From Magnetococcales bacterium DCbin4 (GTDB lineage Bacteria; Pseudomonadota; Magnetococcia; Magnetococcales; UBA8363): a stretch of 60,406 nt of DNA. The stretch lies in NCBI GenBank assembly GCA_002753735.1, contig PEAN01000019.1, positions 1 to 60,406 on the forward strand, given 5' to 3'. The stretch's first letter is position 1; every line of letters starts with the position of its first letter. The translations under genes were made by a program, and so were the position numbers. The notes beneath the pieces are model-generated. The model had not been told where the DNA came from, did no database searches, and saw nothing but the letters and a program-made list of their open reading frames with translations. This document shows, piece by piece, positions 1-60,406 of the stretch.

Positions 1-101
1 GGTTTTGACTTTGATTTTGATTTTGATTTTGACTTTGATTTCATATCCCCCACAGGGGGTTTGGGGGACGAAGTCCCCCAAGGTTTAGACTTTGGTGATT
101 G
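1..101 (+). repeat. Composite hairpin/(TTTTGA)n repeat, copy 1 (cut by window edge)
   Basis: It begins with a degenerate run of TTTTGA/TTTGA hexamers (1-40). Two GC hairpins follow: CCCCC-ACA-GGGGG (47-59) and a 9-bp perfect stem TTGGGGGAC / GTCCCCCAA with loop GAA (61-81). The tail, GGTTTAGACTTTGGTGAT, ends near 101. It matches the stretch starting at 170 almost base for base, except for one extra hexamer. It lies downstream of the 3' end of the minus-strand thrB and contains no believable gene. The part before base 1 is not visible. Confidence 0.85.
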
Positions 102-138
102 ACCGGGGTCGAGTGTGAGGGGGAGGAAAATGATTAAA

Positions 139-265
139 AGAAAAAAGGGGTCTGGGGGATTGCCCCCAGGGTTTTGACTTTGATTTTGATTTTGACTTTG
201 ATTTCATATCCCCCACAGGGGGTTTGGGGGACGAAGTCCCCCAAGGTTTAGACCTTGGTGATCGA
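139..265 (+). repeat. Composite hairpin/(TTTTGA)n repeat, copy 2 (complete)
   Basis: The complete unit has four parts. An A-rich run (139-147) is followed by GGGG and hairpin A: CTGGGGG (152-158), loop ATTG, CCCCCAG (163-169). A TTTTGA hexamer tract spans about 172-204. Hairpins B and C are CCCCC/GGGGG and TTGGGGGAC (224-232) / GTCCCCCAA (236-244). The tail GGTTTAGACCTTGGTGATCGA closes the unit. Read from thrB on the minus strand, hairpin A is followed by ACCCCTTTTTTCTTTT, a good intrinsic-terminator shape. The 266-386 stretch up to thrB shows nothing I can name. Confidence 0.85.
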
Positions 266-386
266 TCACAATCATAATAAAATAACCTTTGACAATATCC
301 TTCCCCAGAACCCTTGTTTTTCTTGATCGTATCCAAAAGCGGGGGGATCTGAATGGTTGAACAACGCATTCCAGGCTTGGCGCGGT

Positions 387-1325
387 TTAATATTTTTGGA
401 AATACCGCAGCCTCGCCATGAAGCTTTCAGGATTGCGCCGGGTCACGGTGGCCCCCTGACGAGGAAAACAATGATCATGGAACCGGCTGAGGCTGAAACG
501 AAACGCAGCGGCCCGGCAGGCGGGGATCATCTGATTTTGTTCCTCGCGGGAGCGTGGTCGCACCTGGTCATAGCCTTGCAGCAAGGCATCGATCCGTTCC
601 TCATGGGGTACGCCAGCATCGTCCAGACACCAGGAACACAGACAGACCGCCAGGTCATACAGCCATGGTCCGTGGCAGGCACTGTAGAAATCGATGATGC
701 CGGTCAGGTCGTCGCCGGAAAAGAGGGTGTTGTCGGGAAACAGATCGCCGTGACACAGCCCCGAGGGCAGGTTGAGGGAAAACCAATGAAGCCGTAACCA
801 GGTGAGTTCGTTTTTGAACCAGGAGACGATGTCCTGGTCAATCAGATCGACGGCGGTTGCAAGACGATGGATCATGGGTTCCCATGCCTCGGGCCGCATC
901 CGTCCGGGTGGGGGGGCGGGAATGGTGGCGCCATGCAGATGGATGCGTCCGAGCCAGAGACCCAGTTGGTGGCATTGTTGCGGGGTGGGGGGATCGGGGG
1001 AGATGCCGGGCAGCAGGGTGACCAGGAGCGCGGGACGATCCGCCAGCATGAACAGAGCCTGACCCTGGTCGTCCTTGATGGGGCGGGGGACGGGGAGTTG
1101 ATGGCGGGAGAGTTCATCCAGCAGACGCACGACAAAGGGGAGGGCGGCGGCTTCCTCTGGATGTTCCACCAGGGTGAGGATGAATATTCCCCTGGGGGTG
1201 GTCAGGCGGAAATTGCTGTTGATGATCCCCTGGGCGATGGCTTCCAGATGCAACGGTGGACCCAGGGATCGTGCCCGGGTGAACGGTTCAAGATTTTCTA
1301 TTTGGACGACCGTATAAACCGACAA
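387..1325 (-). CDS. thrB: Homoserine kinase ThrB (APH-fold type)
   Basis: It phosphorylates L-homoserine with ATP to O-phosphohomoserine, the step before threonine synthase. This is the aminoglycoside-phosphotransferase-fold homoserine kinase of proteobacteria, not the GHMP-fold type. The protein is 312 residues, starting SVYTVVQIENLEPF. The catalytic loop CHGDLFPDN is at about 191-199 (Asp194, Asn199), followed by the metal-binding IDFYSA motif (Asp212). I chose a TTG start at 1325 because the family begins at this point and GGAG sits about 9 nt upstream. The frame stays open far beyond it, across ubiX and ubiU, but that is antisense read-through. The gene is divergent from ubiX, with 12 bp between the start codons. 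Confidence 0.9.
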   Translation of the reverse strand: MSVYTVVQIENLEPFTRARSLGPPLHLEAIAQGIINSNFRLTTPRGIFILTLVEHPEEAAALPFVVRLLDELSRHQLPVPRPIKDDQGQALFMLADRPALLVTLLPGISPDPPTPQQCHQLGLWLGRIHLHGATIPAPPPGRMRPEAWEPMIHRLATAVDLIDQDIVSWFKNELTWLRLHWFSLNLPSGLCHGDLFPDNTLFSGDDLTGIIDFYSACHGPWLYDLAVCLCSWCLDDAGVPHEERIDALLQGYDQVRPRSREEQNQMIPACRAAAFRFSLSRFHDHCFPRQGATVTRRNPESFMARLRYFQKY

Positions 1326-1337
1326 GTGAGGCGCTCC

Positions 1338-1973
1338 ATGGAACGAGGGTGTACGTCCGGGACATCGATCACGCTGGCGTTGACGGGGGCCTCGGGGGCG
1401 GTTTATGGCCTGCGTTTGGCGGAAGCCCTGTTGCTGGCGGGTCAGGCGGTCGATGTGCTGCTTTCCACTGCTTCCCGTACTGTACTGGCTCGGGAATGTG
1501 GACTCAATGTCCAGGGTGATGGGGACGCGGTGGTTCGGGCGTTTCGGCAATGGTCCAGCCATCCCGGAGCGGCGGATGTGTATCGCCATCTGCGGCATCA
1601 TTCCTTGATGGATTGGGATTCCCCTCTGGCTTCGGGTTCCGGGGGGCGGAGGCGGATGGTCATTTGTCCCTGTTCCATGGGGACGTTGGCGGCGGTGGCC
1701 ATGGGATTGTCGGACAATCTGATCGAACGGGCTGCCGATGTGGTGATCAAGGAACGGGGCGAATTGATTCTGGTTCCCCGGGAAACACCCTTGTCGGCCA
1801 TCCATCTGGAACACATGCTGCGCCTGACCCGGATGGGGGTGATGGTGTTGCCCGCCGCTCCCGGTTTCTATCACCAGCCACAAAAGGTATCGGACCTGGT
1901 CGATTTCATCGTGGCCCGGATTCTGGATCAGTTGGGGGTGGCGCAACGATTCATGCCCGCATGGGGGCGGTGA
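1338..1973 (+). CDS. ubiX: Flavin prenyltransferase UbiX
   Basis: UbiX attaches a dimethylallyl group to FMN, making the prenyl-FMN cofactor needed by the UbiD decarboxylase in ubiquinone synthesis. The product is 211 aa. The Rossmann-like start LALTGASGAVYGLRLAEALL is at about 13-32. The PCSMGTLAAVAMGLSDNLIERA segment and the C-terminal PRETPLSAIHLEHML and PAAPGFYHQPQ motifs are typical of the family. The ATG at 1338 is the only reasonable start ahead of the conserved core. Its promoter would have to lie inside thrB. It heads a group with ubiU, ubiV and ubiK. UbiX and Pad1 are the same family, but the context favours the quinone role. Confidence 0.92.
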   Translation: MERGCTSGTSITLALTGASGAVYGLRLAEALLLAGQAVDVLLSTASRTVLARECGLNVQGDGDAVVRAFRQWSSHPGAADVYRHLRHHSLMDWDSPLASGSGGRRRMVICPCSMGTLAAVAMGLSDNLIERAADVVIKERGELILVPRETPLSAIHLEHMLRLTRMGVMVLPAAPGFYHQPQKVSDLVDFIVARILDQLGVAQRFMPAWGR

Positions 1974-2001
1974 AAAATGGCATGGAGCGAAAATACCTTT
2001 T

Positions 2002-2030
2002 TTGCCAATTGTCTCCAAGTGGGATAGACT
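2002..2030 (+). promoter_or_regulatory. Putative sigma70 promoter for ubiUV
   Basis: TTGCCA (2002-2007), a 17-bp spacer and TAGACT (2025-2030) lie in the 108-bp gap between ubiX and ubiU, about 50 nt before the ubiU start. Agreement with consensus is 5/6 and 4/6. I see no clear FNR palindrome (TTGAT-N4-ATCAA) next to it. Assigned by eye. Confidence 0.35.
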
Positions 2031-2081
2031 GCCGTATCGTGTGGATTCAGGGGGGGATGGTCTCGAGTTGGAGCGCCTGGA

Positions 2082-3089
2082 ATGGGAACAAAGGTTGAAG
2101 TGTTGGCACCGGCAGGTAATCTTCCCTCGTTGCGTGCCGCTGTGGACAATGGAGCGGATGCGGTCTATTTCGGGTTTCGCAATGCCACGAATGCCCGCAA
2201 TTTTGAAGGTTTGAATTTCAGCCTGAGCGATGCCGAAGCGGGCATCGCCTATGCCCACCGGCATGGCGTCAAGGCCAATGTGGTTTTGAACACCTTTCCG
2301 CAGGCGGATGACCCGGGGCTTTGGTATCAGACGGTCGATCAAACGGTCGCCCTGGGTGCCGATGCCATCATCATGGCCAATCTGGCGTTGCTCGATTATT
2401 GCCATGAGCGCCATCCCCGCCTGCCCATCCATTTGTCGGTCCAGGCTTCCGCCAGCAATGCCCCCGCCATCAATTTCTACCAACGTCATTTCGGCATCAA
2501 TCGGGTGATCCTCCCCCGGGTGTTGACGGTCGAGGAGATTCGTTCCCTGCGCAGCCGTACCGAGGTCGATCTGGAGGTGTTTGCCTTTGGTGGTTTGTGT
2601 GTCATGGCGGAGGGACGGTGTTATCTGTCCTCGTTTGCCACCGGGGTATCTCCCAATATCGAGGGGGTTTGTTCTCCGGCACGCGCGGTCCGTTTTGAAA
2701 ATGCGGGTTCCCGCCTGAAAACCCGGTTGGGAGAACTGTTGATTGCCGAATACGGTTCCGATGAGGATGCCGCCTATCCGACCGTCTGCAAGGGGCGGTT
2801 CGAGGCCAATGGGCGGGTGTATCACACGATGGAGGAACCGGGATCGTTGAATATTCTGGAAATGTTGCCCGCGGTGATTGAGGCGGGGGTGGTTTCCCTG
2901 AAGATCGAGGGACGCCAGCGGACCAAATCCTATGTGGCGACGGTGACCCGTATTCTCAGACAGGCGGTCGATTCCTATTATGAAAATCCCGCTTCGTTTC
3001 ATCCCAAGGGGAAATGGATCAAGGAATTGAATGCGACCTCGGAGGGGGCGACCCATACCTTGGGGACCTATGAACAACGGTGGCAGTGA
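2082..3089 (+). CDS. ubiU: Ubiquinone biosynthesis protein UbiU (U32 family, O2-independent)
   Basis: UbiU forms a heterodimer with UbiV that hydroxylates ubiquinone precursors without O2, using prephenate as oxygen donor in the E. coli work. The product is 335 aa with a peptidase-U32-like barrel. Four cysteines sit at 173, 180, 197 and 236 (GLC, GRC, GVC, TVC). Their spacing equals that of the [4Fe-4S] ligands of E. coli UbiU (169, 176, 193, 232). The ATG at 2082 has GGAG 8 nt upstream. The stop codon shares one base with the ubiV start (TGATG), indicating translational coupling. The cysteine pattern separates it from the RlhA and TrhP U32 proteins. Confidence 0.92.
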   Translation: MGTKVEVLAPAGNLPSLRAAVDNGADAVYFGFRNATNARNFEGLNFSLSDAEAGIAYAHRHGVKANVVLNTFPQADDPGLWYQTVDQTVALGADAIIMANLALLDYCHERHPRLPIHLSVQASASNAPAINFYQRHFGINRVILPRVLTVEEIRSLRSRTEVDLEVFAFGGLCVMAEGRCYLSSFATGVSPNIEGVCSPARAVRFENAGSRLKTRLGELLIAEYGSDEDAAYPTVCKGRFEANGRVYHTMEEPGSLNILEMLPAVIEAGVVSLKIEGRQRTKSYVATVTRILRQAVDSYYENPASFHPKGKWIKELNATSEGATHTLGTYEQRWQ

Positions 3090-4012
3090 TGCGAATCAGT
3101 CTTGGACCGTGTCCGTTTGACTGGGGCAGGAATGCCCTGAAGGATTTTTACAAAAAGATGGCCTTTGAAACGCCGATCGATATTTTATACATCGGTGAAG
3201 TGGTCTGTTCCAAACGGCAATCATTGACGCCCGAGGAGATGGTGGAGCTGGCACGGGCGCTTGCCCCTTCGGGAAAGGAGATCGTCTTTTCCACGTTGGG
3301 ACTGGTGATGAATGCGGGGGAGGAGGATTTGTTGCATCGGATTGCGGCGGCGGCGGCGACCGGTGATTGGTGGCTGGAGGCCAATGACATGGGGGGAATC
3401 GCGGTGGGGGAAGGGCGTCCCATGGTGGCGGGACCGCATATCACCACCTACAATCCTGATACGGTTGCGTTTCTTGCCAAGGTCGGTGTTCGCCGGGTGG
3501 TGTTCCCGGTCGAGTTGTCGGCGCAGGCGATGGCGGCCTTGATCCGTCGTCAGGGTGAAGGGATGGAGGCGGAGGTTTTTGCTTATGGAAAACTGCCTCT
3601 GACCTTTTCCGCCCGTTGTTATACGGCGCGGGCATTTCGTTTTTCGAAGGCCAATTGCCAGTTCAAATGTAGTGATTTTCCCGATGGGTTGACCATGCGG
3701 ACCCAGGAGGGGGTTCCTTTTTTATCCATTAACGGCACCCAGACCTTGTCGCACCGTATTTATAACCTGGCCGATGAGACCGACCACCTGGAACGAATGG
3801 GGGTCAAGGTGGTTCGGCTGTCGCCGCAGAGTGCGCGCATGGGTGAGGTCATCGCGGTGTGGCATGACCGGTTGCGGCGGCGCATCAGCGATGCAGAGGC
3901 ATGGAACCGATTGTTGGAACTCAATGGTGGCGAGCCGTTTTGCAATGGTTATTTCAATGGACGGCCCGGGCTTGAGTGGGTGGAACCGGGGGCGCGGCCA
4001 GAAAAAAATTGA
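3089..4012 (+). CDS. ubiV: Ubiquinone biosynthesis protein UbiV (U32 family, O2-independent)
   Basis: This is the partner of UbiU in the O2-independent hydroxylation of the quinone ring. From the ATG at 3089 it is 307 aa, beginning MRISLGPCPFDWGR. Cysteines at 40, 177, 190 and 194 (EVVC, ARC, ANCQFKC) match the cluster ligands of E. coli UbiV, including the 13- and 4-residue spacings of the last three. A GTG nine bases upstream is possible, but the TGATG junction with ubiU fits coupled translation. A hairpin repeat begins directly after its stop codon, which may end or attenuate the transcript before ubiK. Confidence 0.92.
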   Translation: MRISLGPCPFDWGRNALKDFYKKMAFETPIDILYIGEVVCSKRQSLTPEEMVELARALAPSGKEIVFSTLGLVMNAGEEDLLHRIAAAAATGDWWLEANDMGGIAVGEGRPMVAGPHITTYNPDTVAFLAKVGVRRVVFPVELSAQAMAALIRRQGEGMEAEVFAYGKLPLTFSARCYTARAFRFSKANCQFKCSDFPDGLTMRTQEGVPFLSINGTQTLSHRIYNLADETDHLERMGVKVVRLSPQSARMGEVIAVWHDRLRRRISDAEAWNRLLELNGGEPFCNGYFNGRPGLEWVEPGARPEKN

Positions 4013-4060
4013 CAAGAAAAAAAAGGGATCTGGGGGATCGCCCCCAGGGTGTTGATTTTG
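4013..4060 (+). repeat. Dispersed hairpin repeat, short form, 3' of ubiV
   Basis: An A-rich run (about 4014-4024), GGG and the stem CTGGGGG (4030-4036), loop ATCG, CCCCCAG (4041-4047) are followed by GGGTGTTGATTTTGTTTTC. This is the first module of the larger repeat at 139-265, without the later GC hairpins. The loop differs by one base from the other copies while the stem is identical. It begins at the ubiV stop codon and ends just before the ubiK ribosome-binding site (AAGGA at 4066). A terminator-like role is an inference. Confidence 0.8.
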
Positions 4061-4078
4061 TTTTCAAGGACAATGACG

Positions 4079-4330
4079 ATGCAAATTGACAATGCAATAC
4101 TCGATCAGATCACCCAGAATGTTCTGGGGGTCTTCAACATGGTGGGACAGACCCGGGAAGAGATGACGCGCAAAATTCGCGACCTGGTCCAGGAAGGGGT
4201 CGAACATTTTGACCTGGTGAGCCGGGAAGAGTTCGATGCGGCCCGTGATTTGTTGAGCAAAACCCGGATCAAGCTGGAACAATTGGAAAAACAGGTCGCC
4301 GAGATGGAACGGGCACAGGCAAGATCATAG
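4079..4330 (+). CDS. ubiK: Ubiquinone biosynthesis accessory factor UbiK (BMFP/YqiC family)
   Basis: This small 83-aa protein belongs to the family that helps the soluble Ubi complex, with UbiJ, act on lipid-bound intermediates under aerobic conditions. The N-terminal half (DQITQNVLGVFNMVGQTREE) is a predicted amphipathic region. The C-terminal half (about 50-80, ARDLLSKTRIKLEQLEKQVA) is a coiled coil with leucine heptads. I chose ATG 4079 over ATG 4073 because AAGGA lies 8 nt upstream of 4079 and only 2 nt from 4073. It is the fourth quinone gene in a row with ubiX, ubiU and ubiV. Confidence 0.88.
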   Translation: MQIDNAILDQITQNVLGVFNMVGQTREEMTRKIRDLVQEGVEHFDLVSREEFDAARDLLSKTRIKLEQLEKQVAEMERAQARS

Positions 4331-4366
4331 GCGGCATTCGGCGATTTGGACCATGGTGAGGGGATG

Positions 4367-5905
4367 ATGTTGGTACGTGTGCAGACGGTGGCGTTGGATG
4401 GGATCAAAGCGGTTTCCGTCGAGGTCGAAGTCGATTTCAGTCCTGGATTGCCAATTTTAGGGATCGTGGGTCTGCCGGAAGGGGCGGTACGCGAAGCCAA
4501 GGATCGGGTGCGTGCGGCTCTGGGCAATTCTGGATTTCATCTGCCGGCCAAAAGGATCATCATCAACCTGGCCCCGGCCCATTTGCCCAAGGGCGGGTCT
4601 TCGTATGATCTCCCCATGGCGCTGGGGTTGTTGGTGGCCATGGGAAAAGTGCCGGGGGAACGGTTGTCGGGATGTCTGTTTTTTGGTGAATTGTCTCTGG
4701 ATGGTCGTTTGCGCGGGGTTCCCGGGGTGTTGCCGGTGGCCTTGTTTGCCAGAAGTGCCGGTTTCGGGCGGTTGATGGTTGCCCGGGAAAATGGCAGTGA
4801 GGCGGCTTTGGTGCCGGATCTTGCGGTTTTTGCCCCGGAAACGTTGTTGGATCTGGTCAAGCATTTGATGGGTGAAGTGCCATTGGCCCCGCTGCCCGCC
4901 ACCGACTGGCATGGTTGGCAGGAGGAGGCGCAGGGAGAGATTCCCGATCTCGCCGAGATCAAGGGCCAGGAATATGCCAAGCGGGCGTTGGAGATTGCGG
5001 CGGCGGGGGGGCACAACATGTTGATGACCGGCCCACCCGGGTCGGGGAAGACGTTTCTGGCCCGGGCGATGCCGGGGATCCTGCCGGAAATGTCGTTGGA
5101 TGAAGCGTTGGAGGTCACGGCGATTCATTCCGTCGCGGGGCGCTTGTCTCCTTCCAGGCCGTTTGTTGCCACCCGTCCTTTTCGCTCGCCACATCATACC
5201 GCCTCAAAAAATTCCCTGGTGGGGGGTGGGGGGCAACCGCATCCGGGAGAAGTGAGTCTGGCGCACAAGGGGGTGTTGTTTCTGGATGAAATCCCCGAAT
5301 TCAGCCGAACCGTCCTGGAAGTCCTGCGTGAACCGCTTGAATCGGGTGAGGCGCATATTTCCCGAACCAGTTATTCCGCCCGTTTCCCTGCCGATTTTCA
5401 ATTATTGGCGGCATGCAATCCCTGTCCTTGTGGCCATTTGGGCCATGGTGGGCGTCCCTGCCGTTGTTCACCGGCCCAGGTGGCGGGTTATCAATCACGA
5501 TTGTCGGGACCGTTGTTGGATCGGATCGATTTGCATGTGGAGGTGCCGCCGGTCCCTGCCGAGGTGTTGGTGGCGTTGCCATCGGGGGAATCGTCGCGGC
5601 AGGTGCGTGCAAGGGTCATGCGTGCCCGGTCGATCCAGTATGAACGCAATGGGATGGGGATCCGCAATTCTGTTTTGAATGGGAAGGCTTTGGAGCATCA
5701 TGCGTCGCTGGCGGCTCCGGTGCGGCGTATTTTACTGGATGCGGGGCAGCGAATGGGGTTTTCGGCGCGTGCCCATGGCCGGTTGTTGCGGGTGGCCCGA
5801 ACGGTGGCCGACCTGGCTCCTTCCGCAGAGATCGCGGTAGAACACATGGCCGAGGCGATTCAGTTCCGGATCGGGGGATTGGGGAGCTGGGGTGGGGTCG
5901 GATAG
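4367..5905 (+). CDS. comM: ComM/YifB family Mg-chelatase-like AAA+ ATPase
   Basis: ComM is a hexameric AAA+ helicase that promotes branch migration when naturally acquired DNA is integrated. The family is also found in species not known to be competent. The product is 512 aa. The N-terminal ComM/Lon-like domain covers about 1-170 (VDFSPGLPILGIVGLPEGAV). Walker A GPPGSGKT is at 222-229, Walker B LFLDE at about 304-308. A zinc-like cluster, CNPCPCGHLGHGGRPCRCSP, comes before the C-terminal lid domain. Two adjacent ATG codons (4364, 4367) are possible. The second gives better spacing to GAGGGG. It is 36 nt after ubiK and may be co-transcribed. Confidence 0.92.
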   Translation: MLVRVQTVALDGIKAVSVEVEVDFSPGLPILGIVGLPEGAVREAKDRVRAALGNSGFHLPAKRIIINLAPAHLPKGGSSYDLPMALGLLVAMGKVPGERLSGCLFFGELSLDGRLRGVPGVLPVALFARSAGFGRLMVARENGSEAALVPDLAVFAPETLLDLVKHLMGEVPLAPLPATDWHGWQEEAQGEIPDLAEIKGQEYAKRALEIAAAGGHNMLMTGPPGSGKTFLARAMPGILPEMSLDEALEVTAIHSVAGRLSPSRPFVATRPFRSPHHTASKNSLVGGGGQPHPGEVSLAHKGVLFLDEIPEFSRTVLEVLREPLESGEAHISRTSYSARFPADFQLLAACNPCPCGHLGHGGRPCRCSPAQVAGYQSRLSGPLLDRIDLHVEVPPVPAEVLVALPSGESSRQVRARVMRARSIQYERNGMGIRNSVLNGKALEHHASLAAPVRRILLDAGQRMGFSARAHGRLLRVARTVADLAPSAEIAVEHMAEAIQFRIGGLGSWGGVG

Positions 5906-5917
5906 ATGGCAGGTTCG

Positions 5918-5970
5918 CCCAATGGATGAACCCGGGAAGAGACGTTCTCCTTTTGGATTCATCCATTGGG
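5918..5970. repeat. Long inverted repeat between comM and the superoxide reductase
   Basis: CCCAATGGATGAA (5918-5930) and its perfect reverse complement (5958-5970) are separated by 27 nt. It lies in the 119-bp gap between converging genes. No T-run follows on either side, so it is not a textbook terminator. It could stabilise the 3' end of the comM or sor transcript. Confidence 0.6.
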
Positions 5971-5989
5971 AAATGACTGCCGGAAGGAT

Positions 5990-6016
5990 GCGGGATGGCC
6001 TGTCGGCCAATCCCGC
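5990..6016. terminator. Hairpin at convergent comM/sor 3' ends, possible terminator
   Basis: GCGGGATGGCC (5990-6000), loop TGTC and GGCCAATCCCGC (6005-6016) pair over 11 bp with one bulged base. The structure is strong and GC-rich and sits 9 bp from the sor stop codon. It lacks a T-tract, so termination would be weak or Rho-assisted. Confidence 0.4.
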
Positions 6017-6024
6017 GCCCAGGC

Positions 6025-6414
6025 TCAGGCAACCGTGACCGCCACTGGATCACATTCCCAGAGACCATGTTTGGTACAATAGGACATGGCAGTGAGGTTG
6101 AGCTTTCCGGCAGGGGCGACGATGTTGAAGGTGACCTCCGCATTGCCCTTGGCCCCCGCACCACCCAACATGCCACTGGTGAAATTGGCTTCACCCAGGA
6201 GCGTGGTTCCGCTGTAAAGCTGGATGGACTTGATGAAATGATCGGGATCGTCGGGATGGGCATAATCCTTGCCCATGCGGACGGTGACCGGAAATTTTTC
6301 TCCCGCCTTGGCGGAAGAGGCACAGTGAATGAACGGGGAATGCCGGTCGATGTAGTCTTTCTTGGCTTCCTTGTCCACAGTGGAAATATCAACATAACGA
6401 TTGACGGCAGGCAT
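6025..6414 (-). CDS. Superoxide reductase, class II (neelaredoxin/desulfoferrodoxin-like)
   Basis: It reduces superoxide to H2O2 at a mononuclear Fe(His4Cys) centre without making O2. The product is 129 aa and lacks the N-terminal rubredoxin-like FeS4 domain, hence class II. The expected ligands are His25, His53, His59, Cys113 and His116. The 6- and 3-residue spacings match the Archaeoglobus enzyme. The usual Glu-Lys-His catalytic triplet reads Asp-Arg-His (23-25), a conservative change at the lysine thought to guide superoxide. The ATG at 6414 has AGGAG about 8 nt upstream. It is the second gene of an operon after a peroxiredoxin, which would remove the H2O2 it makes. Gene names vary (sor, nlr), so no symbol is given. 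Confidence 0.88.
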   Translation of the reverse strand: MPAVNRYVDISTVDKEAKKDYIDRHSPFIHCASSAKAGEKFPVTVRMGKDYAHPDDPDHFIKSIQLYSGTTLLGEANFTSGMLGGAGAKGNAEVTFNIVAPAGKLNLTAMSYCTKHGLWECDPVAVTVA

Positions 6415-6449
6415 GGGGAAACTCCTGGTTGGAGGTTGGTGAATGAGGA

Positions 6450-7049
6450 TCAGAGCGATTTGGCGTGGGCTGCAAGATATTCCGCCACACCGCTGATCGA
6501 GGCTTTCATGGAGGGTTTCTTTTTGTCCCAACCGGCAGGGCAGACTTCGCCGTGGGTTTCGGTGAACTGAAGGGCATCGACCATGCGCAGCATTTCGTCG
6601 ATGTTGCGTCCGAGGGGAAGGTCATTGACCACCTGATGGCGCACGATCCCCGCCTTGTCGATGAGGAAGGAACCACGCAGGGCGATGCCCGGGCCGAAAT
6701 AGAGGTCGTAATTTTTGGTGATCTCCTTCGAGATGTCGGCGACGAGGGGATATTGCACATTGCCGATGCCACCCTGGTTGACCGGGGTATTTTTCCAGGC
6801 CAGGTGGGTGAAGTGGGAATCGATGGAGACTCCGATGACTTCGACGCCGCGTTCTTTGAACTCTTTCAGGCGATGGTCGAAGGCGATGATTTCCGAGGGG
6901 CAGACGAAGGTGAAATCAAGGGGATAGAAGAACAGAACGACATATTTGCCCTTGAAGCTGGCCAGGGAGAAATCGTCTTTGAAGGAGTTGTCGGGCATGA
7001 CGGCGGTGGCGGTGAAGTCGGGTGCGGGTTTGGTGACAAGAACGCTCAT
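6450..7049 (-). CDS. Peroxiredoxin, typical 2-Cys (AhpC/Prx1 type)
   Basis: This thiol peroxidase reduces H2O2 and organic peroxides. The product is 199 aa. The peroxidatic Cys50 lies in FYPLDFTFVCPSE, the resolving Cys170 in HGEVCPAGW, and the C-terminal tail after 180 is that of the Prx1 subgroup. The segment YFGPGIALRGSFLID replaces the more usual GVAFRG region. No reductase (AhpF) is adjacent, so thioredoxin is the likely electron donor. It is first in a two-gene minus-strand operon with the superoxide reductase 35 nt downstream. It diverges from an XRE-cupin regulator. Confidence 0.92.
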   Translation of the reverse strand: MSVLVTKPAPDFTATAVMPDNSFKDDFSLASFKGKYVVLFFYPLDFTFVCPSEIIAFDHRLKEFKERGVEVIGVSIDSHFTHLAWKNTPVNQGGIGNVQYPLVADISKEITKNYDLYFGPGIALRGSFLIDKAGIVRHQVVNDLPLGRNIDEMLRMVDALQFTETHGEVCPAGWDKKKPSMKASISGVAEYLAAHAKSL

Positions 7050-7166
7050 GGTGATGAATCTCCAATGCTATGGAACGGGTGAATATTAACTGAAACCAAA
7101 TGCAGCGATCCGAAAAGGGATGGGTAGGCCGGAAGGCTGCAACCGTTTGTTGTTTTAATCAGTTGC

Positions 7167-7196
7167 ATTAAACTTGATTTTCCTGGTTGGCGTCAA
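7167..7196 (-). promoter_or_regulatory. Putative promoter of the peroxiredoxin-superoxide reductase operon
   Basis: On the minus strand TTGACG (7196-7191), an 18-bp spacer and TTTAAT (7172-7167) lie about 120 nt before the peroxiredoxin start. Each hexamer matches consensus at 5 of 6 positions. A perfect 8-bp palindrome GATATATC (about 7208-7215) lies upstream and could be an operator for the neighbouring XRE protein. That is speculation. Confidence 0.4.
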
Positions 7197-7247
7197 GGAG
7201 AAAAAATGATATATCGTCATTATTGTCGGTGAAGCAACAAAAACAGG

Positions 7248-7850
7248 ATGCCGTACGTCTTATCGGGGAGAGTGTCATTGATCACCAATCTGGTGGGGAT
7301 TCGGATTCGCTCATTGAGGGCACAGCGAAAGTTGACCCAGAAACAGTTGGCGGATTTGGCGGGGATACCCCGGGCGACATTGGCGACGGTCGAGCGGGAC
7401 GATGCCAATCCGAGCCTGGCGGTGGTCTTCAAGATTGCCAATGCATTGGGGATGACGGTTGATCAGCTGATCGAATCGGCCCAGAGGAAGATACAGCACT
7501 GGCCATCGCGAACGATGGGGGTGGTGGAATCGGGGGATCGCGCCTATCGAGCGGTGACGATTTCACCGTTGAGTGCGTTTCACATCACCCAACTGATATT
7601 TTCGCTGGTTCCTGGGGGGAGTTACGAAGGCAAGCCGCATCCACCGGGGAGCGAGGAATATTTACACGTCCTGGAGGGGAACATGGTTTTGGAGGTGGCC
7701 GGGGAATCGATGGCGATGGGGACGATGGATACGGCCTGTTTTCAAGGGAATGTTCGTCATTTTTACCGAAATCCCCATGAAGTGGGGGCGGTCGGGTTGG
7801 TGACCATCCTGGAAGGGGTGCGGGGAGAAAAAATTGAAGGGGACGAATGA
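7248..7850 (+). CDS. XRE-family transcriptional regulator with cupin sensor domain
   Basis: From the ATG at 7248 it is 200 aa. A Cro/CI-type helix-turn-helix (about 17-70, LTQKQLADLAGIPRATLATVE) is followed by a C-terminal cupin_2 barrel (about 110-190) with HPPGSEEYLHVLEG. This architecture senses a small ligand and represses or activates a nearby gene. The ligand cannot be read from sequence. An alternative TTG start at 7278 has a much better ribosome-binding site (GGGGAG, 7-nt spacing) and gives 190 aa. It diverges from the oxidative-stress operon, so it may regulate it. The tRNA-Tyr promoter begins just after its stop. Confidence 0.85.
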   Translation: MPYVLSGRVSLITNLVGIRIRSLRAQRKLTQKQLADLAGIPRATLATVERDDANPSLAVVFKIANALGMTVDQLIESAQRKIQHWPSRTMGVVESGDRAYRAVTISPLSAFHITQLIFSLVPGGSYEGKPHPPGSEEYLHVLEGNMVLEVAGESMAMGTMDTACFQGNVRHFYRNPHEVGAVGLVTILEGVRGEKIEGDE

Positions 7851-7856
7851 AAGTTC

Positions 7857-7885
7857 TTGACAATGTGGCATGACATGGCTAAAAC
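7857..7885 (+). promoter_or_regulatory. Promoter for the tRNA-tuf operon
   Basis: A perfect -35 TTGACA (7857-7862), a 17-bp spacer and -10 TAAAAC (7880-7885) place transcription start near 7892, about 11 nt before tRNA-Tyr. Confidence 0.6.
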
Positions 7886-7902
7886 TTCCGGGTTCATTTT
7901 AC

Positions 7903-7987
<85 letters not shown>

Positions 7988-8121
7988 TTCCCGCCCGGTT
8001 GGCGGGCCATGGTGCAGCTTGATGTCCGGGCTGGTTGTAAAGATTTATCGGGTATCGCCGGGATCATGTTGGATGGGGGGTGGTTGACCGGGTTTTTTTC
8101 TGGTATGATCTTTTTTCCCGG

Positions 8122-8180
8122 TTTGTTTCGGCAAAATTTGTTTCGGCAAAATTTGTTTCGGCAAATTTGTTTCGGCAAAA
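8122..8180 (+). repeat. Four tandem copies of a 15-bp repeat
   Basis: TTTGTTTCGGCAAAA occurs at 8122-8136, 8137-8151, 8152-8165 (one A missing) and 8166-8180, between tRNA-Tyr and tRNA-Gly. Each unit can fold as TTTG-(TTTCGG)-CAAA. It has no spacers, so it is not CRISPR. The rest of 7988-8254 shows no gene. Confidence 0.9.
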
Positions 8181-8254
8181 GAGCTGTCAGTTTGCAGTGG
8201 CCAATTTCTCCGGCCTGTGATAGGGAGATCATCCGGTTCGGGTGTTGGAAACAG

Positions 8255-8328
8255 GCGGGTATAGTTCAATGGTAGAACGTCAGCCTTCCAAGCTGAACAC
8301 GGGGGTTCGATTCCCCCTACCCGCTCCA
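8255..8328 (+). tRNA. tRNA-Gly (TCC)
   Basis: A 74-nt tRNA. GCGGGTA pairs with TACCCGC, the anticodon loop CTTCCAA gives TCC (8287-8289), the T-arm is GGGGGTTCGATTCCCCC, the discriminator is T, and CCA is encoded. Confidence 0.96.
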
Positions 8329-8409
8329 GGTCCAAAGGCCGTTCATGGCAATCGGACCCGATCGGATCGGAATGGAAGGTATGGAACTGGTTGAGTAGTG
8401 CAGCATCAA

Positions 8410-8485
8410 GCCCATGTAGCTCAGTGGCAGTAGCACTTCCTTGGTAAGGAAGAGGTCATCGGTTCAATCCCGATCATGGGCTCCA
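8410..8485 (+). tRNA. tRNA-Thr (GGT)
   Basis: A 76-nt tRNA. GCCCATG pairs with CATGGGC, the anticodon loop TTGGTAA gives GGT (8443-8445), the T-arm is CGGTTCAATCCCG, and CCA is encoded. It is 80 nt before tuf and probably processed from the same transcript. Confidence 0.96.
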
Positions 8486-8564
8486 ACATTATCTCAGGCA
8501 GGGAATCAAGCGAGAGCGTTGCTTTCGTGCAATTAATCATGAAGCCTCTTAAGGAGGAAGTGGC

Positions 8565-9755
<1,191 letters not shown>

Positions 9756-9771
9756 GCATGACGAACGAAGC

Positions 9772-9823
9772 GCATCGGTGGCGATCCTGATGAGGGATGG
9801 CTGCCGGTGCGGGTTGTTTTTTT
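9772..9823 (+). terminator. Intrinsic terminator after tuf copy 1
   Basis: GCATCGGTGGCGATCC (9772-9787) and GGATGGCTGCCGGTGC (9795-9810) pair with three G-U wobbles and one mismatch. GGGTTG and seven T residues (9817-9823) follow. It lies before rpmG and tRNA-Trp, so it would reduce rather than abolish their read-through. Confidence 0.6.
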
Positions 9824-9862
9824 GACAGATTGACCGAGGACGGTCATTGTTGGAGCCGATTG

Positions 9863-10018
9863 ATGCGAGACCTGATCAGCCTATGTTGCGAGGAATGCAA
9901 GCAGCGCAACTACACGACCGATAAAAACAAGCGCAACACCCCTGACAAATTGACGTTTCGTAAATTTTGTCCTTTTTGTCACAAGCATACCCTTCATAAA
10001 GAGGGGAAGATCAAGTAG
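9863..10018 (+). CDS. rpmG: 50S ribosomal protein L33 (zinc-binding form)
   Basis: A 51-aa protein of the large subunit near the E site. Two CxxC knuckles (Cys9-Cys12 and Cys36-Cys39) show the zinc-ribbon (C+) version. The ATG at 9863 is chosen because GGAG lies 7-8 nt upstream and the family begins here. The longer frame upstream is not conserved. Its place between tuf and tRNA-Trp/secE is a common bacterial arrangement. Confidence 0.93.
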
Positions 10019-10048
10019 GCGTGCGGGTCTTGAGTGAGCAGAATTTGA

Positions 10049-10124
10049 AGGACAGTAGCTCAATTGGCAGAGCATCGGTCTCCAAAACCGAGGGTTGGGG
10101 GTTCGATTCCCTCCTGTCCTGCCA
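10049..10124 (+). tRNA. tRNA-Trp (CCA)
   Basis: A 76-nt tRNA. AGGACAG pairs with CTGTCCT, the anticodon loop CTCCAAA gives CCA (10082-10084), the T-arm is GGGGGTTCGATTCCCTC, the discriminator is G and CCA is encoded. Confidence 0.96.
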
Positions 10125-10438
10125 TATCTGGAGTTTCCTGAAGTCTTTGGAACGAGTCTGGCGTGTTGACTGAAGTTTGATGCGCGCGGGCCCGGGGACT
10201 CAAGGATATTCAGGTCAGGACTTCGGGCCATGATGAATCCCAAGGGGGAACCCCGGAGTGGCCGGGACTGCAAGGGGTGTTGGTTCGACCCACTTTGCCC
10301 CAATTTGGCGCAAGCGTAAGAGACCAGATTCCGTGGTGGCCCCAGATTCGTGGTGGTCGAGGAATGGTATTGCGGAATCGAGGCCGGTTTTAGCACAGAT
10401 CTAAAGTTTGGGCCTGATGGACCGCCATCTCAAAATCA
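10125..10438. other. 314-bp non-coding gap between tRNA-Trp and secE
   Basis: I see no convincing gene, promoter or T-tailed hairpin here. The long minus-strand frame covering it and the tRNA is an antisense artefact. It probably holds an unrecognised secE-nusG promoter. A TTGACT at about 10162 has no matching -10. Confidence 0.5.
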
Positions 10439-10645
10439 ATGGAATCATGGTCGATGGAACGTGTCACCCAATTTAAGGCTTACCTTCTGGATGTCCGAGC
10501 CGAAGTCAGGAAAGTGATCTGGCCGACCCGCAAGGACACGATGCAGACCACGGTTGTGGTGTTTAGCATGGTAATCCTGGTATCCATATTTCTTTGGATG
10601 GTGGATGCCATCCTGGCCTTGGTGGTTCAATCGATCATCGGTTGA
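10439..10645 (+). CDS. secE: Preprotein translocase subunit SecE
   Basis: The small clamp subunit of SecYEG in the inner membrane. The 68-aa product is the short, single-span form. An amphipathic segment contains the signature EVRKVIWPTRKDTMQTTVVV (about 22-41). One transmembrane helix (about 41-66) follows. A second ATG at 10454 gives 63 aa. Neither start has a strong ribosome-binding site. It is followed by nusG, the usual pairing. Confidence 0.93.
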   Translation: MESWSMERVTQFKAYLLDVRAEVRKVIWPTRKDTMQTTVVVFSMVILVSIFLWMVDAILALVVQSIIG

Positions 10646-10727
10646 CCGGGTGGGGAGTTCAAGGAAAGCGGTTGGATTCTCGCTTGAGGCTGGGGACACA
10701 TCACGCCAATCCACGAAAGAGTGTTTA

Positions 10728-11258
10728 ATGGCCAAGAAGTGGTACGTCATTCACGCCTATTCAGGATTTGAGAAGCGGGTCAAATCTGCGTTGGAGGAGC
10801 GGGTTCGACTTGCTGGTGTGGGGCACATGTTTGATGAAATCCTGATACCTTCCGAGGATGTGGTTGAGTTGCGGCAAGGGCGGAAGGTGACCTCGGAGCG
10901 CAAGTTTTTTCCCGGATATGTCCTGGTCAAGATGGAGTTGAATGACGAGACGTGGCATATGGTCAACTCCATTCCGAAGGTGAGTGGATTTTTGGGAGGT
11001 GGAGGGCGACCGCACCCGTTGACGGACAAGGATGTCGAGAAGATCATGCGCCAGGTGGAAGTGGGGATGGAGAAGCCCAAACCCAAGGTCACCTTTTTTG
11101 TGGGCGAGAATGTACGTGTGACCGATGGACCGTTTGTTTCCTTCAATGGTGTGGTGGAGGAGGTGGACGAGGACAAGACCCGGCTGAAGGTATCGGTCAG
11201 TATTTTCGGAAGGGCGACACCGGTCGAGCTTGATTTTATCCAGGTTGAGAAGCTTTGA
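10728..11258 (+). CDS. nusG: Transcription termination/antitermination factor NusG
   Basis: It binds RNA polymerase across the cleft, suppresses pausing, and links to Rho or ribosomal S10. The product is 176 aa. The NGN domain (about 1-115) has WYVIHAYSGFEKRV and FFPGYVLV. The C-terminal KOW domain (about 122-176) has GENVRVTDGPFVSFNGVVEE. The ATG at 10728 gives the conserved MAKKWYVIHAYSG start. Confidence 0.97.
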   Translation: MAKKWYVIHAYSGFEKRVKSALEERVRLAGVGHMFDEILIPSEDVVELRQGRKVTSERKFFPGYVLVKMELNDETWHMVNSIPKVSGFLGGGGRPHPLTDKDVEKIMRQVEVGMEKPKPKVTFFVGENVRVTDGPFVSFNGVVEEVDEDKTRLKVSVSIFGRATPVELDFIQVEKL

Positions 11259-11368
11259 GGTTTGGAGAGATCAGGGTCGGGGTGAGGGAATGATCAGGCG
11301 GGGCGCAGGTGGTGATCCGTCGGGATTGGAAGCATAAGGCGAGGGCTTAGGGCGAGGACAGAGGCGAT

Positions 11369-11797
11369 ATGGCAAAGAAAATTACGGCCTATATCAAGTT
11401 GGAGGTGGCAGCGGGCCAGGCGAAACCAAGTCCACCGGTGGGTCCCGCCTTGGGACAGCACGGATTGAACATCATGGAATTCTGCAAGGCGTTCAATGCG
11501 CAGACGCAGAAGATTGAGCCGGGCTCACCGGTTCCCGTGGTGATATCGGTCTATCAGGATCGGACGTTCAGTTTTGTGATGAAGACGCCGCCGGCTGCAT
11601 TTTTGCTGAAGAAGGCAGCGGGAGTGTCCAAGGGGAGTGCGACGCCGGGCCGGGGAGACAAGGTTGGCCGGGTGACTTGGCAGCAGGTGGAAGAGATTGC
11701 CCGTCTGAAGTTGCCGGACATGAATGCGATGGATGTTGAAGGGGCCAAACAGAGTATTGCGGGTTCGGCTCGTTCCATGGGATTGGAAGTGGTCTGA
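11369..11797 (+). CDS. rplK: 50S ribosomal protein L11
   Basis: A 142-aa component of the GTPase-associated centre that binds 23S rRNA near the L10-L12 stalk. The proline-rich N-terminal domain ([13 protein letters not shown], about 21-33) and the C-terminal RNA-binding domain are intact. It is the first gene of the rplKA pair, after a 110-nt gap in which I see no clear promoter. Confidence 0.98.
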
Positions 11798-11814
11798 TCA
11801 GGGGACTTGAGACT

Positions 11815-12504
11815 ATGGCAAAGCGAGGAAAACGGATGCGGGCGATCCGGGAGCAGGTGGTACGCACCAATGTGTATCCCCTACCCGAGGCAGTGGCGTT
11901 GCTCAAGCAGGTCAGCAAGGTCAAATTTGACGAGACGGTGGATTTGGCGGTCAACCTGACGGTCGATCCGCGGCATGCCGATCAGATGGTGCGTGGCACG
12001 GTAGCGTTACCGCACGGGGTTGGCAAGACGGTTCGGGTGTTGGTGTTCGCCAAGGGGGAGAAGGCCAAGGAAGCGAGTGCTGCCGGGGCCGACCATGTGG
12101 GTGCCGAGGAATTGGTGGACAAGATTCAGGGTGGATGGCTTGAATTCGACCGGGTGGTGGCATGTCCGGATGTGATGGGTGTGGTTGGCCGGCTGGGACG
12201 GGTATTGGGGCCGCGAGGTTTGATGCCGAACCCGAAGTTGGGGACGGTGACTTTTGATGTTGCCAAGGTTGTGGGAGACATCAAGGCGGGCCAGGTGGCG
12301 TTTCGTGTCGAGAAGGCGGGGATCATTCACGCTGGGATCGGCAAGATTTCGTTTGATGCCGTCAAGTTGGTGGAAAACATCCAGGCATTGATTGAGCAAT
12401 TGCGCAAATTGCGTCCTGCTTCATCCAAGGGATCCTACATGAAGCGGATTACGTTGAGTTCTACGATGGGGCCTGGTATTCAGGTCGATCTGAGTACGGT
12501 TTGA
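11815..12504 (+). CDS. rplA: 50S ribosomal protein L1
   Basis: A 229-aa protein of the mobile L1 stalk, and in many bacteria the translational repressor of rplKA. The family signature [19 protein letters not shown] (about 127-145) is present. It follows rplK by 17 nt. A 282-nt leader separates it from rplJ. Confidence 0.98.
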
Positions 12505-12786
12505 AGTTCATCGTTTTCGTCCATGACAGCAGGCGGAACGGCGATCCGAATGGATGGCCGCTTTCTTAATCAGCATGGTCTGGCCTGCCGAGACCAGGGG
12601 ATGACACACGCCTGACACTCCTTTTGGTATGGACGTGGTTGGTCGGCAAGCGCCGACACATTGATTGCCCGCCGTCTTTTGCTTTTGGTTCAAGGGTGCG
12701 GTCCGGGTGTGGTTGCATGAAGTCCGAGGCTGTATTTTTGGCGAAGGGCGGGATGGGGTGGGAAGAAATCGAAAGGAGGGTGATTG
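12505..12786 (+). promoter_or_regulatory. rplJ leader region (candidate L10 autoregulatory leader)
   Basis: This 282-nt non-coding gap is where many bacteria carry an RNA leader bound by L10-L12. I can see a perfect small hairpin, GTCGGC-AAGC-GCCGAC (12642-12657), and a strong AAGGAGG before rplJ. I cannot confirm the kink-turn of the known leader by eye. Confidence 0.4.
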
Positions 12787-13314
12787 GTGAAGCAAAGTGA
12801 GAAGGAAGTCATTGTCAACGAGGTTCGCCAATTGATGGATCGGTCGGCCATCGTTGTTGCGACGCACTATCGGGGATTGACGGTGACCCAGATGGGTGTG
12901 TTGCGCAAGCAGATGCACGACAACGGCTGTCAGTATCGGGTGGTGAAGAATACGTTGGCCAAGCGGGCGGCTGCGGGGACGGCGTTTGAGAATCTGTCGG
13001 GGTTGTTGAGTGGTCCGACGGGTTTGGCGTTTTCCACTGATCCGGTGGCTCCGGCCAAGGTGCTGGCGGGGTTCGTGAAGGAGAATCCAACGCTGGAAAT
13101 CCGTGGGGCCGTCATGAACGGCCGGGTATTGGATGACCAGAACGTTGCCAAATTGGCCACGATGCCGTCGCGCGAGGTGATGTTGGCCCGGTTGTTGGGG
13201 ACGTTGAACGGACCGATCCAAAACTTTGTGGGTGTTTTGGCGGCGGTACCGGCGGGACTCGTGCGTGTGTTGGATCAAATTCGCAAGTCCAAGGAAACGG
13301 CGGCCCAGGCTTAG
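12787..13314 (+). CDS. rplJ: 50S ribosomal protein L10
   Basis: A 175-aa protein that anchors the L7/L12 dimers to the ribosome. The conserved YRGLTVTQM and YRVVKNTLAKRA segments (about 29-60) bind rRNA and L11. The C-terminal helix beyond about 130 carries the L12 dimers. I prefer the GTG at 12787 over the TTG at 12784, since AAGGAGG (12773-12779) is then 7 nt away. Confidence 0.97.
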   Translation: MKQSEKEVIVNEVRQLMDRSAIVVATHYRGLTVTQMGVLRKQMHDNGCQYRVVKNTLAKRAAAGTAFENLSGLLSGPTGLAFSTDPVAPAKVLAGFVKENPTLEIRGAVMNGRVLDDQNVAKLATMPSREVMLARLLGTLNGPIQNFVGVLAAVPAGLVRVLDQIRKSKETAAQA

Positions 13315-13393
13315 GGCATGCACGGATCCGGGGCATCCATAGAATCTACAGGCGTAAAGCCTTGGCTAGGAATCATCTGGAGGGAAAAAATCC

Positions 13394-13780
13394 ATGGGTA
13401 TGTCGAAGAATGAGTTGATTGCAGCGATTGAGAGCATGACGGTTCTGGAGCTGGCGGAACTGGTGAAGGCATTGGAAGAAAAGTTTGGGGTATCGGCTGC
13501 GGCGCCCGCGGCGGTGGCGGTGGCGGCGGCACCGGCGGAAGGTGGTGGTGGTGCGGCGGCTGAGGAGAAGACGGAATTCACGGTTGTTCTGGCCGATGCG
13601 GGTGACAAGAAGATTCATGTCATCAAGGCGGTGCGTACGATTACCGGCCTGGGATTGAAGGAAGCCAAGGATTTGGTTGAAGGGGCCCCGAAGACGGTCA
13701 AGGAAGGGGTTTCCAAGGAGGATGCGGAGAAGTTCCGCAAGGAACTGGAGGAAGCTGGCGCCAAGGTGGAAATCAAGTAA
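13394..13780 (+). CDS. rplL: 50S ribosomal protein L7/L12
   Basis: A 128-aa stalk protein that recruits translational GTPases. The N-terminal dimerisation helices (1-33) are followed by an Ala/Pro/Gly hinge (about 34-58) and the C-terminal domain ([12 protein letters not shown], about 86-97). ATG 13394 has GGAGGG 9 nt upstream. A second ATG at 13400 is possible. An attenuator-like hairpin follows, before rpoB. Confidence 0.98.
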
Positions 13781-13813
13781 CCGGTTTTTTGCGGTTACCG
13801 TTGGTCCAAGCAG

Positions 13814-13852
13814 CCCCTGGGCGGGACAGGTTTTCCGGCCCGGGGGTTTTTT
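13814..13852 (+). terminator. Attenuator/terminator between rplL and rpoB
   Basis: CCCCTGGGC (13814-13822) pairs with GCCCGGGGG (13838-13846), with one U-G wobble, and six T residues (13847-13852) follow. Partial termination here would lower rpoBC relative to the ribosomal genes, as known at the same place in E. coli. Confidence 0.75.
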
Positions 13853-13965
13853 GGCGCAGGTTTTTGCCCGATGGGAACTCCGATGGCTGGCAGGGTTCCA
13901 TGGATGCCATCCCGACCCGGGATGCAGTAGATCAGCCTCCTTAACGCGAAGTCCGAGGAGATCCG

Positions 13966-16900
13966 ATGGCCCTCACCTTCACCGAAAAAAAGCGGCTCCG
14001 GAAAAATTTTGGTCAGATCCCGACCATTATCGACATTCCCAATCTGATTGCCATTCAAAAGCAATCCTTTTCCCGGTTTCTTCAAGAGGATACGCCTCCT
14101 GAGGAGCGGAAGGACATGGGATTGCATGGTGTATTCCGGTCGGTTTTGCCGATTCAGGATTATGCGGGCACCATCAGTCTGGAATATGTCAATTACAGTC
14201 TGGGTGAACCCAAGTACGACATGGAGGAATGTCTGCAACGGGGGATGACCTTTTCCGCCCCCTTGAAGGTGGTATTTCGACTGGTGATCTGGGAGGAGAA
14301 TCCCGATACCGGGGCGACGACGGTTCAGGAGATCAAGGAACAGGATGTGTATCTGGGCGAGATGCCCCTGATGACGCCGACGGGGACGTTTATTGTCAAC
14401 GGGACGGAGCGGGTGATCGTTTCGCAGATGCATCGGTCGCCGGGGGTATTTTTCGATCATGACAAGGGGAAATCGCACAGTTCGGGGAAGTTTCTCTTTT
14501 CTGCGCGGATCATTCCCTATCGCGGATCGTGGTTGGACTTTGAGTTTGATCCCAAGGATTATCTTTTTGCCCGGATCGACCGTCGGCGGAAGTTGCCGGT
14601 GACGACGTTATTGCGGGCGATGGGGATGACTTCGGAACAGATTCTGGCGCGGTTTTATGATTTGGAGACCTATCGCAAGACGGGTGTGATCTGGGAGAAG
14701 AAGCTGGATGCGGATCGTTTGATCGGCAGCCGGCCCAATTTTGCGATTGTCGATCCCAACAATGGTGAAGAATTGGTCAAACCGAAGCGCAAGGTGACGG
14801 CGCGGGCGGTACGCAAGATCAAGGAATTGGGTTTGGAGTGGATTCAGGTTCCTGCGGAGGATTTGGTGGGGCGGCATATCGCTGTCGATCTGAAGGATCT
14901 GGAGGGACGACTGCTTTTGGAAGCGGGGAAGGAGATTTCCGAGGAGGTTCTGGTTGAGATCGACCATGCCGGGTTGACCCGTATTGATGTGTTGTACATC
15001 GACCAGGTCAATATTGGTTCCTATCTGGTGGCGACGTTGAACATCGACAAGAACCAGGGTCAGGAAGAGGCGTTGATTGACATTTACCGGATGATGCGCC
15101 CCGGGGAACCGCCGACGGTTGAGGCAGCGACCAATCTGTTCAACAATTTGTTTTTCAATCCGGACCGTTATGACCTGTCGTCGGTGGGTCGGATGAAGAT
15201 GAACAAACGGTTGAATGTCGAGTGTCCGTTGGAAATCCGGGTATTGCGGCAGGATGACATTTTGAGTGTGGTGGATGTCCTGTTGAAATTGAAGGATGGG
15301 CATGGACGGGTGGATGACATCGACCATCTGGGCAATCGCCGGGTGCGGTCGGTGGGGGAATTGTTGGAGAACCAGGTTCGCATCGGTCTGGTGCGGATGG
15401 AGCGTGCCATTCGTGAACGGATGTCGTCGGCGGAAACGGAAAGTTTGATGCCGCATGACATCATGAATTCGAAACCGTTTTCAGCGGTGATCCGGGAATT
15501 TTTTGGTTCATCGCAACTGTCGCAGTTCATGGATCAGACCAATCCTTTGTCGGAAATCACCCACAAGCGCCGGTTATCGGCCCTGGGACCGGGGGGGATG
15601 ACGCGGGAGCGGGCGGGGTTTGAGGTACGTGACGTTCATCCGACGCATTATGGACGGATCTGCCCGATTGAGACGCCGGAAGGACCCAACATTGGTCTGA
15701 TCAACAGTTTGTCCACCTATGCCCGGATCAACGAGTTTGGGTTTATCGAAAGCCCGTATCGCCGGGTGGATGGGGGGAAGGTACAGGATGATGTGGCCTA
15801 TCTTTCCGCCATTGAGGAGGAGAACTTTGTCATCGCCCAGGCGAACGCCGCATTGGATGAGGCGGGGCAGTTTCGGGGCGAGCTGATTCAATGTCGGCAC
15901 AAGCTTGAATTTTCTGCGGCCAGTCCGGATCGTATTCAGTATATGGACGTTTCGCCCAAGCAGATTGTGTCGGTGGCGGCGGCGTTGATTCCATTTTTGG
16001 AGAATGACGACGCCAACCGGGCGTTGATGGGATCGAACATGCAACGTCAGGCGGTGCCGCTGATCAAGACCGATGCGCCGCTGGTGGGGACCGGCATGGA
16101 AGGGGTGGTGGCACGGGATTCGGGTGTGACGATCGTCTGCCGCCGCAGTGGGGTGGTGGAGGAGGTTGAGGCATCCCGGATCGTGGTGAAGGCGGATGAG
16201 GAACCGGGTTCCACCGAACCGGGTGTGGACATCTACAATCTGATCAAATTTTCCCGTTCCAACCAGAACACCTGCATCAATCAGACGCCGCTTGTCCGGG
16301 CGGGGGAGCGGGTCCACAAGGGGGACATCATTGCCGATGGACCCAGTACCGAGTGGGGTGAGTTGGCGCTGGGGCGTAACGTCCTGGTGGCGTTCATGCC
16401 CTGGAACGGCTACAACTTTGAAGATTCAATTCTGATTTCGGAACGTCTGGTGCAGGATGATGTGTTCACATCGATCCACATTGACGAATTCGAGGTGATG
16501 GCGCGGGATACCAAACTGGGGGCCGAGGAGATCACCCGGGACATGCCCAATGTTGGCGAGGATGCGCTGCGCAATCTGGATGAATCGGGAATCATTTACG
16601 TTGGTGCGGAAGTCAAGGCGGGCGACATTCTGGTGGGCAAGGTGACCCCGAAGGGGGAGACCCAGTTGACGCCGGAAGAAAAGTTGTTGCGCGCCATTTT
16701 TGGTGAGAAGGCATCGGATGTGCGCGATACGTCGCTGCGGTTGCCGCCGGGGGTGGCGGGGACGGTGGTGGATGTACGTGTGTTTTCGCGCCGGGGATTG
16801 GAGAAGGATGACCGGGCGAAGTTGATCGACCAGGAGGAGATTTCGCGACTGCGCAAGGACATGGTGGCGGAACGGCGGATCATCGAAAAGGATGCGGACG

Positions 16901-18051
16901 CCAGGATTCGTACCATGCTCATTGGCAAGACGGTTCGTGGGGGGAGTGGTTTTGTCCCGGGGGCGGTGTTGACCGAAGAGATTCTGGATCGGCTGGGCCC
17001 GAAGAAGTGGGACAGTCTGGTACTTGAAGACGATGCGATGACGCAGCAGATTGAGGGGATTCGCAACCATGTGGAGAAGGTTGCCAATCATCTGCAAAAG
17101 CGGTTTGACAGCAAGGTGGAGAAGTTGGAGCGGGGTGATGACCTGCCGCCGGGTGGCTTGAAGATGGTGAAGGTGTACATTGCGGTCAAGCGCAAGCTGC
17201 AACCGGGTGACAAGATGGCGGGACGGCATGGCAACAAGGGTGTGATCTCGAAGATCAATCCGATTGAGGACATGCCGCACCTGGAGGATGGGACTCCGGT
17301 GGACATTGTGTTGAATCCGTTGGGTGTGCCATCACGCATGAATGTGGGACAGATTCTTGAAACCCACCTGGGATGGGCTGCCAAGGGGATGGGTCGCAAG
17401 ATTGGTGAAGTGATGGATCAGTATGCCCGTTCGGGGGAAGCGAGCCCGATGCGTGAGTTCATGCGCAAGGTGTTTGACGGCCATCGGGAGAAGGATGATA
17501 TTACGACCCTGAGCGATAACGAACTGGTGACCATGGGGGACAATCTGCGCCATGGCGTTCCGGTGGCTTCACCGGTATTTGACGGGGCCACCGAAAATGA
17601 AATTGTGAAATGGTTGAAGATTGCGGGTTTGCCGGAATCGGGACAGGTACGTTTGATCGACGGACGGACGGGTGAATATTTTGACCGGCCGGTAACGGTG
17701 GGCTACATCTACATGTTGAAACTGCACCACTTGGTTGACGACAAGATTCATGCCCGTTCCATAGGCCCGTATTCGCTGGTGACCCAGCAACCCTTGGGCG
17801 GCAAGGCACAGTTTGGTGGCCAACGGTTTGGGGAAATGGAGGTGTGGGCGCTGGAAGCGTATGGCGCGGCCTACACCCTTCAGGAGATGCTGACGGTCAA
17901 GTCGGACGACGTGGCGGGACGGACCAAGATCTACGAGGCCATCGTCAAGGGAGATGATACGTTTGAGGCGGGAATTCCCGAATCCTTCAACGTGTTGATC
18001 AAGGAGTTGCAATCCCTTGCATTGGATGTCGAGTTGAAGCCGACGGAGTGA
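13966..18051 (+). CDS. rpoB: DNA-directed RNA polymerase subunit beta
   Basis: A 1361-aa catalytic subunit. The rifampicin pocket segment LSQFMDQ...[17 protein letters not shown] (about 515-545) reads as the wild type, with Thr instead of Asn in DQTNPLSE. The [13 protein letters not shown] and C-terminal [24 protein letters not shown] motifs are intact. Its stop codon is followed after 14 nt by the GTG start of rpoC. Confidence 0.99.
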
Positions 18052-18065
18052 CGAAGGAGTTTGAT

Positions 18066-21000
18066 GTGAGTCAGAATCCACAGCAGAACATTTTCAAGAT
18101 ATTTTCGCGCCCGAGTCTGGGCCAGAATTTTGATGGTATTCGCATCTCCATTGCTTCTCCGGAGAAGATTCGCGCCTGGTCCTATGGTGAAGTTCGCAAG
18201 CCCGAGACGATCAACTATCGGACGTTCAAACCGGAACGGGATGGTTTGTTCTGTGCGAAAATTTTTGGACCGGTCAAGGACTACGAGTGCTTGTGTGGCA
18301 AGTACAAGCGGTTGAAGCATCGTGGCGTGGTGTGTGAAAAGTGTGGCGTGGAGGTGATTCAGTCGAAGGTTCGGCGTGAGCGGGTGGGGCATATCGAACT
18401 GGCGTCACCGGTGGCCCACATATGGTTTTTGAAATCGTTGCCCAGCCGGATTGGCTTATTGTTGGACATGACCCTGAAGGATTTGGAACGGGTCTTGTAT
18501 TTTGAAAATTTCGTCGTGCTTGAAGGTGGGATGACCCCGCTGAAGAAAGGTGAACTGCTGACGGAAGAGCGGTTTCATCAGTTGCAGGAAGAGTTTGGTG
18601 ATGAGTTCAAGGCGGGGATTGGTGCCGAGGCGATTCGGGAGATGTTGTCGGGGATGAATATTCCCGGCCAGATTGAATCGTTGCGTGAGGAGTTGTCGAC
18701 CACCAGTTCGGAGGCGCGGCGTAAGAAGATTGTCAAGCGGCTGCACACCCTGGAATCATTTCAGGAGTCGGGGAACCGGCCGGAGTGGATGATTTTGGAG
18801 GTGATTCCGGTGATTCCGCCGGAGTTGCGTCCGTTGGTGCCGTTGGATGGTGGACGTTTCGCCACCTCTGACCTGAATGATTTGTACCGGCGGGTGATCA
18901 ATCGGAATAATCGTTTGAAACGGCTGCATGAACTGCGGGCACCCGACATTATCATCCGCAACGAGAAGCGGATGTTGCAGGAGAGTGTCGATGCCTTGTT
19001 TGACAATGGCCGACGCGGTCGGGTGATTACCGGCACCAACAAAAGGCCGTTGAAATCGCTTTCGGAAATGCTCAAGGGGAAACAGGGACGGTTCCGGTTG
19101 AACCTTCTGGGCAAGCGCGTGGACTATTCGGGCCGTTCAGTGATCGTGGTGGGTCCCGAATTGAAGTTGCATGAGTGTGGCTTGCCCAAGAAGATGGCGT
19201 TGGAATTGTTCAAGCCGTTCATTTACAACCGGTTGGAAGAGAAGGGGTTGTCCACGACCATCAAGGCGGCCAAGCGGATGGTGGAGAAGGAGCGCCCCGA
19301 GGTGTGGGACATCCTGGAAGAGGTGATCCGGGAACATCCGGTATTGTTGAACCGGGCACCGACGCTGCATCGGCTGGGGATTCAGGCGTTTGAACCCAAG
19401 CTGATTGAAGGCAAGGCGATTCAGTTGCATCCTTTGGTATGTACGGCGTTCAATGCCGACTTTGACGGCGACCAGATGGCGGTGCATGTCCCCTTGTCGG
19501 TGGAGGCGCAGATTGAGGCCCGGGTGTTGATGATGTCCACCAACAACATTCTGTCGCCCGCCAACGGCAAACCGATCATCGTTCCGACCCAGGACATCAT
19601 TCTGGGGTTGTATTACATGACCTCCGAACGGATCAACGTGCGCGGGGAGGGGATGATCTTTTCTTCGCCGCTGGAGGTCCGTCAGGCGTATGATTCCGGT
19701 GCCCTGGATCTGCATGCACGCATTGTCTGTCGTTATCGTGGGGAGCGGATTTCAACGACGGTGGGACGTATCCTGTTGACCGAAATTTTGCCGGCCAAAC
19801 TTCCGTTCGCCCGGATCAACCGGTTGCAGACCAAGAAGGATGTTGCCTCCTTGATCGATCAGGTGTACCGCCTGTGTGGTACGAAGGAGACCTGTATATT
19901 CGCCGACCGATTGATGAATGTCGGTTTTGCCATGGCAGCCAAGGCGGGGATCTCATTCGGCAAGGATGATTTGGTCATTCCGGATTCGAAGAAGGGTTTG
20001 GTGGATGAATCGCAGAACAAGGTGAAGGAAATCGAACAGCAGTATACCGACGGTTTGATTACCGAGGGTGAGAAGTACAATAAGGTGGTCGATATCTGGT
20101 CGCAATGTACGGAACGGGTCGCCGAGGAGATGATGCGTGCGATTTCGTCGGAAGAGGTGGTGGATGTGACGGGGAAGACGGTGGAGCAGCCCTCCTTCAA
20201 CTCGATCTTCATGATGGCCAATTCGGGTGCCAGGGGTTCGGCGGCGCAGATGCGGCAGTTGGCCGGGATGCGTGGCCTCATGGCCAAACCATCGGGCGAA
20301 ATCATTGAAGCCCCGATCACCGCCAATTTCCGCGAAGGGTTGACGGTGTTGCAATATTTCATCTCGACCCATGGCGCACGTAAAGGGTTGGCCGATACGG
20401 CATTGAAGACGGCGAACTCGGGTTATCTGACCCGGCGTCTGGTGGATGTGGCCCAGGATTGCATTGTCCGGGAGATTGATTGTGGTACGGATGAAGGGTT
20501 GACGGCATCGGCGCTGCTGGAAGGCAATGATGTGGTTGAATCGCTGGGGGATCGGATTTTGGGACGGGTCCCGGTGGCGGATGTGATTGATCCGGTGACC
20601 GACACGCTGATGGCCAAGGCGGGTCAGATCATGGATGAAGAGGTGGTTGCCCGGATTGAGCAGTCCAATATCGAAACGATCATCATCCGCTCTCCGCTGA
20701 CCTGTAGCACCAAGCGAGGGGTGTGCATCAAGTGTTATGGGCGTGACCTGGCCCGGGGGACGCCGGTGGCCATTGGTGAAGCGGTCGGGGTGATTGCGGC
20801 GCAATCGATCGGTGAGCCGGGAACCCAGTTGACCATGAGGACATTCCACATCGGGGGTACCGCCTCCAGGACCGTGGAACAATCGACCATCGAGTCGGTC
20901 AAGGGGGGTGTGGTTCGCTATCATGGGTTGATTACGGTGGTGGACCGTAATGGACAGAATGTGGTGCTGTCGCGCAACGGAGAAATTTCCATTCATGAGT

Positions 21001-22229
21001 TGCGGCATGTGGAAGAGGGGAGCGGTGATGAGCGCCGCGAGCATGGCCGTGAACGTGAACGGTATCGGGTTCCCTATGGTTCCCGTCTGACGGTTGCGGA
21101 CGGTGGCATGATCGAGGCACGGCAGAAGTTGGCGGAATGGGATCCCTTTGCTTCACCGATCATCACGGAAATTGAAGGTCAGGTCCGGTTCGGGGATCTT
21201 CAGGAAGGGGTGACCTTGCGCGAGGTGATGGATGAGACGACCGGTCTGACCTCGCTTGAAGTGATGGAATGGAAGAGCCAGGGACGCAAGACCGACATGC
21301 GGCCGCGGATTGCCTTGATGAACCCGGAAACGGGTGAGCCGATGATTTCGGCCAACGGCATGGATGTGCAATATTATCTGCCGGTCGGGGCGGTGATCGT
21401 GACTCGTGAAGGGGAACAGATCAAGGCGGGGGACATCATTGCCAAGATGCCGCGGCAGATTTCCAAGACGCGTGACATCACCGGTGGTCTGCCGCGGGTG
21501 GTGGAACTGTTCGAGGCCCGCAAGCCCAAGGAATTTGCCATCATTTGCGAAAACGACGGTGTGGTGACCTTTGGCAAGGATCTCAAGGGTAAACGGCGGA
21601 TCGTGGTGACACCGGAAGGTGGGGCGGCCAAGGAGTATTTGATTCCCAAGGGGAAACAGCTCGCTGTCAATGATGGGGATTATGTACGCCGTGGCGAGCC
21701 GTTGATGGAGGGGGCACTGGTCCCGCAGGACATTTTGAAGGTGTTGGGATTGGAGGCGCTGTGCCGGTTCATGGTGAATGAGATTCAGGAGGTGTACCGG
21801 TTGCAGGGGGTGAAGATCAACGACAAGCACATTGAAGTGATCGTGCGGCAAATGTTGCAGAAGGTATCGATCCGTTCTCCGGGCGATACGACCTTTGTGG
21901 CGGGCGAGGCGGTGGAACGGACGGCATTTGATATTGAAAATCAACGCGTCCGCAAGCGGGGTGGGACGCCGGCATCGGCAACGCCATTGTTGTTGGGGAT
22001 CACCAAGGCGTCCTTGTCCACGCCATCCTTCATTTCGGCGGCATCGTTCCAGGAAACGACCCGGGTATTGACGGAGGCGACGATTTCGGGCCGCGTAGAT
22101 ACATTGACGGGATTGAAGGAAAATGTGATCGTAGGCCGCCTGGTCCCAGCCGGTACGGGCAAAGCGAAAGAGGTGTTGGGGCGTGGGGCGATGATGGAAG
22201 AGATTGAGTTGTCGCGGACGGAAAGTTAA
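18066..22229 (+). CDS. rpoC: DNA-directed RNA polymerase subunit beta'
   Basis: A 1387-aa catalytic subunit. The N-terminal zinc finger CLCGKYK...CEKCGVE is near 75-92, the catalytic NADFDGDQM at 463-471 carries the magnesium aspartates, and a second zinc site [11 protein letters not shown] is near 880-890. I chose the GTG at 18066 because GAAGGAG lies 6-7 nt upstream. The in-frame GTG at 18048 overlaps the rpoB stop and has no such site. Confidence 0.98.
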
Positions 22230-22345
22230 AGGATCTTTTGCGCATGAATGGGGGATGTTGGTGGTGGAGAATCCCCGCAAGTGGGTGGATTGATTGTAAG
22301 GTTGAAGAATTTTTCAGAGGTTTGAAAAATATTGTTGGGAAAAGC

Positions 22346-22373
22346 TTGACACTGGCGAATTTCCGGCTATCAT
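22346..22373 (+). promoter_or_regulatory. Sigma70-type promoter of the str operon
   Basis: A perfect -35 TTGACA (22346-22351), a 16-bp spacer and -10 TATCAT (22368-22373, 5/6) lie in the 209-bp gap between rpoC and rpsL, giving a leader of about 60 nt. It makes rpsL-rpsG-fusA-tuf and what follows independent of rpoBC. Confidence 0.7.
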
Positions 22374-22438
22374 GAGGGGCTTTTCTGACATAGGCAAGTC
22401 TACGGATGGTCTTGAAGGACCTTGGAGCTAATTGATCG

Positions 22439-22810
22439 ATGCCAACATTCAACCAACTCGTCCGTCACGGACGCAGGGCCATAAAGAAGAAAACCAACGT
22501 TCCGGCGATGGGTGCATGTCCACAACGCCGCGGTGTATGTACGCGGGTGTATACGACGACACCAAAGAAGCCGAACTCTGCGTTGCGCAAGGTGGCTCGC
22601 GTGCGGTTGACCAACGGCCATGAAGTGACCGTCTATATCCCGGGTGAAAGTCACAACCTTCAGGAACACTCGGTTGTGCTGGTGCGCGGGGGACGTGTGA
22701 AGGATTTGCCAGGGGTACGCTACCACATTATCCGTGGCAGCCTGGATACACAGGGTGTGCAGAATCGTAGGCAGGGCCGGTCGAAGTACGGTGCGAAGCG
22801 GCCGAAATAG
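22439..22810 (+). CDS. rpsL: 30S ribosomal protein S12
   Basis: A 123-aa decoding-site protein. The [10 protein letters not shown] and [12 protein letters not shown] loops, which carry the usual streptomycin-resistance lysines, read as wild type. The segment [19 protein letters not shown] is of the alphaproteobacterial kind, a weak taxonomic hint. It is first in the str operon. Confidence 0.98.
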
Positions 22811-22856
22811 TCTGAAAGGGTTTTAAGGTTCCAAACCAAGACCCAGATTTCTTCCC

Positions 22857-23389
<533 letters not shown>

Positions 23390-23484
23390 TGGTTGCCGGG
23401 TTGGGTTGAACGGTTCAACACAGTCGGGTGGTTTGGCATGGCAGGTATTGTTCTGCCGGTCTGCTTAAGATTCAGGGGATGAAT

Positions 23485-25563
23485 GTGGCAAGGGAAATAC
23501 CACTGAACAGGGTTCGCAATATCGGCATCATGGCACATATTGATGCGGGTAAGACCACCGTGACGGAGCGGATTCTTTATTATACCGGCAAGTCGCACAA
23601 GTTGGGTGAAGTTCATGATGGGACGGCCACCATGGACTGGATGGAGCAGGAGCAGGAGCGGGGTATTACGATTACCTCGGCTGCAACGACTTGTTTTTGG
23701 CAGGACCATCGAATCAATATCATCGATACACCGGGGCACGTCGATTTCACCATTGAAGTGGAGCGGTCGTTGCGGGTATTGGATGGTGCTGTGGCGGTAT
23801 TTTGTTCGGTGGGTGGGGTACAACCGCAATCGGAGACGGTGTGGCGGCAGGCGGATCGGTACAAGGTGCCGCGTTTGGCCTTTGTCAACAAGATGGATCG
23901 GCTGGGGGCCAATTTCAAGCGGGTGCTCAAGATGATGGAGGACCGGCTGAAGACCAAGCCGTTGCCGTTGCAGTTACCGATTGGTGAAGAAGAAAAATTC
24001 ATCGGGATGGTGGATTTGGTGAGCCGGAAGGCGCTGATTTTTCAGGATGAGACCCTGGGCGCCAAATATGAGGTCGGTGAGCCGCCCGCTGAGATGAAGG
24101 ACGAGATTGAAAGCTATCGCGAGCGTTTGCTGGAAGGGGCGCTGGAGATGGACGACGCCCTCATGGAGCGGTATCTGGAGGGTGAAGAGATCAGTGAGGC
24201 GGACTTCCGTGCCTGTATTCGCAAGGGGGTTCTGTCGAGTGCGTTTGTGCCGGTTTTGTGTGGCTCCGCATTCAAGAACAAAGGGGTGCAACCTTTGCTT
24301 GACGCGGTCGTTTCCTATTTTCCCGCCCCTGTGGATACCCCTCCGGTAGAAGGGGAGATGGCATCAACGGGTGAAAAGATGGAACGCCAGCATTCCGATA
24401 CCGAGCCGTTTTCCGCACTGGCGTTCAAGATCATGTCGGATCCGTTTGTGGGTTCGCTGACCTTTTTCCGGGTCTATTCCGGAATTCTTGAGTCAGGTTC
24501 CTATATTTACAATTCCGGCAAGGATAAGAAGGAACGCATTGGCCGCCTCATGCTGATGCATGCCAACAAGCGGGAAGACATCAAAGAGGTGCGGACAGGG
24601 GATATTGCGGCAGCGGTGGGATTGAAGTATACGACGACCGGGGATACCCTGTGTACGGATAAGAGTCCGATCATTCTGGAAAAGATGACGTTCCCCGAGC
24701 CGGTGATCGCGATTGCCATTGAGCCGAAGACCAAGGCGGACCAGGAAAAGATGGGGATCGCATTGGGCCGCCTGGCGATGGAAGATCCCTCGTTCCGGGT
24801 GGAAGTGGATCACGAAACCAATCAGACGATCATCTCCGGGATGGGTGAGTTGCATCTTGAAATTCTTGTGGACCGTATGTTGCGGGAATTCAAGGTTGAG
24901 GCCAACGTCGGCAAACCGCAGGTGGCGTATCGCGAAACCATCACCAAGTCGGTGGAACAGGAAGGTCGGTTTGTCCGGCAGTCAGGTGGTCGCGGTCAGT
25001 TTGGTCATGTATGGATCAAGCTTGATCCGCTGGAACCTGGTCAAGGATTTGAATTTGTTGATGCGATCAAGGGTGGTGTTGTCCCCAGGGAATATATCCC
25101 CGCGGTGGAAAAGGGGATTGCGGAGGCCATGACGAATGGCGTTCGGGCGGGGTATCCGATGGTCGATTTTCGGGCGACGTTGTTTGACGGTTCCTATCAC
25201 GAGGTGGACTCGTCGGAAATGGCGTTCAAGGTTGCGGGTTCGATGGCCTTCAAGGATGGATGTCGGAAGGCGTCACCGGTCTTGTTGGAACCGGTCATGT
25301 TTGTCGAAGTTGAGGTTCCCGAAGATTATATGGGTGATGTCATCGGCAACCTGAATTCGCGGCGCGGCCAGATTCAAGGGATGGAAAGTGTGGCGGGACA
25401 TCAGGTGGTGCAGGCGATGGTACCGCTGGCCAACATGTTTGGCTATGCGACCGATCTCAGATCGATGACCCAGGGACGGGCGACGTTTACCATGGAATTC
25501 CATCACTATGAGCAGGTTCCTGAAGCGATCGCCAATGAGATTGTGGCGAAAGTGAAGAGCTGA
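23485..25563 (+). CDS. fusA: Elongation factor G
   Basis: A 692-aa translocase GTPase. G1 AHIDAGKTT, switch [10 protein letters not shown] and NKMDR are present, followed by domains II-V. The GTG at 23485 gives the classic [20 protein letters not shown] start with CAGGGG 6 nt upstream. The ATG at 23479 overlaps that site. It lies between rpsG and the second tuf in standard str order. Confidence 0.97.
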
Positions 25564-25574
25564 GGGGACGGTTA

Positions 25575-26765
25575 ATGGCCAAGGAAAAATTTGAGCGCAA
25601 CAAACCGCATGTGAATATTGGTACCATTGGTCATGTGGACCATGGTAAGACGACCTTGACGGCAGCGATTACCAAGACGCTTGCTCGAAAAGGTGGCGCC
25701 AAATTCATGGCCTATGATCAGATTGATTCGGCACCCGAAGAGAAGGAACGGGGGATTACGATTTCAACGGCGCACGTTGAGTATGAGACGGAAGCACGGC
25801 ATTATGCGCATGTGGATTGTCCCGGTCATGCTGATTATATTAAAAACATGATCACTGGCGCTGCACAGATGGATGGTGCTATACTGGTTGTTTCCGCTGC
25901 CGATGGACCGATGCCTCAAACGCGCGAGCATATCTTGTTGGCGCGGCAGGTGGGGGTTCCGGCCCTGGTGGTTTACCTGAACAAGGTGGACCAGGTGGAT
26001 GATCCTGAACTGTTGGAGTTGGTGGAGCTTGAGGTTCGGGAGTTGTTGAGTCAGTATGAGTTTCCTGGGGATGACATTCCCATTGTGACCGGCTCGGCGC
26101 TCAAGGCATTGGAAGAAGACGAGGGGGAGATGGGACATGGCTCCATCGTCAAGCTTCTTGAGGAAGTGGATGCCTATATTCCGCAACCGAACCGTCCATT
26201 GGATGGCAAGTTTTTGATGCCGATTGAGGATGTGTTTACGATTTCGGGTCGTGGGACGGTGGTCACGGGGCGTATTGAGCGCGGCGTGGTCAATGTGGGT
26301 GATACGGTGGCGATTGTCGGTCTGAGGGATACCCAGACGACGACCTGTACCGGAGTGGAAATGTTTCGCAAGCTGCTCGACCAAGGGCAGGCAGGTGACA
26401 ACGTTGGGGTGTTGCTTCGGGGGACGAAGCGTGAAGATGTGGAACGGGGGCAGGTATTGGCGGCACCCAATTCCATTACGCCACATACGAAGTTCAAGGC
26501 GGAATGTTACATCCTGACCAAGGAGGAAGGTGGCCGTCACACACCGTTTTTCTCGAATTATCGGCCGCAGTTTTATTTTCGGACCACGGATGTGACCGGA
26601 ATATTGAAGCTGCCGGAAGGGATTGAAATGGTGATGCCGGGGGACAATGTGACGTTGGAAGTCGATTTGATCGCCCCGATTGCCATGGAAAAAGGATTGC
26701 GGTTTGCCATCCGGGAAGGTGGCCGGACGGTTGGTGCGGGAGTTGTGAGTGAAGTTCTTCAATAA
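25575..26765 (+). CDS. tuf: Elongation factor Tu, copy 2
   Basis: A 396-aa EF-Tu in the str operon, 11 nt after fusA. All GTPase motifs are present (G4 is the canonical NKVD, NKAD in copy 1). About 23 substitutions separate it from copy 1, and codon usage also differs along its length. Gene conversion between the two copies is therefore not recent. Confidence 0.98.
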
Positions 26766-26815
26766 CTTTCGCGGTTTATGTTGGTACGGGAAAAAGATCG
26801 GTTGAAGGTGCAAGG

Positions 26816-27124
26816 ATGGAAAACCAGAAGATACGGATTAGACTGAAGGCTTTTGACCATCGGATCCTGGATCAGTCCACGGGTGAGATTGTGCAGACGG
26901 CACGGAGGACCGGGGCGGAAATTCGTGGTCCCATTCCCTTGCCGACGAAGATCAATCGGTATACGGTGTTGCGCTCACCGCATGTGGACAAGAAGTCGCG
27001 GGAACAGTTTGAGATCCGCACCCACAAGCGTTTGATTGACATTGTCAATCCGACGCCGCAGACGGTGGATGCGTTGATGAAACTTGACTTGGCGGCGGGT
27101 GTGAATGTTGAGATCAAGTTGTAA
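26816..27124 (+). CDS. rpsJ: 30S ribosomal protein S10
   Basis: A 102-aa head protein, also known as the NusE antitermination partner of NusB and NusG. The typical [13 protein letters not shown] start and the loop [25 protein letters not shown] are complete. It is 50 nt after tuf and first in the S10 operon. No separate promoter is evident. Confidence 0.98.
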
Positions 27125-27199
27125 TTGAGCGGCAAAGTGGTGAATCATTGCTGCGTAGGGTGGATCAAGAGAACGGAAGCGGGAAGAAAGGATTGACTC

Positions 27200-27835
27200 A
27201 TGGCCCCGGGATTGATTGGCCGAAAACTTGGCATGACCCGTATCTTCACCGAGGAGGGGCTGTCCCAACCGGTGACCTTGATCAAGGCAGGGCCGTGTCC
27301 GGTCGTTGCGGTGAAGGTGGAAGGCAAAGACGGGTATAATGCGGTACAGATGGGATTTGACGAGGTCAAGCCATCGCGTTTAAGCAAGGCGGTGCGCGGG
27401 ATATTTGCCAAGGCCAATGTACCGGTAAAGAAGGTATTGCGCGAATTTCGCGTGGATGATGTCGGCGACTATACGGTGGGTCAGACGCTGACGGTCGAGC
27501 AATTTCCTGTGAACGGGTTTGTGGATGTTTCGGGGAAGGGGATCGGGAAGGGATTTGCGGGTGTGATGAAGCGTTGGGGGTTTGCGGGCGGTAATGCAAC
27601 CCACGGTGCGCACCGCATCCATCGTTCTCCGGGGGCCATCGGGCAGAACCAATCGCCGGGCCGTGTGTTCAAGAACAAGAAGATGGCGGGCCACATGGGA
27701 GATGCGATGGTGACGGTGCAGAACCTGAAGGTTGCGGCGGTGGATCTTGAGAACAATTTAATTGTGATCAAGGGGAGCATCCCGGGTTCAAAAGGATCGG
27801 TGGTTTTGATAAGACACGCCGCAAAGAAAACCTGA
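27200..27835 (+). CDS. rplC: 50S ribosomal protein L3
   Basis: A 211-aa protein whose loop reaches the peptidyl-transferase centre. The GAIGQNQSPGRVFKNKKMAGHMG region includes the glutamine methylated by PrmB in enterics. The ATG at 27200 gives MAPGLIGRKLGMTRIF. Confidence 0.98.
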   Translation: MAPGLIGRKLGMTRIFTEEGLSQPVTLIKAGPCPVVAVKVEGKDGYNAVQMGFDEVKPSRLSKAVRGIFAKANVPVKKVLREFRVDDVGDYTVGQTLTVEQFPVNGFVDVSGKGIGKGFAGVMKRWGFAGGNATHGAHRIHRSPGAIGQNQSPGRVFKNKKMAGHMGDAMVTVQNLKVAAVDLENNLIVIKGSIPGSKGSVVLIRHAAKKT

Positions 27836-27862
27836 AATCGAGTGTGAGTGCCGGGGCGGACG

Positions 27863-28483
27863 ATGGAATTTTCCCTCAAAGATACACAGAACAATCACCT
27901 CAGGACCATTGAGCTTTCGGAGGCGCTGTTTGGCCGGAAGGTCCGCAAGGATTTATTGGCCAGGATGGTCAACTATCAGTTGGCCAAACGTCGTTCGGGG
28001 ACGGCATCCACGAAAGGGCGTTCGGAGGTACGTGGTGGTGGACGTAAACCGTACCGGCAGAAGGGGACGGGTAATGCCCGGCAAGGGACGATCCGTGCAC
28101 CGCAGTTTCGGACGGGTGGGATTGTGTTTGGGCCGCAGCCCCGCAGTTATGCCCACAAGATGGACAAGAAGGAACGGCGGTTGGCGCTGATGACGGCGTT
28201 ATCGGCGAAGCATGCTGCGGGAGAAATGGTCTTTGTAGAAAAGCTGGCACTGCCGGAAGTCAAGACCAAGGCGATGAAGGCGATACTGACGGCGTTGGAT
28301 GCGGGGCATACGGCATTGATTGTGGTCGCGCAGGAGGATCGCAACGTGGAGTTGTCGGCGAGGAATCTGCCCGGGGTTAAGGTATTGCGTTTGGAAGGGA
28401 TTAACACCTATGACCTTTTGGCGCATGAAAAAGTCATCATTACTGAGGATGCCGTGAAAAGGCTGGAGGAGAGGCTGACGTGA
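27863..28483 (+). CDS. rplD: 50S ribosomal protein L4
   Basis: A 206-aa protein lining the exit tunnel. It is the S10-operon autorepressor in enterics. The tunnel loop [19 protein letters not shown] (about 62-80) is intact. The start at 27863 (MEFSLKD) is preferred over an upstream in-frame codon. It overlaps rplW by 4 nt (GTGA). Confidence 0.97.
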
Positions 28484-28779
28484 GCGATCCGTATACCCTG
28501 TATACCATCCTGGACGCTCCGAGGATTACCGAGAAGGCGACCCTGTGTCAGGAGAAAGACAATCAGGTGATCTTCAAGGTGTTGCGGAGTGCCAACAAGG
28601 CCCAGATCAAGGCAGCGGTTGAGAAGATGTTTGATGTGAAGGTCCTTGGTGTGCAGACAGTCAACGTTCAGGGAAAGATCAAGCGTTTTGGCCGGACCAT
28701 GGGGCGGCGCAAGGATTGGAAGAAAGCGATTGTCCGGTTGGAAGCAGGTCAGAGCATTGATTTTTTCCAGAACAAATAA
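28480..28779 (+). CDS. rplW: 50S ribosomal protein L23
   Basis: A 99-aa protein at the tunnel exit, the docking site for trigger factor and SRP. It starts with GTG inside the rplD stop (GTGA), consistent with coupling. The RITEKAT motif and the VNVQGKIKRFGRTMGRRKDWKKA region are typical. Confidence 0.97.
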   Translation: MSDPYTLYTILDAPRITEKATLCQEKDNQVIFKVLRSANKAQIKAAVEKMFDVKVLGVQTVNVQGKIKRFGRTMGRRKDWKKAIVRLEAGQSIDFFQNK

Positions 28780-28815
28780 GGCGAACATCAACGATAGATC
28801 GCCGGAGCATAGGTC

Positions 28816-29640
28816 ATGGCATTAAGGACGTACAAACCGACATCGAACGGCAGGCGTGGGCTGGTCACGGTAGATTATTCCGAGCTTTCGAAGGTAGCGC
28901 CGGAAAGTACACTGGTCCGTGGGTTGAGGAGCAAGGGTGGACGCAACGCGCAAGGGCGTTTGACGGTTCGCTATCAAGGGGGCGGTCACAAGCGTCGTTA
29001 TCGGGTGGTTGATTTCAAGCGCAACAAGCCCGATGTCCCGGCGAAGGTGGCGAGTCTTGAATATGATCCCAACCGGACCTCATTTATTGCGCTTTTGCAC
29101 TATGCAGATGGAGAAAAGCGCTATATTCTGGCGCCGCAACGGTTGAAGGTTGGGGATGAGGTGGTATCGGGAGGTCAGGTGGATGTCAAGCCGGGCAATG
29201 CGATGCCATTGCGTGGCATGCCGATCGGAACCATTGTCCACAACGTCGAGATGAAGCCGGGCAAGGGTGGCCAGATTGGCCGTTCGGCGGGCAATTCAGT
29301 ACAGCTCATGGGTAAGGAAGGGAAGTATGCCCAGTTGAAGCTGCCATCGGGCGAGATGCGGATGGTGTTATTGGATTGCATGGCCACGGTTGGACTGGTA
29401 TCCAATCCGGACCACGGCAACATCAAGATCGGCAAGGCGGGTCGTAAGCGTTGGATGGGGATACGGCCGCATGTACGGGGTGTGGCGATGAACCCGGTGG
29501 ATCATCCGCACGGTGGTGGTGAAGGCCGTACTTCGGGTGGTCGTCATCCGTGTACCCCCTGGGGTGTTCCCACCAAGGGCAAGAAGACCCGGGGCAAGGG
29601 TAAGAATTCGGACCGTCTGATCATGAGGCGGCGTAAATAG
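28816..29640 (+). CDS. rplB: 50S ribosomal protein L2
   Basis: A 274-aa protein needed for subunit joining and peptidyl transfer. The C-terminal [21 protein letters not shown] contains the conserved histidine of the family. It is full length. Confidence 0.98.
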
Positions 29641-29715
29641 TGTTCAGCGGGGTGTAGGTTGTAGCGACTCTGCTGGAAGTCAGGTAATCATGATTCATTG
29701 ATCAAGGGGTGACAG

Positions 29716-29991
29716 GTGTCTCGGTCAATCAAGAAGGGTCCTTTTTTTGACGAATATCTTCTCAAGAAGGTTCAGAATCTCCGGAGCGACGGGCGCAAGG
29801 AGATGATCAAAACCTGGTCACGCCGATCGACGATCATTCCCGATTTTGTGGGATTTACGTTTGGTGTCCACAATGGCAGGAAGTTTGTGCCGGTTTTGGT
29901 GACTGAGAACATGGTGGGCCACAAGCTGGGTGAGTTCAGTCCGACGCGGACCTATCATGGGCATACCGCCGATAAGAAATCGGGCCGGTAG
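29716..29991 (+). CDS. rpsS: 30S ribosomal protein S19
   Basis: A 91-aa head protein. A GTG start gives [19 protein letters not shown]. The [21 protein letters not shown] end is typical. RBS AAGGGGTGACAG precedes it. Confidence 0.97.
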
Positions 29992-30020
29992 TTTTGGCAG
30001 GCAGAAGTGAAGGAGAAGCC

Positions 30021-30356
30021 ATGGAATCATTAGCCAGAGCGAGGAATCTCAGGGTGGCACCAACCCGGATTCAGCTTGTCATCGATCAGATACGGGGCAA
30101 GGATGTGCAGTCGGCGTTGAATGTGCTTGAGTTTTCGCGCAAGAGGATTGCAAAGGCGGTGAAAGAGGCATTGAAGTCAGCCATCGCCAACGCGGAGAAC
30201 AATCACGGGCTTGATGTGGACTCTCTTTATGTATCGAGGATTCATGTGGATCAGGGACCGATGCTGAAGCGGTTTTTGCCACGAGCCCGGGGTCGTGCTT
30301 CGAGGATCTTGAAACGGACATCTCATCTGACGGTTGCCGTGAGCGAACGTGAATAG
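30021..30356 (+). CDS. rplV: 50S ribosomal protein L22
   Basis: A 111-aa protein whose hairpin lines the exit tunnel (RAGRGASRI-like segment RARGRASRILKRTSHLTV near the end). ATG 30021 follows AAGGAG. The frame extends nine codons upstream, but these are not conserved. Confidence 0.97.
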   Translation: MESLARARNLRVAPTRIQLVIDQIRGKDVQSALNVLEFSRKRIAKAVKEALKSAIANAENNHGLDVDSLYVSRIHVDQGPMLKRFLPRARGRASRILKRTSHLTVAVSERE

Positions 30357-30438
30357 CGGATCGCAAGAGGGCAAACGTTTAGAACGGACGAGATGATGGA
30401 GATGGCCCACTGGGCCGCACTTGCTGGAGAGAAAGATA

Positions 30439-31074
30439 ATGGGGCAAAAGGTTCATCCTACCGGATTCAGACTGGGGATTACAAAGACCTGGGACAATCG
30501 TTGGTATGCCGACAAGGAATATGCCGCACTGCTTCTGGAGGATGACAAACTCAGGACGTGGCTGAAAAAGCGGCTTGAGCATGCGAGTGTCTCCAAGATC
30601 ATCATTGAACGTCCTGCCAAGAAGGCGCGGATCAATATTCATTCAGCGCGCCCAGGGATCATCATTGGCAAGAAGGGGACGGACATCGAGAAGCTGAAGG
30701 ATGATTTGCGCAAGATTTCCAGCACCGAGGTCCAGATCAATATTGTCGAAGTACGCAAGCCGGAAGCGGAAGCGCAGTTGATTGCGGAGAACGTGGCGCA
30801 GCAGTTGGTACGCAGGGTGGCGTTTCGCCGGGCGATGAAGCGTGCGGTGACATCGGCGATGCGGTTGGGGGCACAGGGGATACGGATCAACTGTTCGGGA
30901 CGTCTGGGGGGTGGTGAGATTGCCCGGACCGAATGGTATCGTGAAGGCCGGGTGCCACTGCATACATTGCGGGCGGATATTGACTATGGTTTTGCTTCGG
31001 CACTGACGACCTATGGCATCATTGGTGTCAAGGTATGGGTGTTCAAAGGCGAAATGATTGAGAAGGAAAAGTAG
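30439..31074 (+). CDS. rpsC: 30S ribosomal protein S3
   Basis: A 211-aa protein at the mRNA entry channel. The start [16 protein letters not shown] at 30439, the KH domain ([15 protein letters not shown]) and [10 protein letters not shown] at the C-terminus are present. It is on the short side because the basic tail seen in many species is missing. The 149-nt gap after it holds no gene but is basic-coding in the rplP frame. Confidence 0.97.
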
Positions 31075-31223
31075 CATCAAGGCAAGTGTTGATGGCTCGG
31101 CGGCGGGAATGATTCATAGCGGCGGGTTCGCGTAAGAAGCGGTATCGTATCGCGCATCTCAAGCGGGCCGGTCCAAAAGAGAACCAGACCAGAAAAAGCC
31201 AGATTAGGAGAAGGTGGTTTTCA

Positions 31224-31643
31224 ATGTTGTTACAACCGAGAAAGACCAAATACAGGAAGGCCCATAAAGGAAGGGTTCATGGGCTGGCCTATAAATGTTC
31301 CGATCTGGCGTTCGGGCAATATGGGCTGAAGGCCATGACTGCGGGAAGGCTGACGGCACGGCAGATTGAAGCGGGTCGGCGGGCGATGACGCGCCACATC
31401 AAAAGGGGTGGCAGAATCTGGATTCGCATGTTTCCCAACATTCCTGTATCGAAGAAGCCGGCAGAGGTTCGTCAGGGCAAGGGTAAGGGGAATCCAGAAT
31501 TTTGGATTGCCCGGATCAAGGCGGGAAGGATTTTGTACGAAATGGAAGGGGTAACCGAAGCACTCGCCAAGGAAGCCATGTCCAGGGCGGCTGCAAAGCT
31601 TCCCGTGCCAACGAAGTTTGTCGTGCGTGGGAGGATTGTGTGA
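31224..31643 (+). CDS. rplP: 50S ribosomal protein L16
   Basis: A 139-aa protein beside the A site. The start [17 protein letters not shown] follows AGGAGAAGG. The loop [13 protein letters not shown] carries the conserved arginine near 81, with Gln where Met is usual. It overlaps rpmC by one base (TGATG). Confidence 0.97.
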
Positions 31644-31849
31644 TGGACGCAACAGAACTGCGCGAAATGAGTTCGGAAGAGATTGAAAAGAAACTTTTGG
31701 GACTCTATCAGGAAGCGTTCAATCTGCGGTTTCGCCATGCCACGGCCCAGTTGGAAAATTCTTCCGAAATCCGGAAGGTACGCAGGGATATCGCACGGAT
31801 AAAGACGATCGTTGGCGAGAAGACACGGTCCGCGGGTAAGGAGATTTAG
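31643..31849 (+). CDS. rpmC: 50S ribosomal protein L29
   Basis: A 68-aa helical protein near the tunnel exit. [26 protein letters not shown] and the end [14 protein letters not shown] are characteristic. The start overlaps the rplP stop. Confidence 0.96.
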
Positions 31850-31851
31850 GC

Positions 31852-32091
31852 ATGCCACCACGGGTTCTTCAGGGTGTAGTAGTCAGTGACAAGATGGAAA
31901 AGACCGTCGTGGTGCTGGTGGAGAGACGTGTTCGTCACCCATTGTACGGCAAGATTGTGCGGCGTTCCAAAAAGTACAAAGCCCACGATCCTCAGAACAA
32001 ATGCGCGATTGGCGACATTGTCAAGATTCGGGAGTGTCCGCCGGTCAGCAAGGACAAGCATTGGATGGTGATTGAGGAGGCGGTGGCATGA
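31852..32091 (+). CDS. rpsQ: 30S ribosomal protein S17
   Basis: A 79-aa OB-fold protein. [18 protein letters not shown] and [18 protein letters not shown] are the family motifs. It starts 2 nt after the rpmC stop and overlaps rplN by 4 nt. Confidence 0.97.
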
Positions 32092-32456
32092 TTCAGGTAC
32101 AGACGATGCTGGATGTTGCCGATAACTCAGGGGCCAAGAAGGTGCAATGCATCAAGGTTCTGGGTGGGTCGAAAAGGCGCTATGCCAGAGTCGGCGACAT
32201 CATTACCGTAGCCATCAAATCGGCTATTCCCCGTGGTAAGGTGCAGAAGGGTGAGGTGGCCCAGGCGGTGGTGGTACGAACCAAGAAGGCGATCATTCGC
32301 GAGGATGGGAGTTATATCCGGTTTGATACCAATGCGGCGGTCCTGATCAACAAGCAGGGCGAACCCATCGGGACACGTATTTTTGGACCGGTGACCCGTG
32401 AATTGAGAAGCAAGAATTACATGAAGATCGTCTCTTTGGCCCCAGAGGTTTTGTAA
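32088..32456 (+). CDS. rplN: 50S ribosomal protein L14
   Basis: A 122-aa interface protein. [19 protein letters not shown] and the end [19 protein letters not shown] are canonical. The ATGA overlap with rpsQ suggests coupling. Confidence 0.98.
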
Positions 32457-32559
32457 AGGCTCTGCGTAACCGTTCAGGGTTGATCGAATCTTTGGAATGG
32501 CTGGGCCGGGCGGTAAAGATTCAATGGCTTGGCACCCGTAATGCGACAAGGTGAATGGA

Positions 32560-32883
32560 ATGAAGAATCAATTCAAAACCCGATTGAAGAAGGGTGACCA
32601 GGTCATCGTCCTTACCGGGAAGGACAAAGGGAAGCGGGGACAGATTCTCCAGGTGCTGCCGAAGAAGGGTGCGGTGTTGGTTGAAAAGGTCAACATGATC
32701 AAGAGGCATACCAAGGCGGACAAGGCGGGTGGAGGGGGAATCGTTGAGAAGGAAGCGCCGATTCATGCTTCCAATGTCATGTATTATGACACGATTGCCG
32801 GCAAGGGATCGGGGATCAGAATGAAGACCTTGGAAGATGGAAGCAGGACGCGTATTTCCAGGAAGTCAGGTGAAGCTGTTTAG
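32560..32883 (+). CDS. rplX: 50S ribosomal protein L24
   Basis: A 107-aa assembly initiator with an N-terminal KOW motif (KKGDQVIVLTGKDKGKRGQI). ATG 32560 has AAGGTG 6 nt upstream. A GTG nine bases earlier lacks this. Confidence 0.96.
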   Translation: MKNQFKTRLKKGDQVIVLTGKDKGKRGQILQVLPKKGAVLVEKVNMIKRHTKADKAGGGGIVEKEAPIHASNVMYYDTIAGKGSGIRMKTLEDGSRTRISRKSGEAV

Positions 32884-32938
32884 GCTGGTTGACCCGAATG
32901 TGGTGTCAACGCGCAATTTTCCGCCGGGAATGTGATTC

Positions 32939-33478
32939 ATGGCTAGGTTGAAGGAACATTATCGTAAAACGGTTGTCGCCGCTCTGATCAAGGAGTTTGG
33001 CTACAAGAATCCCATGCAGGTCCCGAAGATTGAGAAGATCGTTCTCAACATGGGTGTGGGTGAAGCGATTGCCGACAGGAATGCCTTGAATGGGGCAGTG
33101 AGCGACATGACTGCCATCGCAGGTCAAAAGCCGGTGATTACCCATGCCAAGCGTTCAGTGGCGGGATTCAAGCTGCGGGAAGGGCAACCCATTGGCTGTC
33201 GGGTGACCTTGAGATCGGCGCGGATGTATGAATTTTTAGATCGTCTGATCAACGCTGCGCTGCCCAGGGTACGTGACTTTCGTGGGGTGTCGGGGAAATC
33301 CTTCGATGGCAGGGGTAACTTTGCCATGGGGGTGAAGGAACAGATCATCTTTCCAGAAATCGACTATGACAAGGTGGACGCCGTTCGAGGGATGGATGTG
33401 ATCATTGTGACCTCAGCAAAAACCGATGCGGAGGCGAAAGCTTTGCTTCGTGGGTTCAACATGCCGTTTGTAAATTGA
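32939..33478 (+). CDS. rplE: 50S ribosomal protein L5
   Basis: A 179-aa protein that contacts 5S rRNA and the P-site t[19 protein letters not shown] and [26 protein letters not shown] are the expected termini. Confidence 0.98.
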
Positions 33479-33500
33479 CAGTTTAGGAAGCAGAAATCCC

Positions 33501-33686
33501 ATGGCCAAGAAATCGATGGTTGAAAAGTGGAAACGCAAGCCCAAATTTGCAGTGAGGGCTTACAACCGGTGCGCCCGGTGTGGTCGGTCGCGGGGGTACT
33601 ATCGTAAGTTTTCATTATGCCGGCTGTGTTTGCGGTCGATGGCCTTGCGGGGAGAGGTTCCTGGAGTCGTCAAAGCTTCCTGGTAG
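33501..33686 (+). CDS. rpsN: 30S ribosomal protein S14, short zinc-binding type
   Basis: A 61-aa protein with cysteines at 24, 27, 40 and 43 (CARC...CRLC), the zinc ribbon of type Z S14. Most alphaproteobacteria and enterics have a zinc-free form of about 101 aa, so the short form is notable. The position in the spc operon is standard. Confidence 0.97.
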
Positions 33687-33759
33687 GGATGGGAAGTGGG
33701 TAGGCAATTTGCCGGATCAAGGGTTGAACCATAATTTTATAGCATTGGAGTGGTAATCG

Positions 33760-34158
33760 ATGGGAATGACCGACCCAGTCAGTGATATGTTGACTCGGAT
33801 TCGCAATGCCCAGATGGCGGGCAAGAAATTCGTGGACATACCGTTATCGCGGATCAAACTCAGGATTGGCGAGATTTTGACGGCAGAAGGTTATGTCGGC
33901 GGGATTGAGAAACCGGAGACGGAAGAGAGCGTCAGAAGTTTTCGTCTGCTGCTGAAGTATCACATGGGCAGGCCGGTGATTGAAGAGATCAAAAGAATTT
34001 CGCGACCGGGTCGGCGGCATTATGTCCGGCATGACAAGCTCCCCAGGGTATATCAGGGCTTGGGTGTAGCGATTGTCTCGACCAGCAAGGGGGTCATGAC
34101 CAGCAAGGAAGCGGGAAAGCAGGGCATTGGTGGCGAACTGCTGTGTACCGTTTTTTGA
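33760..34158 (+). CDS. rpsH: 30S ribosomal protein S8
   Basis: A 132-aa central-domain protein, and the spc-operon translational repressor in E. coli. MTDPVSDMLTRIRNAQ and the C-terminal STSKGVMTSKEAGKQGIGGELL motif are complete. ATG 33760 or 33766 could start it. Confidence 0.97.
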   Translation: MGMTDPVSDMLTRIRNAQMAGKKFVDIPLSRIKLRIGEILTAEGYVGGIEKPETEESVRSFRLLLKYHMGRPVIEEIKRISRPGRRHYVRHDKLPRVYQGLGVAIVSTSKGVMTSKEAGKQGIGGELLCTVF

Positions 34159-34181
34159 TGTAACGGAAGGATTCGACTGCG

Positions 34182-34715
34182 ATGTCCAGAATTGGAAAAA
34201 AACCGGTATCCATTCCCAAAGGGGTCGATGTCAAGATTTCGAATCAGAATGTCGAAGTCAAAGGCAAGATGGGGACATTATCGCATTTGTTCTCCCCTGA
34301 GATTGAGATTCGCAAAGAAGGGGAGGAGCTGCTGCTGAACCTGCGCGGCCATGAGAAAAAGGCGGATGCGCTCTGGGGTCTGTCCCGGTCACTGCTGTTC
34401 AATATGGTCAAGGGAGTGTCCGAAGGGTTTACCAAGGTATTGGAGATCCAGGGGGTGGGATATCGTGCTGCGGTCAATGGCCGTTCGATTCAATTGAGTC
34501 TGGGATATTCCCATCCGGTCGAGAAGGCATTGCCCGAGGGGATCAGCGCGAAGGTGGACAAGAACACGGTGATTACCTTTACGGGCATCGACAAGCAGCA
34601 ACTGGGACAACTTTGCGCGGAAATCCGTGAATTTCGTCCACCCGAGCCGTACAAGGGTAAAGGGATCCGCTATCTTGGGGAACATATCCTGCGCAAGGAA
34701 GGCAAGAAGAAGTAA
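34182..34715 (+). CDS. rplF: 50S ribosomal protein L6
   Basis: A 177-aa protein near the sarcin-ricin loop. MSRIGKKPVSIPKGV and the signature PEPYKGKGIRYLGEHI near the end are typical. Confidence 0.98.
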   Translation: MSRIGKKPVSIPKGVDVKISNQNVEVKGKMGTLSHLFSPEIEIRKEGEELLLNLRGHEKKADALWGLSRSLLFNMVKGVSEGFTKVLEIQGVGYRAAVNGRSIQLSLGYSHPVEKALPEGISAKVDKNTVITFTGIDKQQLGQLCAEIREFRPPEPYKGKGIRYLGEHILRKEGKKK

Positions 34716-34736
34716 TCACCTGAAGAGGGTAAATCG

Positions 34737-35102
34737 ATGGCAAAGGATCGGCATCAGGCCAGATGGAAACGTGGTCGGAGAATACGTAACCGGATCAAGC
34801 ATGTTCGCAAGGATCGGCTTAGGTTGTCGGTGTTTCGCAGCGCCACGAATATTTATGCGCAGATCATAGATGATGCCAAGGGTGAAACCTTGGTTTCCGC
34901 GTCGACCCTGGAGAAGGAGATCCGGGAAGGGCTGAAGAGCAGTGGCAACATCGAGGCTGCGGCAGCAGTGGGTAAAGCCTTGGCGGGAAAAGCGATTCAA
35001 GCCAGCATCAAACAGGTTGTGTTTGACCGTGGCGGATATCTTTATCATGGAAGGGTCAAGGCACTTGCCGATGCAGCACGAGAGGCGGGCCTGGAATTCT
35101 AG
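34737..35102 (+). CDS. rplR: 50S ribosomal protein L18
   Basis: A 121-aa 5S-rRNA binding protein. [20 protein letters not shown] and the end [27 protein letters not shown] match the family. It is followed by a 123-nt gap before rpsE, without visible features. Confidence 0.97.
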
Positions 35103-35225
35103 GCTGAATCTCAGGCGGAAGTTGCGATTTCTTCGATGAAGATGCGAAGATGGCATGCGCACGGTTGAAGGTCATGCCAAGGTAGCGTATCATTTTATGA
35201 TATTGAAATTGATTTAGGAGCAAAA

Positions 35226-35753
35226 ATGTCAAAACCCCGCCGGGCCTCTGTCGAGGAAAAAGTCGAAAGCAGGACGAGTGATGACCTGATTGAAAAGCTT
35301 GTGGCCATCAAAAGGACCGCCAAGGTTGTGAAAGGTGGTAGCCGGTTCAACTTTTCCGCCATCGTCGTTGTCGGTGATGGCCATGGGAAGGTCGGGTATG
35401 GACTGGGCAAGGCCAAGGAAGTTCCTGAATCGATTCGCAAGGCGACCGAACAGGCCAGGAAGAACATGAAAAAAGTGGCCATCAAGGATGGACGGACGCT
35501 TTTTCATGAAATCCAGGGAAGGTATGGTGCGGGACGGGTGGTGGTACGTCCAGCAGCCCAAGGGACGGGGATTATTGCCGGTGGGGCGATGCGTCCAATT
35601 TTTGAAGCGGTTGGGGTCACGGATGTCTTGGCCAAATCGTTGGGGACTTCCAATCCGCACAATTTGATCAAGGCGACGTTTGATGCGTTGGAATCAATCC
35701 ATTCGCCTGCGACAATCATGGCGAAGCGTGGTTTGGCAGCGGATGCGTTGTAA
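35226..35753 (+). CDS. rpsE: 30S ribosomal protein S5
   Basis: A 175-aa accuracy-related protein. [20 protein letters not shown] and the [17 protein letters not shown] region are present. The ATG at 35226 has TAGGAGC upstream. Confidence 0.98.
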
Positions 35754-35773
35754 CCTGGAGAGACGTGAAGATC

Positions 35774-35956
35774 ATGGCCGGAACCATCAAAGTACAGAAA
35801 ATCAAATCCGTCATCGGCAGGCCGGAAAAGCACAGAAAGATCATGATTGCTTTGGGTTTGAGGAAAACGCAGCAGATCAATGAGCTTCCCGACAATCCCT
35901 CGGTGCGCGGCATGGTGAACAAGGTGATTCACCTGGTTCGTATTCTGGAAGAATAG
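35774..35956 (+). CDS. rpmD: 50S ribosomal protein L30
   Basis: A 60-aa bacterial L30. IKVQKIKSVIGRPEKHRKIM and the central LGLRKTQQINELPDNPSVRGMV are standard. ATG 35774 is preferred over the GTG at 35765, which is only 2 nt from GGAGAG. Confidence 0.96.
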   Translation: MAGTIKVQKIKSVIGRPEKHRKIMIALGLRKTQQINELPDNPSVRGMVNKVIHLVRILEE

Positions 35957-35970
35957 AAGGCACTTGAACA

Positions 35971-36426
35971 ATGAAATTGAATGAGCTCCCCCCAAGGCAG
36001 GCGGATCGGAAACAGGCTAAACGCGTGGCCCGTGGCCTCGGGTGTGGCACCGGAAAGACAGCGGGCCGTGGTACCAAGGGTCAAAAGGCGCGTGCCGGTG
36101 GCTATCATAAGGTAGGGTTTGAAGGTGGTCAGATGCCATTGCAACGGCGGTTGCCGAAGGGTGGCTTCAAGAATCCTTTTCGCAAGGTATATGTGACCGT
36201 TCGGGTAGGGGATCTGGATGGCTTTGATGCCAATTCCGATGTCCGCCTGGAGGATATGCAGAAAAAGGGATTGATCAGAAAGAAGATGGGCAATGGTATC
36301 AAGCTGTTGGCCGATGGTGAATTGACCAAACCATTGAACATTCATGTGGATAAAGCATCCAAAAGTGCCGTGGCAAAGGTTGAAGCTGCTGGTGGTAAGG
36401 TGCATCTCCCAGCCGGTGACCAATAG
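35971..36426 (+). CDS. rplO: 50S ribosomal protein L15
   Basis: A 151-aa early-assembly protein. The basic glycine-rich N-terminus (RVARGLGCGTGKTAGRGTKG) and FEGGQMPLQRRLPKGGF are diagnostic. It ends 13 nt before secY. Confidence 0.98.
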   Translation: MKLNELPPRQADRKQAKRVARGLGCGTGKTAGRGTKGQKARAGGYHKVGFEGGQMPLQRRLPKGGFKNPFRKVYVTVRVGDLDGFDANSDVRLEDMQKKGLIRKKMGNGIKLLADGELTKPLNIHVDKASKSAVAKVEAAGGKVHLPAGDQ

Positions 36427-36439
36427 GTAGCTACCTTTA

Positions 36440-37774
36440 ATGGCCACAACGGACGCACAATCTCCCTTTGCCGGACTCGCCAATCTTGGGCGAATACCAG
36501 AACTACGTAAACGGATCATGTTTACGTTGGGCATGTTGATTGTTTATCGGATCGGGGCGCATGTACCGACCCCTGGGATCGATCCGAATGCATTGGCAGT
36601 GTTTTTTGCGCAGCAACAAGGGACGTTGCTGGGCATGTTTAATATGTTTTCCGGTGGTGCATTATCCCGGCTGACCGTTTTTGCCTTAGGGATCATGCCT
36701 TATATTTCCGCATCAATCATCTTGCAACTGATGACTTCGGTGTTCCCCAAACTGGAGTCGATCAAAAAAGAGGGTGAATCGGGGCGGCGAAAGATCAACC
36801 AATACACCCGGTATGGAACGGTTTTGCTTTCCATCTTCCAGGGATTTGGTATTGCCTATGGTCTGGAATCGATGCAGGCGGGGGGGATGAACGTTGTGGT
36901 TGAACCGGGTTGGTCGTTCAGGATGATGACGGTGATCACCCTGACTTCGGGGACGGCGTTCATCATGTGGGTAGGCGAGCAGATTACCTCTCGCGGGATT
37001 GGAAACGGTATTTCTTTGATCATTTATGCCGGGATTGTCGCCAATTTGCCGATTGCCCTGGTGCAGACGTTGCAGTTGGCGCGAACGGGCGATTTGCAAC
37101 CGCTGTTTGTATTGTTTTTGATGGTCATGGCGGTTGGTGTAACAGCCTTTATCATTTTCATGGAACGAGCCCAGCGGCGGATTACCGTGCAGTATGCACG
37201 CAGGCAGGTGAGCGGTCGGAGAATGGTGGGCGGTGAAAGTTCACATCTGCCACTCAAGGTCAACACCGCAGGGGTCATACCACCGATTTTTGCCAGTTCG
37301 ATCATTTTGTTTCCGGTCACTTTGGCCAACTTTGCACCATGGGATCAGGTTAAAGCGTTTGCGGGGTATTTTTCCCCTGGCCAGATTCCATATATGTTGA
37401 TGTATGCTCTGGCAATTCTCTTTTTCTCCTTTTTCTACACGGCGATTGTATTTAATCCCGAGGAGACGGCGGATAATCTGCGCAAGTATGGTGGGTTTGT
37501 CCCTGGGATTCGACCCGGGAGCAAAACCGCCGAATACTTGGATACCATTTTAACACGGCTGACATTGGTGGGTGCTCTTTATGTAGCGTCTGTGTGCCTG
37601 TTGCCGGAAATATTGATCGCTAATTACAACGTCCCGTTTTATTTCGGTGGCACCTCAATGCTGATCGTTGTCGGTGTAACCATGGACACAGCAGCGCAGA
37701 TTCAATCGTTTTTGATCAGTCGTCAATATGAAGGACTCATGAAGAAGGCCAAGATTCGTGGACGCCGTGGTTGA
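36440..37774 (+). CDS. secY: Preprotein translocase subunit SecY
   Basis: A 444-aa inner-membrane channel with ten predicted transmembrane helices. [13 protein letters not shown] and the cytoplasmic loop [24 protein letters not shown] are SecY signatures. It lies in the spc operon between rplO and rpmJ. Confidence 0.98.
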
Positions 37775-37816
37775 TGTGGTTGTCTTGCGGATGTGGATGT
37801 GCAACGGAGGAATGGC

Positions 37817-37933
37817 ATGAAAGTCAGGGCATCGGTCAAGAAAATTTGCAAGGATTGCAAAATGATCAAAAGAAAAGGTGTTCAAAGGATCATTTGCACC
37901 AAAAGCCCGAAGCATAAGCAACGCCAGGGTTGA
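37817..37933 (+). CDS. rpmJ: 50S ribosomal protein L36 (zinc-binding form)
   Basis: A 38-aa protein reading [20 protein letters not shown] to [15 protein letters not shown], with the zinc ligands Cys11, Cys14, Cys27 and His33. The ribosome-binding site ACGGAGGAA precedes the ATG. It lies 42 nt after secY, as in gamma- and betaproteobacteria. Confidence 0.96.
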
Positions 37934-37976
37934 TTCTGTACTCTATTCTTGGTGGAACATCGTCTGGAGGTTATAA

Positions 37977-38345
37977 GTGGCTCGTATCGCTGGTGTCAAC
38001 ATTCCTGTCAATAAGCGGCTCGTAGTTGCCCTGACCTATATCTATGGGATCGGAAAAAAATCAGCCGAAGAGATCATGGTCAAAGCCGGGATCGAATTGG
38101 CAACCCGAACCAAAGATTTGTCCGAGACTGAAGTGGCCAGAATCCGCAGTGTCATCGACGAAGGGTACCAGGTGGAAGGGGACCTCAGACGCCAGATTGC
38201 GATGAACACCAAAAGGTTAATGGATCTTGGCTGCTATCGTGGTCTGCGGCATCGCCGGGGTCTCCCTGTGCGTGGACAACGGACTCATACCAATGCGCGT
38301 ACCCGTAAGGGTCCAAGAAAGGCCATTGCAGGCAAGGTTCGTTGA
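37977..38345 (+). CDS. rpsM: 30S ribosomal protein S13
   Basis: A 122-aa head protein that touches the P-site tRNA. A GTG start gives [20 protein letters not shown]. The end [21 protein letters not shown] is typical. TGGAGG is upstream. First of the alpha-operon genes. Confidence 0.98.
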
Positions 38346-38443
38346 TTAAATTTGAATTAAACCACTCAATCACACGGTAAATCCCGATGCGTTTGTAGGT
38401 CAGTCGATTTTACAGACAGAGTTTTACTCAAGAAGGAGATGAT

Positions 38444-38836
38444 ATGGCGAAAGGGCAGAAGACCAAGGGCAAGAAAAAAGAGAAGAAAAATATCGCTTCT
38501 GGCATTGCCTATATCCGGTCAACATTCAACAACACCCTTATCACCATTACAGATAGCGTGGGTAACGTGATCTCCTGGGGATCTGCCGGTTCACAGGGGT
38601 TTAAAGGGTCACGTAAATCGACCCCCTTTGCTGCCCAGATGGCTGCTGAAGATGCCGGGCGTCGTGCCCAGGAACATGGGATGAAAAATCTGGAGGTTCG
38701 GCTGAAAGGACCAGGTTCCGGTCGGGAGTCGGCACTCAGGGCCTTGGCGACGATTGGATTTGCCATCTCTCTGGTTCAGGATGTAACGCCCATCCCCCAC
38801 AATGGGTGCAGACCTCCCAAACGCCGTCGTGTTTGA
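38444..38836 (+). CDS. rpsK: 30S ribosomal protein S11
   Basis: A 130-aa platform protein. [20 protein letters not shown] and the ending [18 protein letters not shown] with the conserved Asn-Gly are present. AAGGAG precedes the start. Confidence 0.98.
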
Positions 38837-38875
38837 ATCAATTTCAATGCTTTGAGCAGGGGAACAGGAAGAGAC

Positions 38876-39502
38876 ATGTCCCGATATTTCGGTTCCAAGT
38901 GCCGTATGTGCCGGCGCGAAAGCACAAAACTTTTCCTTAAAGGTGAAAAGTGTTTCTCCGATAAGTGCGCCATTGAAAAAAGAAACTATGCCCCTGGGAT
39001 GCACGGGCAAAGACGCAGGAAAGTATCCGATTATGGGATGCATCTGAGAGAAAAGCAAAAAATCAAGCGAGCCTATGGCCTTCTTGAATCGCAGTTCAGA
39101 AATTATTTTATGAAAGCTGAACGGATGAAAGGGGTTACCGGCGAAAATCTGTTGGTCCTGCTGGAACGCAGACTGGACAACTGTGTTTATCGCCTCGGCT
39201 TCTCCTCATCACGTTCCGAAGCGCGGCAGATTGTCACGCATAAACAGATCGTGGTCAATGACAGGGTGGTCAATCTCCCTTCCTACTTGGTGCGTCCGGG
39301 CGACAAAATTGAAGTCCGGGCCAAGGCCAAAGCTCATTTGCGCATCAAGGGTGCGGTGGAAACTTCCCATAAAACCCAGGCGGTGCCCTGGATGGAAGTC
39401 GATCCTGCCGCATTATCAGGTAGATTTGTTTCCTATCCTGACCGGTCGGATCTGCCTGCGGAGTACAATGAAAATATGATTGTCGAACTGTATTCCAAAT
39501 AA
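38876..39502 (+). CDS. rpsD: 30S ribosomal protein S4 (zinc-binding N-terminus)
   Basis: A 208-aa assembly initiator of the small subunit. Cysteines 9, 12, 26 and 31 (CRMC...CFSDKC) form the zinc knuckle of the C+ form. The S4 RNA-binding domain (RLDNCVYRLGFSSSRSEARQIV) follows. The ATG at 38876 has AGGAAGAG upstream. In typical alphaproteobacteria rpsD is elsewhere in the genome. Here it sits between rpsK and rpoA, as in E. coli. Confidence 0.98.
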   Translation: MSRYFGSKCRMCRRESTKLFLKGEKCFSDKCAIEKRNYAPGMHGQRRRKVSDYGMHLREKQKIKRAYGLLESQFRNYFMKAERMKGVTGENLLVLLERRLDNCVYRLGFSSSRSEARQIVTHKQIVVNDRVVNLPSYLVRPGDKIEVRAKAKAHLRIKGAVETSHKTQAVPWMEVDPAALSGRFVSYPDRSDLPAEYNENMIVELYSK

Positions 39503-39523
39503 ATAACCTGCTGGAGGCAATGG

Positions 39524-40546
39524 ATGTATCGGAATTGGACGGAATTGATAAAGCCTCGGAAGGTAGAACTGGCCAGTGAAGGTGATGCACAACGTAAAGC
39601 GACGTTGGTAGCAGAACCATTGGAACGGGGTTTTGGCACTACGTTGGGCAATGCCTTGCGTCGTGTGCTTTTGTCTTCCTTGCAGGGAGCTGCGGTATCC
39701 TCAGTGCGGATCGAGGGGGTATTGCATGAATTTTCCAGCATACCCGGTGTGATGGAGGATGTCACCGAGATCATCCTTAATCTTAAGGAATTGGCGATTC
39801 GGGTCAATGGTTCCGGAACGAAAAGGATGCGTTTGTTTGCAGACAAGGAAGGACCGGTCACTGCTGGGATGATCGAAACCGGTTCCGATATTGACATTCT
39901 CAATCCGAAGCATCATATTGCCACGTTGAATAAAAGTGGCAAGCTCGATATGACCATGACGGTCACGACCGGAAAAGGGTATGTCCGTGCAGTTCAGGGT
40001 GGTGAAGATGACAATCCATCACCTATTGGTGAAATACCCATGGATTGCAGCTATAATCCGGTCAAAAAGGTTTCCTACAAGGTTGAAAATGCGCGTGTCG
40101 GGCAACAGACCGACCACGATAAGCTTGTCATCGACATTGAAACCAATGGGGTCGTTTCTCCCGAGGATGCCTTGGCATTGGCAGCCAAAATTTTGCAGGA
40201 TCAGTTGAGCTTGTTCATCAACTTTGATGACGTGCCAATGCATGAATCAAGCGATGCTGAAGCGGGTCCCAGATGGAATCCGCACCTGTTCAGAAAAGTT
40301 GACGAACTGGAATTGTCGGTGCGTTCAGCCAACTGCCTGAAGAATGACGATATTGTCTATATTGGGGATCTGGTCCAGAAAACCGAAGCGGAAATGCTTA
40401 AAACGCCTAACTTCGGCAGGAAGTCCTTGAATGAAATCAAGGAAGTTCTCGATGAGATGAACTTGAGTCTCGGAATGCATCTTGAAAACTGGCCTCCTGA
40501 AAATATCGAAGAGCTGGCAAAACAGTTTGAAGAAGAAAATTTTTAA
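39524..40546 (+). CDS. rpoA: DNA-directed RNA polymerase subunit alpha
   Basis: A 340-aa subunit. The N-terminal assembly domain ([21 protein letters not shown], about 28-48) and the C-terminal domain ([34 protein letters not shown]) are intact. TGGAGG precedes the ATG. Confidence 0.98.
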
Positions 40547-40561
40547 TCAGGGAACAGGTCC

Positions 40562-40942
40562 ATGAGACATCGAAAGAGCGGTCGCAATCTGGGACGTGAA
40601 ACAAGTCACAGGAAAGCCATGATCTCCAATATGGCGGTCAGTCTGTTCCGTCATGAGCGGATCGAAACAACGGTGACAAGGGCCAAGGAGTTGCGCATTT
40701 TTGCGGAACGGATGGTGACCCTTGGGAAAAATGGCAGCTTGCATGCTCGGAGGAGAGCGCTGGGATTCCTCAGAGATAAGGAAGTTGTCCATAAGCTGTT
40801 TACCGATATCGCTGTGAGAAATGGTAGTCGAAACGGTGGTTACACACGGATCATCAAAACCAGGCTCCGTTATGGCGACTGTGCACCGATGTCGTTCATT
40901 GAACTGGTGGAAAAGACAACTGTGACACCTGAAAATGCCTGA
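40562..40942 (+). CDS. rplQ: 50S ribosomal protein L17
   Basis: A 126-aa protein near the tunnel exit. It reads [20 protein letters not shown] at the start and [13 protein letters not shown] near the end. It is the last gene of the superoperon, followed at once by a strong terminator. Confidence 0.98.
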
Positions 40943-40961
40943 GCATATGTTTGAGCAGTGA

Positions 40962-40992
40962 CAAAAAGACCGGCCAATGGCCGGTCTTTTTG
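40962..40992. terminator. Bidirectional intrinsic terminator at the end of the ribosomal superoperon
   Basis: CAAAAAGACCGGCC, loop AAT, and GGCCGGTCTTTTTG form a perfect 14-bp stem with an A-run on one side and a T-run on the other. It can end rplQ transcripts (+) and histidine-kinase transcripts (-), whose gene stops 6 nt away. Confidence 0.92.
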
Positions 40993-40997
40993 CTTGG

Positions 40998-42527
40998 TCA
41001 TTTCGCGACAGAGGGTGTGCACAGTGGGAAGGGAATATTGAAATGAAACGTACTGCCGCTTTTGCCATCGCTTTCGACCCACAAGGTCCCACCTGATTTT
41101 TCGACCAAATGTTTGCAGATGAATAAACCCAGGCCGGTTCCACCTGTGGCTTGCGGGGTAATGCCTTGGAAAATCAGGGTTTGATCTTCACGCGCAATGC
41201 CGATGCCGGTGTCCATGACAATGAAATGAATGGGAAAGGTTGTGGAATCCCGGTCGGGTGTTTCGGTTCCAGGCTTGACGATGACGGCGATAAAGCCGGA
41301 CTGGGTGAATTTGATGGCATTATGGATCAGATTGATCAATACCTGGCGGATACGAATGGGATCGCCAAGCAACATCGGTGGAAGTGGATCTTTGAATTCA
41401 CTCGTCAGGTAGAGCCCTTTTTGTTTGGCGGGCAGCTCCATGATCTTGAGCGCTTCCTCGGTGACTTGGTGAACACTGAATGGGATCGGTTCCAATATCA
41501 GTTGATCGGTTTCGAGTTGGGAAAAATCAATGATGTTTTCCATGATGGCAAGCATCGATTCGGCAGAGCGATGAATCTGGGTTACATGGTCCCTTTGATC
41601 ATCTTTTAATGCTGTTTTGAATGCCAGTTGGGTTCTGTCGAGGATGGTATTGAGGAGGGTGCGCAGGTCATGGCTGATGTTGGCCAGCAAAATGCCACGC
41701 GTATGACTGGTCCGGTTGGTTTTTTCCTGGGTTTTTGCAAGTTCTTCGGCATGGAGATGGAGCTGGACCCAGTATCCCGCAAGGATGACGAAGATCAGGA
41801 AGAATATGGCTCCGGAGAAAAATTCAGGACTGAGTCCGGGTGCTGTTTCATCGGCCATGGGGATGGGAATGAAGATTGCCGCCATCATAGCCGTATAGTG
41901 CAGGCCACAAATGGCAATCGCCATGATCAGTCCGCTGAGGAGTTTTTGCAGTATGAAATCCTGGTCCTTGTGCTGCACCATGCGGGCGGTGAACATCAAG
42001 GCAAAAAAGGAAAGGATGACCGCCACCAGGATGGAAACCAGAAACAGATCGGGTAAATAACGGATGCGGGCCGGCATGCGCATGGCGGACATGCCGATAT
42101 AGTGCATGGCACCGATTCCCAATCCCATGATCAGGCTGGCCAGGATGAGTTGCAAACGGGTACTGTTTTTTCTGATGGCCAGACGCAGGGCAAAAAATGA
42201 ACTGGCGATGGCAGGGATACTGGAAAGAAAGGTCGTCAGAAAATCATAGGAAATCCGACAGTGCATATCATAAGCGAGCATCCCGATGAAATGCATGGAC
42301 CAAACGCCCGTACCCATCATCAGTGCTCCGACCCCAATCCAAACTCCCTTGGATGGGAATGCAGTGATGTGTTCGGCGTGAAGCAGTTCAACGCGAAGTG
42401 CAATATCGAGACTGGTCAGCGAAGTAATATTGGCGACGGCAAAAGAAAGCAGAACGAGTCGCCAGTCATAGAAACCGTACATGAGGCTGGTCGGTAATGG
42501 TTCGACCAGGAAGAAATCGGAAAACAT
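40998..42527 (-). CDS. Membrane histidine kinase with MHYT sensor domain
   Basis: A 509-aa protein. Seven or so hydrophobic helices (about 20-255) carry three MHYT-type motifs: WSMHFIGM (about 77-83), GAMHYIGM (140-146) and GLHYTAM (208-214). MHYT domains are proposed to bind copper and sense O2, CO or NO. The kinase part follows, with H-box His286 in ISHDLRTLLN, N-box near 399-405, G1 DTGIGI (about 439-444) and G2 GTGLGL (463-468). Two oddities stand out. The H-box proline is Leu (RTLLN instead of RTPLN), and the F-box/ATP-lid between G1 and G2 is shortened. No receiver domain or response regulator is adjacent. It ends at a bidirectional terminator. Confidence 0.88.
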   Translation of the reverse strand: MFSDFFLVEPLPTSLMYGFYDWRLVLLSFAVANITSLTSLDIALRVELLHAEHITAFPSKGVWIGVGALMMGTGVWSMHFIGMLAYDMHCRISYDFLTTFLSSIPAIASSFFALRLAIRKNSTRLQLILASLIMGLGIGAMHYIGMSAMRMPARIRYLPDLFLVSILVAVILSFFALMFTARMVQHKDQDFILQKLLSGLIMAIAICGLHYTAMMAAIFIPIPMADETAPGLSPEFFSGAIFFLIFVILAGYWVQLHLHAEELAKTQEKTNRTSHTRGILLANISHDLRTLLNTILDRTQLAFKTALKDDQRDHVTQIHRSAESMLAIMENIIDFSQLETDQLILEPIPFSVHQVTEEALKIMELPAKQKGLYLTSEFKDPLPPMLLGDPIRIRQVLINLIHNAIKFTQSGFIAVIVKPGTETPDRDSTTFPIHFIVMDTGIGIAREDQTLIFQGITPQATGGTGLGLFICKHLVEKSGGTLWVESDGKSGSTFHFNIPFPLCTPSVAK

Positions 42528-42619
42528 CAGGATTGGCCTGGATGCGGAATGGGAGTTCCGATATCAATGGTTGGATGGTTGGCAAAGGGATGAGGAACTC
42601 CCCCTGTATCGATTCATAA

Positions 42620-42648
42620 TTGCATGTTGTCCAGGGTCTCTTTATATT
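42620..42648 (+). promoter_or_regulatory. Weak candidate promoter for tkt
   Basis: TTGCAT (42620-42625), a 17-bp spacer and TATATT (42643-42648, 5/6) lie in the 184-bp divergent gap between the histidine kinase and tkt. The -35 is poor. It is the best match I see in this gap. Confidence 0.3.
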
Positions 42649-42711
42649 CGCGATTAAATTGAAAGTACAGTCTGATTTTCATGGAATTCCATAGTGAGGG
42701 AAAAAATCTCT

Positions 42712-44691
42712 ATGATACAGTCGGATAAGCTGGACCGTCTGTCCTGTGCGACGTTACGGATGCTGGCGGTGGATGCCATCGAAAAGGCGCGCTCTGGACA
42801 TCCAGGGATGGCATTGGGGGCGGCGACGTTGGCACATGTCCTTTGGTCCAGGTTTTTGAGCCATGATCCCACCGATCCCGAATGGCCCAACCGTGATCGG
42901 TTTGTCTTGTCGGCTGGGCATGCCTCGATGCTTTTGTATGGATTGTTGCATTTGTCCGGTTATGATCTTTCCATGGAATCCCTGACCCGTTTTCGCCAAC
43001 TGGATTCGGTGACGGCTGGACATCCCGAACGAGGGTCCCCCCCCGGGGTTGAGGTGACGACGGGTCCTTTGGGGCAGGGGATGGCAATGGCGGTGGGAAT
43101 GGCCATGGCGGAACAACGGTTGGCGCGAACGTTCAATGGGATGCAGAACCCCCCTTTGATCGATCATTATACCTACGTTTTGCTTTCCGATGGCGACATG
43201 ATGGAGGGGGTGACGCATGAAGCGGCATCTTTGGCGGGTCATTTGAAGCTCGGCAAATTGATTGCCCTTTATGACAAAAACAACATTTCCATTGAGGGGG
43301 ATACCGATCTTGCCTTTACCGAGGATGTTGCCATGACATTCACGGGGTGTGGTTGGCATACGTTGTCGGTGGCGGATGGTGAATCCTTGTCTGCCATTGA
43401 GCAGGCCATTATTGCGGCACGTGAGGTGACGGATCGTCCCAGTCTGATCGTGGTCCATACCCGGATCGGCTTTGGCAGCCCCAAGCAGGGGTCGGCGGAG
43501 TCTCACGGTGCCCCGTTAGGGCAGGCCGCTGTGGCGGCGACGCGTCGTTTTTTCAACTGGCCGGATGAAACCTTCCATGTCCCGGAGGAGGTCAGGGAGT
43601 TTTGGCATCAAGTTCGGCAGCGTGGTCGGCAATCGAGAATCCAATGGCAGCAGCATCTACGGCAATGGATGACTGCAAACCCAGAGATGGGTGCAGCCTT
43701 GAATTCACGTTTGGAATTGTCTTTGGGTCACTCCTGGCGTGAAGTTTTGGATCGGATGTCGTTTTCTTCCGGTGATCATGCAACACGTACCGTGTCGGGT
43801 TGGATCCTGAATGCCATGGCCCGTGAAATCCCCGCGCTTTGGGGTGGTTCAGCCGATCTGGGATCTTCGGTCAATACGGATCTGGTGGATGAACCGGAGC
43901 GCATAATTCATTTCGGGGTCCGGGAGCATGCAATGGGGGCCATCGTGAATGGCATTGCTGCGCATGGGGGCTTTTTGCCCTACTGTGGCACCTTTTTTTC
44001 ATTCTCCAATTATATGATGCCGGCCATGCGGATGGCGGCTTTGATGCACTTGCGGGTCATTTACCTGTTTTCGCATGACAGCATTGCCGTGGGTGAAGAT
44101 GGGCCAACCCATCAACCTGTCGAACATTTGCTTCATTTACGGGCGATTCCCGGGATGACAACCATTCGGCCCGGCGATGTCTGGGAGACCCGGGCGGCTT
44201 GGCGTTTGGCGTTGGAGTTGCCCGGTCCGGTGGCGCTGATCCTGACTCGGCAGAAAATTTCCCGGGTCGATGAAGAACCGGTATCCGTGGAACGTGGGGC
44301 CTACATCCGGCGTGATTGTGTGGGGGTGCCTGAATTGATTTTGATTGGCAGTGGCAGTGAATTACCCTTGATCTTGAACTGTCATGCACAACTGCTCGCC
44401 CGGGGGGTTCGGGTTCGCCTGGTGTCGATGCCTTCGTGGGAGTTGTTCGCGCAGCAATCGGAGTCTTATCAAGAGGAGGTGTTTCCGGCCCGGGTGACCC
44501 GCAGGCTCGCCGTCGAAGCCGCTTCCCCCATGGGGTGGCATCGATGGGTGGGGTTACAGGGGAAAATCATTGGTGTCGAAGGGTTCGGTGTTTCGGGACC
44601 TTTTGAGCAGGTGCTCGACAAATTTGGATTTTCCAAGGAACATGTCTTGCGGACCGCTTGGTCGATGGTTCGTTCCGGATCATGGAATTGA
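42712..44691 (+). CDS. tkt: Transketolase
   Basis: It moves two-carbon units between sugar phosphates with thiamine diphosphate, in the pentose-phosphate or Calvin cycle. The product is 659 aa. The N-terminal KARSGHPGMALGAA motif is at about 25-38, the TPP-binding region LSDGDMMEGVTHEA at about 157-170, and the pyrimidine domain has GEDGPTHQPVEH. ATG 42712 follows GTGAGGG at about 10 nt. The upstream GTG has no site. It overlaps the last codons of the converging glycan gene by 12 nt. No other Calvin-cycle gene is in the window. Confidence 0.95.
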   Translation: MIQSDKLDRLSCATLRMLAVDAIEKARSGHPGMALGAATLAHVLWSRFLSHDPTDPEWPNRDRFVLSAGHASMLLYGLLHLSGYDLSMESLTRFRQLDSVTAGHPERGSPPGVEVTTGPLGQGMAMAVGMAMAEQRLARTFNGMQNPPLIDHYTYVLLSDGDMMEGVTHEAASLAGHLKLGKLIALYDKNNISIEGDTDLAFTEDVAMTFTGCGWHTLSVADGESLSAIEQAIIAAREVTDRPSLIVVHTRIGFGSPKQGSAESHGAPLGQAAVAATRRFFNWPDETFHVPEEVREFWHQVRQRGRQSRIQWQQHLRQWMTANPEMGAALNSRLELSLGHSWREVLDRMSFSSGDHATRTVSGWILNAMAREIPALWGGSADLGSSVNTDLVDEPERIIHFGVREHAMGAIVNGIAAHGGFLPYCGTFFSFSNYMMPAMRMAALMHLRVIYLFSHDSIAVGEDGPTHQPVEHLLHLRAIPGMTTIRPGDVWETRAAWRLALELPGPVALILTRQKISRVDEEPVSVERGAYIRRDCVGVPELILIGSGSELPLILNCHAQLLARGVRVRLVSMPSWELFAQQSESYQEEVFPARVTRRLAVEAASPMGWHRWVGLQGKIIGVEGFGVSGPFEQVLDKFGFSKEHVLRTAWSMVRSGSWN

Positions 44692-46539
44692 GGAGGATGC
44701 GGTTGCAGTGAAATGACGATGCCAGGGACGATCCTGGTTTTCGGGGGGGGCTGTGAAAAAAGGTTTCATGTTGTCTGGTGTCGGCTTGGCATAAAGCTGG
44801 TCCAGAAAGTCGGTGGCCTGTTTCATTTCCAGATGGTATTGCGTCTCCGACATCGATTCAAATTCCCGGACATGTCGTTCAATGTCGCCAAGGGAATGGG
44901 CCACCCGTTTCATGTAGGGGCAATCAATCAGGGGGTCTTCCTCCAGAATGTCACTGGATTTCAGATGAATGACAGGGACACCCAGCCGAACCGCCGTCAT
45001 GACGGCGGTTGAGGAAATATAAAGAACAACCTCCCCCTCCAAAATGGCTTGAGCAAGGTCGCCGGGATGGCTTTCGGCAACCGGACCTGCATCGGTCAGG
45101 GTTACACCCGCCTTGGCGGCAATTTCCCGGGCGGGCATGACCGGATGCCCGCGTATGATGAAGGTCAATGCGTGGTTTCCTTTTGAAACATGGGCAATCC
45201 AGCGCAAGACTGGAATCACGGATGGTAACCCTTCAAAAAGAACCACGATGCGTTTGACTTGGCGTGGAGGATGCCGTCGCAGTTGTGTCATGGTATTGGA
45301 ATCACGAAACGCACATCCAACGGCGACGTATTGGGGATGGTGCGCCCCCAGGGAGAGGAACATGGAGCGGCTGGCGCTCCCGGTACATACGATCATATCT
45401 GGTGCAGGACGCAACAGGGTTTCTTCGGGGGAAATATGATTTTTAAGATGTGATTTCAAGACCGCGCAATGCAGATAACCGGTGACGCTGCGTGGATTTG
45501 GGAGTGATTTCGCCGCGATGGCACATGCCCGTTCCCAGGGATTGTTTTCATACATGTGTATGACGCGGCACTCGGGGTTGGCCAGTAAGAATCGGCGCAA
45601 GGATTGTTGCAGCATGTAGCCATTGGCGATGATGCCAATTGACATGCGCCGTAAATCCCATTGCACCAAATCAACGGTATTGATACCCGTGGGGTTGTCG
45701 AGTTGGACTCCTCGTATCTTCTGGGTATAAGCCCATCGGATCGAACGCCAGACATCGCCAAAGGTCAGGAAATCCCAACAGGTACAGAGTGGGATCGATG
45801 TAATGCGGCGAATATGGGAAAATAATTCTGTGCGAAAATCATAAGGGAATCCAAAGACGACGGTGGTCCCTTCCGTCTTGTTCAGTTCATAGGGCAGGCG
45901 ATCAAAATAAATATCATTATAGGTCCCGGCTTCAGCCTGTTTTCGCAGGTTGGGGAGCATGAGTATGGAAATGATGACGACTTTGGCATGTTGGAATGAC
46001 GCCATGGGGGCTGGAGATTTTTTTGCAGCATGGGCCATGCGCAAACCGTTGATCAGCCAGCGGGCACTGCCAAGGAGTTTCTTGATGCTGAAGAATATTC
46101 TTTTCACTCCCCACCGCAATTGATCGTGCCAGGAGCGTTGGACCTTCCAACCACCTTTACGGGCAATTTGTGCCACCCATGTGGCGATGTACGGGTCCGG
46201 ACAAACCCAATAGCACGATTGCGATCCCTCCAGGGTCTTGACCAATTGGGCAAAGCGAAAGCCCGTAACCAATACATCGAAACTATTGGAATTGAACCGA
46301 CATCGCGAGGAAAGCCAAGTGTACCACCATGAGGGTTGGGCGTGGTTTGCTTCGGACAGTTGGGTGACCAGGGTGTTGAATGTGTTGATCACCTGTTGGG
46401 CTTCGGTCGGGGAGAGAGAAGGTAACAGGATGATGGAAGGATCGGTCGAGGGTTGCCCCGGAATGTCGGGAGATTCAATACGTCGCCATTGTTCCTGGGA
46501 CACTGGCCGCGAACGGGAGAGGATACGCAAATGGTGCAT
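44680..46539 (-). CDS. Large protein of a surface-glycan operon, function unknown (glycosyltransferase-like)
   Basis: About 619 aa from the ATG at 46539. A GTG at 46587 would give 635 aa, but without a clear ribosome-binding site. I do not recognise the family with certainty. The C-terminal half, from about 390 on, reads like a GT-B-fold or surface-carbohydrate protein: PAPDMIVCTGSASRSMF, a KRIVVLFEGLPSVIPVL beta strand, TFIIRGHPVMPAREIA, LYISSTAVMTAVRLGVPVIH. This is the pattern of a nucleotide-sugar or phosphate-binding C-domain. No signal peptide is visible and one weak hydrophobic stretch lies near residue 160. It is the last gene of the kdsA-to-rSAM minus-strand operon, so it may transfer or modify the sugar made upstream. 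Confidence 0.6.
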   Translation of the reverse strand: MHHLRILSRSRPVSQEQWRRIESPDIPGQPSTDPSIILLPSLSPTEAQQVINTFNTLVTQLSEANHAQPSWWYTWLSSRCRFNSNSFDVLVTGFRFAQLVKTLEGSQSCYWVCPDPYIATWVAQIARKGGWKVQRSWHDQLRWGVKRIFFSIKKLLGSARWLINGLRMAHAAKKSPAPMASFQHAKVVIISILMLPNLRKQAEAGTYNDIYFDRLPYELNKTEGTTVVFGFPYDFRTELFSHIRRITSIPLCTCWDFLTFGDVWRSIRWAYTQKIRGVQLDNPTGINTVDLVQWDLRRMSIGIIANGYMLQQSLRRFLLANPECRVIHMYENNPWERACAIAAKSLPNPRSVTGYLHCAVLKSHLKNHISPEETLLRPAPDMIVCTGSASRSMFLSLGAHHPQYVAVGCAFRDSNTMTQLRRHPPRQVKRIVVLFEGLPSVIPVLRWIAHVSKGNHALTFIIRGHPVMPAREIAAKAGVTLTDAGPVAESHPGDLAQAILEGEVVLYISSTAVMTAVRLGVPVIHLKSSDILEEDPLIDCPYMKRVAHSLGDIERHVREFESMSETQYHLEMKQATDFLDQLYAKPTPDNMKPFFTAPPENQDRPWHRHFTATASSSIP

Positions 46540-46599
46540 GGTCAACACTCGTTGACGGAACAGGAGGATGCCACACTTCTGTTGCACCCGGGAAGGCGG

Positions 46600-47601
46600 T
46601 TATGGTTGCTCAGTACCAAATTTCCGATGATCAATCCCCTTGGCGACCTTCGACTCACCATAGACCCGGCCCGGGATGTTGGTCCAAACCAATGATTCAG
46701 AAAAATCATAGAGTTGATCGCAGTCGCGGCAATAAGGGATATCATCAAAACGCTTTTCAACGTGAGCGGCCCGCAATTGTTGATAGGGTTCTCCAGAAAC
46801 CACTTCATGGATGGTCTGGGAATCCAGGTGGCCGAGTACCCCCTGGGAATCTTTTCCGAGGACCATGCAACATGCGACCACGGCGCCATGATGTGAATCC
46901 AGTCCACCTGCCCGCACTTGCAGGAGGGGCGAAAATGGACGACCACAGGAGCGCTTTTGGGGGGAACCCGCCAGGTTGCGGCGGTCGTAGGGTGCATCCA
47001 TGCCACCCGACCAGTTGTGCATCATCCAAATTTCGGCCAAGGCACCGGTGGGTTCGACCCAATTTTGCCGATACCATTGGATTTCCTGTTCTTTTTGTGC
47101 AACGTTGGTCAATAGATGATAGAGATGGACTTGAGTTTTCCCTCCCAGGCGCTGGTTCAGGGCGACAAATTGACGGACATTGTTGCGGACCAGTTCAAAT
47201 TCATCCTTGCTCATCCAACGTTGATAACTTTCACGGTCATATCCAACCGCTGAAACACGAAGAATATCGATTTCCGCCTCAATCAGGCGTTGCGCAAGGG
47301 ACTCATTCAACTTCAGGCCGTTGGTAAAAGAGACGCATTGAATCCCTTTGTTTTTGATATGGCGGACCATCTGTGGCATGTCTTGATTCAACGTCGGTTC
47401 GCCCGATCCGTGCAGGGAAACCGATTGGACACCATATTGCATGGCGTCCTCAATCATTTTTTCAAAAACGGGCCAGGGCAGTTTTTTGAGGAAATCCTTT
47501 TCCCGACCGTTTGCTTGGGGGCACATACCGCATTTAAGGTTGCAGCTACCGTTGAGTTCGAGGTCGAGTTGACGAATTTCAATTTTTTCGGGAATCGGCA
47601 T
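46600..47601 (-). CDS. Radical SAM/SPASM domain protein
   Basis: A 333-aa protein. The radical-SAM cluster motif CNLKCGMC (Cys20, Cys24, Cys27) is followed by GSGEPTLN, the SAM-binding GGE-like motif. A C-terminal SPASM-type cysteine set (CGRPFSP, VACCMV, YCRDCDQ) would bind auxiliary Fe-S clusters. SPASM enzymes modify peptides, sugars or small molecules. The neighbours suggest a sugar or lipid substrate, but that is inference. ATG 47601 is chosen because similarity to the family begins here. The longer upstream frame runs into the kdsB-like gene. It starts 35 nt after that gene. Confidence 0.85.
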   Translation of the reverse strand: MPIPEKIEIRQLDLELNGSCNLKCGMCPQANGREKDFLKKLPWPVFEKMIEDAMQYGVQSVSLHGSGEPTLNQDMPQMVRHIKNKGIQCVSFTNGLKLNESLAQRLIEAEIDILRVSAVGYDRESYQRWMSKDEFELVRNNVRQFVALNQRLGGKTQVHLYHLLTNVAQKEQEIQWYRQNWVEPTGALAEIWMMHNWSGGMDAPYDRRNLAGSPQKRSCGRPFSPLLQVRAGGLDSHHGAVVACCMVLGKDSQGVLGHLDSQTIHEVVSGEPYQQLRAAHVEKRFDDIPYCRDCDQLYDFSESLVWTNIPGRVYGESKVAKGIDHRKFGTEQP

Positions 47602-47636
47602 GGTTGGATTCGATATCGAGGTCAGAGTGAGCGAAT

Positions 47637-48377
47637 CTATTGCGGTTGTTTTTTCAAGACCGCTTCTACGCGTGCGATGTCTTCCAAATGATCGACGCCG
47701 ATCGATCCCGCAGGAATCGGAATACATGCGATCCGTTGGCCGTATTCCAAAAATCGCAATAGTTCGATGCTTTCCGCACGCTCAACCGGACCCTGGCTCC
47801 ACGTTGAAAAGCGGAGGAGGGCGGGCTTGGTGAAGGCGTACAGACCGACATGAACATTGCGCCGGAAGGGTTCCCGAAAACTCATGGGGATCGGAAGACG
47901 GGAAAACGTCAGGACACAATGGTCGAGGGTGGGGACCAGATGGACGCTGGAAGGGGAGGCTTCCTGTTCCGGGGTCGCCCCCTCGATGTAGCCGGTCGAA
48001 ACTTCGATCCCCCGTTGCTGTTCCTTGAGCAGACAGGTCACGACGGCATCGATGGCATCAGGTTGGATGATCGGTTCATCTCCTTGGACATTGACGAAGA
48101 TATCGGCGTTGACGCGTGAAGCAACCTCCGCCAATCGGTCGGTGCCCGTTAAATGATTGGGTGAAGTCATCATACAATCGATGCCATGGTCCTTACAGAC
48201 GATGGCGATGCGCTCATCCTCGGTTGCCACGATGATTTTGTGAACGGTTTTTGCCTTGGACGCCTGCTGCCAGACCCGAACAATCATGGGAATCCCAGCA
48301 ATCAGTGCCAAGGGTTTTCCAGGGAATCGTTGTGATTGCCAACGGGCGGGAATGACCGCCATGACACTTTTGTTCAT
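47637..48377 (-). CDS. kdsB: CMP-Kdo synthetase-type cytidylyltransferase (KdsB-like)
   Basis: A 246-aa enzyme. It activates an 8- or 9-carbon ketosugar acid with CTP to the CMP-sugar. The KdsB signature VIPARWQSQRFPGKPL is at about 8-23, VNVQGDEPII at about 93-102, with HVGLYAFTKPALLRF and the end SIGVDHLEDIARVE. It fits the Kdo (3-deoxy-D-manno-octulosonate) branch better than NeuA. With kdsA in the same operon, this may be a dedicated Kdo supply for a surface glycan rather than the lipid-A set. Its start codon touches the stop codon of the gene before it (no gap). Confidence 0.9.
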   Translation of the reverse strand: MNKSVMAVIPARWQSQRFPGKPLALIAGIPMIVRVWQQASKAKTVHKIIVATEDERIAIVCKDHGIDCMMTSPNHLTGTDRLAEVASRVNADIFVNVQGDEPIIQPDAIDAVVTCLLKEQQRGIEVSTGYIEGATPEQEASPSSVHLVPTLDHCVLTFSRLPIPMSFREPFRRNVHVGLYAFTKPALLRFSTWSQGPVERAESIELLRFLEYGQRIACIPIPAGSIGVDHLEDIARVEAVLKKQPQ

Positions 48378-49340
48378 CTAAGGATGGTTCCTGTACAGTG
48401 CGGCCAGGCGATGACGAATCGGCCCATCATAGGGACGAAAGATCGGCCACTTGAGCTGATAGAATTCCTGATGCCATGGACAGAGCTCATCAAGCATGAT
48501 GTGATCCTTCGTGTGCCAAGGGTAGTCGTTAAAACGGACCAGAGTTCCATCCGGCAGATATTTATCCTCACGATTGCAACAATAGAAGTATATTGGTTCG
48601 CCCGATACCTGTCGCAAGGCGGAAAAATAATTGGCAATGGTGGGGGGATTCATTTCCTGCATTGAGGCGATGTTGACCGCCAGATTCACTCGGGCTCCTT
48701 GGAAAAGTTGATAATCATCCGCTTTGAGTGCGATGACTGCAATCCGGTCATCGTTCATGGCGTGGTCAAAACCGGTTTTGTCGGTCGCCAAGGCGATGCC
48801 AATATCGGGCAATGCCGTCTGGATGAACGACAAATCAACGATCAATGTTCTGATAATATTGACAACGATGACTTTTTTGACGCTATTCGTGAACAGAAGC
48901 AGTGTTGAGAACACGCCAAATCCATCGCCGATGACAAGTGCGGCTTCCTCGTTGTTGGCGAAAGCATGGGGGATGTGTTCAAGAAGCAGGGAAAGCGTCA
49001 GGGTTTGACGCAACCGGTCCAGGCCATATTGGCGGTTTTGCCGGTTTGCGATTTCGCGTCCTGCCCGGTCGATTTCTGGAAACCGGGAAAATCCGTTTCC
49101 CATCACGCGAAAACGATTTTGAAACAGTTGGTGCGTGACCCTCTGTATCTGCGACTTGATGCCTGCACGCAGGGGTTGATTTTCACCGAACCCTTTGATG
49201 CCGGTTAAGGTTCCCTGGTTGACACTGAACTCCTTGTGCATATCCACCCAATGTGAAGAGATGCCCGCCTCAAGGACGTTGACCTGTTCACAAAGGGTTC
49301 GGATGGCTTCTGAACCATGAAACAGCACGGGTTGGCTCAT
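48378..49340 (-). CDS. Putative sugar O-methyltransferase (NanM-like)
   Basis: A 320-aa protein. A glycine-rich, SAM-binding-like motif I (ALVIGDGFGVFS, about 134-145) in a Rossmann-type core is preceded by a long N-terminal domain. The layout resembles the family called putative sugar O-methyltransferase, found in polysaccharide clusters. I recall this from family knowledge and have not verified it. The start ATG at 49340 overlaps the CBS-gene stop by 4 nt (ATGA). It is flanked by KdsA, CBS and KdsB genes, which suggests a methylated ketosugar or a methylated glycan end cap. Confidence 0.6.
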   Translation of the reverse strand: MSQPVLFHGSEAIRTLCEQVNVLEAGISSHWVDMHKEFSVNQGTLTGIKGFGENQPLRAGIKSQIQRVTHQLFQNRFRVMGNGFSRFPEIDRAGREIANRQNRQYGLDRLRQTLTLSLLLEHIPHAFANNEEAALVIGDGFGVFSTLLLFTNSVKKVIVVNIIRTLIVDLSFIQTALPDIGIALATDKTGFDHAMNDDRIAVIALKADDYQLFQGARVNLAVNIASMQEMNPPTIANYFSALRQVSGEPIYFYCCNREDKYLPDGTLVRFNDYPWHTKDHIMLDELCPWHQEFYQLKWPIFRPYDGPIRHRLAALYRNHP

Positions 49341-49768
49341 CCCACTTGTTTTCCTAATCCCAGCAAGGTCTTGACTGCCGGGTGGAGGTGCAACAATCCG
49401 ACCAGGACACCATCGGTCCGGACGACGGGGAGATCCCAGATCCGTTTGTCCCCCATGATGTTGACCGCTTCGGTCAGTTTGCTTTCCGGGGTGATGGTGG
49501 TGCATTTGCGCGTGATGTGGACGGAAATGTCATCATTGAACAAAGCGGCAAACGGTTTTTGCTCCTTGAGGAGCAGGCGCCGGACATCACCGTCGGTGAA
49601 AACCCCTTCCAGATGGCCGGAACGGTCCGTAATACAGACAACCCCGAGGCGGAATTTACCCATGAGTTCAAGAATTTCTTTCAAGATTGCCGTTCCAGGC
49701 GCAACAGGTGCATCCTTGATGGGCATCATGACATCGGCGACGGAAAGGTCAATTTTCAAGGTGGACAC
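49337..49768 (-). CDS. Stand-alone CBS-domain pair protein
   Basis: A 143-aa protein made of two CBS domains (about 10-75 and 80-140). FTDGDVRRLL is diagnostic and closely resembles the C-terminal half of arabinose-5-phosphate isomerase (KdsD/KpsF). The SIS isomerase domain is absent. CBS pairs bind adenosyl or nucleotide ligands and regulate partner enzymes. Placed between kdsA and a methyltransferase, it may be a split-off KdsD regulatory half. It overlaps kdsA by 20 nt. Confidence 0.85.
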   Translation of the reverse strand: MSTLKIDLSVADVMMPIKDAPVAPGTAILKEILELMGKFRLGVVCITDRSGHLEGVFTDGDVRRLLLKEQKPFAALFNDDISVHITRKCTTITPESKLTEAVNIMGDKRIWDLPVVRTDGVLVGLLHLHPAVKTLLGLGKQVG

Positions 49769-50630
49769 GGTCTTCCCCCCATTGTTTCAACAGTTCGAGA
49801 CGTAATTCATGGAATGCCTTGGATTGAGCCAGGACCCGTTCCAGATATTTGATGTCCATGACCGTATTGCCATCGGACAGGGCATTGGCGGGATCATCAT
49901 GGACTTCGCAAAACAAGGCGTTGATGCCGCAGGCGGCCGCGGCTCGGGCCAAATAGGGGATGAATTCCCGTTGACCACCGGATGCGTTGCCCATGGAGGT
50001 TGGGAGTTGGATGGAGTGACTGACATCCATGCATACGGGATATCCTGTTTCCATCATGATGGGAAAACAGCGGAAATCATTGACCTGCATGTTGTAGCCG
50101 AAAAAAGTGCCACGGTCGGTGAGCAGAATCTGTTGGCCACCCCAATATTCAATCTTCCGCACCGAGTTTTTCATGTTCCAGGGACTCATGAACTGTCCTT
50201 TTTTCAGGTGGACAGGGCGTTGGGTCCGGGCGGCGGCACGTAGTATGTTGGTTTGTCGGCACAGATAGGCCGGGACCTGAACCAGGTCGCAGACTTCGCC
50301 GGTGGCTTGTGCCCAGTCGGCAGCCGAAAAATCAGAGGAGACGGGAATCCCGAACTCTTTTCGGACCTCCTCGAGAATTTTCAACCCTTCATCGACACCC
50401 AGGCCGTGGAAGCTGTCGGGTGAGGAGCGGCAATCCTTGTCATAACAGGATTTGTAGATCCAAGGTACCTTGAGTTTGTCACAGATGGCAGCGATCTGTG
50501 AGGCCATTTTCAATGCATGGTCGCGGTTTTCAATGGCGCATGGGCCACCGATGAAGGCCAGCGGTTGGTCGCCGCCGATCTTGACCTGACGCACAGCGCC
50601 ATAACCAATGGTGATTGTCTTGGTCAGCAC
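49749..50630 (-). CDS. kdsA: 3-deoxy-8-phosphooctulonate synthase (KdsA), metal-dependent type
   Basis: It condenses phosphoenolpyruvate with arabinose 5-phosphate to Kdo 8-phosphate. The product is 293 aa from a GTG at 50630 (AGGAA upstream). FIGGPCAIEN (about 27-35) places Cys31 at the position of the metal ligand of class II enzymes, where the E. coli type has Asn. YKSCYDKDCRSS corresponds to the usual KSSFDKANRSS, with two cysteines replacing common residues. The typical SMGNASGGQREF and HDDPANALSDG are present. It is first in the minus-strand operon and defines its theme. Confidence 0.93.
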   Translation of the reverse strand: MLTKTITIGYGAVRQVKIGGDQPLAFIGGPCAIENRDHALKMASQIAAICDKLKVPWIYKSCYDKDCRSSPDSFHGLGVDEGLKILEEVRKEFGIPVSSDFSAADWAQATGEVCDLVQVPAYLCRQTNILRAAARTQRPVHLKKGQFMSPWNMKNSVRKIEYWGGQQILLTDRGTFFGYNMQVNDFRCFPIMMETGYPVCMDVSHSIQLPTSMGNASGGQREFIPYLARAAAACGINALFCEVHDDPANALSDGNTVMDIKYLERVLAQSKAFHELRLELLKQWGEDRVHLEN

Positions 50631-51031
50631 GTGGGTTCCTGGTCCTTTCTTGTCTTGCCTTTCACAGTTTTGGATCCGAACTGGACCGGGTCGATGCTGA
50701 TGACACGTTCCAGCGGTAAGGTCAAAATCCAGAAGGGTCGCTGTTTGGTTGAATCGATTCATCAACGTGGATTTTGTCGTTCCACCGCTTGATGGGGAAT
50801 TAACAAACCCTAGCGAAAAAAACAGTCTATCGATCCAGATGATTTTTTGTCCAGGAAAAATTCCTCATCCCTGGTGCGCTCGATGGGGTGAAGGGGCGAA
50901 TTCTCAGGTGAAACGGAAGGCAATTCTTGATTGTGACATCGATCGGCATGGACAGTTGCAAGGGATTTGTTTACCATTTCGCGGTTGATTATCGAAACGA
51001 ACATAATCCGGTTTTTTTCTTGGAGCAGGTT
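50631..51031. other. 401-bp divergent non-coding region between kdsA and yebC
   Basis: It must hold the promoters of the surface-sugar operon (-) and of the yebC-ruv-tol operon (+). I find no strong -35/-10 pair, no hairpin with a T-run, and no believable gene. Short open frames on both strands lack codon bias and ribosome-binding sites. Confidence 0.5.
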
Positions 51032-51781
51032 ATGTCTGGACACAGTAAATGGGCAAACATAAAACACCGCAAAGGGGCCCAGGATGCCAAGAGGGGCAAA
51101 ATCTTCACCAAACTGATTCGTGAAATCACGGTGTCGGCCCGAATGGGAGGTGGTGATCAAAATTCCAATCCCCGGTTGCGTGCCGCTCTGATAGCGGCTC
51201 GTGGACAGAACATGTCCAAGGATACCATGGAAAAGGCGATCAAACGCGGAACGGGCGACATGGATGGTGCCGATTACCAGGAGGTCCGTTTTGAGGGTTA
51301 TGGTCCAGGTGGCGTCGCGATGATCGTCGATACCTTGACCGACAATAATAATCGCACTGTCGCGGATATACGATATATCTTTAATCGGTATGGCGGCAAT
51401 CTGGGCACTTCCGGTTGTGTTTCCTATATGTTTGACCGCAGGGGGCATATCGTTTTTGAACAGTTCAACGAAGATCAATTGATGGAAGCGGCGCTCGAAG
51501 CGGGTGCCCTGGATGTGGTGGTCGATGGCAATACCTGTGAGGTGATCACCGAACCCGATGATCTGGAAACGGTGCGGGAAACGCTGCTTGCCAAAAATGT
51601 GGGAACACCGGTCGAATCGGGGATGATCATGCGTCCGCAGAATACGGTGACCCTCGATGAGAAAAATGCCGCCTCGATGTTGAAGATGATGGACCGGTTG
51701 GAAGACAATGATGATGTGCAACGGGTATCGGCGAACTTTGATATTCCGGAAGAGGTCATGGAACTGTTGGCGGTCGAATGA
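51032..51781 (+). CDS. yebC: YebC/PmpR family regulator (TACO1 homologue)
   Basis: A 249-aa protein of the family linked to transcriptional control and, more recently, to relief of ribosome stalling at proline stretches. The start MSGHSKWANIKHRKGAQDAK at 51032 has GGAG 7-8 nt upstream. The three-domain length and PGGVAMIVDTLTDNNNRT are typical. Its stop overlaps ruvC (ATGA). The yebC-ruvC-ruvA-ruvB order is widespread in proteobacteria. Confidence 0.96.
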   Translation: MSGHSKWANIKHRKGAQDAKRGKIFTKLIREITVSARMGGGDQNSNPRLRAALIAARGQNMSKDTMEKAIKRGTGDMDGADYQEVRFEGYGPGGVAMIVDTLTDNNNRTVADIRYIFNRYGGNLGTSGCVSYMFDRRGHIVFEQFNEDQLMEAALEAGALDVVVDGNTCEVITEPDDLETVRETLLAKNVGTPVESGMIMRPQNTVTLDEKNAASMLKMMDRLEDNDDVQRVSANFDIPEEVMELLAVE

Positions 51782-52287
51782 TGCATGCCATGCGCGTATT
51801 GGGGATTGATCCCGGGCTGTCGGCAACGGGTTGGGGGATTGTAGAATCCAATGGCCACACCTACCGGGCGGTGGCGCATGGATCCATTCGCTCCGATACG
51901 GCATCCGCCTTGCCGGTGCGGTTGGGTGAAATTTTCTCCGGGATCCAGCGGGTGATTGTCACGCACCAGCCACAACTTGCTGTAGTAGAAGAAATATTCA
52001 TCGCGCGCAACCCGACCAGTGCCCTTAAGTTGGGACATGCACGGGGGGTTGCCATCGCCGCCGCCAACCAGGGGGGGCTGCCAGTGTATGAATATACCGC
52101 CCTGCAAATCAAAAAAGCGGTGGTCGGTTATGGTCGGGCGGAAAAACCTCAGGTTCAGGAAATGGTGCGCGTGCTGCTTTCGATGCCCAGAAAAGCTGCG
52201 GTCGATGCCTCCGATGCCCTGGCTGCCGCCTTGTGCCATCTGAATCAGTCCCCATTGTTGCGTTTGGCGGGACAACGTGCTTCATGA
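51778..52287 (+). CDS. ruvC: Holliday junction resolvase RuvC
   Basis: A 169-aa endonuclease that cuts four-way junctions. The catalytic residues are Asp11 (LGIDPGL), Glu71 (VVEEIF) and Asp143/Asp146 (VDASDALAAA), with spacing like E. coli. The ATGA overlap with yebC sets the start at 51778. ATG 51790 is possible. Confidence 0.96.
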   Translation: MMHAMRVLGIDPGLSATGWGIVESNGHTYRAVAHGSIRSDTASALPVRLGEIFSGIQRVIVTHQPQLAVVEEIFIARNPTSALKLGHARGVAIAAANQGGLPVYEYTALQIKKAVVGYGRAEKPQVQEMVRVLLSMPRKAAVDASDALAAALCHLNQSPLLRLAGQRAS

Positions 52288-52901
52288 TCGCTCACTTGCA
52301 GGGGATTGTGCTGGAAAAAGGATCCGATGAAGCGGTCATTGATGTTCATGGGGTGGGCTATCGCGTCTTCATTTCCCTTCAGACGCTGGAAAAGTTGCCG
52401 GAGATCGGTAAAAGCTGTCATTTACTGATTCATACCCAGGTGCGTGAAGACGCATTCCATCTGTATGGTTTTTCCCAGCCAGAGGAACGCAGTTTGTTTA
52501 AATATTTGAATAACGTTAATGGGATCGGTCCCAGGCTGGCGCTTGCGATCCTGTCAACCCTCTCTCCCCGATCCCTGGTATCCGCCATCGTCTCCGAGGA
52601 TCTTTCCTCCCTGGTTCAGGTTCCCGGAATCGGAAAAAAAATCGCTCAAAGGATCGTCATCGAACTCAAGGAGCGCTTGGCGCCGATGATGCGCCCGGGG
52701 GGGGACGATGGGGGGACTTCTGGTACGGTTGCAACCGGGGATACCATTGCTCTGACGGGGCGGCAGACGTTGTTGTCGGCATTGCTGAATCTGGGGTACA
52801 AGCGCAGCGAGGCGGAACGGGCCATCCAAGCCCTGCCGCCTGAAACTTTGACCGATATTCCCCAGGGGATTCGTGCCGCGCTCAAGGTGTTGGCCAAATG
52901 A
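52284..52901 (+). CDS. ruvA: Holliday junction branch-migration protein RuvA
   Basis: A 205-aa protein. Domain I OB-fold is followed by two helix-hairpin-helix motifs ([36 protein letters not shown]). A flexible linker with a GGDDGGTSG stretch precedes domain III, which binds RuvB. It begins inside the ruvC stop (ATGA). Confidence 0.96.
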
Positions 52902-53926
52902 TGGATGGGATCGATGATTCCCCGGATCGATTGATTTCCGGGTCGCAAATGTTGGGTGAGGCGACGGGCGAAGGCTCCATTCGTCCGTTGCGTCTGGATG
53001 AGTTTATCGGTCAGGGACGCCTGAAAGCCAACCTGGTGGTGTTTCTGCATGCCGCCCAGGGACGCGGGGAACCTTTGGATCATCTGCTGCTGCATGGTCC
53101 GCCGGGGCTGGGTAAAACGACCCTGGCCCGCATCATTGCTGCGGAAATGGGGGTGAATCTGCGTGCCACTTCTGGACCGGTGATCGAAAAGGCAGGTGAT
53201 CTGGCGGCGCTGCTGACCAACCTGGAACGGGGGGATGTCCTGTTCATCGATGAAATTCATCGATTAAGCCCGGTGGTCGAGGAAATCCTCTATCCCGCGA
53301 TGGAAGACGCGCAATTGGACCTCATGATCGGTGAAGGTCCTTCGGCCCGCTCCGTCCGGATCGACCTGCCTGCCTTCACTCTGGTCGGAGCGACGACCCG
53401 GGCGGGCATGTTGACCAGTCCCCTGCGGGATCGGTTCGGCATCCTGGCCCGCATGGAATTCTACATGGCCGAAGAATTGGTGATGATCATCCGGCGCTCC
53501 AGTGACATCATGGGGATCGGTATCGAGGAATCGGGGGCATGGGAGATTGCTCATCGGGCACGGGGAACTCCTCGGATTGCCAATCGCCTGTTGCGGCGGG
53601 TCCGTGATTTCGCACAGGTGATGGGAAAAAAAGTGATCGACCGGGAGATGGCTGATCAGGCATTGAACCATCTGGAGGTCGATGCTTTGGGGCTGGATGC
53701 CATCGACCGCCGGTTATTGGAGGTCATCATCGACAAGTTTCATGGCGGACCTGTGGGGTTGGATACCCTTGCGGCCGCCATCGGTGAATCTCGTGATACC
53801 ATCGAGGACATCATCGAACCTTATCTGTTGCAACAAGGTTTTCTGGATCGGACCCCCCGGGGTCGTCGTGCCACTGGGGCTGCCTTCGTCCATCTGGATC
53901 GGGAGCCGCCGCGGACTGGAGGATGA
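52898..53926 (+). CDS. ruvB: Holliday junction branch-migration ATPase RuvB
   Basis: A 342-aa AAA+ motor. Walker A GPPGLGKT is at 67-74, Walker B LFIDEIHR at about 116-123, sensor GATTRAG at about 163-169. [15 protein letters not shown] at the N-terminus is typical. The C-terminal winged helix contains GPVGLDTLA. Coupled by ATGA to ruvA and to ybgC. Confidence 0.98.
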
Positions 53927-54420
53927 CGTTTCAAGTGAACCATGATTCTTTTGCCTGGCCGATCCGGGTTTATTACGAAGATACCGATTCGGGTGGGGTG
54001 GTGTATCACTCCGTCTATCTGAATTTCATGGAGCGGGCGCGGACCGAATGGTTGCGTTCTTTGGGCTTTGACCAGTCCGCTTTGGCCCGGGATCGGGGGT
54101 TGGTTTTTGCGGTCAGCCGGATTCAAGTCCATTTTCTGGCGCCAGCACGCATGGATGATGCACTCTTGATTACATTAACACTGGCCAAACAGGGGGGGGC
54201 CAGCTTACACTTGCATCAGCAGATATTGCACATGCCCAATCGACGCCCGTTGGTTCGGGCGGAGGTCAGGATTGCGATGTTGAACCGCGCGTTTAAACCG
54301 GTCCGCTTTCCCCCCGATCTTTTGCAGGGGAAGGGCCGGGAAGCGGCAGTGGGGGAACGGGTGGATTCGTTCACCGATTTTGGATCAATACGTAACAAGG
54401 AAACGGCTGCTCATGAATGA
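53923..54420 (+). CDS. ybgC: Acyl-CoA thioesterase YbgC (Tol-Pal associated)
   Basis: A 165-aa hot-dog fold protein. The 4HBT signature [23 protein letters not shown] has Asp22 at the catalytic position. It is found as the first gene of the tol-pal cluster across proteobacteria, and in E. coli it associates with phospholipid-synthesis enzymes. ATGA overlap with ruvB and an 8-nt overlap with tolQ. Confidence 0.93.
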
Positions 54421-55129
54421 AGCGATCGCCTCGCATGGCGTTTTGGATCTGGTATCCCAGGCGGGACCGGTTGTGAAGCTGGTCATGCTTTCCCTGATGA
54501 TGTCATCGGTGGTCTCCTGGGCCATTATTTTTGATAAATGGCGACGCTTTCGCCAGATTGCCCGGGAATCGGAAGCGTTCGAAGAACGATTTTGGAGTGG
54601 TGGGAGTGTCGGCAAGCTGTATCAGACCGCTGCCGATGAGTGGCCGGGAAGTCCCATGGTCGCGGTGTTCTTAGCAGGATTTCGCGAGTGGAAACGTTGG
54701 GAAGGGGGCGGAGGGACTGCCGCTCGGGATCCGGAAGTGGGTGACTTGTTGACCAATGTCCGCCGTTCCATGACGGTGACCCTCAATCGCGAAATGGATA
54801 ACATTGGGCAAGGGTTGACGTTTTTGGCTACGGTGGGTTCGACCAGTCCGTTCATTGGTCTGTTTGGTACGGTGTGGGGGATCATGAATTCGTTTCGTGG
54901 GTTGGCAGGGGCCAAGACGACGACTCTGACCATGGTGGCCCCGGGTATCGCCGAAGCATTGATTGCCACTGCCATGGGATTGGTCGCGGCCATTCCTGCG
55001 GTGATCGCCTACAACAAGTACGCTGCGGACCTGCGGCGCATGCAACAGAGCATGGACAATTTTGGTGCCGAGTTTCTCAATATTCTGGAACGTCAGGCGG
55101 CCCGGCGGTTGGGGAGGACAACGTCATGA
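54413..55129 (+). CDS. tolQ: Tol-Pal system proton channel subunit TolQ
   Basis: A 238-aa inner-membrane protein of the TolQ/ExbB/MotA family. TolQRA uses the proton gradient to constrict the outer membrane at division. Three transmembrane helices (about 25-45, 138-158, 172-195) with GSTSPFIGLFGTVWGIMNSF between them. ATG 54413 has AAGGAA 9 nt upstream. Confidence 0.95.
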   Translation: MNEAIASHGVLDLVSQAGPVVKLVMLSLMMSSVVSWAIIFDKWRRFRQIARESEAFEERFWSGGSVGKLYQTAADEWPGSPMVAVFLAGFREWKRWEGGGGTAARDPEVGDLLTNVRRSMTVTLNREMDNIGQGLTFLATVGSTSPFIGLFGTVWGIMNSFRGLAGAKTTTLTMVAPGIAEALIATAMGLVAAIPAVIAYNKYAADLRRMQQSMDNFGAEFLNILERQAARRLGRTTS

Positions 55130-55548
55130 GCATGGGGGTCAATCTGAACGGCGGTCGGGACGGTCTGTCGGCCATGAGTGACATCAACGTCACACCCATG
55201 GTGGACATCATGTTGGTGTTGCTTATTATTTTCATGGTGACTGCCCCGTTGATGACTCAGGGGGTGGAGGTGGACCTGCCTAAGGAGGATTCTCAAGCCA
55301 TTTCGACCGATACGGAACCTTTGGTGATTTCGGTTCGCTCGGATGGCAGTACATTTATTGAGGAGAAGGCAATCGGTATTGACGAACTGGGCGATAAGGT
55401 CCGGGGGATTCGCTTGGCAAATCCGAAGTTGCCTGTTTATGTTCGTGGGGATCGTGCTGCCGACTACGGTTTTGTGATCAGGGTGATGGCTGCATTGCAA
55501 CGCTCGGGAGTGGATCGAGTGGGACTGATTACGGAATTGCCTGAATGA
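55126..55548 (+). CDS. tolR: Tol-Pal system protein TolR
   Basis: A 140-aa protein. Its single helix (about 26-46, VDIMLVLLIIFMVTAPLM) carries the proton-path Asp27. A periplasmic domain follows. ATGA overlaps with both tolQ and tolA. Fits TolR/ExbD, and tolA next to it settles the name. Confidence 0.95.
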   Translation: MSMGVNLNGGRDGLSAMSDINVTPMVDIMLVLLIIFMVTAPLMTQGVEVDLPKEDSQAISTDTEPLVISVRSDGSTFIEEKAIGIDELGDKVRGIRLANPKLPVYVRGDRAADYGFVIRVMAALQRSGVDRVGLITELPE

Positions 55549-56672
55549 TGTTGCGTAGAAATTCTCTGATTGGGTCGATTGTTTTCCATCTTGTTTTTTT
55601 GATGGTGGCCTATTTTTTACCCATGGCCAATTTTGAGAAGGCGCAACCGCCAGTATTGGCGGTCAGTTTGATTCAAATGCCCAAACCCGCCCCTTCGCCC
55701 ATGTCGGCCCCTGCCAAACAACCACCGCCATCTGCGCGGTCGGCTCCAGAGCCTGCCGCCGCCAAGGAACCTCCGCGTCCCAAACCAGCGCAACCCGAGG
55801 CGCCACCTCCGCCCGATGTGGCCAAACCGATTGTGAAGCCGGAACCGCCCAAGGCTCCTCCTGAAAAACCAGTCGAAAAGCCTCGCCCCAAGCCAGAACC
55901 CAAACCTGAGCCCAAGCCCGAGCCCAAGCCCGAGCCCAAGCCTGAGCCCAAGCCCGAGCCCAAGCCTGAGCCCAAGCCCGAGCCCAAGCCAGAACCCAAG
56001 CCCGAGCCCAAGCCGGAAAAAGTTCCCGAACCGGCCAAAGAGCCTCCGAAGGAAAAACCCAAGCCCATGGTCGAACCGGGACCCAGGAAGAAGGCACCGG
56101 AGAAGCCAGAGAAAGCGGAAAAGACTGAGAAAGCGGAAAAGACTGAGAAAGCTGAAAAGACTGAGAAAGCGGAAAAGACTGAGAAAGCGGAAAAGACTGA
56201 GAAAGCGGAAAAGACCGAGGCCAAATCCGCGGCTAAGGCGGAAGATGCCAAGGCGGCGAATGATAAAAAGAAGCCGGCGCTTGATTTTTCCAAGGCCATT
56301 GCCAAATATCAGGATCAGGTTCAGAAGGATGAGCCGGTTGAGGACGGGCAACAGGATGCGTCGGATCAACCTTCGCCATCGGTTTCTCCGACGGTTCTGG
56401 CCCTGTGGCAGCGCAATATTACCATGACGGTCCGCAACAATTGGAGCAAGCCCAACGGTTTGGTCAATGAGACGCAGCTAGAGGTGCGGGTACGGGTTCG
56501 GGTGGGGCAGGATGGATCGCTTCAGGACGCCCAGGTGGAGCAATCCTCCGGAAACAAGGGATTTGATGGTTCGGTGTTGCGGGCCATTTGGAAGACACGG
56601 GTTGTCGATCCACCGCCAGCAGGATGCGATGAATGTCGTGAGTTGGAATTTTCCTTCAAGCCGGTGGAATAG
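55545..56672 (+). CDS. tolA: TolA-like protein with long Pro/Lys/Glu repeats
   Basis: A 375-aa protein. The N-terminal transmembrane helix (about 8-26) anchors it in the inner membrane. A Pro/Ala-rich stretch is followed by about 11 Pro-Lys-Pro-Glu units and six KAEKTE units. A C-terminal TonB/TolA domain (about 280-375, VRVGQDGSLQDAQVEQSSGNKGFDGSVLRAI) would contact Pal or TolB. It differs from the classic Ala-rich TolA because the middle is Pro-Lys-Glu and looks TonB-like. tolB and pal do not follow it here. Confidence 0.9.
   Translation: MMLRRNSLIGSIVFHLVFLMVAYFLPMANFEKAQPPVLAVSLIQMPKPAPSPMSAPAKQPPPSARSAPEPAAAKEPPRPKPAQPEAPPPPDVAKPIVKPEPPKAPPEKPVEKPRPKPEPKPEPKPEPKPEPKPEPKPEPKPEPKPEPKPEPKPEPKPEKVPEPAKEPPKEKPKPMVEPGPRKKAPEKPEKAEKTEKAEKTEKAEKTEKAEKTEKAEKTEKAEKTEAKSAAKAEDAKAANDKKKPALDFSKAIAKYQDQVQKDEPVEDGQQDASDQPSPSVSPTVLALWQRNITMTVRNNWSKPNGLVNETQLEVRVRVRVGQDGSLQDAQVEQSSGNKGFDGSVLRAIWKTRVVDPPPAGCDECRELEFSFKPVE
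55887..56018 (+). repeat. Eleven 12-bp repeats coding (Pro-Lys-Pro-Glu)n in tolA
   Basis: Near-identical CCCAAGCCCGAG units run in frame for 132 bp inside tolA. They code a rigid polyproline-like spacer. Such tracts can change length by slippage in multiples of three codons or more without shifting frame. Confidence 0.9.
56112..56219 (+). repeat. Six 18-bp repeats coding KAEKTE in tolA
   Basis: AAAGCGGAAAAGACTGAG repeats six times (108 bp) with two silent changes (GCT in the third unit, ACC in the sixth). The low divergence points to recent expansion. It codes a charged helical segment. Confidence 0.95.
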
Positions 56673-57965
56673 TTGAACTCCGTGGACCCAATGGAGGAGC
56701 CATTGCGTGGTTTTGGCAAGTTGGACAATGCCCTGTTGTGTACCCATTGCGGATTTTGTTTGCCGGTATGTCCAACCTACCGTGCGGAAAATGTCGAAAT
56801 CCAGTCACCACGCGGGCGCGTTTCAACCATTCTTGCCTTTAGAAACGGTACGCTGACCCCGGAAGAGGTTGGTGCGGTCCTTTCCTATTGCATGGCATGT
56901 CGTGCCTGTCACAGCGCATGTCCTGCCGGCGTGCGGGTGGGTAAACTGGTGGTCATGGCCAGGTCTTTGGCCGTGGTGTCCAAACCTTGGACGACCCGGT
57001 TGTTTCATTGGATTACGGACCATGAGGGGCGATCCCGACCGGTTGCCCGGCTGGTGCATCACTATCAACGCTCCCCGGTGCGGACCATCCTCAGGAAAAC
57101 CCTGGGGGTGATGGGTCAAGCGCCGTGGCACCGCCTGGATGGGATGATACCGGAATTCAGGGGGGCGTTTCGCCAGGGAACCTCTCCGGTCCCTGATGCT
57201 GCCCAACCGATACGGGCGGCCCTTTTGTGTGGTTGCATGGCACGCATGTTCTATCCCAATGTCGCGTTGGCAACCTCCGCTTTGCTGACGCATTTGGGGG
57301 TACGGTTGTCGCTATTGGAAGGATTCGGTTGTTGTGGTGCGCCGCACCGGGATGCCGGGAATAGAAAAAAATTTCTCAAACAGGCCAGAAAGGTGTTGGA
57401 TCGTTTTCGTCCCCTGGAAGGTCGGATCGATGTCGTTGTGTGTGATACGGCGGCGTGCAGGGTCACGGTCTTGAGTTATGCCAGGGCATTGGCAGGTGAT
57501 CCCGAATATGCGGCATTGGCCCAACGGTTTGTCGAACGGGTGGTTGATTTTTCTTCACTGGTATTGCGCCAGTGCAGTGATCCGGCCTCCTTCTTTGTGA
57601 AGAATATTTCACAAAGAGTTGTTTTCATGGATCATTGCCAAACCAGGCATGGCTCGGGGATAATGGATCAACCGCGACAACTGCTTGCGCTTGCCATGGC
57701 GGATTGTGTTGAACTCCCCCGCTCCGATCAATGTTGTGGTGCGGGGGGGGATACCATGTTGTCGCATCCGGAACATGGTGGGCGGATACGTGCTGATAGA
57801 ATCAAGGCAATCGAAGAATGTGGCGCTCAGATGGTGACAGGAACCAATTCTGGTTGTCTGTTAAATATGGAGGCAGGGTTGCGTTCGGCTCGGAGTTCGG
57901 TTGCAGTATGTCATCTGGCTGAAATTCTTTGGGAATCTCACGTCTGTCATAATGATGGGTTGTGA
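56673..57965 (+). CDS. GlcF-like (Fe-S)-binding oxidoreductase subunit
   Basis: A 430-aa protein in the family of the glycolate oxidase iron-sulfur subunit. Two ferredoxin motifs, CTHCGFC..C (Cys23, 26, 29, 33) and CMACRAC..C (Cys73, 76, 79, 83), bind [4Fe-4S] clusters. Two CCG cysteine-rich domains follow (CGCMARM with FGCCGAPH; DHCQTRHG with QCCGAGGD). It probably passes electrons to the quinone pool from a flavoprotein (GlcD or lactate-type) that is not in this window. The TTG at 56673 starts directly after the tolA stop. GTG 56682 and ATG 56691 are alternatives. Confidence 0.85.
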   Translation: MNSVDPMEEPLRGFGKLDNALLCTHCGFCLPVCPTYRAENVEIQSPRGRVSTILAFRNGTLTPEEVGAVLSYCMACRACHSACPAGVRVGKLVVMARSLAVVSKPWTTRLFHWITDHEGRSRPVARLVHHYQRSPVRTILRKTLGVMGQAPWHRLDGMIPEFRGAFRQGTSPVPDAAQPIRAALLCGCMARMFYPNVALATSALLTHLGVRLSLLEGFGCCGAPHRDAGNRKKFLKQARKVLDRFRPLEGRIDVVVCDTAACRVTVLSYARALAGDPEYAALAQRFVERVVDFSSLVLRQCSDPASFFVKNISQRVVFMDHCQTRHGSGIMDQPRQLLALAMADCVELPRSDQCCGAGGDTMLSHPEHGGRIRADRIKAIEECGAQMVTGTNSGCLLNMEAGLRSARSSVAVCHLAEILWESHVCHNDGL

Positions 57966-57995
57966 TTGCATAATGAATCTAATGGGGAGTGAACC

Positions 57996-59042
57996 ATGAA
58001 GCGATCAAATGTGGCAATCATTTTCATGGCAATGATTTTTGGTGCCTTTGTCGTATTTTCTGAAACTGCTGACGCCAAACGGATGGGAGGGGGTAGCTCG
58101 TTCGGATCCCGAGGATCCAAAAGTTATTCGGCGCCGCAACAGGCTGCTCCACGCAGCGGTTTGAGTCAATCTTCATCCACCCCGTATTCGTCGACCCGTC
58201 CTGGAGCAGCGGCAGCGGGTGGCATGTTCGGCGGAATGGGTTCCGGGCTCCTGGGTGGCCTTGGAGGGTTCATGCTGGGCGGATTCCTGGGTTCGATGTT
58301 GTTTGGTGGAATGGGTTCCGGGATGGGTGCGGGTGGGGGTGGGTTTGGCTTGCTGGAATTGATCCTGATCGGGGGGCTCTTGTGGTTTGGTTTTCGTTGG
58401 TTCAAACGTCAACGTGCCATGGCACCCGCCGGGGGGCCGTCGTCGCCCGGGCTGGGTGGATTCAATGGCGCGGCGGGCCGCGTTTCCGACATGATGAATC
58501 ATTCCCGTGAGGGGGTGGGGCATGGATTGCCGCAATCGTTCAAGATCGGGGCGTCCGAGTCGGAGTCGGGTGTGGATGAAGTGTCCCAAGGGGTGGGTCA
58601 CATCGCTTCCATGGATCCCACCTTTAACGAAGGGCATTTTTTGGAGGGTGCGCGGGTTGCCTTCCAACAATTACAAAAATCCTGGTGTGACGGTCATATC
58701 GAAAATCTGCGTCCACTGTTGACTCCGGCCATGATGGAGCGCATCCAAGCTGATCTCAGGGCGCGACAGGAAGCCAACCTTAATGATGTCATCGAAAATA
58801 TTCAATTTCGTAAGGCGGAGATCAGCGAAGCATGGCAGGAGTCCGGGGAAGATTGGATTACCGTCCACTTCCAGGTGGTCATGCTTGAATATGCTACCGA
58901 TGGTCGAGGGGTCGTGGTCGAGGGGGATCGTTCGACTCCGGTCAATGTGGAGGAATTCTGGACCTTTACCCGTCCGGTGGGTTCAAAGAACCCCAACTGG
59001 TCCCTGGCGGCCATTCAACAGCCGGGTCAGGCATTGAATTAA
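57996..59042 (+). CDS. Exported Tim44-like domain protein
   Basis: A 348-aa protein. A signal peptide (residues 1-27, cut after ADA) is followed by a Ser/Gly-rich segment. A glycine-zipper-like hydrophobic part (about 74-133, with MFGGMGSGLLGGLGGF) ends in a helix LLELILIGGLLWFGFRW. The C-terminal domain (about 210-345) is Tim44/mL45-like (HFLEGARVAFQQLQKSW). Bacterial members are membrane-linked and of unknown role. It is 30 nt after the Fe-S gene and just before mltA. Confidence 0.82.
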   Translation: MKRSNVAIIFMAMIFGAFVVFSETADAKRMGGGSSFGSRGSKSYSAPQQAAPRSGLSQSSSTPYSSTRPGAAAAGGMFGGMGSGLLGGLGGFMLGGFLGSMLFGGMGSGMGAGGGGFGLLELILIGGLLWFGFRWFKRQRAMAPAGGPSSPGLGGFNGAAGRVSDMMNHSREGVGHGLPQSFKIGASESESGVDEVSQGVGHIASMDPTFNEGHFLEGARVAFQQLQKSWCDGHIENLRPLLTPAMMERIQADLRARQEANLNDVIENIQFRKAEISEAWQESGEDWITVHFQVVMLEYATDGRGVVVEGDRSTPVNVEEFWTFTRPVGSKNPNWSLAAIQQPGQALN

Positions 59043-59044
59043 GA

Positions 59045-60265
59045 ATGAAAATGATCAATAAAACATGGTTTTGGTTCATCGTCTCGGTGTTTTTGGCTTC
59101 CTGTCAGCCACCGCCATCGGAACCGCCACCGGTCGGTGAACCCAAACCTTTGGTTGAAACCAGTCTGGAGCCCGCTTCCTGGTCTGAGATCCAGGGGGTC
59201 TTTGCTTCCGATGTCAATTTGCAAACCTGGGCGGGCGCTTTGGAGCAGAGCGCGGTTTATTATCAAAGATTGTCAGCAACGGCTCCGTTGAAGTTTGGTT
59301 CCCGGAAGGTGGATGCTTCCGTCATGTTGCAGGCGACACGCGCTCTGGCCAAAGCGGCCCGGACGATGAAAGGCGCCGATTTTGAACGATGGTTGACCGA
59401 TGAATATCAACTGCTGCGGTCAACGGGTTCAGATCAGAACGGTCAGGTGTTGGTGACGGCCTATTATGAACCTTTGTTGCATGGATCGTTGAAGCGTTCA
59501 AAAAAATATCATTTCCCCTTGTACCGGCGGCCTGACGATCTGTTGGAAGCCGACCTGGGGGATTGGTATGCCGATCTCAAGGGCAAGCGCCTGGTTGCAC
59601 GCCTGGATGCGGGACGGTTGACTCCCTATTATGACCGGGCTGAGATTGATCGCAAGAAAAAGCTTGAAAGCCGTGGTCTGGAGCTGGTCTGGGTTGATGA
59701 TGTCATTGATGCCTTCTTTCTTCAGATTCAGGGGTCGGGTCGGGTGTTGTTGGAGAATGGTGAGGTGTTGCGTGTCGGTTATCACAGCGCCAACGGTCGT
59801 CCCTATCGGGCCATTGGCAAGCTTTTGATTGAAGAGAAGGAAATTTCAAAGGAGAACATGGGACTGCCTGCGTTGCGCGAATGGTTGACCCAACATCCGG
59901 ATCAGATTGAGCGGGTGTTGGAGTACAATCCGTCCTATGTGTTTTTCAAAAGGATCGAGGGGGGACCGGAGGGCAATATTGCGGTCCCGCTGACGGCGTG
60001 GCGTTCCATCGCAACCGATCATCGGTTGTTTCCCAAGGGGGCACCGGGCATTTTGAAAACGACGCTGCCAGTCTTTGAACATGATGGCAAGACGGTACGG
60101 CAATGGCGTGATGATGTCCGTTTTGTGGTCAATCAGGATACGGGGGGAGCGATTCGTGGTCCGGGACGGGTGGATTTGTTCACCGGCTTTGGTGATGAGG
60201 CGGAGCGGGTTGCGGGGATCATGAAAAGTGAAGGATCTGCCTTGTATTTCATCATGCCAAAATAA
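59045..60265 (+). CDS. mltA: Membrane-bound lytic murein transglycosylase A
   Basis: A 406-aa lipoprotein that cleaves peptidoglycan between MurNAc and GlcNAc, releasing 1,6-anhydro ends. The signal peptide with lipobox LASC gives lipidated Cys20. Next come the MltA domain and a C-terminal 3D domain ending NQDTGGAIRGPGRVDLFTG, where the Asp near 377 is the likely catalytic acid. The start ATG at 59045 is 2 nt after the Tim44-like stop, so the two are coupled. A copy of the dispersed repeat follows at its 3' end. Confidence 0.95.
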   Translation: MKMINKTWFWFIVSVFLASCQPPPSEPPPVGEPKPLVETSLEPASWSEIQGVFASDVNLQTWAGALEQSAVYYQRLSATAPLKFGSRKVDASVMLQATRALAKAARTMKGADFERWLTDEYQLLRSTGSDQNGQVLVTAYYEPLLHGSLKRSKKYHFPLYRRPDDLLEADLGDWYADLKGKRLVARLDAGRLTPYYDRAEIDRKKKLESRGLELVWVDDVIDAFFLQIQGSGRVLLENGEVLRVGYHSANGRPYRAIGKLLIEEKEISKENMGLPALREWLTQHPDQIERVLEYNPSYVFFKRIEGGPEGNIAVPLTAWRSIATDHRLFPKGAPGILKTTLPVFEHDGKTVRQWRDDVRFVVNQDTGGAIRGPGRVDLFTGFGDEAERVAGIMKSEGSALYFIMPK

Positions 60266-60317
60266 AAAGGCTGGTAATTCTAATGTGTCACATTCATTAA
60301 TCAGGGATTGTGGACAC

Positions 60318-60332
60318 TCAATAAATTATTGA
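60318..60332. repeat. Perfect inverted repeat 3' of mltA
   Basis: TCAATAA-A-TTATTGA, a perfect 7-bp dyad with one central base, sits at the border of the dispersed repeat. A second small dyad, AATGTG-T-CACATT, lies at 60282-60294. Both have centres too small for a hairpin, so a DNA-bound protein is more likely, if they act at all. Confidence 0.45.
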
Positions 60333-60388
60333 AAGAAAAAAGGGGTCTGGGGGATTGCCCCCAGGGTGTTGATTTTGATTTTGTTTTT
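60333..60388 (+). repeat. Dispersed hairpin repeat, short form, 3' of mltA
   Basis: GAAAAAAGGGG-like start, stem CTGGGGG (60347-60353), loop ATTG, CCCCCAG (60358-60364), then GGTGTTGATTTTGATTTTG. It is the same module as at 139-171 and 4013-4060, in the same orientation. Confidence 0.85.
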
Positions 60389-60406
60389 TACGCGCCCCAT
60401 TACCCG

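Follow-up and report, generated by a model that had tools for sequence, protein, structure and literature searches.

The hairpin that recurs in the window, that is, in the whole stretch of DNA analysed here (60,406 nucleotides, the start of contig C123 of genome G000), is very probably one arm of a non-autonomous, interspersed inverted-repeat element of the fold-back, MITE-like type, which carries IS66-type ends in a minority of its copies and may act at the 3' ends of genes. The repeat constitutes a new, genus-restricted family of an already known kind, most similar, as judged by description, to the pneumococcal BOX, RUP and SPRITE repeats. It amounts to 193 arms in G000 and approximately 250 per genome in two relatives, which makes it an interspersed repeat family of high copy number in uncultured Magnetococcales, and it cautions that a hairpin repeated behind stop codons is not necessarily a terminator by origin.

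Three exact stems of the form CTGGGGG-NNNN-CCCCCAG are present in the window, at positions 152-169, 4030-4047 and 60347-60364 (loops ATTG, ATCG and ATTG, respectively). They share one orientation, and each is preceded by an A-run and followed by a T-rich tail, in agreement with the initial annotation, which had described a single hairpin module of this composition at three loci. With three mismatches allowed, the hairpin pattern was found 10 times in the window versus 5.3 times expected; this number is not clearly rare, as 5 of 100 shuffled sequences also reached it. The repeat features of the window are the following:

1-115, plus strand: interior of a further copy, truncated by the contig start, with TTTTGA repeats and the hairpins CCCCCACAGGGGG and GGGGGACGAAGTCCCCC
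128-181, plus strand: repeat arm with hairpin CTGGGGGATTGCCCCCAG at 152-169 (exact match; arm HMM match at 128-181)
182-362, plus strand: interior of the element whose arm is 128-181, with TTTTGA repeats and two further G5/C5 hairpins (from the sequence)
4006-4059, plus strand: single arm with the hairpin at 4030-4047 (loop ATCG), between the ubiV stop and the BMFP gene (from the sequence and the arm HMM)
60322-60376, plus strand: arm with the hairpin at 60347-60364, 3' of mltA and near the window end (from the sequence and the arm HMM)

The truncated copy at the contig start stands in tandem with the next one, the two sharing a 93-nt direct repeat (10-102 and 173-265, 97% identical). Segment 339-362, compared by eye with GCAACCATTCAGATCCCCCCGC of locus L160 and with IS66-type ends, resembles a degenerate IS66-like end in reverse complement. 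The three hairpins had been proposed to mark the 3' ends of thrB, ubiV and mltA, and for the latter two genes this proves correct. The hairpin at 4030-4047 starts 17 nt past the stop codon of UbiV (NCBIfam NF047965, 326.5 bits, cut-off 275) and ends 31 nt ahead of a BMFP-family gene (4079-4330; Pfam), while that at 60347-60364 starts 81 nt past the stop codon of an MltA-family protein (Pfam PF03562, 201.8 bits; NCBIfam murein transglycosylase A, 181.3 bits, below the cut-off of 242). The thrB 3' end could not be confirmed, because the contig begins at base 1 and no gene end lies ahead of the copy at 152; Pfam and NCBIfam revealed no thrB beside this copy, the ORF on its 3' side (357-797) matched no family of either collection at the thresholds used, and the gene that follows this ORF is UbiX-like. 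The gene order within 867-5905 is ubiX-like, ubiU, ubiV, BMFP and Mg-chelatase ChlI-like, the arm sitting between ubiV and BMFP. A search of the window with Rfam gave no match at or above the gathering score other than tRNAs.

The G000 genome (4,521,331 bases in 148 contigs) contains 178 exact hairpins, and the same pattern read backwards, used as a control, is absent from it. Counted across genomes as a 36-nt arm with up to 3 mismatches, the repeat was found in all 8 genomes of the genus (193 arms in G000 and between 12 and 254 per genome in the other seven; controls 0) and in none of 40 genomes of other genera of the order (same threshold, controls 0). A scan of named genomes returned at least 97 stretches, and all matches listed came from DCbin2, nWRX3bin6, nHA5abin3 and C5_bin.1, which are Magnetococcales MAGs. 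No exact 25-nt match was found in viral contigs. In literature searches, the 18-mer (in either reading) and the IS66-like end were not found in text, and the titles and abstract openings returned for Magnetococcales repeats described no such repeat. Many draft contigs of G003, G004 and G000 begin or end within approximately 100 bases of an arm, i.e. the assemblies break inside the element, and a lone arm at a contig end may stem from a pair that the assembly split.

The hairpin forms the inner part of an arm of approximately 50 bp. In the consensus of 155 arms, chosen by their exact stem, AAAATTATTRAAAGAAAAAAGGGGT precedes the hairpin and GGGTTTTGA(T/C)TTT follows it; conservation in this profile is also strong well outside the stem, the stem itself being fixed by the choice of arms. 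Exact arms less than 1 kb apart were convergent in 31 of 31 pairs, with their A-sides outward (spans 66-440 bp). When the arm HMM was used, which also finds decayed arms, 66 of 75 neighbours within 600 bp were convergent, 4 divergent and 5 tandem (spans 65-486 bp), and 59 of the 66 convergent pairs span 110-320 bp. The interior of the element is variable and T/A-rich, contains TTTTGA-type repeats and is largely self-complementary. Folded as single-stranded DNA, the two-arm copy at L163, whose left hairpin is a decayed form, reaches -53.7 kcal/mol, compared with -26.4 kcal/mol for its shuffles (z = -8.3; 0 of 200 shuffles as good). These elements are short, lack a transposase gene and possess terminal inverted repeats in the form of convergent arms, all of which are structural properties of MITEs.

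Another property of MITEs, presence or absence at orthologous sites, was observed in the ubiV gap, at mltA and at two sites that differ between G003 and G004. The gap between ubiV and the BMFP gene contains the arm in one of seven genomes (G000 only) and lacks it in all six relatives with an identified ubiV (the gene was not found in G001, which is left out of the comparison). Downstream of mltA, the arm is present in two of seven genomes (G003, where mltA was not found, being left out): G006 has a complete two-arm element at this locus (L203), and G000 has the first arm, its sequence ending soon after. No arm was found at the mltA loci of G001, G002, G004, G005 and G007, the last of which covers only approximately 170 nt of flank, with another repeat. 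In two relatives, the gap on the 3' side of ubiV contains other repeats. In G007 (L195) these are TTTTGA repeats and G/C-rich hairpins with no CTGGGGG arm, perhaps a sister repeat family, and in G005 (L200) it is a palindromic repeat of another sort, with stems of the TTCCCGCGAAAGCGGGAA and CCCCGCTTTCGCGGGG types.

In the comparison of G003 with G004 (flanks 89-96% identical), the element occupies two sites in G003 that are empty in G004, and both empty alleles carry unmatched sequence (28 and 43 bp). The contrasts between L083 and L085, and between L089 (with L100) and L093, point in the same direction. None of the filled/empty contrasts compared contained a clean, seamless empty allele. Because the contrast between occupied and empty sites is not limited to the element, the G003/G004 difference could also reflect loss in the other lineage. 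Synteny between these two genomes breaks at element copies (L211:6057-6235, L211:8959-9173 and L212:12248-12265, some of the comparisons being confused by contig ends), as if the copies served as recombination sites. A segment of approximately 820 bp with an open frame (L243, ~3554-4375; G004, contig C77) is missing from G003 and is unrelated to the hairpin.

Part of the arms carry an outer end, GTAAC(C/T)(A/G)TTCAGNNCCCC, located approximately 40-60 nt outside the hairpin. It was found at 9 of 60 G000 arms, 16 of 141 arms of the named MAGs and 2 of 41 further G003 arms, with an estimated chance expectation of well under one per set; the remaining arms have no such end. This end is shared with autonomous ISs of the genus. 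Locus L249 (G001) consists of perfect 22-bp terminal repeats around a 476-aa IS66 transposase (NF033517, 300.6 bits, cut-off 180), and L256 (G000) of a perfect 19-bp terminal repeat around a 549-aa IS66 transposase (195.1 bits). In three G000 arms with different flanks, the first 19 bases from GTAAC are identical to the end of L249. This best-matching IS, whose flanks GGAGGAAG and CGAGGAAG are alike at 7 of 8 bases, sits in another species (G001) with only 12 arm copies, and no hairpin arm was found in the IS66 loci inspected, L249 included. In the available part of PMC3281130, IS66 elements are tabulated with 8 in a column that we read as the duplication length.

Flanks measured from the IS66-type ends were alike at 7-8 of 8 bases in 4 of 21 candidate convergent pairs enclosing a hairpin, a number equalled or exceeded in 0 of 5000 flank shuffles (mean 0.3). 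Exact 8-bp duplications flank the copies at L046 (TTTTCGCC) and L261 of G000 (AAAATGAG), and the flanks at L263 and L160 are alike at 7 of 8 bases. The 21 pairs include several that, by eye, are not true element ends (three rows of L043, L070, L166, L173, L187 and two alternative pairings of L160), all of which were counted. Outside this count, L268 (8 of 8 bases, shifted by one base) and L270 (7 of 8, shifted by six) also appear duplicated by eye, and the flanks of L262 agree at 6 of 8. There was no duplication at the expected place in the complete IS66-ended copies L053, L062, L260, L267 and L269, and none stood out at the core (TATT) boundary in 44 pairs; target-site duplications were seen only in the IS66-ended subset. 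Since several complete copies with IS66-type ends are flanked by 8-bp target duplications, a subset of the family consists of MITEs with the ends and target duplications of IS66-type elements. The family as such belongs to the MITEs by structure and polymorphism, and only the IS66-ended subset also by its ends and duplications. The duplications strengthen the MITE-like reading and lower the probability of two of its rivals, a REPIN and passive recombination.

A second outer end, TAGGGCGTGTTGACATT, was identified at 8 of 60 G000 arms, 37 of 141 named-MAG arms and 12 of 41 further G003 arms; it delimits both sides of four elements of 312-321 bp and of one of 264 bp. The flanks of four elements with this end are C/TA- or CTAG-like, a length that does not suffice to recognise a duplication. 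A scan of the retrieved DNA for an autonomous IS with the TAGGGCGTGTTGACATT end yielded five MITE-sized pairs only (264-321 bp), and among the ends listed for G000, G003 and G004 no IS-sized pair was seen, convergent pairs occurring only at approximately 310-465 bp. A third outer end, GGCACGTCCAAATGCC, is present at 13 of 141 named-MAG arms and 9 of 41 further G003 arms, and at 0 of 60 G000 arms. No recognised outer end was seen at 43 of 60, 73 of 141 and 18 of 41 arms of the G000, named-MAG and further G003 sets, respectively. The family is a mosaic of ends. It is conceivable, though rather doubtful, that a single hairpin core has been re-ended by the terminal repeats of different mobile elements (IS66-type, TAGGGCGTGTTGACATT and GGCACGTCCAAATGCC), with IS66-type ends elsewhere enclosing other cores. 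An example of the latter is a 60-bp element at L271 (G007, C51:6940-7085) with IS66-type ends around a CCCGCGAAAGCGGG-type palindrome, so that the same ends carry other cores. On this view, in which ends could be separated from cores, more than one transposase would move a single portable, bidirectional 3'-end cassette, which the genus would reuse as its gene-end structure. In G007, 257 IS66-type GTAAC ends were counted versus 50 hairpin arms, so that elements with the arm make up only a minority of the carriers of such ends in this relative.

Gene context was analysed in 425 kb of G000 (the window and 40 stretches around listed copies, contigs C1-C55), with genes called by a home-made hexamer script and not by annotation. 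Of the 74 elements in this sample, 23 have no called gene on one side and were left unclassed. Of the 51 elements with genes on both sides, 14 are located in convergent, 35 in codirectional and 2 in divergent gene pairs, versus 6.8, 36.6 and 7.6 expected from all 330 adjacent gene pairs (p = 0.003). Counted by intervals, 11 of 44 convergent and 2 of 49 divergent ones are occupied (p = 0.006), and codirectional intervals (26 of 237) are not clearly different from divergent ones (p = 0.19). Among intervals of at least 120 bp, elements occupy 11 of 18 in the convergent, 26 of 88 in the codirectional and 2 of 41 in the divergent class, but their own presence lengthens the intervals. The gene ends that face an arm are stops in 68 of 100 cases and starts in 32 (p = 0.0004, arms taken as independent); for lone arms alone the figure is 32 stops in 42, and on their inner sides no preference is apparent, with 12 stops and 13 starts. 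At L173, the element (6872-6985) extends into the 3' end of a called ORF; a stricter rule counts it as outside. A location of most copies inside or upstream of genes, which the initial annotation had named as the outcome that would speak against it, was therefore not observed in this part of G000. The available part of PMC3733652 reports the same 3'-end bias for REPs; for pneumococcal repeats, the available part of PMC3049150 attributes this bias to the tolerance of insertions on the 3' side of genes and considers that SPRITE may have been co-opted as a terminator.

The same data can be read differently, namely that the module is a bidirectional intrinsic terminator cassette held at gene ends by selection, its dispersal being secondary. 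We regard this as possible but unlikely. It is favoured by the G/C stem with an A-run and T-rich sides in all three window copies, by the enrichment between convergent genes and the 68 stops among 100 arm-facing gene ends, and by compensating changes in the stem. The stem had been described as fixed and the loop as changing, which holds within the window; elsewhere the stem varies as well, partly with compensating changes. When 226 arms were anchored by their outer sequence, 46 different hairpin strings were distinguished, and 40 of these fold better than the mean of 20 shuffles of their own letters. Pairing is preserved in the variants CTGGGGAA/TTCCCCAG (5 copies), CTGGGGT/ACCCCAG (1 copy) and CCGGGGG/CCCCCGG (1 copy), and is lost in others, GGCTTAAGGG forms among them. 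Such variation fits a stem whose structure would matter for element movement, for RNA or for both.

Four observations argue against this reading. The arm is absent from the orthologous ubiV gap in 6 of 6 relatives, and this gap, tens of bases between codirectional genes, is an unlikely place for a needed terminator. Strong conservation extends well outside the stem, and the 32 starts among the 100 arm-facing gene ends are also at odds with it. The window arms (70-74 nt), folded as RNA, are only 1.1-2.3 sd better than their shuffles. As for the form expected of an intrinsic terminator, a G/C-rich stem with a T-run directly behind it, the stem here comprises 7-8 bp; on the plus strand it is accompanied by GGTTTTGACTTTG or GGTGTTGATTTTG and the T-rich tail is interrupted, and on the minus strand ACCCC or ATCCC stands between the stem and the T-run. 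The location just downstream of stops expected of intrinsic terminators exists as a tendency (68 of 100 stops, and 2 of 51 elements between divergent genes). The original interpretation as a terminator module was right about the link with 3' ends, as far as the analysed part of G000 shows, and incomplete in that the hairpin is an arm of a dispersed inverted-repeat element, polymorphic in presence and absence. A putative side role of the hairpin in termination is plausible.

In the MITE-like reading, which we prefer, two convergent arms, AAAATTATTRAAAGAAAAAAGGGGT-(CTGGGGG-ATTG-CCCCCAG)-GGGTTTTGA..., flank a T/A-rich interior to form an element of usually 110-320 bp. Copies with IS66-type ends would be moved in trans by IS66-type transposases, copies with other ends or no recognised ends may have been moved by other transposases or have decayed, and lone arms (e.g. 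4006-4059) would represent remnants. Past a stop codon, the hairpin together with the adjoining A-run and T-rich tail might function as a 3'-end structure, either a terminator or an RNA-stabilising stem, on either strand. This role would be a side effect of the tolerance of insertions at such sites and may have been co-opted at some of them.

It is improbable that the elements, or at least the copies without IS66-type ends, are REPINs, i.e. two inverted REP hairpins moved by a RAYT (Y1 tyrosine transposase). The convergent hairpin arms, the single-strand fold-back structure and the lack of a duplication at the core boundary would suit a REPIN, and so would the Y1 transposase genes that 7 of the 8 genomes possess, those of G003, G004 and G006 being open. 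However, the GTAG or CGTC tag by which REP palindromes are defined (PMC3733652, available part) is missing, the 155-arm profile having GGGGT ahead of the stem and GG behind it. Moreover, G000, with approximately 190 copies, has only a weak Y1 match (22.4 bits, or 23.9 with neighbours), G002 has none, and some copies show 8-bp duplications at their IS66-type ends. A RAYT gene flanked by the repeat was looked for and rejected, the arm being found at 0 of 11 Y1 loci (flank up to 1.5 kb), with one 17-nt partial match in L152. REPIN membership fails on the tag and on the transposase neighbourhood. The Y1 (IS200-like) genes, at loci L143, L144, L146, L150, L151 and L153, are open in the three genomes named above and interrupted or fragmentary in G001, G005 and G007; genomes with higher copy numbers tend to have open Y1 genes, but G000 has only the weak match and G002 none. 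Passive spread by homologous recombination or gene conversion, with no transposase, for which the G003/G004 synteny breaks at elements and the mosaic outer ends could be invoked, is very improbable in view of flanks that differ from copy to copy right up to the arm or outer end, and of the 8-bp duplications in some copies.

Three groups of known systems share features with the Magnetococcales repeat. The IS66 family and IS-derived MITEs, as presented in the available parts of PMC10969869 and PMC3281130, resemble its IS66-ended subset in the outer ends, the 8-bp duplications and the lack of room for a transposase gene; they differ from the repeat in that most of its copies have no IS66-type ends and that the IS66 loci inspected have no hairpin arm. 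REPINs and REP-BIMEs (PMC3116915 and PMC3733652, available parts) are likewise inverted hairpin doublets that fold as a unit, with singlets that are likely remnants; they are intergenic, mostly between codirectional and convergent genes, and show compensating changes. In contrast to them, the repeat has no GTAG/CGTC tag, no adjoining RAYT gene was found, and some copies have 8-bp duplications. The SPRITE, BOX and RUP repeats of Streptococcus pneumoniae are, according to the available part of PMC3049150, short interspersed repeats nearly confined to a species group and over-represented between convergent genes. As described there, BOX is modular, as is the Magnetococcales repeat, and SPRITE, which ends in AAAA/TTTT, has the appearance of a rho-independent terminator close to 3' ends; a target duplication could not be established for it. 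Compared with these descriptions, the Magnetococcales repeat is distinguished by another host, convergent pairs of hairpin arms, a G/C-rich stem and, in some copies, IS66-type ends.

Follow-up and report, generated by a model that had tools for sequence, protein, structure and literature searches.

The window, by which we mean the whole 60,406-nucleotide stretch that was analysed, comes from a Magnetococcales MAG of uncultured magnetotactic type (4.5 Mb in 148 contigs, 95.9% complete). Six genes are packed on its minus strand between tkt and yebC. These are a kdsA-like gene (49749..50630; 293 amino acids, GTG start) whose product, here called KdsA2, is of the GGPC metal-dependent type, a stand-alone CBS-domain pair (49337..49768; 143 amino acids, with PF00571 in two stretches), a NanM-like putative sugar O-methyltransferase (48378..49340; 320 amino acids; TIGR04371), kdsB for a CMP-Kdo synthetase (47637..48377; NF003952), a radical SAM/SPASM enzyme (46600..47601; 333 amino acids; PF04055 and PF13186), and a predicted GT-B glycosyltransferase (44680..46539; 619 amino acids; AF2 model). 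The kdsA and CBS genes overlap by 20 nt (49749-49768), the CBS and methyltransferase genes overlap by 4 nt (49337-49340), and the methyltransferase gene meets kdsB with zero gap (48378/48377), and the open frames agree with the arrangement given in an initial annotation of this DNA. Gaps of 35 nt and 60 nt separate kdsB from the radical SAM gene and the radical SAM gene from the last gene, the stop of which runs 12 nt into the 3' end of the convergent tkt. The radical SAM open frame reaches upstream to 47727 and its start was set from orthologues; the last gene has an alternative GTG start at 46587. Scans of the operon for promoters and terminators gave nothing clear, and none of the KpsC/KpsS and ABC exporter genes of a group 2 kps capsule locus lies in or beside it. 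Because the same six genes occur in the same order and on the same strand in a second genome of the genus (L018 in G049), a chance grouping is excluded. Elsewhere in the window there are two near-identical EF-Tu genes, one at 8565-9755 in the str operon and one at 25575-26765 upstream of nusG, and a TolA/TonB-like protein with long KPEPKPEP and KAEKTEKAEKTE repeats (55545-56672).

We compared the operon with 398 Pseudomonadota genomes, a sample of one phylum that includes 48 Magnetococcales. Close kdsA2 orthologues (E <= 1e-95) were found in 4 of the 398 genomes, namely the source genome (G000), G049, G109, and G010. The radical SAM gene is in the same four of the 48 Magnetococcales and, across all 398 genomes, in these plus a distant match in G290. 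This last relative was rejected as a cassette member, as it lies in a generic glycan cluster where no kdsA or kdsB was seen. The comparison of gene neighbourhoods that had been proposed earlier recovered the six-gene set in G049 and a core of kdsA, CBS, kdsB, and radical SAM genes in four genomes (4/48 Magnetococcales), with the full six genes in G000 and G049. The core is contiguous in all four, except that two have the methyltransferase gene after CBS and before kdsB. The cores of G109 and G010 have neither this methyltransferase nor an adjacent glycosyltransferase of this type. What is conserved is thus the core of four genes; the methyltransferase and last gene make up the variable part. 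Between the two six-gene copies, identity is 89% for KdsA, 86% for the radical SAM enzyme, 65% for the methyltransferase, and 57% for the glycosyltransferase; the two lowest values fall where they would be expected if the final decoration of the sugar varies between strains.

The surroundings of the cassette differ. In G049 the six genes are flanked on one side by an RND-efflux-type gene set and on the other by decayed sugar-cluster remnants; the remnants, directly upstream of the operon (L018:17144-18397), are those of an alternative ulosonic-acid cluster. Such a cluster was also seen at L036:7631-13087 and L037:2201-10265, with genes for a second type of KdsB, Gfo/Idh, a GmhA-like SIS protein, a 2-hydroxyacid dehydrogenase, an HpcH/HpaI aldolase, and a methyltransferase, and it may make a 3-deoxy-ulosonate via a pyruvate aldolase. 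In G018 it is this alternative cluster, with its other kdsB type, that occupies the tkt-yebC site, and its SIS protein resembles the GmhA-type one of L018. The presence of different clusters suggests that ulosonic-acid clusters replace one another at the tkt-yebC site. G049 has an additional kdsB-radical SAM pair without kdsA. In G010 a pseB-type gene precedes kdsA and a GT2 gene follows the cassette. Directly upstream of the cassette kdsA of G109 is a gene for a B12-binding radical SAM protein (L032:10860-12503); its product scores 531 bits against the Sden_1168 P-methyltransferase family, the cut-off of which is 575.

The first gene encodes a Kdo8P synthase homologue of the metal-dependent type, with 334 bits against NF003543 (cut-off 242) and 318 against TIGR01362 (cut-off 314). 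A second copy had been named as a point to check, and for kdsA there is one: a housekeeping gene directly after pyrG (L019), the product of which is 39% identical to KdsA2. The source genome also has kdsD and a kdsC-like gene at the head of an lpt-type operon (L024) and a single copy of waaA. Since a complete housekeeping kdsA is present elsewhere in the genome, the operon kdsA is an extra, diverged copy. All four cassette KdsA orthologues keep the GGPC Cys, which binds the metal in this class (PMC3052366), and KdsA2 keeps the Lys, Arg, and Ser of the KANRS motif and the long SGGQRE substrate loop. In N. meningitidis KdsA, bound inhibitors come close to the KANRS residues Lys55, Asn57, and Arg58 of the active site (PMC6650799). 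At this position KdsA2 has KDCRS (residues 65-69; 50424..50438, minus strand), as do all four cassette orthologues, and in these four TDVHE is also replaced by SDFSx. By contrast, KANRS/T is unchanged in all other KdsA proteins compared: the housekeeping copy of the same genome, four plasmid copies, three PDB entries, and E. coli KdsA. With the KANRS motif lost, it is doubtful that the product is Kdo itself, and an altered aldose specificity of KdsA2 is plausible from these residues.

An alternative is that KDCRS is tolerated and that the product is ordinary Kdo, destined for a capsule or O-antigen, with the radical SAM enzyme and methyltransferase acting on other sugars of the chain. The conserved residues and family scores of KdsA2 fit this, as does a KdsB that looks canonical and presumably makes CMP-Kdo, and plasmid kdsB-kdsA pairs in the polysaccharide clusters of other bacteria set a precedent. 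However, KANRS/T is intact in every other KdsA compared, TDVHE is altered as well in the cassette proteins, and the radical SAM gene is tightly linked to kdsA and kdsB; we regard ordinary Kdo as doubtful. The Rhodobacterales plasmid pairs themselves were ruled out as the same cassette, as their KdsA has KANRS and no relative of the operon radical SAM gene or of the stand-alone CBS pair was found beside them. Every KdsA match from phages or plasmids was below 60% identity, and a scan of viral contigs with KdsA gave no match. As a side observation, a 16-kb record labelled as a Bacillus velezensis plasmid (NZ_CP061939.1, L049) carries kpsF-, kdsB-, and kdsA-like genes that resemble those on marine alphaproteobacterial plasmids, and it may be a contaminant.

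The situation for kdsB is the reverse, as no second copy was found. The operon gene is the only one in the source genome above the family cut-off (247 bits against NF003952, cut-off 193; 153.7 against TIGR00466, just below the cut-off of 155.2) and the next matches reach at most 69 bits. The best solved-structure matches of its product are all KdsB. In two genus mates (G057 and G026) the gene order is pyrD-ispH-DUF3108-kdsB-PilZ, where the names other than kdsB, like yebC and lpt, were read off translations. In the source genome, G049, and G018 the order is pyrD-ispH-PilZ, with both kdsB and the DUF3108 gene gone (L075, L076, L077) and the contig unbroken from ispH to the PilZ-like gene; all three genomes carry KdsB of the operon type. 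In a tree of 21 KdsB proteins, the operon copy, both G049 copies, and the G109 and G010 core copies form a clade with 100/100 support, which also takes in the lone kdsB genes of G018, G006, and G014. The sister of the operon protein (97/97) is that of G018, the gene for which also adjoins yebC. The operon KdsB passes the family model, belongs to a clade of its own, and stands in for the ordinary enzyme in three members of the genus. The sole copy, the missing gene at the syntenic site, and the tree together suggest that a cassette-type kdsB replaced the ordinary one, and the operon KdsB probably also serves lipid A.

These results bear on whether the operon is simply the Kdo supply for lipid A and the core, with neighbouring genes that decorate the Kdo of the LPS core. 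The initial annotation had recognized that the genes might be no more than the lipid-A Kdo set, which proved right for kdsB and wrong for kdsA. The single kdsB, the single waaA, and the loss of kdsB from its usual site are in keeping with such a supply role, and the lone operon-type kdsB genes of G018, G006, and G014 are best read as housekeeping genes. Yet the genome has complete housekeeping kdsA, kdsD, and kdsC elsewhere, the operon KdsA has diverged at KANRS, and most relatives have kdsB without the cassette. We therefore consider it unlikely that lipid-A supply explains the operon as a whole.

The CBS gene accompanies kdsA in each of the four core loci, and its product scores 53.7 bits against PF00571 (cut-off 24). 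It had been described as an orphan, which understates its affinity: among solved structures it is matched best by the CBS pair of an arabinose-5-phosphate isomerase (4o9k, E 2.6e-17), and two more such pairs (3fna and 3k2v) are in the top five PDB matches. Unlike KdsD/KpsF, the operon protein stands alone without an SIS isomerase domain. Some deposits of isomerase CBS pairs contain CMP-Kdo, and the operon CBS pair may sense this nucleotide sugar.

The radical SAM enzyme scores 49.6 bits for Radical_SAM (PF04055, cut-off 29.5) and 33.3 for SPASM (PF13186, cut-off 21.5), and the methyltransferase scores 52 bits for TIGR04371 methyltran_NanM (cut-off 44). With these, the family names first given to KdsA, CBS, NanM-like, KdsB, and radical SAM/SPASM proteins are all backed by profile scores above cut-off. 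The CxxxCxxC motif (C20-xxx-C24-xx-C27) is invariant across copies of the radical SAM enzyme, and the operon protein is 69-85% identical to the four others. SPASM enzymes often mature peptides or proteins, and the weak NCBIfam matches of this one include peptide maturases; it could in principle have such a substrate, unrelated to the sugar. We think this very unlikely, as the gene directly follows kdsB in 5/5 copies and among the nearest solved relatives (cytosylglucuronate decarboxylase, DesII, and BtrN) are enzymes with sugar or nucleoside substrates. The predicted model is poor (pLDDT 60) and unfit for a fold search. For the methyltransferase, a search of the Pseudomonadota sample and one scan of genome contigs gave a full-length orthologue only in G049 (65% identical) and three weak partial matches elsewhere; the search of solved structures gave no credible PDB match.

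The last protein, previously just a large glycan protein, can now be described more precisely as a predicted GT-B transferase that has an HP motif of the CMP-ulosonate type. An AF2 model built with eight homologues is confident, with a pLDDT of 83.7 and a pTM of 0.84, and the match to GT-B folds covers residues 184-602 (Z 13.6, rmsd 4.3, 316 residues). The structural neighbours are generic GT-B proteins only (non-hydrolysing UDP-GlcNAc 2-epimerases, TarM, and MurG), with WaaA at rank 50 in the Foldseek list. Sialyltransferases and retaining Kdo transferases use a (K/R)xHP motif for CMP binding (PMC12887879; PMC2169525); the last protein has it as R463-G-H-P466 (45142..45153, minus strand), with His in 8/8 homologues and Pro in 7/8. 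It thus resembles KpsC/WbbB/KrkA (GT107/GT99/GT140) in its GT-B-type fold, this motif, and a weak profile match to KpsC (E 0.019). It differs from them in an extra N-terminal part of about 180 residues and in QxxxD, the nucleophile motif of retaining Kdo transferases (PMC10148158), which is absent; FEGLP is at the corresponding strand end. With sialyltransferases of GT38/52/80 it shares the HP motif, and at their D/E-D/E-G position three of the eight homologues have F-E-G or M-D-G and the others D-Y or none; the first acidic residue is absent and no sequence match to these families was found. The C-terminal half aligns with TIGR04326 (surface carbohydrate biosynthesis protein, Leptospira O-antigen type), members of which also occur near cytidylyltransferases, but the score of 37 bits is far below the cut-off of 250.

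A cytidylyltransferase of KdsB or PseF/NeuA type is near this type of glycosyltransferase in 7/9 loci (the operon, L018, L037, L065, L067, L068, and L069); of the other two, L063 lacks such a gene and L066 is truncated where its contig ends. The homologue at L037:3277-5115 in G129 has in-frame stops and is probably a pseudogene or an assembly error. From its motif, model, and neighbours, the last protein is most likely a CMP-ulosonate transferase, and it may be an inverting one.

Together, these data lead us to favour, with some reserve, the idea that the operon is a patchy accessory cassette for making and modifying a CMP-activated 3-deoxy-2-ulosonic acid and attaching it to a surface glycan. 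The sugar would be Kdo or a close relative; its nature and that of the acceptor, like the order of steps, the CBS ligand, and the site of radical SAM action, are what we infer from the genes. KdsA2 would condense PEP with an aldose phosphate, and a general phosphatase would remove the phosphate, KdsC being encoded elsewhere in the genome. The cassette KdsB would then form the CMP sugar. The CBS pair is probably a sensor of CMP-Kdo or some other nucleotide, through which the pathway is tuned. The radical SAM/SPASM enzyme would alter a carbon centre of the sugar or a precursor, the NanM-like enzyme would O-methylate the sugar, and the GT-B enzyme would transfer it from CMP. With the ordinary kdsB lost, the cassette KdsB would also supply CMP-Kdo for lipid A. 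Against the cassette reading stand the last protein, which is far from TIGR04326 and lacks QxxxD, the narrow margin of the methyltransferase over its cut-off (52 versus 44 bits) and its lack of a credible PDB match, the variable last steps (G109 and G010), the G049 kdsB-radical SAM pair without kdsA, and the poor radical SAM model.

The original proposal of an operon for a dedicated glycan or a modified Kdo survives in part: the data support a unit devoted to a surface sugar, with a kdsA beyond the housekeeping one; its kdsB is the only copy found, and plain Kdo is doubtful. A more far-reaching version is possible, and we put it forward only tentatively: KdsA2 acting on another aldose phosphate, with the radical SAM enzyme and methyltransferase, would yield a new CMP-3-deoxy-ulosonic acid, the last protein would represent a new inverting CMP-ulosonate GT-B family, and KdsB would be bifunctional, also serving lipid-A Kdo. 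The initial annotation knew of no named system with this combination, and our literature search, with most subscription journals outside its reach, found no description of the six genes; a search of the same reach yielded no paper on KANRS, on CMP-Kdo with CBS, or on methylated Kdo.

The operon appears to belong among Kdo/CMP-ulosonate glycan loci, a known kind, its chemistry being that proposed above. If this is correct, it would encode a compact pathway to an unusual Kdo-type sugar, in which a radical SAM/SPASM enzyme would have a role in ulosonic-acid chemistry that can be tested, and its last protein would be a candidate for a new family of CMP-ulosonate transferases. It would also mean that a cassette for an accessory glycan can assume a step essential to lipid A, that of kdsB, and so become hard to lose.
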